From positions 1 through 39,029 of the forward strand of contig JAGLYV010000090.1 of NCBI GenBank assembly GCA_023131975.1: a DNA stretch of 39,029 bases, given 5' to 3'. This document shows positions 1-39,029 of this stretch, in pieces (position 1 is the first letter of the stretch; the number at the start of each line of letters is the position of its first letter). This DNA comes from Candidatus Krumholzibacteriia bacterium (GTDB taxonomy: Bacteria; Krumholzibacteriota; Krumholzibacteriia; Krumholzibacteriales; Krumholzibacteriaceae). The notes below the pieces were generated by a model. It made no database searches. It had not been told where the DNA came from and worked only from the letters and a program-made list of their open reading frames with translations. The translations under genes and the position numbers were made by a program.

Positions 1-178
1 TCTTCTTGGCTTTAGCCTTGACCTTCTTCTTGGCCTTGGCTTTTACCTTCTTCTTGACTTTGGCTTTGACCTTCTTCTTGGCCTTGGCTTTGACTTTTGT
101 CTTAGCCTTTACCTTCTTCTTGGCCTTCGCCTTAGTCTTGGCTTTCTTTTTGGTTTTGGCCTTAGCCTTAGTAGCCAT
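1..178 (-). CDS. Histone H1-like lysine/alanine-rich repeat protein (partial, 3' end outside window)
   Basis: The reading frame starts at the ATG at 178-176 and is open to the window edge, giving about 59 codons. It begins MATKAKAKTKKKAK and is composed almost only of Lys, Ala, Val and Thr in a repeating KKxKAKxK pattern. That composition resembles the C-terminal tails of eukaryotic histone H1 and bacterial H1-like proteins such as chlamydial Hc1/Hc2 and AlgP. Such proteins bind DNA through charge and condense the nucleoid or affect expression. A purine-rich AAAGGGGTGGG stretch lies just upstream of the ATG. The opposite strand also reads open through this region, but as an implausible Leu/Phe/Ala repeat, which is the usual shadow of a Lys/Ala repeat. 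No folded domain is visible in this part; a non-repeat domain could lie beyond the edge. Confidence 0.82.
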   Translation of the reverse strand, partial: MATKAKAKTKKKAKTKAKAKKKVKAKTKVKAKAKKKVKAKVKKKVKAKAKKKVKAKAKK

Positions 179-285
179 CTTGCCCACCCCTTTGAAAAAG
201 TTGAAAGCCTGCCAGCGAACATCCTGCTTTCACTCTCTGTAGAACAACGCAACGGTGAAAATGTGAAAGCGTTTATTTATAGTTG

Positions 286-304
286 ACACATGTTATTCAT
301 GTGT
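286..304. repeat. Perfect 7-bp inverted repeat, possible operator
   Basis: ACACATG, a 5-base TTATT loop, then CATGTGT. It lies in the AT-rich divergent spacer between the H1-like gene and the DUF362 operon. On the minus strand it falls just downstream of a TTGACA at 319-314, with TAACAT as a weak -10, so it overlaps a plausible promoter for the H1-like gene. The role as a protein-binding site is inferred from position and symmetry only. Confidence 0.35.
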
Positions 305-388
305 AAAAAAAAGTGTCAAGACTTTATTGGAAAAATGCAAAGAAAAATTAAAAAATATTTTTCGAAGTTCACGTTCGCTTCACTCACA

Positions 389-417
389 TTGACATGAAAT
401 TTGTCTACTGATATAGT
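389..417 (+). promoter_or_regulatory. Sigma-70 type promoter for the DUF362-NhaC-MATE operon
   Basis: TTGACA at 389-394 and TATAGT at 412-417 are separated by exactly 17 bases. Transcription would start near 424, leaving a leader of about 28 bases before the ATG at 452. This is a near-consensus housekeeping promoter in the right orientation and place. Confidence 0.7.
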
Positions 418-451
418 CACGGAAGTTTAAAAATTCAATCAAGGGTCGCGC

Positions 452-1456
452 ATGAAAAATCAAACGGCTGTCTTTATAGAAAAAGAAAAAGATCTCTGGG
501 AGTTTCTGAGAACGGAATTCAGGAACGTATATCCACATGGATCGAGAGTGCTGATCAAACTACACATGGGCGAACCCGGCAACAGACATTACATCAAACC
601 AGAACTCGCGGGGAAGATAATCGACCTGCTCAAAGATAACGAATGCGAACCATTCATCTTCGATACTCCCGTGGTGTATGACAGCCCGCGCAACAATCCT
701 GGCGATTATCTTAAAGTGGCGGCCGACCACGGATACAGCAAAGAAAAACTCGGCGTCCCTGTCATCATCAACGACAAAAACACGGCGACGCGCGGCGAAC
801 ATATGGAGTACGGTCTCGCGAGTTCTCCGTTGGAAGCTGACGGCGTTCTCCTTCTGACACACTTCAAGGGTCATATGTGTTCGGGGATGGGAGGGTCGAT
901 CAAGAACGTAGGCATGGGATGCATGTCGAAAGAGACGAAGGGCGCTATACACACCGGGGGAGAACCTGTATACGCGGACGGATGCACAGAATGCGGCGCT
1001 TGCGTCGAAAACTGCCCCACCGAAAATATACGACTGGACAACGGTCGTCCGTGGTTCGACGTGAACTGGTGTCCAGGATGCAGCAATTGCATCCTCTCCT
1101 GTCCTGTTGACGCCATCAGGCCTAAGGCAGCTATCTTCGACAGACTTCTTTCTGAAGCGGCCGTCCTCGCTCACAAAAAATTCAAAAACGTCTACGCGAT
1201 AAATGTCATGAAAGGCATGACGAAATTGTGCGACTGTATAGCCGATGCTGGCCCCGTGCTGGTGGAAGACACGGGATTCGTCTGCGCGCCTGACATGCTG
1301 ACGGTCGACATCGCTTCGCTGGAACTGCTCAAAAAGAAGACAGGCAGAGAAGATATTTTCCAGGAACACAACAAGGTCTCTTCCTGGGGTCACGTTCGCG
1401 AGGCAGCATCACTTATGAACAGAGACATGAAAGTAGAGATCGTAGAGATTCCCTGA
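452..1456 (+). CDS. DUF362 domain protein with two 4Fe-4S ferredoxin clusters
   Basis: This 334-residue protein has an N-terminal DUF362 domain (about residues 1-170), including the typical THFKGHMCSGMGGSIKN segment. A two-cluster ferredoxin module follows, with motifs CTECGACVENCP near 175 and CPGCSNCILSCP near 208, and then the rest of the DUF362 fold. DUF362 proteins are common in anaerobes and are presumed to be cytoplasmic electron carriers or iron-sulfur scaffolds; no reaction is established. An AAGGG ribosome site lies seven bases before the ATG. The gene is first in an operon, with 16 bases between its stop and the antiporter gene. Pairing with a sodium/proton antiporter may be functional or only positional. 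Confidence 0.9.
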   Translation: MKNQTAVFIEKEKDLWEFLRTEFRNVYPHGSRVLIKLHMGEPGNRHYIKPELAGKIIDLLKDNECEPFIFDTPVVYDSPRNNPGDYLKVAADHGYSKEKLGVPVIINDKNTATRGEHMEYGLASSPLEADGVLLLTHFKGHMCSGMGGSIKNVGMGCMSKETKGAIHTGGEPVYADGCTECGACVENCPTENIRLDNGRPWFDVNWCPGCSNCILSCPVDAIRPKAAIFDRLLSEAAVLAHKKFKNVYAINVMKGMTKLCDCIADAGPVLVEDTGFVCAPDMLTVDIASLELLKKKTGREDIFQEHNKVSSWGHVREAASLMNRDMKVEIVEIP

Positions 1457-1472
1457 GAGGCAAAATGAAAGT

Positions 1473-3395
1473 ATGAGATCCCAGCCGATCAAAACAGGTA
1501 TCCTGATGACACTGGCCGCGGCCGTTTTAGTGTCGACCTCCGTTGATGCTTTCGCGGATCGACTACCCCGACTTCAATTGAAAGGCGTTCCCTTTCATTT
1601 TTATCCCGACGCCGAGACTATCGCGAATGCGGAGGATATACGAGACACCGTCACCGTATCGATTGAAAACAATGTAGTGTTCGAGGGAACCGTTTCCACT
1701 CTCGCCTCCGACGGAGTAAAACTGGTATTCGACGACACCGGCATCCAGAATGTCCGGATATCAGGGCTGAAGACTCCGACTGTACTCCGGTTCAGAATAA
1801 TCCATGGCGCGCTGGCCCTCCTTCCTCCGATCATAGCCATCGTTATCGCTCTCGCTTTCAAGCAAGTGGTGATCGCTCTGCTCGCCGGGGTATGGCTGGG
1901 CTCACTTGTCGTGACAGGATTCCATCCTGTCATCTCGATCACACGCATTGTGGACCACTACGTGATCAATACCCTGGCCGGACCGGAAGAAGGGGCCGAT
2001 CACATGTCGATACTCATCTTTACTCTTCTGCTCGGGGGAATGGTCGGCATCACTTCAAGGATGGGAGGCATGCAGGGCATCGTCGCGCGTGTCTCGAAAC
2101 TCGCGACAGACGCGCGGCGCGGACAGTTCACCGTGTGGCTTATGGGTGTGATCATTTTCTTCGACGACTACACGAACACACTCATCGTCGGCAACTCGAT
2201 GAGGCCACTCACCGACAGGCTCAGGATCTCGCGGGAGAAACTGTCTTACATCGTGGATTCCACAGCGGCCCCGATAACTTCGCTGGCCGTCATAACGAGC
2301 TGGATAGGTTTCCAGATCTCTCTCATCAACCAGTCGTTCATCTCCATGGGCGTCGAACGAAACCCGCTCACGACTTTCGTCTCATCTCTGCCCTACAGCC
2401 TGTACCCGATCCTCGCCATATTGTTCGTCCTGCTGATCATATTATCCAGAAGAGACTACTCCTCCATGCTCAGGGCTGAAAGAAGAGCACGGTCCACAGG
2501 AAAGGTAAACAGCGACGATGCTGTCCCCCTTTCCTCTCTGGACTCCGACGCGATCTCGCTCGCGAAAGGGGTCACTCCCAGGCTTATCAACGGCATCCTG
2601 CCGATCGGCGCTGTCATAGCGATCACATTCGCGGGGTTGCTCATCACGGGACGGTCCTCTCTTATTGACTCGGGAGTGGAGTCTTTCGGTATCTTCGAGA
2701 TGCTGAAGGAGTCGAACTCTTTCGTCGCGCTCCTCTGGAGTTCGTTCGCGGGCTGTGTTGTGGCAGCCATTCTCGCGCTCGTCCAGAGGCTACTCAATGT
2801 CCGCGAGACTGTGGAAGCGTGGGTGAACGGTATCAAATCGATGGTCACCGCCTTCGTCATCCTCGTTCTCGCGTGGTGCATAGGCAAGGTGTGCGTCGAA
2901 CTGCATACAGCGGAATTCCTCGTACATCACCTCGCGGGCATACTGTCGCCCCGGTTTCTTCCCATGCTCATATTTCTGCTTGCGATCGGGATCTCATTTT
3001 CTACCGGGACTTCCTGGGGCACCATGTCGATCCTGACTCCGATAGTGATCCCCCTCGTCTACGGCACGGCCTCTGCCGCCGGGCTCACCGCGTCAGAGAT
3101 GGAACCGGTACTCCTGGCTTCGATAGCATCCATCCTGTCGGGCGCGGTCTTCGGCGATCATTGCTCCCCCATTTCAGACACGACTATCATGTCTTCGATG
3201 GCATCCGGCGCGGATCATATAGACCATGTCAGAACACAGTTGCCCTATGCCCTGACCGTCGGCGCCGTCTCGCTCGTATGCGGATATCTTTTGACCGCGC
3301 TGGGTCTGCCCGCCCCACTTTCCATCCTTGTCTCGATAGCCATACTCGTCCTGATCGTATACCTGTGTGGCAAAAGATCTGAAGGACATGCATGA
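1473..3395 (+). CDS. NhaC-family Na+/H+ antiporter with exported N-terminal domain
   Basis: This 640-residue membrane protein begins with a signal-peptide-like segment (about residues 8-28, ending near DAFA). About 75 hydrophilic residues of beta-rich character follow before the first transporter helix near residue 110. The remainder has many hydrophobic helices and NhaC-type signatures, including the FFDDYTNTLIVGNSMRP segment and GAVFGDHCSPISDTTIMSS near the C-terminus. NhaC antiporters exchange sodium for protons across the inner membrane. The usual family length is about 450-520 residues, so the added N-terminal domain accounts for the excess. It would sit outside the cytoplasmic membrane. 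The stop overlaps the next gene by four bases, which indicates translational coupling. The substrate could be another cation or an organic ion exchanged with sodium. Confidence 0.88.
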   Translation: MRSQPIKTGILMTLAAAVLVSTSVDAFADRLPRLQLKGVPFHFYPDAETIANAEDIRDTVTVSIENNVVFEGTVSTLASDGVKLVFDDTGIQNVRISGLKTPTVLRFRIIHGALALLPPIIAIVIALAFKQVVIALLAGVWLGSLVVTGFHPVISITRIVDHYVINTLAGPEEGADHMSILIFTLLLGGMVGITSRMGGMQGIVARVSKLATDARRGQFTVWLMGVIIFFDDYTNTLIVGNSMRPLTDRLRISREKLSYIVDSTAAPITSLAVITSWIGFQISLINQSFISMGVERNPLTTFVSSLPYSLYPILAILFVLLIILSRRDYSSMLRAERRARSTGKVNSDDAVPLSSLDSDAISLAKGVTPRLINGILPIGAVIAITFAGLLITGRSSLIDSGVESFGIFEMLKESNSFVALLWSSFAGCVVAAILALVQRLLNVRETVEAWVNGIKSMVTAFVILVLAWCIGKVCVELHTAEFLVHHLAGILSPRFLPMLIFLLAIGISFSTGTSWGTMSILTPIVIPLVYGTASAAGLTASEMEPVLLASIASILSGAVFGDHCSPISDTTIMSSMASGADHIDHVRTQLPYALTVGAVSLVCGYLLTALGLPAPLSILVSIAILVLIVYLCGKRSEGHA

Positions 3396-4741
3396 GACCG
3401 ATCGATATGAGAATCGATAACAGAATGACTATGGAGATCCTCAGGATGTCCGGCCCGATCGCGATAGGAGCGTTGTCCAGCACGATGCTCAACATAGTCG
3501 ATACCGCCATGGTCGGACGACTCGGCAATGTCGCTCTCGGCGCGGTCGGCCTGGGATCCTTTTTTACCCTGGTCATGATACTTGTCTTCGGCTCGCTCAA
3601 CATCGGCACACAGGCCATCACTTCCCGACGCCTGGGTGAAGGCAGACAGAAGGAGTTTCCCCGTATCGCCGTGAACGCTACCATACTGGCTTTCGCCATC
3701 GGATCGATCATATCGGTGGCAGGTTACTTCCTCTCACCCTGGATATTCTCCCTTCTATCCGATAATGCCGAGATCGTCCGGGTGGGCACTCCATATCTCA
3801 CGATACGGTTCACCGGTCAGTTCGCCATGGTCCCCATGATCACTCTCAGCGGATTCGTGTTCGGAATGGGAAGAGTCCGGATCCACATGGTCATATCAAT
3901 ACTGGTCAACATCATGAATATCATCCTTAACTGGTTTCTGATCTTCGGCCACTGGATCTTCCCGAGGATGGAAGTACGGGGCGCGGCCATAGCATCTGTC
4001 CTGTCGATGGTCGCGGGTCTGATAGTATTTATTATTATCATCTATTTCCGGATCATCCGACCGATCGGACTGAGGCATGGAAAAACGATCGTATCGGGCA
4101 GCCTCATGGGCCGGATCGTAAAGATATCCCTTCCCCGGGCTGTACAGTCTCTTTCGCTGACAGGATTCATCATCTTTCTCAGCTTTACAGGCAGAATCGG
4201 AGTCGCGGAACTGGCCATCAGTAATATCATCTTCAAGGCCTTCAACTTCACCTTCATGATGGGGATGTCGATAGGGACTGCCTCCGCCACCCTGGCCGGC
4301 AGAAGCCTTGGTGAAGGAAAAGAGATGATGGCCGTACGATATGGCTGGCACTCGGCCGGAATAGGCGCGGTCGTCATGGGATTGGTCGGAACGGCTTTCA
4401 TGTTTTTTCCGAGAGAAATAATGAGCATTTTTACCGATTCACTCCAGACTATAGAAAAAGGCGTGCTGCCTTTTCGCGTACTGGGGGCATTTCAGTTCAT
4501 AGACGGGATCGGTATCGTGCTTTCGAGGACCCTCCAGGGGACGGGAAGTACGATGTTCGTAATGATCTCCGAAATGATCTGCATCTGGCTCGTAATGATC
4601 CCGCTGACCTGGATATCTGTGGAATTACTCGGCGGCAACCTCTTCCTGGTCTGGACGAGCCTTTACGTCTACATAGCCTGTTTCGCCACATTGATGGCCT
4701 GGAAATTCAAAGAGGGCGGATGGAAAAAAGTCAGGGTCTGA
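3392..4741 (+). CDS. MATE family efflux transporter
   Basis: A 449-residue polytopic protein with the two-lobed arrangement of MATE transporters, about twelve hydrophobic helices. Each half begins with related sequence: IAIGALSSTMLNIVDTAMVG in the first, and the FTGRIGVAELAISNIIF region in the second. MATE proteins export drugs or metabolites by antiport with Na+ or H+. Its start overlaps the stop of the antiporter gene by four bases and has an AAGGAC ribosome site. The antiporter next door could help maintain the ion gradient that drives this exporter, but that is inference. The substrate cannot be told from sequence. Confidence 0.9.
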   Translation: MRPIDMRIDNRMTMEILRMSGPIAIGALSSTMLNIVDTAMVGRLGNVALGAVGLGSFFTLVMILVFGSLNIGTQAITSRRLGEGRQKEFPRIAVNATILAFAIGSIISVAGYFLSPWIFSLLSDNAEIVRVGTPYLTIRFTGQFAMVPMITLSGFVFGMGRVRIHMVISILVNIMNIILNWFLIFGHWIFPRMEVRGAAIASVLSMVAGLIVFIIIIYFRIIRPIGLRHGKTIVSGSLMGRIVKISLPRAVQSLSLTGFIIFLSFTGRIGVAELAISNIIFKAFNFTFMMGMSIGTASATLAGRSLGEGKEMMAVRYGWHSAGIGAVVMGLVGTAFMFFPREIMSIFTDSLQTIEKGVLPFRVLGAFQFIDGIGIVLSRTLQGTGSTMFVMISEMICIWLVMIPLTWISVELLGGNLFLVWTSLYVYIACFATLMAWKFKEGGWKKVRV

Positions 4742-4908
4742 TTTCACACACCGGCCGTTCAGCATTCTTGACATTATATATCCATACACGTATATATGGT
4801 TAACGTATCGGGGAGCAGGGTGCCGGGAGAGGTCTGCGGACAGGGAACAGATCGATAGGCAAAGATATGGCGACTGACAGAAAGTCGCTGCGCGAAATGG
4901 AGTGAACG

Positions 4909-5076
4909 ATGAATGACGCACTGGGAATCATTATCTTTCTTGTCGTCTGGATAGTCGTAATGAAATTTATCCTGCCGAAGGCCGGAGTCCCTACCTGAAT
5001 GGGCGGGGCATGCGACGTCGGGGACCGGCGTAAAGACGAAAACAAGAAAAAAAGTAACGACGAGACTGTCGATTGA
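4909..5076 (+). CDS. Candidate small membrane selenoprotein (in-frame UGA at 4996-4998)
   Basis: The ATG at 4909 has a good GGAG site seven bases upstream. Twenty-nine codons encode one membrane helix (GIIIFLVVWIVVMKF) followed by ILPKAGVPT. A TGA at 4996-4998 then interrupts the frame, which stays open for 25 more codons to a TGA at 5074-5076. The extension begins MGGACDV and becomes a charged Lys/Asp-rich tail. Read through as selenocysteine, the product is 55 residues with a U-x4-C pair just after the helix on the presumed cytoplasmic side, a plausible redox pair. A hairpin in the right place for a bacterial SECIS follows the UGA. The alternative is a 29-residue peptide ending at the first TGA. 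I have a weak recollection of similar short proteins with Cys at this site, not checked here. The FmdB-like gene follows 61 bases later. Confidence 0.6.
5015..5031 (+). promoter_or_regulatory. Candidate bacterial SECIS hairpin
   Basis: ACGUCGG and CCGGCGU form a seven-pair stem with one G-U pair, closing a GGA loop at 5022-5024. The loop begins 23 bases after the UGA at 4996-4998. Bacterial SECIS elements bound by SelB lie just downstream of the UGA and have a short apical loop with a G in its first positions, so geometry and loop fit. A stem in G+C-rich coding DNA can arise by chance, so this is support rather than proof. Confidence 0.5.
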
Positions 5077-5137
5077 ACGTCGACTGTCTTCTGGTTACAT
5101 CGACGATCAATAGATGGCAGTGATAACGGAGAGATCG

Positions 5138-5326
5138 ATGCCGATATTCGAATTCATATGTTCTAAATGCGAAGAACAATTCGAGGAACTGGTATCCTCG
5201 GCTGACAGCAAGGTGAAGTGTCCTTTCTGCGGCAGTGCCAGGACAGAGAAACAGTTCTCGGCCTTTTCCAGCAGTTCCTCTTCGGGAAGCCATGGAGGAG
5301 GGTGCGCCCCATCGGGCGGTGGGTGA
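5138..5326 (+). CDS. FmdB-family zinc ribbon protein
   Basis: A 62-residue protein starting at the ATG at 5138, preceded by GGAGAG. An upstream in-frame ATG at 5114 has no comparable ribosome site. It begins MPIFEFICSKC and has two CxxC pairs at residues 8/11 and 28/31, the zinc ribbon of the FmdB/CxxC_CxxC_SSSS family. The tail is a Ser-rich stretch ending in GGGCAPSGGG, also typical of the family. Function is poorly known; members are small putative regulatory or metal-binding proteins. It follows the candidate selenoprotein on the same strand and is closed by the terminator at 5381. Confidence 0.88.
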   Translation: MPIFEFICSKCEEQFEELVSSADSKVKCPFCGSARTEKQFSAFSSSSSSGSHGGGCAPSGGG

Positions 5327-5380
5327 AGCCCCTTCTGACAGAACGGCGGTCTGCCGTTTTCAAAACAATGACAAAAAAAT

Positions 5381-5412
5381 GCCCGGAAGAGAATATCTTC
5401 CGGGCTTTCTTT
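5381..5412. terminator. Strong bidirectional intrinsic terminator
   Basis: A perfect ten-pair stem GCCCGGAAGA / TCTTCCGGGC with a five-base loop. On the plus strand it is followed by TTTCTTT; on the minus strand by ATTTTTTTG. It ends the FmdB-like gene on one side and the gltX-tRNA-Gln-tRNA-Glu unit on the other. A smaller stem ACGGC/GCCGT followed by TTTT lies just before it at 5343-5360. Confidence 0.88.
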
Positions 5413-5415
5413 ATC

Positions 5416-5490
5416 TGGTAGCCCCTAGGGGAGTTGAACCCCTGATTCATGGCTGAGAACCATGCGTCCTTACCGCTAGACTAAGGGGCC
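5416..5490 (-). tRNA. tRNA-Glu (anticodon CTC)
   Basis: A 75-base cloverleaf read on the minus strand. The acceptor stem is GGCCCCT paired with AGGGGCT, with a G-U pair at 1-72. The anticodon stem CATGG/CCATG encloses loop TTCTCAG, placing CTC at positions 34-36. The T arm carries GGTTCAACTCC. The 3' CCA is encoded. It is immediately downstream of tRNA-Gln and the glutamyl-tRNA synthetase gene on the same strand. Confidence 0.92.
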
Positions 5491-5499
5491 AGAGTTATC

Positions 5500-5573
5500 T
5501 GGCTGGAGAGGGAGGACTCGAACCCCCATCGGCTGATCCAGAGTCAGCTGTCCTACCGTTGGACGACTCTCCA
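5500..5573 (-). tRNA. tRNA-Gln (anticodon CTG)
   Basis: A 74-base cloverleaf on the minus strand. The acceptor stem is TGGAGAG paired with CTCTCCA, followed by a G discriminator and an encoded CCA. The anticodon stem GCTGA/TCAGC encloses CTCTGGA, placing CTG at positions 34-36, which reads CAG. It lies 59 bases after the gltX stop and nine bases before tRNA-Glu, so the three are likely transcribed together. Confidence 0.92.
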
Positions 5574-5632
5574 AAGTTATGCAACAAATTACAAAATTCC
5601 ATGTTGAAATGCAATAGCCTTTTTTAAAATGG

Positions 5633-7201
5633 TCATGGAGCTTCGACCACGGCCCTCAGCCTTTCAACAGACTTCGATTTACCCAGCAGGAATATCACCT
5701 GGAAAATATCGGGAGAGACTTTTTGCCCGCATAACGCCACACGGCAGGGATGTATCAACTCGCCCGCGTCCAGTCCCAACCTGTCGGCAAGAGCCCGGAG
5801 AGTCTCCTCGATCGTACTCGAATCGAAATACTGCAGTTTTTCGAGTTCATCGGCCAGTATGGACATATTCTTCCTGCTGCCTGGTTCGCTCAAAAAAGTG
5901 TGGAACGCGTTTTCGTCCTTTTCAAATTCGTCCGTATAAAAATATCTGAGCATTTCCGGGATGTCCTTCAACAGCTTCAGCCTGTTCCCGAAGGTATTTA
6001 TTATCCAGGCCAGCCTCGCAAACTCCTTCTGATCGAATCTGCCCTTTCGCCATCCTTCGACACCGACACTATTCTCGACCGGTTCCGTCCCGGGAACCAG
6101 TTTCAGGTCGACCGGCATCTCAGTATCCACCCTGAACTCGGGCGGAATAAGCCCATTCGCCTCCATCTCCCTGTATACCACGACCGTCTTCGCCGGAAGC
6201 GACATCTTCTTGAAGTGTTCGGCATTCATATGTTCCATCCTGGCCAGGTCGAATACCGCCGGGTTCTTTGATACTTTTTTCAGGGAGAATTTCTCAATGA
6301 GCGACTTTCTCTCGAAATATTCCCGTTTACCGTCCAGTGACCACCCCAGAAGCGCGAGATAGTTGATCATGGCGACAGGAAGATAGCGACTGTCTTTATA
6401 GAAATCTATCGAAGTCGCGCCGTGCCTCTTGCTCAGCCTGGTCCGGTCCTCACCCAGGATCATCGGGAGATGGACGAACTTCGGCAGTCTGAACCCGAGC
6501 GCCTGGTAAAGATGGGCCTGCCGGGGAGTATTCGATATATGATCGTCCCCCCTGATAACGTGGCTTATCTTCATCCGGGCATCGTCAACGACCACGGCGA
6601 AATTATACGTGGGGTTCCCATCCGACTTGATGATCACAAAATCGTCGAGATCTGAATTCGCGAAGGTGAAATCGCCTCTTACGATGTCACGAAAGCGGAT
6701 CTCGCCCTCGTCAGGCATTCGGAACCGGATGACATGAGGCTGTCCGGCAGCGAGCCTCTCCTCCACATCCTCAACGCTGAGGCCACGGCAGGTCCCATCG
6801 TATTTCTGGTCGAGTTTGTTCTTCCTGGCTTCTTCCCTTTTCGCCGACAGTTCATCCGGGTCACAGAAGCAATAGTAAGCCTTACCCTCGTCTATCATCC
6901 TGCTGGCGTCCGTATGATAGAGGACTCCCCTGGCCGATTGTATGTAGGGTCCGAATTCGCCTCCCACATCGGGGCCCTCGTCCCAGTCGAGGCCCAGCCA
7001 TTTCATCCCTCTAAGGATCCCCTCGTACGATTCACTGGTAGACCTGCCGGCATCGGTATCCTCGATCCTGAGGATGAAAGTGCCACCGGTCTTTCTCGCG
7101 TACAACCAGTTAAACAGCGCCGTCCTGGCTCCTCCCACGTGAAGGTGTCCCGTGGGACTCGGCGCGAATCTGACTCTTATCTCATTGCTGCTCTCCGACA
7201 T
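5633..7201 (-). CDS. gltX: Glutamyl-tRNA synthetase
   Basis: This 522-residue class I synthetase charges tRNA-Glu with glutamate. The HIGH-type motif appears as PSPTGHLHVG at residues 14-23, and the KMSKS-type motif as LSKRHG near residue 255, with DDHISNTPRQ ahead of it. The C-terminal half forms the helical anticodon-binding region and is slightly longer than usual. Its end is followed by genes for tRNA-Gln and tRNA-Glu. If the genome lacks glutaminyl-tRNA synthetase, this enzyme could also charge tRNA-Gln for GatCAB transamidation, which cannot be judged here. Five bases separate its start from the upstream lipoprotein stop, so it probably belongs to one operon with the lipoprotein and reductoisomerase genes. 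Confidence 0.95.
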   Translation of the reverse strand: MSESSNEIRVRFAPSPTGHLHVGGARTALFNWLYARKTGGTFILRIEDTDAGRSTSESYEGILRGMKWLGLDWDEGPDVGGEFGPYIQSARGVLYHTDASRMIDEGKAYYCFCDPDELSAKREEARKNKLDQKYDGTCRGLSVEDVEERLAAGQPHVIRFRMPDEGEIRFRDIVRGDFTFANSDLDDFVIIKSDGNPTYNFAVVVDDARMKISHVIRGDDHISNTPRQAHLYQALGFRLPKFVHLPMILGEDRTRLSKRHGATSIDFYKDSRYLPVAMINYLALLGWSLDGKREYFERKSLIEKFSLKKVSKNPAVFDLARMEHMNAEHFKKMSLPAKTVVVYREMEANGLIPPEFRVDTEMPVDLKLVPGTEPVENSVGVEGWRKGRFDQKEFARLAWIINTFGNRLKLLKDIPEMLRYFYTDEFEKDENAFHTFLSEPGSRKNMSILADELEKLQYFDSSTIEETLRALADRLGLDAGELIHPCRVALCGQKVSPDIFQVIFLLGKSKSVERLRAVVEAP

Positions 7202-7206
7202 TCCCT

Positions 7207-8145
7207 CTACCTGTCCTCCCCGGGTCTTCCTCTCGGAACATCCTTCAGATAGACCGTAAAATCGTCCTCAAGCTTTATCTTTTCTATCATCGAGACGTAA
7301 TCCATCCCGAAAACCTCTCCCGAAGCCTGATCGAGACTCTTTTCTTCTCCCAGTTTCCCGACGAAAGACAGGATCTCTTTTAGAGTGAACGACTCCATCA
7401 ACCTCTCAAACATCGTATAGGCTATATAACTGGAAACCCTCACAAACGCCCTGTCCTCGACCATATCAAGATGCCTGTCCAGCTCCTCCACCTCGGGATT
7501 GAAGCCCAGCATCTCGGTCTCGAACTCTATCGCCTGCATCTGAAGAATCGGTTTTTCGTTCGCGACGAAAGAGGCTATACCTTCCCTCAACCAGGTCGGT
7601 ATCTTTCCATCCGACTTCCTGTTGAGAGCCATCTGTGCCAGTTTCTGGGTCAACCCTATCTGCGCCAGCGAACGGCGCGTAAAGATATCATACCTTTGCA
7701 TCATGATATTGAAGGGCATGAAATATAGAGTGTCTCCCTGAATTACTCCGCAATGCCACCAGTCTTTTTTCGTCAGATATTTATACTCGGCAAGGTCCTT
7801 GGCGCCGATGATGACTACCTGTCCATCAGCCGGCCTTCCGATATGTTTGACTACTTCCTGGTCAGCTTCGTAAGCGTACCCGAAATTGTTGGTAGAAATG
7901 AATTTTGCGATGTTGGAAGGGGGATAGTGAAGCGCTATATCCTTGTTGGCAATGACTCCGCCCCGCACAGGGTGGTACTCATCTACAAGGATCCCATACC
8001 CCTCCATCGGGGCAAGAAGAGAATCCGGCACGCGGAAATCTTCTTCCGAACTTTCCTTCTTCGAATCACCACCGCATCCGTTGACAAGACCAGCGGCAAG
8101 AAGAAATATCATCATGACCATCAGCTTATTCTTCGGCAGGCTCAT
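7207..8145 (-). CDS. Lipoprotein with a degenerate gluzincin (peptidase MA-like) domain
   Basis: I place the start at the ATG at 8145, which has a GGAGAGG site; an upstream in-frame ATG at 8163 lacks one and lies deeper in the preceding gene. The 312-residue product has a type II signal peptide ending in the lipobox LVNGC, so it is a membrane-anchored lipoprotein. Around residues 180-220, a helix is followed by PTWLREGIASFVANE. That WLxEGxAxF element is the third zinc-ligand region of gluzincin peptidases such as peptidase MA. The preceding helix, where HExxH is expected, reads LTQKLAQMAL, with no histidines. I infer a non-catalytic descendant. Its start overlaps the reductoisomerase gene end by 20 bases, and gltX follows within six. 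Confidence 0.72.
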   Translation of the reverse strand: MSLPKNKLMVMMIFLLAAGLVNGCGGDSKKESSEEDFRVPDSLLAPMEGYGILVDEYHPVRGGVIANKDIALHYPPSNIAKFISTNNFGYAYEADQEVVKHIGRPADGQVVIIGAKDLAEYKYLTKKDWWHCGVIQGDTLYFMPFNIMMQRYDIFTRRSLAQIGLTQKLAQMALNRKSDGKIPTWLREGIASFVANEKPILQMQAIEFETEMLGFNPEVEELDRHLDMVEDRAFVRVSSYIAYTMFERLMESFTLKEILSFVGKLGEEKSLDQASGEVFGMDYVSMIEKIKLEDDFTVYLKDVPRGRPGEDR

Positions 8146-9130
8146 TATCCTCTCCTTTTCCATACAGGTTTCTGACCGTGCGCCCTGTTTTCTCTATCTC
8201 CGACCCATTTTCCGATCTCAGGAAAGTTTCCAGTTCTCCCCTGTCGGAGGAGGACGTCTTGAGCCAGTCCCTGGCGAAGTCCCCCCTGTCTATTCCTTCG
8301 AAAAGTCTTTCCATAGCCTCTTCGGTCTCCGGTGTGATGATGCTCTCGCCGTATTTCAGGCCTCCGTATGCCGCGGTGCCACTGATCATTTCACGCATCC
8401 CGGAAAATCCCTTCTCCGTGATCAGGTCCACTATTATCTTTAATTCCTGGACGCATTCGAAATAGGCCACCTCAGGACTGAATCCCTTTCTGACGAGAAG
8501 TTCCCAGGCCTTTTTTACAAGAGCCGGCACTCCTCCGCAAAGAACAGCCTGTTCTCCAAATATGTCGCTGACGGCCTCTTCCCTGAAACTTGTCCTGAAA
8601 CCGCCGATCCTGAGGCACCCAAGACCGGCTGCGACGGCCAGCGCGATATCCCAGGCATTGCCGGACACATCGTTCTCCACACCGATCAGTCCGGGAAGCC
8701 CCGAACCTTCGAGGTAGGAACTCCTCACACTCTCGCCCTGACCCTTGGGCGCGACCAGGATGACATCGTGATCCGTCGTTTCGATCTTTCCAAAGGCCAC
8801 AGCGAAACCATGAGCGAAACAGATGGCAGCGCCGGGCCTGAGCCTGTCCGATACCACCTCATCGAAAAGTCTGCCCTGGACCTCATCGGGAAGAAGATAT
8901 ATCAGGACATCCGCGGTCTCCGCTCCATCCTCTATGGACAGGGGAGCAAACCCGTCCTCTATCGCCCTGTCCCATCCATTTCCCCCGGGCCTCGCCGCCA
9001 CACTGACATCTATCCCGCTGTCACGCAGGTTCAACGCCTGGGGACGTCCCTGATTACCATATCCCATGACGACCACCCTGGTGCCATCGAGCACTCCGAT
9101 GTCCGCGTCACTGCTCTTGAGTATCTTCAT
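8126..9130 (-). CDS. Divergent class I ketol-acid reductoisomerase-like protein
   Basis: This 334-residue protein matches the class I KARI (IlvC) length and layout: an N-terminal Rossmann domain with GYGNQG at 23-28, then the knotted helical domain. The catalytic residues appear retained: H107 in FAHGF, metal ligands D189 and E193 in SDIFGEQ, E225 and E229 in ECVQELKIIVDL, and S250 in ISGTAAYG. IlvC normally isomerises and reduces acetolactate in valine, leucine and isoleucine synthesis, using NADPH. Several usually invariant stretches differ: GHAQA-type sequence is GRPQA, FNIHFG is FAVAFG, and the GPG of APKGPG is GQG. It is not beside ilvB or ilvN but heads an operon with a lipoprotein and gltX. 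It could be the cell's IlvC or a paralog acting on another keto acid. Confidence 0.8.
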   Translation of the reverse strand: MKILKSSDADIGVLDGTRVVVMGYGNQGRPQALNLRDSGIDVSVAARPGGNGWDRAIEDGFAPLSIEDGAETADVLIYLLPDEVQGRLFDEVVSDRLRPGAAICFAHGFAVAFGKIETTDHDVILVAPKGQGESVRSSYLEGSGLPGLIGVENDVSGNAWDIALAVAAGLGCLRIGGFRTSFREEAVSDIFGEQAVLCGGVPALVKKAWELLVRKGFSPEVAYFECVQELKIIVDLITEKGFSGMREMISGTAAYGGLKYGESIITPETEEAMERLFEGIDRGDFARDWLKTSSSDRGELETFLRSENGSEIEKTGRTVRNLYGKGEDNEPAEE

Positions 9131-9158
9131 CCTTTTACCTTCATTTCAGCTCCAAGTA

Positions 9159-9187
9159 TCTATAACAGACTATACTTATAGTAGCAA
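9159..9187 (-). promoter_or_regulatory. Candidate promoter of the reductoisomerase-lipoprotein-gltX operon
   Basis: Read on the minus strand, TTGCTA (9187-9182) and TATAGA (9164-9159) are separated by 17 bases, upstream of the start codon at 9130. It is back to back with the tRNA-Met promoter. Both hexamers are imperfect, so confidence is moderate. Confidence 0.42.
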
Positions 9188-9205
9188 GCGCATAGTAGAA
9201 ACCAC

Positions 9206-9233
9206 TTGACAAAGGGTCGTTTTTTTATACTAT
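9206..9233 (+). promoter_or_regulatory. Promoter of tRNA-Met
   Basis: TTGACA at 9206-9211 and TACTAT at 9228-9233 with a 16-base spacer. The expected start is close to 9240, just ahead of the mature tRNA 5' end at 9245, as is usual for tRNA genes. It may also serve tilS downstream. Confidence 0.62.
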
Positions 9234-9244
9234 TCCCTGAGTGT

Positions 9245-9321
9245 GGCGGTGTAGCTCAGTTGGTTAGAGCAGCGGAATCATAATCCGCGTGTCCGGGGTT
9301 CAAATCCCTGCACCGCCACCA
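9245..9321 (+). tRNA. tRNA with CAT anticodon, probably elongator tRNA-Met
   Basis: A 77-base cloverleaf. The acceptor stem is GGCGGTG / CACCGCC with discriminator A and an encoded CCA. The D arm is AGCTCAGTTGGTTAGAGC. The anticodon stem GCGGA/TCCGC encloses ATCATAA, placing CAT at 34-36, and the T arm carries GGTTCAAATCC. It lacks the three G-C pairs of an initiator anticodon stem. A CAT anticodon is also found on tRNA-Ile2, the substrate of TilS, whose gene follows 39 bases later. Base pairs 4-69 and 5-68 are G-C here rather than the C-G of E. coli tRNA-Ile2, which favours Met. Confidence 0.9.
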
Positions 9322-9360
9322 GATGACTTGACCGGACTTACCCCCTTCCGAAGAAATCCT

Positions 9361-10878
9361 ATGGAATGCGTTGATAAAGTAATGGGTTGGGTGTCACAGA
9401 ACAGCCTTCTGTCCCGGGGCGACAGGATCATCGTCGCTGTCTCCGGGGGGCCGGACTCCATCGCTCTGCTCACGATCCTTCACACCCTCGCCGCGGAACT
9501 GGACCTTACCCTTGCCGCGGCCCATTATGACCACCTGATCAGGAAAGGGACCGAACGGGAAAAGACCCTGGTCGAAAAACGTTGCGCATCTCTCGACATC
9601 CCACTGATCGCCGGGTCAGGCGACGTCCCGTCTGCTTCAAGGAAAACCGGAAAGGGGATCGAGGAAACGGCCCGAATGATGAGATATCGCTTTCTCGAAG
9701 AAGCGGCGACCCGCTGGCAGGCCGATGCGGTCGCACTCGGCCACAACAGGGACGACCAGGTCGAGACTATCCTTCATCATATCATCCGGGGAACAGGGAT
9801 GAAGGGCCTCACTGGAATGCCGACAAAACGGGGAATATTCATCAGGCCTGTCCTCTGCTGTTCGCGTGACGAGCTAAGGTCGATGCTTCGCTCCGAAGGC
9901 ATCCTTTACGCTATCGACCCCAGCAATCGGGATAACACTATTTTGAGAAACCGGATCAGAAACAGACTTCTCCCCTGGCTGAGGCGTGAATTCAACCCAT
10001 CCATAGACGACTCCCTGTTGAGGATGAGGGAAAATCTCTCTGAAGGCTGGGAGGCGCTTTCAGCCCCGGTAGCCAGCCTGCTGAACGGGCTGGCAGGTTC
10101 GATCGATCAGCAGAAAAATGGAAGTCCCGATATCACCCCCCCCCTCGACGTCAACGGGGGGAAAGATCTGCCGACAGCCGTGACCATATCCCTTGCCGAT
10201 CTTTCCGGGTTGACCGATTATCAGCTTTACCTGCTTGTCGACGGGGTGCTTCGCGAACGTTTCGGAGTGGTCCAGGATGTGGGAAAATCTCATTTCGACG
10301 CGGCCAAAAAACTTGTCAGAAATGGCCGGTCGGGGAGCAGAACGCGGTTTCCTCACGGTATTTCCCTGTACCGTGAACAGGAAAATATCAGATTCGCTCC
10401 TACATCCGGGGAAAAGGCACCACCGATCAACACAGAGATCCTGATTCCGGGAGAAGGGACATATTCCATTCTTCCGTGGTTTGAAAAGGCTGTTTTCGAA
10501 AGGATCCCGATTTCTGATACCGGCCCGCCGCAAAGAGACCACGACCGGAGGCAGGGCGGTCCGGACCCGAAGACCGGCAGCTCCGGCAACCGCGAGATCA
10601 CAGCTATCCTGAGACCATCGGGATTTCCTCTCAGATTCAGAAAAAGAAAACCTGGCGACAGGCTGGTCCCGCGGGGAATGAAGGGCCGGAAAAAACTCAG
10701 CGACATATTCATCGACAGCAAGGTGCCGCTTCACAAAAGGGAGCTGATACCTGTAATGGAAGATCCCGACGGGATCGTGTGGGTACCCGGCATTGTGATG
10801 GCCGAGAGGGCAAGGGCCAGTGAAAAGGACAAATACGCACTTCGCGTGAGACTGATCGAAACTTCCAGCGGAAAATGA
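9361..10878 (+). CDS. tilS: tRNA(Ile)-lysidine synthase
   Basis: The start is taken at the ATG at 9361, because the frame further upstream runs through the tRNA gene. The 505-residue product has the PP-loop motif SGGPDS at residues 28-33, the N-type ATP pyrophosphatase domain, and FRKRKPGDRLVPRGMKG-type sequence of the TilS C-terminal domain near residue 440. TilS attaches lysine to C34 of tRNA-Ile(CAU), changing its identity from Met to Ile, and is essential in most bacteria. The upstream ribosome site is weak (GAAGAA). The middle region has a variable Pro/Gly-rich insertion near residue 395. It is followed by hpt and ftsH, a common bacterial gene order. Confidence 0.93.
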   Translation: MECVDKVMGWVSQNSLLSRGDRIIVAVSGGPDSIALLTILHTLAAELDLTLAAAHYDHLIRKGTEREKTLVEKRCASLDIPLIAGSGDVPSASRKTGKGIEETARMMRYRFLEEAATRWQADAVALGHNRDDQVETILHHIIRGTGMKGLTGMPTKRGIFIRPVLCCSRDELRSMLRSEGILYAIDPSNRDNTILRNRIRNRLLPWLRREFNPSIDDSLLRMRENLSEGWEALSAPVASLLNGLAGSIDQQKNGSPDITPPLDVNGGKDLPTAVTISLADLSGLTDYQLYLLVDGVLRERFGVVQDVGKSHFDAAKKLVRNGRSGSRTRFPHGISLYREQENIRFAPTSGEKAPPINTEILIPGEGTYSILPWFEKAVFERIPISDTGPPQRDHDRRQGGPDPKTGSSGNREITAILRPSGFPLRFRKRKPGDRLVPRGMKGRKKLSDIFIDSKVPLHKRELIPVMEDPDGIVWVPGIVMAERARASEKDKYALRVRLIETSSGK

Positions 10879-10931
10879 ACCGGAGGCAACGGAGAAAAAT
10901 CCAGAAAATGAATGTGCGTATCTATGGATTG

Positions 10932-10940
10932 TGCTAGAAT
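10932..10940 (+). promoter_or_regulatory. Extended -10 promoter before hpt
   Basis: TGCTAGAAT is an extended -10 element (TG, one base, TAGAAT at 10935-10940). No good -35 is visible 17 bases upstream, which is acceptable for this promoter class. It lies about 40 bases before the hpt start codon. Confidence 0.4.
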
Positions 10941-10980
10941 CCTTAAAATGCAGTCAATGGCCTCTATTTAAAGACCGGGT

Positions 10981-11553
10981 ATGATCGAATACAGGGAAAT
11001 AATCTCGTCAGACAAGATAAGCGACAGGGTCAGGGAACTCGCGGGAGAGATATCGAAAGACTACCCCGATTCTGTCCCCCTCTTCATAACCCTCCTCAAA
11101 GGGGCCTTCATTTTCACCGCGGATCTCGTCCGCAACCTGTCGATTCCTCATGAGATCGATTTTATCACACTGTACAGCTACGACAACGGCAGGCGCAGAA
11201 GCAACGATGTCAGAATGGTGAACCACCTCAGAACCGATCTTGCGGGAAGGGATATCATCCTCATCGACGAAATAGTCGACACAGGACACACCCTCACAAG
11301 GCTTATCGAGACGATTGAAAAACAGCCGGTAAGCAGTCTCAGGATCTGCACACTCCTCGACAAACCATCAGCCAGAAAAGCTGAAGTCCCCGTCCATTAC
11401 AGTGGTTTCAAGATTCCTGACATATTCGTCGTCGGATACGGCCTGGACTACAGGGAGAGGTACAGAAATCTTCCCTTCATCGCGGAAGTGACGATCACTG
11501 ATAAGGAAAAATCAATATCTGCCAATAGGGACAGTCAGACACTGAAAAAATGA
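10981..11553 (+). CDS. hpt: Hypoxanthine phosphoribosyltransferase
   Basis: A 190-residue type I phosphoribosyltransferase. The PRPP-binding loop is IILIDEIVDTGHT, with the DEIVDTGHT core at residues 96-104. The flexible-loop region (near 70-80) and the LLKGAF segment (38-43) are present, as is the C-terminal FVVGYGLDYRERYRNLP signature of HPRTs. It salvages hypoxanthine and guanine to IMP and GMP in the cytoplasm. It sits between tilS and ftsH. In this window guaB, which acts on IMP, lies about 16 kb away. Confidence 0.94.
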   Translation: MIEYREIISSDKISDRVRELAGEISKDYPDSVPLFITLLKGAFIFTADLVRNLSIPHEIDFITLYSYDNGRRRSNDVRMVNHLRTDLAGRDIILIDEIVDTGHTLTRLIETIEKQPVSSLRICTLLDKPSARKAEVPVHYSGFKIPDIFVVGYGLDYRERYRNLPFIAEVTITDKEKSISANRDSQTLKK

Positions 11554-11658
11554 CCATCCGCGACCCCGGCTCCGACCGGTCCCGGAAGGCCAGAGTGGAC
11601 GAGCCCTGATCCGGCGCGGGACATAAACGGAGTTTAGGGCTGAACTCGTTCAATATTC

Positions 11659-11688
11659 TTGGACAACCGGTGGGTTTTTGTTTATCTT
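11659..11688 (+). promoter_or_regulatory. Candidate ftsH promoter
   Basis: TTGGAC at 11659-11664 and TATCTT at 11683-11688 with an 18-base spacer, ending about 36 bases before the ftsH start codon. The hexamers are near consensus, but no regulatory pattern is visible. Confidence 0.42.
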
Positions 11689-11724
11689 GCGCATAGTAAC
11701 TTTAAATAAAACAAGAGGATGTTG

Positions 11725-13854
11725 ATGAATAACATGGACAAGAACAGAAAAGACAAAGATCCGCACAAGAAATGGATTCCTCCGGTAGGAGGAGGGGGTG
11801 GACAGAAGCCGTCCAGATCTATGGCACTCTGGGTCATGGTAGTGATCCTCTTCTTCCTTGCCTATCTGATGTTCAACTCGGCGAGGGAAAAGGAATGGCC
11901 CATAAATTACACCCAGTTCATAACCGAAGTCGGCGGCGGCAACATCGAAAGTGTGAAGATAAAGGGACTGGAAGTAAGGGGAAGACTGCTCAGCCCGATC
12001 ATCATCCCCACCGGCGGGGAGGGCACATCGATAACAAGCTTCAAGGTAATACTTCCCGCGGAAGACAAGGACCTCCCCCAGAAGATCTGGGACAGCAATC
12101 CCAACGTTAAGATCGAGGGCGAATTTCCGGGAAGCTCCATCTGGGTAAAGGCCCTCGCTACCGCGCTACCTCTCATCGCTCTGCTGGTGTTGTGGGTCTT
12201 TCTCATGAGACAGATGCAGTCCGGTGGAAACAAGGCATTCTCGTTCGGGAAAAGCAAAGCCAAGATGGTGGGAACAAACGTCCCCAAGATAACCTTCGAC
12301 GATGTAGCCGGCACCGACGAGGCGAAGGAAGAGCTCCAGGAGATAATCGAGTTCCTGAAGGATCCAAAGAAATTTCAGAAGCTGGGCGGAAGAATACCCA
12401 AGGGAGTGCTCCTTCTCGGGCCTCCGGGAACGGGCAAGACTCTTCTGGCCAAAGCAGTAGCCGGCGAGGCCGACGCGCCGTTCTTCAGTATGAGCGGTTC
12501 GGATTTCGTCGAGATGTTCGTCGGAGTCGGCGCGAGCCGTGTACGCGATCTTTTCGACAAGGGCAAGAAACATGCTCCCTGCATCCTCTTTATCGACGAG
12601 CTGGACGCGGTAGGCAGGCAGAGAGGCGCGGGACTCGGCGGCGGCCATGACGAACGTGAACAGACTCTCAATCAGCTGCTGGTAGAGATGGATGGATTCG
12701 AGACGAACGAGGGAGTCATCCTCCTGGCGGCGACCAACAGACCCGACGTACTCGACCCGGCCCTTCTCAGGCCTGGCAGATTCGATAGAAGGGTCATCGT
12801 CGATATGCCCGACATGCGGGGCAGGCTGGGAATCCTCAAGGTACACACCCGTAATGTCCCTCTCGCCGACGATGTAGATCTCGAGATACTCGCGCGAGGT
12901 ACTCCGGGGATGTCCGGCGCGGATATCGCCAACCTGGTCAACGAGGCTGCCCTGATGGCGGCAAGACTGAACATGGACAAGGTCTACATGGACAATTTCG
13001 AAGAGGCCAAGGACAAGGTGTTCCTCGGACCGGAACGCAGGAGCAGAGTCGTCAAGGAGGATACGCGCAGGATGACCGCCTATCACGAGGCTGGCCACAC
13101 CATCGTCGGGTCTTTCCTTGAAAATGCCGATCAGCTTCACAAGGTCACTATCATCCAGAGAACTATGGCGGGAGGCGTCACTTTTTTCCTTCCGGACGAC
13201 GACCGGCTTCTCTACATGTCTCGTGATTACCTGATGGATTCCATATCGACGGCGCTCGGTGGCAGGGTCGCCGAAGAACTCGTCCTCAAACGCATCGGCA
13301 CAGGAGCACAGGCAGACATCAAACAGGCCACAGCGATAGCCCGCAAGATGGTGACACGCTGGGGGATGAGCGAAAAACTCGGCCCGATCGCTTTCGGTGG
13401 CAGTGAGGAACAGGTATTCCTCGGTCGTGACCTGGCCACCCGCAAGAACTATTCGGAACAGACAGCGCGAGAGATCGACGAGGAAATCAAAGATATTATC
13501 GATATCTGTTACAGGAAGGCCCATGATATTCTTGGTGAGCATATGGGCAGCCTGCATCGTGTCGCTGAAGCGCTGCTGGATCGGGAATCCCTCGATGCTG
13601 AAGAGATAAAGATCCTCATCAGTAACGGAACGCTCCCCCCTGCCAAAAGGCAGCCCATGAACGGAAGACCTTTGCCCGGGAACGACGCTGTGGCAGACGA
13701 AGGCGAGCCTGGAACGGGCATCGAAAATAAAACTGAAACCGTCGAAGAGAATACCGGGTCCGGCGATGCGCGGGAAGACTCCCGGGAGACCCTGGATCCT
13801 GAACCGGACGACAAGGGAATGGACGACAAACCCGAAAACAGGGGCGGTCCCTGA
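11725..13854 (+). CDS. ftsH: ATP-dependent zinc metalloprotease FtsH
   Basis: I choose the ATG at 11725 because AGAGG at 11714-11718 is then six bases upstream; the ATG at 11719 directly abuts it. The 709-residue protein has two N-terminal membrane helices (about residues 34-50 and 138-158) flanking a periplasmic domain. The AAA+ domain follows with Walker A GPPGTGKT (232-239), Walker B LFIDE (289-293) and the second region of homology [20 protein letters not shown]. The zinc site is HEAGH (454-458). FtsH degrades misfolded membrane proteins and selected regulators. The last 70 or so residues form an acidic, disordered tail longer than in E. coli. Confidence 0.97.
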
Positions 13855-13875
13855 TTTAAACTGACATCGTGGAAG

Positions 13876-13905
13876 TGATCCGCTGTGGATAGACCGGGCG
13901 GATCA
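13876..13905 (+). repeat. Hairpin between ftsH and folP
   Basis: TGATCCGC and GCGGATCA form a perfect eight-pair stem with a 14-base loop. No T-run follows, so it is not a classic intrinsic terminator. It could limit ftsH-folP readthrough or stabilise the ftsH message. Confidence 0.4.
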
Positions 13906-13924
13906 TTCTCACGGTCAATCCATT

Positions 13925-15142
13925 ATGACTCGATACCCACTCAGAATGATCTTTTCCCGCGGTCCGGAAACACTGAAAAGACACTTCGACCGCGCGGGAG
14001 TGACTCCCGCCGGTATCAGGATAATGGCATCGAAGACGAAAAACCTTGTCATTCGCGCCGACGGACTCTCTGCTGCTGCCGCAAATATAATCAAACAACA
14101 ACTTCTGTCTCTGGGAGGCGATGCCGCGGTACACAGGGACGTCATCCAGGGCGGTCCTGAGGCTTCTACCGTATTCCTGATGGGAAACGAAAGAAGACTC
14201 CGGGCCCTCGCGGAACGACTCAGGGGTCAACCGTTCGGACTTGAAGAATTGGGGAAGGAAGTCAACAACCAGCTCGACCTTCACTCTTCTCCCCCGCTAT
14301 CGATCAGGCTCCGGGACACTTCGATAGACCTGTCGAACGGAGTTCTCATCATGGGCATACTGAACGTCACGCCAGACAGCTTCAGTGATGGAGGCAGGTT
14401 CATCGAACCTTCCGAAGGACTCGATCGGGCGCTCGAGATGGTCGAAGAGGGCGCGGGGATCATCGACATCGGAGGCGAGTCAAGCAGGCCCGGCGCGACT
14501 GGATTGAATGTAAAAGAAGAACTGTCGAGAGTCATGCCCCTGCTGGAAAGACTTCAGGGCACCCTCCCCGTCCCCATCTCTATCGATACCAGAAAAGCCG
14601 CTGTCGCCGATGCGGCTGCCGATGCCGGGGCTTCGATCATCAACGATATAAGCGGGCTCACACATGACGAAGCGATGACAGACACAGTCATTCGTCGGGG
14701 TACCGCGGTAGTAGTCATGCATATGCTCGGAACACCGGAAACGATGCAGGACGACCCCTCATATTCGGACCCCGTGAGCGAAATCGTCTCATGGCTCGAA
14801 GAAAGAGTCACGGTTTTGATCAACGCGGGAATCGAGCGCGAAAAAATAATCATTGACCCGGGGTTGGGTTTCGGGAAAAGATTGCGGGACAATCTTGAGA
14901 TCCTGGAACAGGCCGGTGATTTCCATTCACTTGGATTTCCCGTATTGATGGGTCATTCCAGAAAGAGTTTCATAGGGACCATTACGGGAAGGGAGCCGGC
15001 TGACAGGCTGGCCGGAGGCCTTGCCGCGGTCGGGGCCTGTCTCGATGCCGGCATCCAGATCCTGAGAGTGCATGATGTCGGGGCGACTGTGGATTTCGTT
15101 AAGACATGGAAAGCAATTAATCGAAAGGATGACGGTTCTTGA
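13925..15142 (+). CDS. folP: Dihydropteroate synthase with N-terminal extension
   Basis: A 405-residue protein whose last 275 residues are a complete DHPS TIM barrel. Motifs include ILNVTPDSFSDGG near residue 145, DIGGESSRPGA, SIDTRKA, IINDISG, IDPGLGFGK and GHSRKSFIG. DHPS condenses p-aminobenzoate with dihydropterin pyrophosphate in folate synthesis. The first 130 or so residues form a separate alpha/beta region also seen in some other bacterial DHPS proteins; its role is unknown to me. The start codon at 13925 has only a weak ribosome site. The stop TGA overlaps the TTG start of cdaA, indicating coupled translation. Confidence 0.93.
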   Translation: MTRYPLRMIFSRGPETLKRHFDRAGVTPAGIRIMASKTKNLVIRADGLSAAAANIIKQQLLSLGGDAAVHRDVIQGGPEASTVFLMGNERRLRALAERLRGQPFGLEELGKEVNNQLDLHSSPPLSIRLRDTSIDLSNGVLIMGILNVTPDSFSDGGRFIEPSEGLDRALEMVEEGAGIIDIGGESSRPGATGLNVKEELSRVMPLLERLQGTLPVPISIDTRKAAVADAAADAGASIINDISGLTHDEAMTDTVIRRGTAVVVMHMLGTPETMQDDPSYSDPVSEIVSWLEERVTVLINAGIEREKIIIDPGLGFGKRLRDNLEILEQAGDFHSLGFPVLMGHSRKSFIGTITGREPADRLAGGLAAVGACLDAGIQILRVHDVGATVDFVKTWKAINRKDDGS

Positions 15143-15915
15143 ATCCCTTTCATTTTAATCTTACAATCGACATTCTCGATATTATCATCGTGGCCTTTCT
15201 TTTCTACAGGCTTTTCCTCCTGTTCAGGGGTACTCGCGCGACACAGATGTTCATAGGCCTCTTTCTCCTTATCATCCTTTCCTTTGTGGCACAATGGCTC
15301 AATCTGAACGCTCTGAACTGGATCCTCAGCAGTCTCAAGACCGTCTGGGTGATCGCCTTCGTAATCCTGTTCCAGCCGGAACTCCGCAAGGCACTGACCC
15401 AGATGGGGCAGAACAGGTTCATCGGCATGTTTCTCAAGGTCGAGGAATCGGGAACCATCAGCGAGATAGTCAGGGCCTGTCATCAACTCACACAGAAAGG
15501 CCTTGGGGCCATCATAGTGATAGAACAGGACGTCGGACTGCGAAACTATATAGAAACCGGTACTTCCCTCGATGCGAAAGTGACCAGTGATCTCCTGGTA
15601 ACTGTCTTCACCCCTCCGAGTCCTCTGCACGACGGAGCGGTGATCATAGAAAAGAATCGAGTCCTGGCCGCCGGATGCATACTGCCTCTCTCTCAGAACC
15701 CCAGGCTTGGAAGGGCCCTCGGAACAAGGCATAGAGCGGGCCTCGGCCTGTCGGAAGAGACTGACGCGATAACGATCATTGTAAGTGAAGAGACGAGCAT
15801 GATATCGCTGGCCAGATCAGGCAAGCTCAAACGCAAACTCGACATCAACAGCCTGCGAAACGAACTTGTCGAACTTATCGGTGTAAAAGCGAAGGAGCAG
15901 GCGGCAACTGTCTGA
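15139..15915 (+). CDS. cdaA: Diadenylate cyclase (c-di-AMP synthase)
   Basis: This 258-residue protein begins with a TTG codon overlapping the folP stop by four bases, with AAAGGAT about nine bases upstream. Three N-terminal membrane helices span about residues 6-75. The DisA_N/DAC domain follows, with catalytic LHDGAVII near residue 163 and GTRHRAGLGLSEETDA near 195. CdaA condenses two ATP into c-di-AMP, a regulator of potassium and osmotic balance. The common partner genes ybbR and glmM do not follow. The folP-cdaA pairing is seen in several phyla. Together with the HD-GYP genes downstream, the window encodes parts of two different cyclic-dinucleotide systems. Confidence 0.93.
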   Translation: MNPFHFNLTIDILDIIIVAFLFYRLFLLFRGTRATQMFIGLFLLIILSFVAQWLNLNALNWILSSLKTVWVIAFVILFQPELRKALTQMGQNRFIGMFLKVEESGTISEIVRACHQLTQKGLGAIIVIEQDVGLRNYIETGTSLDAKVTSDLLVTVFTPPSPLHDGAVIIEKNRVLAAGCILPLSQNPRLGRALGTRHRAGLGLSEETDAITIIVSEETSMISLARSGKLKRKLDINSLRNELVELIGVKAKEQAATV

Positions 15916-16262
15916 TCCAAATTCTGTTATCAGACGTCGCACCCGCTCCTGTACGGCCTTCAGGCTCGAAACCCCGGTCCACACAAACGACCCCACCCCA
16001 CACATCAGGACCGGTTCCATCCAGCCTTCCTGCTGCCGTTACCATACATCGCAATTCAGGTGCCGAAACAGCGGACAATCGACGGAATCCTGTAAACGAC
16101 GTTCCACCAATACGATAGGAAAGTCAGCGTGCTGCGGCAGGACCAATGGGCTGCCTATCGATCGTCAACAGGATAGACATGCCTTTCACGAAAATTACAA
16201 AAAAAGACGAAAGGAGAACACCTTTCGCCGCATGTACACAGAGGTAACAATGTAAACTATAA
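15916..16262. other. Intergenic region between convergent cdaA and the HD-GYP operon
   Basis: About 350 bases without a convincing gene. The only clear element is the minus-strand terminator at 16199-16229 that ends the signalling operon. No terminator for cdaA could be recognised, and no ybbR remnant is evident. Confidence 0.6.
16199..16229 (-). terminator. Intrinsic terminator of the signalling operon
   Basis: On the minus strand, GGCGAAAGG and CCTTTCGTC form a nine-pair stem (one G-T pair) with a six-base loop, followed by TTTTTTT. It lies about 35 bases beyond the stop of the last gene of the five-gene signalling cluster. Confidence 0.85.
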
Positions 16263-17801
16263 TTATTCCTTTATGATGCCTCTGTCGACCAGCTTTACCA
16301 GGTTCTTGACTATTGTAAGATCGAATTTATCTCCCTGCCCGAGGAGCAGATCGAGAGCTTCCCTGTGCCCAAGAGCTTTGCGGTACGGCCTGTTACTCGT
16401 CATAGCATCAAAACTGTCAGCAACGGCGACTATCCTGGCGCCCGTCGATATCTCGTCCCCCTTCAATCCGTCAGGATACCCGTTCCCGTCGAGGCGCTCA
16501 TGGTGATGCCTGACCAGGTCGCATGCCGATTCGAGAAACTTCATGTTCTTGATGATATTAGCCCCCACCTCGGGATGGCTTCTGACTACTTCCCACTCAT
16601 TGTCGGTCAATTCCCCTGGCTTGTTCAGAATCGTCTCGTATACTCCCAGCTTTCCTATGTCGTGCAATACGGCTCCGAAACTGACGGTATCGCGCTGATC
16701 TTTGTCCATTCCCATTTCTTCGGCGAGCGCACGGGCATACCCGGCCACTCTTTCCGTGTGACCTTTCGTGTAGCTGTCTTTCGCTTCGATAGTCGATACG
16801 AGTACCTTGATAGTGGAGAGATATGTATCCTGCAGTTCGGAGTACAATCTCGAGTTCTCAAGCCCCGTCGCGGCGGACGAGCAGATGGACCTGAGCATGG
16901 CCAGATCTTCCCTGTTGTATGGAAGTTTATTGATCTTCTCCCCGAGAAAAATAATCCCGGTAAGATGGGAATTCACTATCAGGGGGTAACAATAGGGAAA
17001 CCCAAGGTCCCGCAGAAAAACAGACTCCCTGGCAACATCCTCCGGTAATCCACGATCCTGAAGATATACGACGTCTTCTTTACTGAGCAGATACTTGGAG
17101 AGTCCGTCACTTCTTGTCAGCCGGACGGCCTTGAGAACGTTGTTCCTGAGCCCCTTCCCTCCCACATAGGAAAGATAGCGATCGGTGTTTTTCTCAGCGT
17201 AAAAAAGCGCCACCGAATCTATGGCAAGCTGGCCGATCACTGTCAGGAAAAAGACATGGGTCAACTCTTCTGGATCACGAAGTCTGTTGAGGTCCTTGCT
17301 CAAACTGAACAGGGTCTCGAAATCCAGGATCTTCTTCTTCAACTCCCTGTTGATGCGCTTGTAATCCTTCTGTCCCTGCTCCAACTCGTCTTCGAGGATC
17401 TCGTTTGCCTCTCTGAGGTTTTTTCGTCCATTGGCCTGCACGAGGAAATTGTCTATCTTCGCCAGGACTTCCTTGACAGAAAATGGCTTTTTTATATAAT
17501 CCTGAGCTCCGGAGTTGAACCCTCGGAGCATCGTATCGGGTACGGAATTGCCCGAGATCAGAATGACAGGCACATCGTTGTTCACGTCTCTGGAACGGAT
17601 CTCGTTACAGACGCTGAACCCGTCTTTGCGGGGTAGTCCCACATCCAGCACCACAAGGTCCGGATGGTATTTCTCATACGCTTCGAGTGCCGATACCCCA
17701 TCGTAAGCTGATTCAGTCCTGTAACCGTTGCTCTGGAGAGACTCTGTGATGATCTCTACAACGTTGGGATCGTCATCGACTACGAGTACGTTCTTGATCA
17801 C
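16263..17801 (-). CDS. Response regulator with REC, GAF-like and HD-GYP domains
   Basis: A 512-residue cytoplasmic protein starting at a GTG. The receiver domain (1-120) is complete: acidic pair D10/D11, phospho-acceptor D53 in VVLDVGLP, S83, and K105 in KKPF. A coiled coil follows (about 125-165), then a GAF-like region (about 165-330) and an HD-GYP domain (about 335-510). The HD-GYP residues look intact: HDIGK with H380/D381, HPEVG, HHERLDGNGYP with GYP at 441-443, and ADSFDAM. HD-GYP enzymes hydrolyse c-di-GMP, so phosphorylation of D53 probably controls c-di-GMP breakdown. It is the last of five genes and lies 13 bases after the degenerate HD-GYP gene. No histidine kinase with a recognisable catalytic site is in the cluster. 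Confidence 0.92.
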   Translation of the reverse strand: MIKNVLVVDDDPNVVEIITESLQSNGYRTESAYDGVSALEAYEKYHPDLVVLDVGLPRKDGFSVCNEIRSRDVNNDVPVILISGNSVPDTMLRGFNSGAQDYIKKPFSVKEVLAKIDNFLVQANGRKNLREANEILEDELEQGQKDYKRINRELKKKILDFETLFSLSKDLNRLRDPEELTHVFFLTVIGQLAIDSVALFYAEKNTDRYLSYVGGKGLRNNVLKAVRLTRSDGLSKYLLSKEDVVYLQDRGLPEDVARESVFLRDLGFPYCYPLIVNSHLTGIIFLGEKINKLPYNREDLAMLRSICSSAATGLENSRLYSELQDTYLSTIKVLVSTIEAKDSYTKGHTERVAGYARALAEEMGMDKDQRDTVSFGAVLHDIGKLGVYETILNKPGELTDNEWEVVRSHPEVGANIIKNMKFLESACDLVRHHHERLDGNGYPDGLKGDEISTGARIVAVADSFDAMTSNRPYRKALGHREALDLLLGQGDKFDLTIVKNLVKLVDRGIIKE

Positions 17802-17814
17802 AGCATACCAGCTT

Positions 17815-19701
17815 TCAGGAAACCGTCACTCCTGGCCGTACGGACCTGGCCATCTCTTTTTCTATGATTTTAGCAAACTGTCTCACGACTTCCCGGTCAT
17901 ACCTCAACCCATAGTTTTCCCTGAGCGTGTCGAGCGCTTCCTTCGAAGACAACGCGGGCCTGTTCGGCCTCTCGTTGATCATTGCCGAATAACTTTCCAC
18001 CACAGATATGATCCTGGCACCCAACGGGATCTCCTTGCCTCTAAGACCGCGCGGATAACCCTCCCCGTTGAACCTTTCGTGGTGGCTCAGAACAATATTT
18101 ACTACGTGATCGTCGAATTTCATGCGCCTCAACATCTCCGAACCGTCTTCAGGATGTTTGTTGATGATATTCCATTCTTCCCTCGTGAGTTCCCTCGGAC
18201 TTCTCACGATCAGATCGCTGACTTTTATCATCCCCATATCCCTCAACACAGTGCCGTACACAAGATCCTTGAAGTGTTCTTCGGGATAATTCATATTTTT
18301 CGCCACCATGCCTACATACCTCGAAACAAACTCCGATGTTCCCGTAAGCATCGTGTTTTCCTCGATCAGTGAGATGAGAGTCTTTACGATCCCCAGGGTC
18401 CGCCCGTGTTCGCGTTCGAGCATCAGGGCGTTCTGGTATGCGCCTGCCGCCACGTTTATAAGGATCTTCATGAACTCGAAGTCCTCTTTCTTCATCCCTC
18501 TGCCCGAGATCCTTCTTCCCAGAAAAATCAGTCCGGCGACTCCCTCGCTGATCCTGAAGGGACAGAAGTATTCTATGCTGGTACTTTTCAGCATATCGAG
18601 CGTTTCTTCGTCAAATGACCCGGCGTCCACACTTGTCACATCGTGAATACCCGCGATCTTTCTCTCTATATCGACAGGTATCGAAAATGACCGAATATCT
18701 TTTTCGCTTACCCCCTTCATCAGCGTGGGGACATAGGAATCTTCAATCCTCTCGAAGAATACAGCCGATTCCACTCCCCCCTGGGCGATAGAGGTGAGCA
18801 GAAAGATGTCGAGAAGGTTTTTCTTGTCACGGATCGCGTTGAAATCAGCGCTGATCGAAAGGAGTGTCTTGAGTTCCAGCAGGCGCCGTTTCAGCTTGAT
18901 ATTGATATCAACCTTATCTTTTTCTTTAGCGGGTTCGACATTTTTCATCCCGGCATCGCTGGACGATCCGGCAGCCTTGTCACCCTGTGTACCGTTGAAT
19001 ATCTCCGAAATTATACCTTTACCCCCGACCCGGGCCTCCTGTGCCGCCGTTTCCACGGTCGAATCGGCTTCATCAGCGGAAGGATCTTTCTCTTCGGGGA
19101 CCTCACTATCTTCTTCAGATCTTTTATCGAGATCCCGATCGCCATCCACCTTTTCCTCATCATCCTCGAAATTGCCGTCATACGACATCAGGATCACGTC
19201 GGATACGACCGCGGGAGAATCTTCGTCCGCGTTCTTCTCTTCGACAGACAGGGCCTCGAGGACTTCTTCAGTCTTCGCCAGAAGATCAGCATCATCTTCG
19301 TTGACGATCGGAGCGACTGGAATATCATCATCGTCAGCGTCTTCGCCCGGAACGACATTCAATGGCGTACCCGCAGCCTCTTCATATGACTTGTAGACCT
19401 GTATATCGATCTCATCATCCCTGAGAAAATCAAGCACGATATCGTTAGTTATAACGAATCTTACCTGTCTTCCCTGCTCATTCTGGGAAACGACGAAGGA
19501 CCGGAGTATCTTCGCCACTCCCCCACCCAGGGAAGACAATTCTGTAAAATCAAAGATCACATGCCCGAATTCTCTCTGGACACATTCCTTGACAAGATGA
19601 TCTATCTTTTCATTTTCATGAAACCCCAGTTTACCGCTGACGCGAAATGCCGCTATCTCAGCGCTGCCGGTCTCAATTCTCTCAAATCTTGTCTTTGGCA
19701 T
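17815..19701 (-). CDS. STAS domain protein with degenerate HD-GYP domain
   Basis: A 628-residue protein with an AGGAG ribosome site eight bases before its ATG. Residues 1-110 resemble a STAS (anti-anti-sigma) fold, but the usual DSxG phospho-site region reads SLGGGV. A long acidic linker (about 110-270) precedes a GAF-like region (about 280-440) and an HD-GYP-like domain (450-620). That domain keeps HPEDG, HHERFNGEGYP and GYP (548-550). The HD pair is R487/D488 in VLRDMGM, the conserved Lys is Met491, and ADSFDAM is replaced by VESYSAM. Metal binding and c-di-GMP hydrolysis are therefore doubtful. The GAF and HD-GYP parts align along their length with the next gene's product, suggesting duplication followed by loss of activity in this copy, perhaps leaving a binding partner or c-di-GMP sensor. 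Confidence 0.85.
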   Translation of the reverse strand: MPKTRFERIETGSAEIAAFRVSGKLGFHENEKIDHLVKECVQREFGHVIFDFTELSSLGGGVAKILRSFVVSQNEQGRQVRFVITNDIVLDFLRDDEIDIQVYKSYEEAAGTPLNVVPGEDADDDDIPVAPIVNEDDADLLAKTEEVLEALSVEEKNADEDSPAVVSDVILMSYDGNFEDDEEKVDGDRDLDKRSEEDSEVPEEKDPSADEADSTVETAAQEARVGGKGIISEIFNGTQGDKAAGSSSDAGMKNVEPAKEKDKVDINIKLKRRLLELKTLLSISADFNAIRDKKNLLDIFLLTSIAQGGVESAVFFERIEDSYVPTLMKGVSEKDIRSFSIPVDIERKIAGIHDVTSVDAGSFDEETLDMLKSTSIEYFCPFRISEGVAGLIFLGRRISGRGMKKEDFEFMKILINVAAGAYQNALMLEREHGRTLGIVKTLISLIEENTMLTGTSEFVSRYVGMVAKNMNYPEEHFKDLVYGTVLRDMGMIKVSDLIVRSPRELTREEWNIINKHPEDGSEMLRRMKFDDHVVNIVLSHHERFNGEGYPRGLRGKEIPLGARIISVVESYSAMINERPNRPALSSKEALDTLRENYGLRYDREVVRQFAKIIEKEMARSVRPGVTVS

Positions 19702-19725
19702 CTACCTGCTCCTGACGAGCCCGTT

Positions 19726-19965
19726 CTATTCCGCGCCAGTGAATACTTCTTCCTGAGAGAGCCATCTGTCCAGGACACTCCTCAGGAACCTCCATTCACT
19801 GCCGACTTTCTTGGCCGGGATCTTCTTTTCTTTGGCTAGACGGCAAACCGTCTTTACATGCATTTTCAGATAATCCGCGGCTTCCACAGAAGTCATTACC
19901 TCGTTGGCGTCGTCATGCCCACCGATGATGATGTTACCGTAATCGCGCTGTTGCTGTTTCTCCAT
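19726..19965 (-). CDS. Small excisionase/MerR-type helix-turn-helix protein
   Basis: A 79-residue protein preceded by GAGAGG. Residues 24-70 match the excisionase-type HTH (HTH_17): MTSVEAADYLKMHVKTV, then RLAKEKKIPAKKVGSEWRF. Proteins of this type bind DNA as recombination directionality factors or as small transcription regulators. There is no integrase or attachment site nearby, and it sits inside a signalling operon, 24 bases before the STAS/HD-GYP gene. A regulatory role for the operon is therefore more likely than a phage origin. Confidence 0.85.
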   Translation of the reverse strand: MEKQQQRDYGNIIIGGHDDANEVMTSVEAADYLKMHVKTVCRLAKEKKIPAKKVGSEWRFLRSVLDRWLSQEEVFTGAE

Positions 19966-20027
19966 GACAACCTCTCTGTACTTTGATCACTGTCCCGGGG
20001 AAACTCTGCCCGGGATCTTTCGCTTAA

Positions 20028-21695
20028 TTACACACGCGAAATCCTGTCACTGACAGTACTCTCGACTTCTTCCTCCTCTACAGAAAAACCCGACTCTTCC
20101 AGAGATCCGCCATATCCCATTACCAAAGAGTATTTATCAAGAACGAGTCCCGCCTCAAGCACGGGATACTCGGTTTCCCCGATATTCAGGATCGTCCTCG
20201 TTACCGAAGCCCATTCTCCTCCGGTCAGTTGGTCGATTATTCCCTCGACCTCATTCCCGGATGAATCGAAAAATATGCCAAGCCGCTTCTCTGCAAGCCC
20301 CATAATTGCTATATGGCTGTTACCACTTGAGATATCGACTTCTTCGGGAGCGATTTCTCCCAGCGAGCAGACCGGAATATTCTCCCCTTTGAACTGGATA
20401 TGCCGCATACTGCCCGATTCCTTTATCTCTATACTACTCGCGTCGAGTACCGTTTCTACGGTCCTCGAAGGGATCGCTACGCTGACTCCCGAAGCGGTAA
20501 AGAGATGGTAGTCGGTCATGACCGAGCTGCGCGGGAATGTAAATACGAACCTTCCGTCGGCGCCGCCACCCGGCTCGACCCACAACAGGCAACTCCACTT
20601 CTTGAGCAATCCGCGGGCCTTGAGCAGTCCCCTGTAAAACGCAACCGCATCGTCCCTGTCTATCTCCGAATCTGACAGGAATGTATTCACATTATCCTTC
20701 AGCGTCGCTACCAGGAATGACCCTTTGTTCTCGATTCCAAGATCTATGTCCAGGCTTTCTTCGCCATTTCTCTGCATTCTGCAAATATCGAACAACAGGT
20801 GCTCGAGGATGCCGGCCAGATCGGAGGCAACCTCTCTCTCCATGGGAAAACTGTCGGTTCTCATCGTCGTACCGATATCCCATCCACGCATACGACTGTT
20901 CATTGCTATGAAGTCCTCGACTCCGTCCAGAACGGTCCTGCTCGAGACCTTTGCCTTGAACATTTTTCCCATATCCCCTATTCGTCCCAGGATGTTTCCA
21001 ACAAGACCCAGGTAGAACTCGCACTCGCCGAATGAAAGCTCAAGGTCTCTCATAAGTACTGAATTCTCTTCAGGATCGGCAAGATAATCGAGATACCTCT
21101 CCCTTACCTTTAAAAGGGAGTTTTGAAGCCTGTCAATAGTACCGAAGCTACCCTGCGAACCGTCATCTGCTCCGTTGTTTATCGCCGGTGCCTTTTCCAT
21201 CATGGATGACTCGTCACCCGAAGCAGGTTCCAGCAATACGGAGCCCAGCTCTTCGAACTCCGCGTCATGAGACTCGGACCCGTGGTATGACTCTTCCATC
21301 AACACACTGATCTCCTGCTGAATACCGGAAAGATTCTGTTTTATAGCTTCGTCGTTCAGCTCTCCGGAAACGACGTCTATGGCGATCTGTTCCTCATTCT
21401 CCAGTATCTCCGAGACGATCTGTGAAATATTCTCGTCCCAGCATCCTGTCGAATCCGCGATCCTGACGAGCAGTTCACCGAACATGGACAATGTGATGCT
21501 CCAATCCTCCAGCCCCAGCATCTTCGTGCTTCCCACGAGGAGCCTGTTGGCGAAACATGTCTTTCTATAGGCTGCTTCCCGGAACAGTTCGCCTGCCGAA
21601 TGGCTCATGAGCTCATTAAGCTTCGATACATGATCGTTGATCTGTTCACCAAAAAGTGCTGTATTCTCTTCACCAAGTCTTATCAAAGCCTTCAC
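20028..21695 (-). CDS. CheA-like scaffold with CheW domain; kinase motifs apparently lost
   Basis: A 555-residue protein. Residues 1-110 look like a helical Hpt (CheA P1) domain; where HTLKG is expected, the sequence is YRKTCFANRLL with no histidine. After an acidic linker (135-185) come helices resembling a dimerisation region, then a region at 285-392 resembling a HATPase fold. There ILEHLLFDICRM stands where the N-box should be, and no Gly-rich ATP lid motifs are evident. Residues 395-530 form a CheW-type domain (VSVAIPSRTVETVL, then MGLAEKRLGIFFD). CheW domains tie CheA to chemoreceptors, so this may be a receptor-bound pseudokinase. The start is a GTG at 21695; a TTG three codons on has better spacing from GGGGTG. 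It follows the MCP-like gene by five bases. Confidence 0.72.
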   Translation of the reverse strand: MKALIRLGEENTALFGEQINDHVSKLNELMSHSAGELFREAAYRKTCFANRLLVGSTKMLGLEDWSITLSMFGELLVRIADSTGCWDENISQIVSEILENEEQIAIDVVSGELNDEAIKQNLSGIQQEISVLMEESYHGSESHDAEFEELGSVLLEPASGDESSMMEKAPAINNGADDGSQGSFGTIDRLQNSLLKVRERYLDYLADPEENSVLMRDLELSFGECEFYLGLVGNILGRIGDMGKMFKAKVSSRTVLDGVEDFIAMNSRMRGWDIGTTMRTDSFPMEREVASDLAGILEHLLFDICRMQRNGEESLDIDLGIENKGSFLVATLKDNVNTFLSDSEIDRDDAVAFYRGLLKARGLLKKWSCLLWVEPGGGADGRFVFTFPRSSVMTDYHLFTASGVSVAIPSRTVETVLDASSIEIKESGSMRHIQFKGENIPVCSLGEIAPEEVDISSGNSHIAIMGLAEKRLGIFFDSSGNEVEGIIDQLTGGEWASVTRTILNIGETEYPVLEAGLVLDKYSLVMGYGGSLEESGFSVEEEEVESTVSDRISRV

Positions 21696-21700
21696 CCCTG

Positions 21701-23623
21701 TTACTGAGAAGGTGTCTGTTTAACGTATTCTGTGGCTCCCAGCTCGAACAGATCGTAAATCGGTTCTTTGCTATCATCGGTTTCCCCGGCAGCCGTCTCC
21801 GTATCTTTCTGAGTCGCCTGAGCATGATTCATGTCTACTGCCTCACGGATCGTCTCAGTCATCCGTTCCATCATCTCTTCCGGTGAATCATCATTGACAG
21901 ATTTCCCGGCAACCTCGACTATCGCCTGCTTTTCAGCAATGTCTTCATGCGAGTCTTCCCGGGCAATCTCGACTTCGGGAACTGCTTCCTCAATAAGTGC
22001 TTCCTCGACAGGTGCTTCCTGTGAAGTCCCTTCCTCCTCCGCACCTATTTTGACCCAGCGATGTCCTGGCATTTCCATCATGTCATCGCCAGGCTGCGGA
22101 CCATCGGTCTGTCCCTCGGGTACTTTTCCCTCGGGTACTTTCGGTGTCTCCACTTCAGGAACCTTCTCAGGTTCGACTTTTTCAGAGTCCTCGATCGTTA
22201 TACTCTTGCTGTCTATATGTGTATCCGCTTCGATGAGGTCATCGGGTTCCCAGCTGTTGCTCCTGTCGAGTACCAGATTGTCATCCTCTACCTGATCACT
22301 GGCTTCTTCTTCGCTCTCCCGACCGAACGACACGAACGAATCTGACGATCCGGAACTTTTATTCGTCTCGATCACAAAATCATCTTCGAGGCTATCATCG
22401 ATCCGGTCACCAGACAGGACCTTATGTATCTCTTCGTTAAAGGTATCGATCTCGCTGCCGAGAGAGGTGACCCTCTCCTGCAGAGAATGGTTCTTCATCT
22501 CTATCATATTCGATATCTCTGAAAGAGATTCGGTGATCCCTGAAGTATCAGGGGACAAGCCGGCAGGAGAGACAGTACCAGTCTCCAGAGTCTGGAGCCC
22601 TGTACCGATCCTGCGGGACGTATCGGATATCTGCATGCCCAGCTTGTTGAAGCGTTCCGCTGTCGACCTGACTTTCTCGGCGAACTGGGCCAGATCCTGT
22701 TCGGATATATCACCCCTGGCCGCCATCAGTGCAATATTGAGCGCCAGACCGTTGTTCTCCTCGGAAAACTCGTTCATCGCCCTGCTGCCGTCATCAAGGA
22801 TAACGAGAGCCTCTCTGATGTCAGTAACGACCTGGTGGGCATTCCCTCCATCCGTAGCCTGTTTGGCCGGCCCGACATTTTCGAGCTCTTTTACCGTATT
22901 GTTCAGGCTTCCGACAGCTCTGGCGATCTCGATGATATCATCGTTGGAACCACCGAGCGATTCCATCCACTTCCCGAATGATAACGCCGCTCTCGCGATG
23001 ACCTGACGACCCGCTTCGGACCTGTCATCCTTCCCGCCTTCAGAACCTGAAACATGGTCCGCCACTTTCCGGACAAGCGATTCATACCACTTTCCTTCCA
23101 GAATGGTCTCATTTATTCCTTTTCCGCTGAGTACCGACTCGATTTCCATCTCGAGATCTACCGACTGTGATTCATCCACCCTGCTGCTGAGTTCCCCGGA
23201 GATCTCTCTTATCTGATCCCCATAGTTACGCAGTATGCCCTGCAGCTCTGGATAGTTTGACAACTTGGCTATCTGAGCCGGATTGGTCAGGTCGTCTATG
23301 CTGCCGGCCAGGGATATCATCTTTCTATAATCCTGCCCCGAGGACAGGTAGGACTTGTACCGCCTGACAGCCGAAGCTATTGTGAAATACGCGATCAAAG
23401 CTATGAGAATGACTCCTGCCACCATCGGATACATCTCTTTGAAGAATCCGAATGAATCGACCACCCACTTCGAATCGGTCGTATTCAACCAGGTCAGGCT
23501 GATGTTATAGACATTTACAAGGTAGTATCCGACCCCGAAGCTGGTGACTACCAACATCAGAGCTACAAACATCCCGATTTTCCAGGGTGATGTCAGAACG
23601 GGTCTCTTCTCTGATTTTCGCAA
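21701..23623 (-). CDS. MCP-like membrane protein without a sensor domain
   Basis: A 640-residue protein starting at a TTG six bases after AAAGGAG. Two membrane helices (about 16-37 and 66-86) enclose only about 28 residues, too few for an ordinary ligand-binding domain. A long helical cytoplasmic part follows. At 286-303 it reads FSEENNGLALNIALMAAR, closely resembling the chemoreceptor hairpin tip that binds CheW and CheA (canonical DQTNLLALNAAIEAAR). Sequence around the tip is shorter than in true MCPs and no methylation repeats are obvious. From about residue 380 the chain becomes acidic and Pro-rich (PEKVPEVETPKVPEG), ending with a more ordered IYDLFELGATEYV. I infer a scaffold that recruits the CheW-containing protein encoded next. 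Confidence 0.75.
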   Translation of the reverse strand: MRKSEKRPVLTSPWKIGMFVALMLVVTSFGVGYYLVNVYNISLTWLNTTDSKWVVDSFGFFKEMYPMVAGVILIALIAYFTIASAVRRYKSYLSSGQDYRKMISLAGSIDDLTNPAQIAKLSNYPELQGILRNYGDQIREISGELSSRVDESQSVDLEMEIESVLSGKGINETILEGKWYESLVRKVADHVSGSEGGKDDRSEAGRQVIARAALSFGKWMESLGGSNDDIIEIARAVGSLNNTVKELENVGPAKQATDGGNAHQVVTDIREALVILDDGSRAMNEFSEENNGLALNIALMAARGDISEQDLAQFAEKVRSTAERFNKLGMQISDTSRRIGTGLQTLETGTVSPAGLSPDTSGITESLSEISNMIEMKNHSLQERVTSLGSEIDTFNEEIHKVLSGDRIDDSLEDDFVIETNKSSGSSDSFVSFGRESEEEASDQVEDDNLVLDRSNSWEPDDLIEADTHIDSKSITIEDSEKVEPEKVPEVETPKVPEGKVPEGQTDGPQPGDDMMEMPGHRWVKIGAEEEGTSQEAPVEEALIEEAVPEVEIAREDSHEDIAEKQAIVEVAGKSVNDDSPEEMMERMTETIREAVDMNHAQATQKDTETAAGETDDSKEPIYDLFELGATEYVKQTPSQ

Positions 23624-23959
23624 TTTGGTCTCCTTTAGGGCAGAACCAGGCCTGCCAGCCAGGTTAAATATATTTTTTTCGTACTCAGCTGCTATGTGCC
23701 GTGGGGGGGGAAGCGCAAAGATTATGCCAAGGAAGAATCTAATACAACTGGCAGTATTGATAAGGCGTTATAGGGAATTTCAAAGCACGGGGCGTAAACC
23801 GGAGGACTAATATGCCAGCATTAAATGCGTTTTGCAAACCGGGCGGAAAGAAACAGAAATGGTCTTTTTTTTACGATTCAGGGCCTGCATCCGGCCTGTC
23901 GACCGGAGGCAGGCGATCTTCTGGCGCTGACATGATCATCCCGTACAGCGCGCGCGTCT
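23624..23959. other. Intergenic region upstream of the signalling operon
   Basis: About 335 bases between the TTG start of the MCP-like gene and the end of the nitrilase gene. It holds a sigma-54-like promoter at 23715-23729 (minus). On the plus strand there is a 28-codon frame at 23724-23810, followed after one base by an ATG at 23812 with GGAGGA upstream. That second frame runs 67 codons to 24015 but overlaps the nitrilase gene end and has no recognisable features. I do not call either as a gene. Confidence 0.5.
23715..23729 (-). promoter_or_regulatory. Candidate sigma-54 (-24/-12) promoter of the signalling operon
   Basis: On the minus strand, TTGGCATAATCTTTGC carries the GG and GC dinucleotides exactly ten bases apart, matching TGGCAcg-N4-TTGC at all positions except two in the -24 box. 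Transcription would start near 23703, about 80 bases before the TTG codon at 23623. Sigma-54 often drives motility and chemotaxis-type genes. No enhancer-binding protein gene is visible in the window. Confidence 0.42.
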
Positions 23960-24766
23960 CTATTTCCGGCTTTTCCTGCCCAGGGAAGCATAGAGGGGAG
24001 GAAACCTGTCATTGATAAGATGATTACCCGAAGTGATGTTCTTGTTTCTGGCCTCTTCCAGATCTATCTCGATGACCTTCAAAGACTCGCTCCGGTCACC
24101 TGCCGACACGAGTACCTCTCCCCGGGGATTCACGATCTGGCTCCCGCCCGTGAAAGCAAGGTCCATCGTACCCCGCTTTTCCACACCTATCCGGTTGGCT
24201 GTAACGGAGAATACACCGTTTTCGATGCTTCGGATCTTCATTCCGCTCTGTCCCCAGGGCAGCACAAGGTTGGCCGGGTGAGCCAGAATATCGGCGCCTT
24301 TCAGGGTCAGCACCCTGCTGACTTCGGGAACGATCCAATCGAAACAGATCATTATCCCAACGGTGGCATCTCCCGCCTTGACCGTCTTAAGGGCCGTGCC
24401 TGGCTGGAAGAACAGCTTTTCCCGGTCAAAAAGATGTACCTTCTGATATACGTCGACCTTACCCTTGTCCGAGATATAGACAGCTGAGTTGTAGACCTTG
24501 GAACCCGATTTCTGGGCCATACCGAAAATGAGGTTCAGACGCTTCTTTTTCGCGACTTTTTTCATCTCCGAGACTGTATAGCCCGTCCTGGTGTTTTCCG
24601 CCAATCCCTTGAGTTCGCCCTTGTTCTTGAAGAGATACCCGGTGTTGAACAGTTCCGGGAGTACTATCGTCGCATCTGAGACCTTGCCGAGCAGGTTGGA
24701 CGCCTTCTTGACGTTAGCCTTTACCTCTCCGAATTTGCATCGCATCTGGAGGAAGCCTAGTTTCAT
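23960..24766 (-). CDS. Nitrilase-superfamily carbon-nitrogen hydrolase
   Basis: The ATG at 24766 is preferred because GGGGGAGAGG precedes it. The 268-residue product has the Glu-Lys-Cys triad of the superfamily: E38 in VLPELFNTGY, K109 in YQKVHLF and C141 in IMICFDWIVPE. Family members hydrolyse amides, nitriles or carbamoyl groups. The CFDWxxPE context resembles aliphatic amidase and N-carbamoyl-putrescine-type enzymes, but the substrate cannot be assigned. It appears to be a single-gene unit with its own extended -10 promoter. Confidence 0.88.
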   Translation of the reverse strand: MKLGFLQMRCKFGEVKANVKKASNLLGKVSDATIVLPELFNTGYLFKNKGELKGLAENTRTGYTVSEMKKVAKKKRLNLIFGMAQKSGSKVYNSAVYISDKGKVDVYQKVHLFDREKLFFQPGTALKTVKAGDATVGIMICFDWIVPEVSRVLTLKGADILAHPANLVLPWGQSGMKIRSIENGVFSVTANRIGVEKRGTMDLAFTGGSQIVNPRGEVLVSAGDRSESLKVIEIDLEEARNKNITSGNHLINDRFPPLYASLGRKSRK

Positions 24767-24820
24767 CCTCTCCCCCTGGTTATCAGGTTGGATATTGAAA
24801 GATTTCGTTAACTCTAGAAT

Positions 24821-24829
24821 ATTATAGCA
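24821..24829 (-). promoter_or_regulatory. Extended -10 promoter of the nitrilase gene
   Basis: On the minus strand the sequence TGCTATAAT is a consensus TATAAT with an extended TG. It lies about 55 bases before the start codon. A TTGACA just upstream is too close to be the matching -35. Confidence 0.5.
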
Positions 24830-24877
24830 CATGTGTCAAAACTATATTTAAGGTTTTTATACAAGCCGCCCCCGCCC

Positions 24878-24889
24878 GTGCCATGGCAC
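24878..24889. repeat. 12-bp perfect palindrome in a divergent promoter region
   Basis: GTGCCATGGCAC reads the same on both strands. It lies between the nitrilase gene (minus) and the orphan 264-residue gene (plus), so it could be an operator for either. This rests on symmetry and position only. Confidence 0.3.
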
Positions 24890-24954
24890 AAACTTTGCAG
24901 TCCGTGAGTCAGACAACAGTTCAGACACCGTAGAGAGAACATCGGAAGTACAAA

Positions 24955-25749
24955 ATGGCCACTACTACGACCTACAGGGTGATCGATACAGGCTCCGGGG
25001 AACCATATCCGGTCACGCCTGTAACAGACGATTCCACAAGCTTTTTCATGATGAACAACCTGCTATACAGCAGAATCGACTGCAAGCATCCCACAAATGA
25101 CGAGTATTTCGATGAAGACGTCAACGTCTATCTGGCCGGGCTTCTGGAATCGCTCATAGACCCTTCGCATCATGATGCTATGCGCAGTATGGTGATGCCA
25201 TATGATCTTTCTCTCTTCGAGTCTGTCAGCGGGCAGAAAGACTCCCGGGCAAAATACATGACATACAGGATGAACGCCGATTTTCTCCTGATATACTCCG
25301 GGGTGTTCAACAATCCCAGGAGCAGGCGCCCCGATTCGGCATCCCGTTTCAAACTGGGCGATAGCGCGTACCTGGGAAGAGGAAAAGCATATTACAGCCT
25401 CGCTCAGTCGTATTGTTCCCAGACATACCACAAAAATACGGCGATCGGAGAGATCATGGGGAAACTCTCCAGGGGATTTGAGAAATATGTAGAGGTGTTG
25501 TCGACGATGAAAAGTGAATACCTGAACATCATCGATACGATCTCACAGGGAGAATTATATCACCTGGAACGCTCCGTAAACCATGAAGAGCTCAAGGCTT
25601 CTCTCGCCTGCCTGTACGACGACTTTCTCGATGCCTACTCCAGGCACGGGCAGGAAAAGACCAGTTCCACACTGGAAATCCTCGAAAAATGCGCATTGAG
25701 GGTCAGGGAAGCTGATCCGAGCTTCAAATTTTCTATAAAAGACGACTAG
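24955..25749 (+). CDS. Hypothetical protein, 264 residues
   Basis: I do not recognise this protein. It has a GGAAG ribosome site six bases before its ATG and codon use like its neighbours. It is soluble, with no signal peptide or membrane helix. The composition is mixed and slightly acidic; the second half (about 150-255) looks mostly helical, with Leu-rich spacing such as LSRGFEKYVEVLSTMKSEYL. The Tyr and Ser content is noticeable, with an SRRPDSASRF stretch near residue 125. It is transcribed convergently with the alpha/beta hydrolase gene and the two overlap by four bases. No domain assignment is offered. Confidence 0.78.
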   Translation: MATTTTYRVIDTGSGEPYPVTPVTDDSTSFFMMNNLLYSRIDCKHPTNDEYFDEDVNVYLAGLLESLIDPSHHDAMRSMVMPYDLSLFESVSGQKDSRAKYMTYRMNADFLLIYSGVFNNPRSRRPDSASRFKLGDSAYLGRGKAYYSLAQSYCSQTYHKNTAIGEIMGKLSRGFEKYVEVLSTMKSEYLNIIDTISQGELYHLERSVNHEELKASLACLYDDFLDAYSRHGQEKTSSTLEILEKCALRVREADPSFKFSIKDD

Positions 25750-26642
25750 ATATCCCTGATAAACGAACTGCAGATATCGAATACCTTTGGAGAACGGTCT
25801 CCCTTTATGATGACATGCCCGCCGTTCTCGAGGAGGACGAATCTCGAGCCCGGATGAGTGCTGGCACGGCGGAGTATCTGGAACCCCCTCGCGCTGATCA
25901 CGGGATCATCCGCCGACTGGATGACCAGCATCGGCTCGGGGACTTCTTTCAGGCCCGTCCGGACATTGTCGATAAACTCGAGCATAGTGCTGCGTACGGG
26001 AGCCATATTCTTCACGAGAGAGGGGAATATCTTCCTCCAGAACTTGAAAAGCATGTGTCGCCTGTTCGAAGCCGGGACAAGCGCCGGCGAGAGCAATATC
26101 GTCCCCTTGAGAGGATTCCTCAATGCCAGTTCCAGTGCCAGAGTCGCCCCGAAACTGAAACCGATCAGGTAAGTCGCCGATGAGTAGCCAAGAACCGTCT
26201 CGAGGACTATCCGGGAATGCGAAAGACACTCGCTCCAACTATTGGACGACCGTATTTTCTGAAGGTTCTGCCGTCCCTTTTCACCCGGCAACATCGACCT
26301 TATATATTCGCCGAATCCGGTATCGGCTGTTTTCGGGTCCAGAGGAAGCCTGACACCGTAAACCGAGTATCCCTGGCTGAACAGATGTTCAGCAAGCGGC
26401 TGCATCTCTACCGGCGTCCCCCCCGCGCCATGAAGAAGCACGCAGCAGACCGAGTCGCGCTCCTGAAGCATCAGAAAGCTTCTTTCCTCTTCCGGGATCC
26501 CGCTCCTCTTCTCGACATACTGTCGACTTTCGAAAAAGAACCTTAAGAGATCCCTGCGAAGACTCCGGCGCTCAGGTTCCGCCTCGATCATCTGTTTGAG
26601 TTCCCAGATGGCCTGGTTGATATTTTCAAGCTGATTGTTCAC
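25746..26642 (-). CDS. Alpha/beta hydrolase (serine esterase/lipase-like)
   Basis: A 298-residue protein starting at a GTG seven bases after GGGAG. After about 60 N-terminal helical residues, the fold begins with VLLHGAGGTPVEM, the oxyanion-hole HG motif. The nucleophile elbow is GFSFG with S163. A later ADDPVIS segment and ENGGHVII supply the likely Asp and His. Such enzymes act on esters, thioesters or lipids; the substrate is unknown. The start overlaps the upstream Fe-S protein gene by 17 bases, so the pair are translated together as the end of the guaB operon. Confidence 0.88.
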   Translation of the reverse strand: MNNQLENINQAIWELKQMIEAEPERRSLRRDLLRFFFESRQYVEKRSGIPEEERSFLMLQERDSVCCVLLHGAGGTPVEMQPLAEHLFSQGYSVYGVRLPLDPKTADTGFGEYIRSMLPGEKGRQNLQKIRSSNSWSECLSHSRIVLETVLGYSSATYLIGFSFGATLALELALRNPLKGTILLSPALVPASNRRHMLFKFWRKIFPSLVKNMAPVRSTMLEFIDNVRTGLKEVPEPMLVIQSADDPVISARGFQILRRASTHPGSRFVLLENGGHVIIKGDRSPKVFDICSSFIRDI

Positions 26643-27384
26643 CTTTAGTCTCCCTGCTTTGCAAGACCCCTACTCGGCCTTCGCATACTTTAACGCATAA
26701 CCCGCAAATAAGAGTATTCAGTTGTTCGATATCAGCAAATCTTCTGAGTTGGGCGGCGCACTTGTCCAGTTCGAAGTCGTCCGGATCCTCGTGAATAGCT
26801 CCGACCGGGCAAACTGAAATGCAACGCATACATGATCCACAATCCATCGACTCGACTCCCTCTCTGCCGTCAGGAAGAGGAAGATCCGTCAGGACCGTGA
26901 CATATCTTACCTGCGAACCGTATTCAGGATTGACGATCAGGTTGTTACGTCCCTTCCATCCGATCCCGGCCCTGCATGCGATCTCCCTGTGAGAAAGATG
27001 CGCTTTGAACCGGTCCCAGTCGAGGATCTGGCTTGCCGGCACGGGAAACACTCTACCCCCCATCTGCTGGCAGATACCGGCGATATGAAGAGCAGCCTGA
27101 TCCAGCGCAAAATTGACAGTCTTGTAATGATAGTAATATGTCAATGTCGGAGCCGTTTTCACCGTTCTCAGCACCGGACCGGAAAGCCGGATGCCCGCGA
27201 CGACAGCATACTTCAGTGTATCTATCTCTTCCCTTACCGATTCGTGAAGATCGAGGTCATCTGTATCGTCCAGTACGGCGCTCGACAGCAGGGCAAGCCC
27301 GAGATGGGAGACCCCGCTGGATATCTTTCGCATATTTTCAGCAGGATCATCCGGGAACCCGTTGTCCTGTCGCGATTTATTCAT
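26626..27384 (-). CDS. QueG-like 4Fe-4S double-cluster protein
   Basis: A 252-residue cytoplasmic protein. Cys182, 185, 188 and 192 (CGSCMRCISVCP) and Cys209, 227, 230 and 234 (CGLCVKVC) form the two-cluster ferredoxin arrangement found in epoxyqueuosine reductase QueG. The preceding region, with REIACRAGIGWKGRNNLIVNPEYGS, also matches QueG (typical GWxGKxxxL). QueG is usually 310-380 residues with a cobalamin-binding N-terminus and a HEAT-like C-terminus. This protein lacks the C-terminal part and the usual N-terminal RYARGxDYH motif. It is therefore a relative, probably an anaerobic reductase or electron-transfer protein. It lies seven bases after guaB. Confidence 0.82.
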   Translation of the reverse strand: MNKSRQDNGFPDDPAENMRKISSGVSHLGLALLSSAVLDDTDDLDLHESVREEIDTLKYAVVAGIRLSGPVLRTVKTAPTLTYYYHYKTVNFALDQAALHIAGICQQMGGRVFPVPASQILDWDRFKAHLSHREIACRAGIGWKGRNNLIVNPEYGSQVRYVTVLTDLPLPDGREGVESMDCGSCMRCISVCPVGAIHEDPDDFELDKCAAQLRRFADIEQLNTLICGLCVKVCEGRVGVLQSRETKGEQSA

Positions 27385-27391
27385 GGTCCTG

Positions 27392-28858
<1,467 letters not shown>

Positions 28859-28940
28859 TCACGTCGAAAGAGCCTGAAGCTCCTTCTCCCTCCTCTCGCG
28901 ATCGGCAGATCATCAGTTTCATTCGCCTCTTTGGTATTGC

Positions 28941-28969
28941 AACATACCCTCTTGCAGATATATAGTCAA
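28941..28969 (-). promoter_or_regulatory. Promoter of the guaB operon
   Basis: On the minus strand, TTGACT (28969-28964) and TATGTT (28946-28941) are separated by exactly 17 bases. It begins a few bases after the histidinol phosphatase stop, giving guaB its own transcript with a leader of about 75 bases. Confidence 0.58.
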
Positions 28970-28975
28970 GGTCGT

Positions 28976-29806
28976 TCAAACTACCGCGGTCCGCCCGTCG
29001 AAGGCGAAGAGTCCGGCCACGGGAAATCTCGACATCTTCCTCCCACGAAACTTCGCGGCGGTGCTCACACCGGCCCTTCTGACCATGTCCAGAGCGACAT
29101 CGAAATCTTTCGCCACATCGCCCGGGCAGTGCGCGTCCGAACCCAGGGTCACAGGAACGTCTCTTTCGGCACAGGCACGAAGAAAGGACTCTTCGGGATA
29201 TATCGTGCCGGCGCCCCTCCTTAGCCCTGCCGTATTCACTTCGATCGCCATATCATGCTTCTTCAGCATAGATGCTATATCCCTGTAATACCACTCCATC
29301 GATGACTTTGGCGCGAAATCGACTTTTTTTATCACGTCGGGGTGAGCGATTATATCGAACATCCCCGTACCGATCATCTTTGAAAGAAGACTGAAATATC
29401 GAGGAAACACTTCCTCGGGATCCTCCACGCTGTACCTGCTTCTGTGGGACTTGCTCGAAAAATGCCAGTCACCCAGAAAATGCAGAGCGCCGATCACGTA
29501 ATCGAAAGGCTGGCTGGCGATAAGACTGGCTGTATCATCTTCGTATCCAACGAAATAGTCGGCCTCTATCCCCAGAAGGATGGTGATCCTGTCACTGTAC
29601 TTCTGCCGGAGCCTGTCCACCTCGGCGACATATTCTGGAAGTCTCTCGACAAGCATGGCGTGATAGGGGTCGGGATCGACCACTTTCGGGAGATGGTCGC
29701 TGAAACCTATCTCCGCGAGACCCAGCTCGATGGCCCTGAGTACGTACTCTTCGAGTGGTCCGGTCGAATGACCGCAGAATTCCCCATGCATGTGATAGTC
29801 GATCAT
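28976..29806 (-). CDS. hisK: PHP-family histidinol-phosphatase
   Basis: A PHP-domain phosphoesterase of 276 residues when started at the ATG at 29806. The open frame extends to a TTG at 29854, and neither start has a clear ribosome site. Metal-binding motifs run in the expected order: DYHMHGEFCGHS, GFSDHLP, GIEADY, GALHFLG, IIAHPD, EVNTAG and GSDAH. HisK-type enzymes dephosphorylate histidinol phosphate in histidine synthesis, though related PHP proteins act on other phosphate esters. No other his genes are in view. It follows hypE by about 80 bases on the same strand. Confidence 0.85.
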   Translation of the reverse strand: MIDYHMHGEFCGHSTGPLEEYVLRAIELGLAEIGFSDHLPKVVDPDPYHAMLVERLPEYVAEVDRLRQKYSDRITILLGIEADYFVGYEDDTASLIASQPFDYVIGALHFLGDWHFSSKSHRSRYSVEDPEEVFPRYFSLLSKMIGTGMFDIIAHPDVIKKVDFAPKSSMEWYYRDIASMLKKHDMAIEVNTAGLRRGAGTIYPEESFLRACAERDVPVTLGSDAHCPGDVAKDFDVALDMVRRAGVSTAAKFRGRKMSRFPVAGLFAFDGRTAVV

Positions 29807-29886
29807 GTGTTGAGAATACAACAATGACTCGCGTCCGGGCAAGCGATACCGCAAATCTCATCGTAATAACTCCCGGAACATCAGCC

Positions 29887-30903
29887 TCAGCATATCCTCG
29901 GCAGAATGTCTCCATAGGGCAGATCCACGACACGTTCACCGCCATATGAGGTCTTGAGTATCACATTACCGGCCGGGGCATCAGTCACTTCACCTATGAC
30001 AGAGGCCTCAGCCCCGAGCTCGTGAGATCTCATGAATTCGAGGGCCTTTTCAGCATGTTCCCTCTCTATGACCATGACGAATTTCCCCTCGTTAGCGATA
30101 TGCATCGGTTCATACCCCATCAGTTCGCAACCCTTTCTTACTTCTTCCCTGATAGGGATCGAGTCCTCGTCCACCCTGATGCAAACGCCCGAATCCACGG
30201 CGATCTCGTTGAGTACGGCCGCCAGGCCGCCCCTTGTGGCGTCCCTCATCCCCCTGATACCATCGATCCTGCCCAGCATCGGCGTGATGATCTTCGACAG
30301 GGGAGCCGTGTCGCTCACAAGCCCGCTGCCAAAATCCAGGCCTTCCCTGAGACTCAGGATGGCCAGCCCGTGATCGCCTATCGTCCCGTTGATCAGGACC
30401 AGGTCCCCGGGCCTGGCGGAAGAGGATGATAGAGACAGGCCTTCAGGAACAAGGCCTATACCCGATGTGTTGATGAACAATCCGTCTGCCTTCCCCCTGT
30501 CGACGACCTTCGTGTCACCCGTCACGACCGTCACTCCCGCTTCGGCGCTGGTCCGGGCGATAGAATCGAGTATCCTGTCCAGATCCTCGAACAGAAAACC
30601 TTCCTCGATGATAAACGAGAGGGAGATGGCTGTCGGCACGGCGCCCGATACGGCGAGGTCGTTCACCGTTCCACACACCGCCAGATGTCCGATATCTCCG
30701 CCGGGGAAAAAGATGGGCTGAACGACGAACGAATCAGTCGTAAAGGCGATCTTCCCCTTTCCGGTCTCGATAAACGCGCTGTCCTGAAGGGGGCGTCCAG
30801 CTTCACCACCGAGACGTTCCACGATCCTCGCGACGAGTTCCCTCATCATGATCCCTCCACCACCATGCGCCAGGAGGATTACTTCTTCATCCCTTCTATT
30901 CAT
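29887..30903 (-). CDS. hypE: Hydrogenase maturation protein HypE
   Basis: A 338-residue member of the PurM/SelD/HypE ATP-binding fold. It begins with EVILLAHGGGGIMMRELV, contains TTDSFVVQPIFFPGGDIGHLAV and the MRDATRGGLA motif, and ends in PRIC. That C-terminal Cys accepts the carbamoyl group from HypF and is dehydrated to thiocyanate, the source of the CN ligands of NiFe hydrogenase. The conserved tail separates it from selenophosphate synthetase. Its ATG overlaps the end of hypF by four bases. Confidence 0.96.
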   Translation of the reverse strand: MNRRDEEVILLAHGGGGIMMRELVARIVERLGGEAGRPLQDSAFIETGKGKIAFTTDSFVVQPIFFPGGDIGHLAVCGTVNDLAVSGAVPTAISLSFIIEEGFLFEDLDRILDSIARTSAEAGVTVVTGDTKVVDRGKADGLFINTSGIGLVPEGLSLSSSSARPGDLVLINGTIGDHGLAILSLREGLDFGSGLVSDTAPLSKIITPMLGRIDGIRGMRDATRGGLAAVLNEIAVDSGVCIRVDEDSIPIREEVRKGCELMGYEPMHIANEGKFVMVIEREHAEKALEFMRSHELGAEASVIGEVTDAPAGNVILKTSYGGERVVDLPYGDILPRIC

Positions 30904-33263
30904 CGCAGATCTCCTTCATTACTGATCGGGGACACATTTCCGTCCCCCGTGATTCCCTTTATCATCTTCGCTATCCCCACCTGGGCCTGCCCGAGCGATA
31001 CTCCACCGTCATTGGGAGGTACTATACGGTGAAAGTGAAAGGAGGCCGGGGAAGAGGCGGAGGACTTCATAATATTCTCACAAAGAAGGCGGTTCTGGAA
31101 CACCCCACCCGACAGGACGACCTCACGGCACCCGTTCTCGGCAGCCAGCTTCATAGCCATTTCCACGATCATATCGGCAACAGAGAGATGAAAGGCTGCC
31201 GCAATATCTCTTCCGGACCTGCCACCCTTAAGGTCATCGACGATCCCCCGTATGACCGGCGCGCCGTCGATCAGGGCAGGTTCCCCCGCTGATATATCGA
31301 AGGAATATCTTCTTTCAGGGTCGCTGGCTTCCAGCGCGAGGCTTTCCAGCGCGATCGCCGCCTGCGCTTCATAACTCACCTTCGTACCCAACCCGAGTAA
31401 TGCTGCCGCGGCATCGAACAGCCTGCCGGCACTCGATGTCATATGGGTATTGATCATTCGTGACACCATCCCGAGTACCTGCTGCGCGGGAAGGCCCTCG
31501 AACGAGAAACCGGGAAGTTCCATGCTGGCGGCCTTCTCTCCGAACAACTCCCTGAGGTAGACGAGAGCCATTCTCCATGGTTCCCGCACGGCGACAGCGC
31601 CTCCGGGAAGAGGCACATATTTCAGGTGGGCAAGCCTCCTGAAATCGTGGTAGCTGGCGAGGAGAAATTCTCCCCCCCAAAGGTTCCCGTCACTGCCATA
31701 TCCGGTCCCGTCGAAAGAGACACCGATCACCGGTCCCGCAAGCCCGTACTCGACCATTACGCTGACCGCGTGGGCGTGATGGTGCTGGACCGAGATCCTC
31801 GAAGAACAATCATACGCATCGGCAAACCGCGTCGTAAAATAATCGGGATGAAGATCGCTGACCACTACTTCGGGACTCACACCCAGTATCGCGCAGAACG
31901 ATTCAAGCTCCCTTTTGAAATTCTCCTGCCCCCGGATATCGCCGAGATCGCCCAGGTGGGAAGAGACAAAGGCCCGATCCCCCCTGGTGAGGGTGAATGT
32001 CCCCTTCTCCTGCCCTCCTGTGGCCAGTACGCATCTGTCATGATACTGCGGCAATATGACCGGTTCAGGGACGAATCCTCTCGCCCGCCTGAGGGGGATC
32101 ACGGTCCGCCCGGGAACAAAGAAGATCGAGTCGTCGCATTTGTGAGCTATCTCGCGGTCGTTTGTCAGGGCGGCGTCAGCGATCCGCCCAAGGATCCCGG
32201 GAAGCTCGTCTTCCCTCGATATCAGAGGCTCGTCCGTGAAATTCGCCGAGGTCATCACGAGAAGGTCGAATCCTTCTATCAGAAGATGATGAAGTGGAGT
32301 GTATGGAAGAAATGCTCCCGTGTAGGCGTTTCCCGGGGCTATCGCCGCGGGCAGTCCGCTCTGCCTGCTTTTGAGCAATACTATCGGCGCCTCGGGGGAA
32401 GCCAAAAGCCGGGCCTCCTCTTCGTCAGCGTAGCAGTACCGCAAGACTGTCTCCATGGAAGAGAACATGATGGCGAACGGCTTTACGGGGCGATTCTTTC
32501 GGTCCCTGAGAAGCTGGACGGCTTTTTCATCCTTTGCCAGGCATGCCAGATGATAACCTCCGAGACCCTTGACAGCCAGGATACCTCCGTCCGCGAGGAT
32601 CTTTCTCCCCTCATCGATCGGGTCTCCCGGTATCACTTTTCCTCCGGAATCGATAAGCGACAGGACCGGCCCGCAGCCGGGACAGGATATCGGCTCGGCG
32701 TGGAATCTCCTGTCACCCGGATCGGCGTACTGGCTCCCGCAGAGTCGGTCCATCGTGAATCGTCTCATCGTCGTAAGGTCCCTGTCATATGGCAACCCAT
32801 TGATGATCGTGAAACGGGGCCCGCAGTTTGTACAGTTTATGAAGGGGTACCGGAACCTGGGATCCGACGGATCGGCAAGCTCCCTGAGACAGTCTTCGCA
32901 GACCGCCGTATCGACGGGGAAAAGAGCGTCGCGGGAAGTTCCCCCCTCACTTTCAGCTATCACGAACCCGGGCTGGCCCGTTACCGCGATCCTCTCCGGC
33001 TCTATTGAATCTATTCTGGCCAGCGGCGGAGCCTCTTCGATAAGAAGCCTGCCAAATTCCTCTATGGAGGGACCATTCCCCTCGATCTCTATCACTACAC
33101 CGGAGCCTGTATTCAAAACGAATCCCGAGACACCCGCCTCGGCGGCAGACCGGTAGACACCGGGGCGGAAGCCCACCCCCTGCACTCTCCCCCTGACGAC
33201 AAGCCTGAGTCTCACTTCCGTGCCTGCCCGGTCTATATTATTGAATATCTCCTGCCAGCCCAT
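30900..33263 (-). CDS. hypF: Carbamoyltransferase HypF
   Basis: A 787-residue, full-length HypF with a GGAGAGG ribosome site. Domains in order: acylphosphatase-like (RLVVRGRVQGVGFRPGVY, about 17-105), zinc fingers (CEDC...CTNCGPRF and CGSQYADP...CPGCGP), YrdC-like, and Kae1-like with VQHHHAHAVSVM and GVSFDGTGYGSDG. HypF makes carbamoyl-adenylate from carbamoyl phosphate and passes the carbamoyl group to HypE. In the second zinc finger, the first Cys of the usual CPxC pair is Asp (MDRLCGSQY), so one zinc ligand may be altered. No hypA, B, C, D or hydrogenase structural gene is in the window. Confidence 0.96.
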   Translation of the reverse strand: MGWQEIFNNIDRAGTEVRLRLVVRGRVQGVGFRPGVYRSAAEAGVSGFVLNTGSGVVIEIEGNGPSIEEFGRLLIEEAPPLARIDSIEPERIAVTGQPGFVIAESEGGTSRDALFPVDTAVCEDCLRELADPSDPRFRYPFINCTNCGPRFTIINGLPYDRDLTTMRRFTMDRLCGSQYADPGDRRFHAEPISCPGCGPVLSLIDSGGKVIPGDPIDEGRKILADGGILAVKGLGGYHLACLAKDEKAVQLLRDRKNRPVKPFAIMFSSMETVLRYCYADEEEARLLASPEAPIVLLKSRQSGLPAAIAPGNAYTGAFLPYTPLHHLLIEGFDLLVMTSANFTDEPLISREDELPGILGRIADAALTNDREIAHKCDDSIFFVPGRTVIPLRRARGFVPEPVILPQYHDRCVLATGGQEKGTFTLTRGDRAFVSSHLGDLGDIRGQENFKRELESFCAILGVSPEVVVSDLHPDYFTTRFADAYDCSSRISVQHHHAHAVSVMVEYGLAGPVIGVSFDGTGYGSDGNLWGGEFLLASYHDFRRLAHLKYVPLPGGAVAVREPWRMALVYLRELFGEKAASMELPGFSFEGLPAQQVLGMVSRMINTHMTSSAGRLFDAAAALLGLGTKVSYEAQAAIALESLALEASDPERRYSFDISAGEPALIDGAPVIRGIVDDLKGGRSGRDIAAAFHLSVADMIVEMAMKLAAENGCREVVLSGGVFQNRLLCENIMKSSASSPASFHFHRIVPPNDGGVSLGQAQVGIAKMIKGITGDGNVSPISNEGDLR

Positions 33264-33285
33264 ATGCCTCTCCGTAGCCCACCGG

Positions 33286-33317
33286 AAAAAAAGGCCGCGC
33301 TCCGGTCGGAGGCGGCC
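33286..33317 (-). terminator. Intrinsic terminator after nfnB
   Basis: On the minus strand, GGCCGC and GCGGCC, extended by an inner CTCCG/CGGAG stem with a one-base bulge, are followed by TTTTTTT. It lies about 25 bases beyond the nfnB stop and separates the nfn genes from hypF. Confidence 0.88.
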
Positions 33318-33341
33318 CTGAGCTCATCTGATATCTCCCTC

Positions 33342-34778
33342 TTACCATTCACCGTTCTTCAGATATTCGTTGATCGCAGCGGCAGCCAGCCGTCCCTGCC
33401 CCATGGCCAGGATCACCGTCGCCGCCCCGAGGACGATGTCGCCTCCGGCGAAAACACCTTTTTTACTTGTTTTCATCGTCTGGTCATCGGCGATGATATT
33501 GCCCCACCTGTTCGTCTCCAGATCCGGAGTCGAATCGGGGATAAGAGGATTCGAAGAATTCCCGATGGCGACTATACAGGTATCGATATCCACCCGGAAT
33601 TCGCTATCCTTTATCGGCATGGGACGGCGCCTGCCCGAATCATCGGGCTCGCCGAGTTCCATCTTTATGCATTCCATCTGCTTGACCCATCCATCCTCGT
33701 CGCCTATCAACCTGACAGGGTTCTGAAGAAGAAGGAACTGCACTCCCTCTTCGTCGGCATGATGGACTTCCTCGACCCTGGCCGGCATCTCGATACGTGA
33801 GCGCCTGTACACGAGATAGACATTTTCCGCCCCCAGCCTCAGGGCGGTCCTCGCCGAATCCATGGCGACATTCCCACCTCCGAACACAGCGACATTCTTC
33901 GATCTCGCTATCGGGGTATCTGTCTCTGGAAATGAATAGGCTTTCATCAGGTTCGCGCGGGTCAGATATTCGTTCGCCGAATATACGCCGTTGAGATTCT
34001 CACCCTCTATCCTCATGAACATCGGCAGTCCCGCGCCGGTCGCTACGAATATAGCATCGTAACCCTGCTCGAACAACTCGTCGAGCGAATGGATGTTCCC
34101 GATGACCATATTGTATTTCATCTCGACACCCATATTCTCGAGGTTCTCCACTTCGGTCATCACTATCGCCTTGGGAAGCCTGAACTCCGGGATACCGTAG
34201 ATGAGTACTCCCCCGGGCTTGTGGAGCGCCTCGAAGACGGTCACCTCGTGACCCTCCCTTCGAACGTCGGCAGCCACCGTCAGCCCGGCGGGGCCCGAAC
34301 CGACTATCGCCACTCTCTTGCCGGTAGCAGCCTTGATCTCCGGGGTATCGGCAGCCCCCTGCTCCATCTCCCAGTCGGCTATAAACCGTTCGAGTTTTCC
34401 GATCTGCACGGCCTTGTCCACCGTTTTGAGCGACTTGCCTACGATACAGCCCAGCTGACACTGCTCCTCCTGCGGACACACTCTGCCACAGATGGCAGGA
34501 AGGATATTTGTGATCTTGATGGTCTTCGCTGCGCCTTTGAAATCACCTTCACAGATCTGGTTCAGGAAAGTCGGGATATCGATCTCGACGGGACAACCCG
34601 CCACGCAGGGCGCCGTCTTGCATTGCAGGCATCTTGTCGCTTCGAGTTTCGCCTGCTCGGGAGTGTATCCGAAAGGCACCTCTTTTAAGTTGTGGATCCT
34701 TTCCTTCGGGTCCTGCTCGCCCATTTCCTGAGTCGGGATCTGCAATCTTTCCTTGGGTGTCAGTTTCTTCTCTTCCAT
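33342..34778 (-). CDS. nfnB: NfnB-type large subunit of ferredoxin:NADP+ transhydrogenase (GltA/SudA-like)
   Basis: A 478-residue flavoprotein related to the small subunit of glutamate synthase. N-terminal cysteines C50, C53, C58, C62, C97, C101, C107 and C111 form the two 4Fe-4S sites. The FAD site VAIVGSGPAG is near 151-160, an NADPH-type site VAVFGGGNVAMD follows, and GVFAGGDIVLG ends the fold. Next to the SudB-like gene it forms NfnAB, which couples NADH and reduced ferredoxin oxidation to NADP+ reduction by flavin bifurcation. A perfect AAAGGAGG lies about 25 bases before the ATG, with a CCGGC/GCCGG hairpin between them, unusual spacing for initiation. Alternatives are glutamate synthase small subunit or sulfide dehydrogenase SudA; the partner gene favours NfnB. 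Confidence 0.87.
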   Translation of the reverse strand: MEEKKLTPKERLQIPTQEMGEQDPKERIHNLKEVPFGYTPEQAKLEATRCLQCKTAPCVAGCPVEIDIPTFLNQICEGDFKGAAKTIKITNILPAICGRVCPQEEQCQLGCIVGKSLKTVDKAVQIGKLERFIADWEMEQGAADTPEIKAATGKRVAIVGSGPAGLTVAADVRREGHEVTVFEALHKPGGVLIYGIPEFRLPKAIVMTEVENLENMGVEMKYNMVIGNIHSLDELFEQGYDAIFVATGAGLPMFMRIEGENLNGVYSANEYLTRANLMKAYSFPETDTPIARSKNVAVFGGGNVAMDSARTALRLGAENVYLVYRRSRIEMPARVEEVHHADEEGVQFLLLQNPVRLIGDEDGWVKQMECIKMELGEPDDSGRRRPMPIKDSEFRVDIDTCIVAIGNSSNPLIPDSTPDLETNRWGNIIADDQTMKTSKKGVFAGGDIVLGAATVILAMGQGRLAAAAINEYLKNGEW

Positions 34779-34814
34779 AGTAGAAACAGCCGGCGACGGC
34801 CGGTACCTCCTTTA

Positions 34815-35636
34815 TTATGACTGGAAACGATCCATCGATTCCTTTTCCTGTACCTCGTACATCCTCTGCCTCTTCATCATCTCGTCGAAGTCGACGCAGT
34901 GGCCGTCGAATTCCGGCCCGTCGACACAGACAAACTTCGTCTTGTTATCGACAGTGACCCTGCATGCGCCACACATCCCCGTGCCGTCGACCATTATCGT
35001 GTTGAGGCTGACCAGCGTGGTGATCTCGTATTTTTTAGTGAGCAGACAGACGAATTTCATCATGATCGGAGGTCCCACAGCCACTACCAGGTCTATTTTC
35101 AATCCTTCGTCTATCAGTTTCTGTATCGCGTCGGTGACAAGCCCCTTCTGTCCGTACGAGCCGTCATCGGTAGTGATCATTACCCTGTCACTGGCCGCTT
35201 TCATCTGTTCTTCCATTATGACCAGGCCTCTTGACCGGCCCCCCAGGATCGATATGACACTGTTTCCGGCATTCTTCATCGCCTGCGCTATCGGATGCGC
35301 CGGGGCTATCCCGACACCTCCACCGACTATAACGACGGTACCGACCTTTTCGATATGTGTAGGGCGTCCCAGCGGCCCGGCGAGATCGAGGATCGAGCCC
35401 CCCTCCTCAAGCATCGACATTTCCTTCGTAGTCTTGCCGACTACCTGGACGACCAGCTCCAACCAGCCTTCCTCAGCCGAAGCATCCGCTATAGTGAGAG
35501 GGATACGTTCCCCGTCCTCCGATGTACGAAGGATTATAAACTGTCCCGCTTTTCGTTTGGCGGCGATCGCCGGAGCCTCGACCCGCATTCGAAACACCTG
35601 GTCCGAAATAAATTCTTTCTCAAGAATCCTGTTCAT
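34815..35636 (-). CDS. nfnA: NfnA-type small subunit (SudB-like FAD/NAD-binding, 2Fe-2S)
   Basis: I start at the ATG at 35636 (MNRILEKEF), giving 273 residues, the normal family size; the open frame further upstream is not conserved-looking. It has an FAD-binding barrel, an NAD-binding domain with VVIVGGGVGIAPAHPIA (101-117), and a C-terminal 2Fe-2S site. Ligands D217, C222, C225 and C237 in VDGTGMCGAC and FVCVDG have the same spacing as the Asp plus three Cys ligands known in NfnA. Its gene lies 36 bases before nfnB. The ribosome site is weak (AAAGG, about 12 bases upstream). Confidence 0.88.
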   Translation of the reverse strand: MNRILEKEFISDQVFRMRVEAPAIAAKRKAGQFIILRTSEDGERIPLTIADASAEEGWLELVVQVVGKTTKEMSMLEEGGSILDLAGPLGRPTHIEKVGTVVIVGGGVGIAPAHPIAQAMKNAGNSVISILGGRSRGLVIMEEQMKAASDRVMITTDDGSYGQKGLVTDAIQKLIDEGLKIDLVVAVGPPIMMKFVCLLTKKYEITTLVSLNTIMVDGTGMCGACRVTVDNKTKFVCVDGPEFDGHCVDFDEMMKRQRMYEVQEKESMDRFQS

Positions 35637-36087
35637 AATGGACTCAAACCTTTTATATAGGTGATTAACTAAACAGAGATACGGCCCCTCGTCTATATCC
35701 ACGCCCGCCCGAAGCGCTGACAGGGGTCCGATCCCCACAAATTGAGACAATTGGACAACCAAAGTAGACTTTTATCAGGAAATGCCCCGTCGAATCAAGA
35801 TAAATCTGTCATCGTCAATCATTGACAGGGTGGATAAATGGACGATCCGGGCGCTTCAGGGCATATTCAGCGGGTGGGCCATCATGGCCCGGGGATCTTG
35901 GCATCCCCAACATCAGAGGCCGGAGATACGGCTGCAGTCAGATCCGCCATCAGAAAACAAAAAATAACTCTTGCAGGAGAAGTCCAGATACGAGAGTTAG
36001 ACGGAACTAAAATAATGACGACTCCTTCAATTCCGGAATCTCCTTCATAAATTGTGGGAATAAGGATATATTTACACCTTTTAAACA
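35637..36087. other. Gene-poor region with tandem hairpins
   Basis: About 450 bases upstream of nfnA and downstream of the methyltransferase gene. Three reading frames of 60-70 codons exist on the plus strand but lack good ribosome sites or recognisable sequence. The notable content is the hairpin cluster at 35876-35932. A GGGG/CCCC stem at 35728-35741 lies nearer nfnA. Promoter hexamers are not clear. Confidence 0.5.
35876..35932. repeat. Three adjacent hairpins, possible structured RNA
   Basis: GGGCCAT-C-ATGGCCC at 35876-35890 is a perfect inverted repeat. It is directly followed by GGGGAT-CTTGGC-ATCCCC at 35891-35908, and after ten bases by GCCG-GAGATA-CGGC at 35919-35932. No T-run follows on either strand. 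It does not match any riboswitch consensus I can recall. Confidence 0.4.
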
Positions 36088-36798
36088 TCAGCCTCTGCGG
36101 AGGACAAAACAGACATCTCCCATCAACCTTCGATTGCCGCTTTTCGATACCATCCGGTCGTAAAACCGGCCTATCGGACCGAGAACCGGGTATTTATGTA
36201 GATACCCTTCTACTATCGGCCATCGGTTTTCTTCTTCGACCTTTAATCCGATGGAATGAAAGACCGAAAGCAGCTCTTCAACACTGTTATACGCGTATTG
36301 CGTCTCCCATGAGTCCTGCCTGCGGATCAGCTTGTGAAACCAGAGCGGCGTTTTTCTGGCCATAGCAAATTCGGGAGCGCTCGGATTGGAGATCGTGGAA
36401 ATGAAGACTCCTCCGGGGACGAGCACCCTGAAGATCTCCCTGGCGGCATCCTGTATCTTCTCGACATGTTCCAGAACATAATTAGCAAAGACGATATCGT
36501 ATCTTTGGGAATCCAGCTGGCTCATATCCTCGATCGAGCAGCACCAGCACTCGCCCACCATTGGAAAATCAACGCTGCAGTCCTCGACATCTATCCTGTC
36601 GCATAGATAGCTACAGCCCTGTTTTGAGATCTGTCTCTCGATCGACAGACTCTTGCCGGCTCCAGCGTTCAGTATACGACATTCTTTTCGCGCATCTCCA
36701 TTCGCATTGAGAAGGGAGACCAGTCTCTGAACGAGATCTCTTTCCGCCGGTGTCTGCATAGATTTCCTATCCTTGTATGTAGTCGAACCGAGTGACAC
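36088..36798 (-). CDS. Class I SAM-dependent methyltransferase
   Basis: A 236-residue cytoplasmic protein with a Methyltransf_11-type core. Motif I reads CRILNAGAGKS (about 42-52), the acidic residue after strand 2 is in DRIDVED, motif IV is DIVFANYVLEHV and LVPGGVFIST is motif VI. It ends with a typical C-terminal beta strand region. The substrate is unknown; the overall shape resembles small-molecule or sugar/lipid methyltransferases. It is isolated, with no operon partner on either side and a weak promoter region upstream. Confidence 0.85.
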   Translation of the reverse strand: MSLGSTTYKDRKSMQTPAERDLVQRLVSLLNANGDARKECRILNAGAGKSLSIERQISKQGCSYLCDRIDVEDCSVDFPMVGECWCCSIEDMSQLDSQRYDIVFANYVLEHVEKIQDAAREIFRVLVPGGVFISTISNPSAPEFAMARKTPLWFHKLIRRQDSWETQYAYNSVEELLSVFHSIGLKVEEENRWPIVEGYLHKYPVLGPIGRFYDRMVSKSGNRRLMGDVCFVLRRG

Positions 36799-36976
36799 AA
36801 AATGGATGTTTTCTTACTAATCCCAGCTTTTTATCATACCACATCTCAGTGATTTTTCATCAGAAAATAACATTTTCACGAATACTATCATGCTGGACAC
36901 GGACAGACATGATCTTCGCAGTTAATTATCCGTAACAGAAAGGTGCTCCGGTATAAACACCGATTGCGACCTGTCT

Positions 36977-37168
36977 CTACGATGTGACCTTATCCAATAG
37001 CCATGCCATGTTCTGTCCGAGGACCTTCATCGTCCTTATACCTTCTTCATCACCTTCCACCTCACCGGGCTCACGCCCGATCCCGAGATTCCAGTAGCTC
37101 GATCCGGGCACTATCATCTGGTTGATGAAGAAAAACTTGTTTATCGCGTCGAATGTGTTCCTGCTTCC
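36977..37168 (-). pseudogene. C-terminal fragment of an NADPH-dependent FMN reductase-type flavoprotein
   Basis: Sixty-three in-frame codons on the minus strand, ending at a TAG at 36977-36979. They encode [18 protein letters not shown], then [18 protein letters not shown] and a helical end [10 protein letters not shown]. This matches the last third of flavodoxin-fold FMN reductases and iron-sulfur flavoproteins. The first two thirds, including the FMN-binding start, are missing. In their place lies a different frame encoding a transposase-like N-terminus. I interpret this as a gene truncated by insertion and deletion. Confidence 0.7.
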
Positions 37169-37323
37169 CGCTCTATCGCATCCAGCGCCGCTTCGAACAG
37201 CGGCACCACTCCCAGCTTTGAAAGTTGCTGGAATGCTGATATCATATTGTTGAAGTCTATCCCGGTTCGTGGTATCGTCAGTTCGACTTTAAGAGTGAGG
37301 GCTAATCGCTTTTGCTCTGACAT
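37141..37323 (-). mobile_element. N-terminal remnant of a transposase-like protein
   Basis: A 60-codon frame starting [18 protein letters not shown], with [20 protein letters not shown] and [13 protein letters not shown], then a short out-of-family tail where it runs into the FMN reductase fragment in another frame. The N-terminal style resembles some insertion-sequence transposases (ISKra4 or ISLre2-like), but I cannot fix the family. A strong AAGGAG site precedes the ATG, and the start codon lies in a hairpin, a trait seen in transposase genes. The rest of the element is absent, so it is a remnant. Confidence 0.4.
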
Positions 37324-37370
37324 GAGGTTCTCCTTTCTTTACTTCGTCGTAAGAGATTGAACCTCATGTC
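37319..37370 (-). promoter_or_regulatory. Hairpin covering the ATG of the transposase-like remnant
   Basis: GACATGAGGTT at 37319-37329 and AACCTCATGTC at 37360-37370 are perfect inverted 11-mers. In the minus-strand transcript they pair, burying the ATG at 37323-37321, while AAGGAG lies in the loop beside the stem. This would reduce translation of read-through transcripts. It may alternatively be part of an element end. Confidence 0.5.
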
Positions 37371-37460
37371 TTTTTTTATGTCAAAACCTCTTTAGCAACA
37401 CATCCTTGGACAAGCCCAAAAAATCTTGCACTTTGTTCGTGTTAAGTCTGACCCAGGAAC

Positions 37461-38915
37461 TTATTCGGCAAGAAATACAGAACGATCCACACGGAAGAAA
37501 AATAGCCCATCCACAACTGGGATCTCGATGTTATCGGCAGACAGGCCAGCCGTATAGTGCGCGATCATATTGTTGGTGAAGAGATCATATACTCCCACTT
37601 CGACAGAGCTTGCACGAATGAGAAAACGTTCTCCTGCATAAGGCTGACCCGGCAGAAGCTCCTCGAACAGAAAGCTGCGATATCCGGTTTGATATCCAGC
37701 CGGTGCTACCTCATCTGAAACAAGAAAAACTTCCGGGACCGCGAATCCGAAATACCTGCTATCTGGAAGCTGCTGAAAAGTCACAGGACCGCTCCCCGCA
37801 TCAAACCCTTCAGCTCCCGGGACGAGCGTGCCTTCGATCGGCTGCTCCGCGAGGTATCGCTGCCACTCGACCTCCAGCGGCAGTTCCGACTCATCTATCC
37901 GCATCTTCGAGACTTCGAGCGCGCTTCCGCCATATTTCGCGTATAGCTCCAGGTATTGCTCGATCTCCATATTCTCCATGAGAAAGGCGTTATAGCCGGC
38001 GCTACCCGCATAGGACATGGACGCATCCAATTGATAGAAATCAGCCGTCGCGAGCAGTTCGCCTGGAGATATCCATCCGGCCCTGTGAAGCTGCAATCCC
38101 AGCTGGTGAAGTATCGCCCGGGACCTGCCTCCCCGCCCTCCGGCAGCCACGGCGAACCCTTCGAGCAACAGCGGATGTGTGATCAGATGCGGCTGCTTGA
38201 GCCTGAGATTCATCAGAAGATGCGCGAGCTCGTGAAAATGCGAGCTGTAGGTCGAAATAACGATATCATGTGACAGGATATAGATCCCCCGTGCCGGATA
38301 TCCCGTCAATCTCCTGATCTCTTCCTGATCCCCGCAGAAGCAATAGTAGATTTTTTCTTTCGCCAACATCTCCATGTCAGATTCTGGCAACCCAAGCAAC
38401 AGAGCTGTCTTTTCCAGAAAACTCTCGAGGGCCGTGATATTTGCGGGATGGAACAGGGTCGTATCGCTGACAAAGAATCTGAAATGCGGTGAGTCGATCT
38501 GCTTCCAGCCCCGAGTCTCATACAGTATTGACGAGACCAGTCTGTCGCCCTTGAAGATCCAGCTCTGAGTCAAAAGGCTGTCATCAGGGAACAGGGTGAG
38601 CCGGAAAAAGTCTTCTTCAAGTTCGTCGACCCTGAACTGTCCGGTTACCCCGACCTCGATCAATTGCCCGAAGGCTTTCTTCGACAGCCCCCAGGAAATT
38701 ATCGGCTTGCACGGAGCTTCGATATAAGTGATGCCCATCCGCCCGGCTATCGCCCGGTCGTCATCTGATATAAATCGGTCAATGGAACCCGGATCATCGA
38801 GAAGTTGTTGCAGAAAGGCATTTGCCCCATCGATATCCAGAGGCGCGGCGCTGATATCGGCAAATACAGAGGCCAGGATCAGGAACAGGAAAATGACGAC
38901 CGCTCGAGTATTCAT
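37461..38915 (-). CDS. Secreted HExxH metallopeptidase-like protein (gluzincin type)
   Basis: A 484-residue protein with a signal peptide (hydrophobic 5-20, cleavage near ISAA). The central part has HELAH near residue 230, in SSHFHELAHLLMNL, followed about 20 residues later by LLLEGFAVAAGG, whose Glu is the likely third zinc ligand. This arrangement is that of gluzincins such as peptidase MA. An N-terminal region (25-130) and a C-terminal beta-rich region (about 370-484) of unknown type flank it. It would act outside the cytoplasmic membrane. Substrate unknown. Its start lies 42 bases after the stop of a gene that runs off the window, so the two may share a transcript. Confidence 0.82.
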   Translation of the reverse strand: MNTRAVVIFLFLILASVFADISAAPLDIDGANAFLQQLLDDPGSIDRFISDDDRAIAGRMGITYIEAPCKPIISWGLSKKAFGQLIEVGVTGQFRVDELEEDFFRLTLFPDDSLLTQSWIFKGDRLVSSILYETRGWKQIDSPHFRFFVSDTTLFHPANITALESFLEKTALLLGLPESDMEMLAKEKIYYCFCGDQEEIRRLTGYPARGIYILSHDIVISTYSSHFHELAHLLMNLRLKQPHLITHPLLLEGFAVAAGGRGGRSRAILHQLGLQLHRAGWISPGELLATADFYQLDASMSYAGSAGYNAFLMENMEIEQYLELYAKYGGSALEVSKMRIDESELPLEVEWQRYLAEQPIEGTLVPGAEGFDAGSGPVTFQQLPDSRYFGFAVPEVFLVSDEVAPAGYQTGYRSFLFEELLPGQPYAGERFLIRASSVEVGVYDLFTNNMIAHYTAGLSADNIEIPVVDGLFFFRVDRSVFLAE

Positions 38916-38957
38916 ATTATAACCGCCGGATGAACTCCCAAATCCGCACTAATGCCC

Positions 38958-39029
38958 CTACCATTTATGCCTGTCGTTCCCCTTTATGAGGTTGAGGAAT
39001 TCCATCCTCGTTTTGCTGTGATTGCGGAA
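38958..39029 (-). CDS. C-terminal end of an unidentified protein (partial)
   Basis: Twenty-three codons are open from the window edge to a TAG at 38958-38960, reading ...SKTRMEFLNLIKGNDRHKW. The Lys/Arg-rich ending and the short gap to the metallopeptidase gene make a real gene end plausible. I cannot assign it to a family from so little sequence. Confidence 0.4.
   Translation of the reverse strand, partial: FRNHSKTRMEFLNLIKGNDRHKW

Follow-up and report, generated by a model that had tools for sequence, protein, structure and literature searches.

The gene at positions 4909 to 5076 of the window (the whole stretch of 39,029 nucleotides that was analysed; all features described here lie on the + strand) encodes, almost certainly, a protein in which an in-frame UGA is decoded as selenocysteine (Sec), and the family to which this small membrane protein belongs is nearly Sec-only. 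The comparative data that carry the assignment of Sec to the small protein carry it nearly as strongly for the FmdB-type protein encoded downstream, whose apparent stop is very probably a C-terminal Sec codon, a feature that the earlier note on this DNA had overlooked. We consider it likely that the region 4909-5338 forms a two-selenoprotein unit, in which the small protein would act in redox chemistry at the membrane with the FmdB tail as a possible partner. The broadest reading is that of a widespread, nearly Sec-only family doing, on the cytoplasmic side of the membrane, a job impossible with cysteine (Cys), in a two-selenoprotein redox relay with a C-terminal-Sec FmdB, and systematically missed by present gene finders and selenoprotein filters; for this reading as a whole we judge the chances evenly balanced.

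The small gene, its in-frame UGA and its hairpin

The frame opens with an ATG at 4909 and runs through 29 codons, which include one hydrophobic helix, to the TGA at 4996-4998; 25 more codons then lead to the true stop, a TGA at 5074-5076. Read through the first TGA, the frame translates to MNDALGIIIFLVVWIVVMKFILPKAGVPT-U-MGGACDVGDRRKDENKKKSNDETVD-stop, a single-span protein of 55 residues with the motif LPKAGVPT-U-x4-C and Sec as residue 30. The membrane helix, the in-frame TGA and the 25 further codons are as the earlier note had described them, and its claim of a small membrane selenoprotein is now supported by homologs, by the presence of the decoding machinery and by covariation in the hairpin. 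The elements TTGACA and TATATA, 17 nt apart at 4768-4796, may serve as the promoter; they are kept in L019, a genome of the same genus, and are missing from the output of an automatic promoter scan, which requires T at the last -10 position. An Rfam search of the window returned tRNAs only.

The assignment of the UGA draws on homolog codon counts and on co-occurrence with selA. Homologs of the small protein were found in 70 of 193 related genomes, and all 72 matches contain an in-frame TGA. The 64 relatives that were read share the consensus F-x-LP(K/R)-x-G-(V/I)-x-T-U-x4-C, in place of which one family of the window's class has LPRFGIKPG-U-GPxxC. The frame beyond the UGA is strongly conserved in all homologs read, and the U-x4-C motif is present in 141 of 178 homologs; in the Nitrospirota members Cys tends to lie near the C-terminus (KKC), not at U-x4-C. 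Substitutions by codon position show a clear third-position excess upstream of the UGA; downstream, where the DNA is under the additional constraint of the hairpin, the excess is weak.

Codon usage at the Sec position was counted in two partly overlapping samples, neither of which favours Sec. A DNA pattern that covers the region before the codon and ends in TGH, thereby admitting TGA, TGC and TGT equally, was scanned against the genome contig collection; among the matches listed, at least 117, there are 116 with TGA, one with TGC and none with TGT. Likewise, of the 84 matches with E 1.1e-6 or better that a profile search produced in 388 genomes, 81 have TGA and one each has Cys, Arg and TAA. 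The share of Sec is above 96% in both samples, for the pattern scan among the matches listed. Homologs ending in TAA or TAG at this codon, which the earlier note had named as evidence against its own reading, are represented by one TAA (L212) against these counts of TGA. Its expectation that Cys would replace the UGA in homologs was not borne out: such replacement is almost never seen, and among the matches listed in the two samples Cys occupies the position only in L146 and L210, each of which is one continuous frame. The pattern matches listed include members from Desulfobacterota, Geobacter relatives, Nitrospirota, Acidobacteria, Planctomycetes, KSB1, Zixibacteria, Spirochaetes, Verrucomicrobia, Gemmatimonadota, Eisenbacteria, Armatimonadota and Myxococcales, with Geobacter-type bacteria and Thermodesulfatator as cultured hosts. 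Among about 113 genomes from beyond the window's class, one per distinct family, 12 carry a member, or roughly one tenth of the bacterial families sampled there.

Both the L146 and the L210 genome have selA, so it was not loss of the machinery that imposed the switch to Cys. selA is also present in the genomes of L212 (G269 C54:21471-21593), with TAA at the Sec position, and of L211 (G441 C168:3078-3197), with Arg at that position and a decayed tail; in both, Sec loss under way or an assembly error is a possible explanation.

The earlier note had also described a hairpin of seven pairs with a GGA loop. It is present at 5015-5031, inside the coding sequence of the small gene (ACGTCGG-GGA-CCGGCGT, loop at 5022-5024), and we take it as a real SECIS hairpin because of its covariation and not its folding energy, which is ordinary (z -0.47); the energy of a single hairpin, not being unusual alone, was discarded as evidence. 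In its register 94.5% of cells are paired across 26 sequences and 7 of 7 pairs have changed on both sides; the covariation score is 0.671 against 0.232 for shuffled alignments (0 of 500), and controls in which the register was slid are at most 36% paired. Given that the stem is kept through compensating changes in L057, L070 and L079, where the GDR peptide is replaced, that peptide does not account for the pairing. Of 178 family sites, 83% have a SECIS-like hairpin; the share is 20% for 694 ordinary TGA stops and 14% for shuffled sequences. One family (A4) uses a second register, and its sequences barely vary, so that the pair count there is uninformative.

All four genes whose presence the earlier note had proposed to check are found in the host genome (2.79 Mb, 96% complete): selA (433.6 bits), selB (343 bits), selD (396 bits) and selC, the tRNA-Sec gene (68.2 bits, above its cut-off). 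The host SelA, SelB, SelC and SelD would decode the UGA at 4996 as Sec by way of the hairpin at 5015-5031. Two samples of genomes were compared for selA. In the first, all 36 genomes with the Sec form carry it, as do 30 of 44 in which no member of the small-protein family was detected; the corresponding figures for the second are 40 of 41 and 16 of 36. When pooled, these become 76 of 77 Sec-form genomes versus 46 of 80 others (Fisher p 4e-11), a test that counts related genomes as independent and so gives too small a p-value, as do the other Fisher tests, with the direction the same in both samples. Beyond the window's class the figures are 52 of 53 versus 25 of 58. Among the named family-bearing genomes, 32 of 37 have selA and three of the remaining five have selB; two family-bearing draft genomes have neither selA nor SelB above cut-off.

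Topology, gene neighbours and proposed chemistry

The C-terminal flank of the helix is the more positive one in 83% of cases and the N-terminal flank in 2%, from which the positive-inside rule predicts that the small protein lies N-out, C-in. With the C-terminus in the cytoplasm, both Sec and the Cys that follows five residues on would therefore lie on the cytoplasmic side, at the membrane surface. Along with this topology we infer that the small protein goes through a redox cycle and that it is paired with FmdB. The selenol would react with a thiol substrate at the membrane surface that is oxidised, persulfidated or bound to a metal, and Sec would form a selenenylsulfide with the nearby Cys, a bond that the U-x4-C spacing would allow. 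Re-reduction of the small protein would then fall to a cytosolic thiol system, which could be thioredoxin or FmdB with its flexible, Gly/Ser-rich Cys...Sec tail.

The genes that neighbour family members elsewhere encode, out of 150 proteins, nine thioredoxins, six AhpC-TSA proteins, six FmdB proteins, five ArsR-type regulators and four rhodaneses. The thioredoxin-superfamily, ArsR and rhodanese neighbours together favour thiol, persulfide or peroxide redox chemistry at the membrane, and we put the chances of a redox role for the small protein at about even. The earlier note had suggested redox or metal chemistry for the Sec-Cys pair; the redox half now appears favoured, since thioredoxin-superfamily genes are the commonest neighbours and are a better fit to redox cycling, and the metal half is kept as a rival. 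According to the latter, Sec and Cys are a soft-metal or metalloid ligand, and the membrane protein and FmdB pass on, sense or protect a metal (or selenide or persulfide) at the membrane. The zinc ribbon of FmdB speaks for this, as do the five ArsR-type regulators and the RND efflux, rhodanese and DUF302 genes beside some members; however, in addition to the prevalence of thioredoxin-superfamily neighbours, the fact that Cys forms are almost absent would point more to catalysis than to simple ligation, and we hold a purely ligating role to be unlikely.

Neighbours differ by lineage, including ECF sigma and anti-sigma genes, rpoA-rplQ and RND efflux genes, and this variability singles out no one pathway. 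In the Desulfobacterales-type loci L099, L106 and L191 (likely also L132, L144 and L158) an ECF sigma factor gene directly follows the small gene, and in several Desulfobacterales-type loci a small zinc-finger anti-sigma-like gene comes after the sigma gene. In the Nitrospirota loci L088, L090, L147, L155 and L170 the small gene adjoins rpoA-rplQ. In the planctomycete L118 it precedes hybrid-cluster protein-like and desulfoferrodoxin-like genes, a redox-stress context.

The FmdB gene and the remaining readings of the two UGA codons

The second gene of the window's unit, at 5138-5338 when its extension beyond the TGA to the second stop is included (MPIFEF...GGGCAPSGGG-U-SPF-stop), encodes a zinc-ribbon protein with two CxxC motifs that matches TIGR02605 with 57 bits and PF09723 with 51 bits, above the curated cut-off. 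Its candidate Sec codon, a UGA at 5324-5326 in a C-x6-U tail, would be decoded a few residues before the true C-terminus by way of a SECIS-like hairpin with the loop GGTCT, at 5340-5360 directly 3' of the second stop. The typical end in this group is CGSGGFT-U-G-stop.

A competing account has FmdB end normally at its TGA, with the hairpin as a mere transcription terminator. T runs do follow several hairpins (L058, L069 and L082), which could double as terminators, but the window has a separate intrinsic terminator-like stem at the end of the two-gene unit, at 5381-5405, and because of this we do not take the hairpin at 5340-5360 for the terminator. Moreover, TGA is the apparent stop of every one of the 72 FmdB genes in the loci examined, and in 71 of them a second in-frame stop comes within five codons, as opposed to 14% of 540 long TGA-ending genes. 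A SECIS-like hairpin follows the TGA at 96% of the 72 sites with fairly fixed spacing, the loop mostly beginning 19-27 nt past the first base of the TGA. The hairpin covaries in two alignments, of 21 and 42 sequences (0.369 versus 0.130 and 0.567 versus 0.237; 0 of 500 shuffles each). Among FmdB genes fetched as controls from genomes of known selA state, a TGA with a near second stop is found in 11 of 39 from genomes with selA and in none of 35 from genomes without it (p 5e-4); none of these 35 genes ends in the Cys form, FTC-x-stop. An ordinary end of FmdB at its TGA is thus highly improbable.

The gene immediately downstream of the small one is fmdB in 42 of 64 relatives; the spacing is almost always between -14 and +61 nt. 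This arrangement would also suit a small gene that is mainly a selenium-sensing leader, in which Sec decoding controls the translation or transcription of fmdB. Yet among the matches listed FmdB is within 2.5 kb in only 14 of 117 named loci, and the transmembrane segment, the motif and U-x4-C, which a leader would not need, are conserved also where FmdB is not nearby, so that very little weight can be given to a leader function. FmdB genes with the C-terminal Sec codon (FmdB-U) also occur where the small gene is not their immediate upstream neighbour, so that the two are paired often but not of necessity.

Hardly any credence remains for the proposal that the UGA of the small gene is an ordinary stop, which would leave a membrane peptide of 29 residues followed by a separate frame of 25 codons from the adjoining ATG (TGAATG). 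An ATG does follow the UGA at 88 of 180 TGA sites, but 89 of the 180 have no start codon there, the frame, the Cys spacing and the hairpin are conserved across the UGA, the two Cys forms are uninterrupted, and the Sec form co-occurs with selA. A separate downstream open reading frame, ordinary readthrough and a different genetic code were rejected; 16 of the 27 coding sequences in the window end in TGA.

Comparison with catalogued selenoproteins

The small protein and ten diverse relatives have no match above the curated cut-off in Pfam-A and NCBIfam release 20, and the best hit of the small protein in a profile search of the PDB is no better than E 0.5. Compared by motifs and by NCBIfam/Pfam profile models, not by individual representative sequences, it matches none of the 119 prokaryotic selenoprotein families of the 2026 catalogue (PMC13188914, Table 1). 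The small-protein family and the C-terminal-Sec FmdB group are both absent from current catalogues, as compared in open-access papers. Because a standard gene caller would end the small protein at 29 residues and FmdB at its Sec codon, these two missing groups suggest that bacterial selenoproteomes are undercounted.

The small gene is like other selenoprotein genes with SelB and SECIS, such as the formate dehydrogenase gene fdhF of E. coli: its UGA has a short stem with a G-containing loop within the usual distance downstream, and its host likewise has selA, selB, selC and selD. It departs from the catalogued SelB-decoded selenoproteins in having almost no Cys homologs. According to the authors of deep-Sep (2025), Cys homologs now seem to exist for every known selenoprotein, and a candidate that has none may be discarded by their pipeline (PMC12013277). 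The family described here, with nearly all members carrying Sec, runs opposite to that statement, and a protein of only 55 residues makes the question of why selenium and not sulphur is used a testable one. The closest precedent for a Sec-only family is glycine reductase selenoprotein A (GrdA), a soluble protein of the Clostridia type, whereas the small-protein family is membrane-bound and spread across many phyla. GrdA was long believed to be without Cys homologs (PMC12013277).

The small protein resembles the eukaryotic selenoproteins S and K (SelS and SelK) in architecture only. Both of these eukaryotic proteins are small, cross the membrane once and carry Sec in a tail on the cytosolic side, and we know of no sequence relationship between them and the bacterial protein. 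Sec adjoins the membrane in the bacterial family, whereas it is the penultimate residue in SelS. For SelS, a selenenylsulfide between Sec188 and Cys174 has been proposed (PMC3628699).

Selenoprotein FmdB has been catalogued from GOS data with CxxU or UxxU motifs (PMC2398784, PMC13188914). The FmdB of the window, a member of the same FmdB family, differs in that its Sec would be part of a short tail that extends the C-terminus past the apparent stop. This tail is like that of mammalian thioredoxin reductase, which is flexible and carries Cys and Sec just before the C-terminus; the two are not homologous, and the likeness offers an analogy for how FmdB-U might act.
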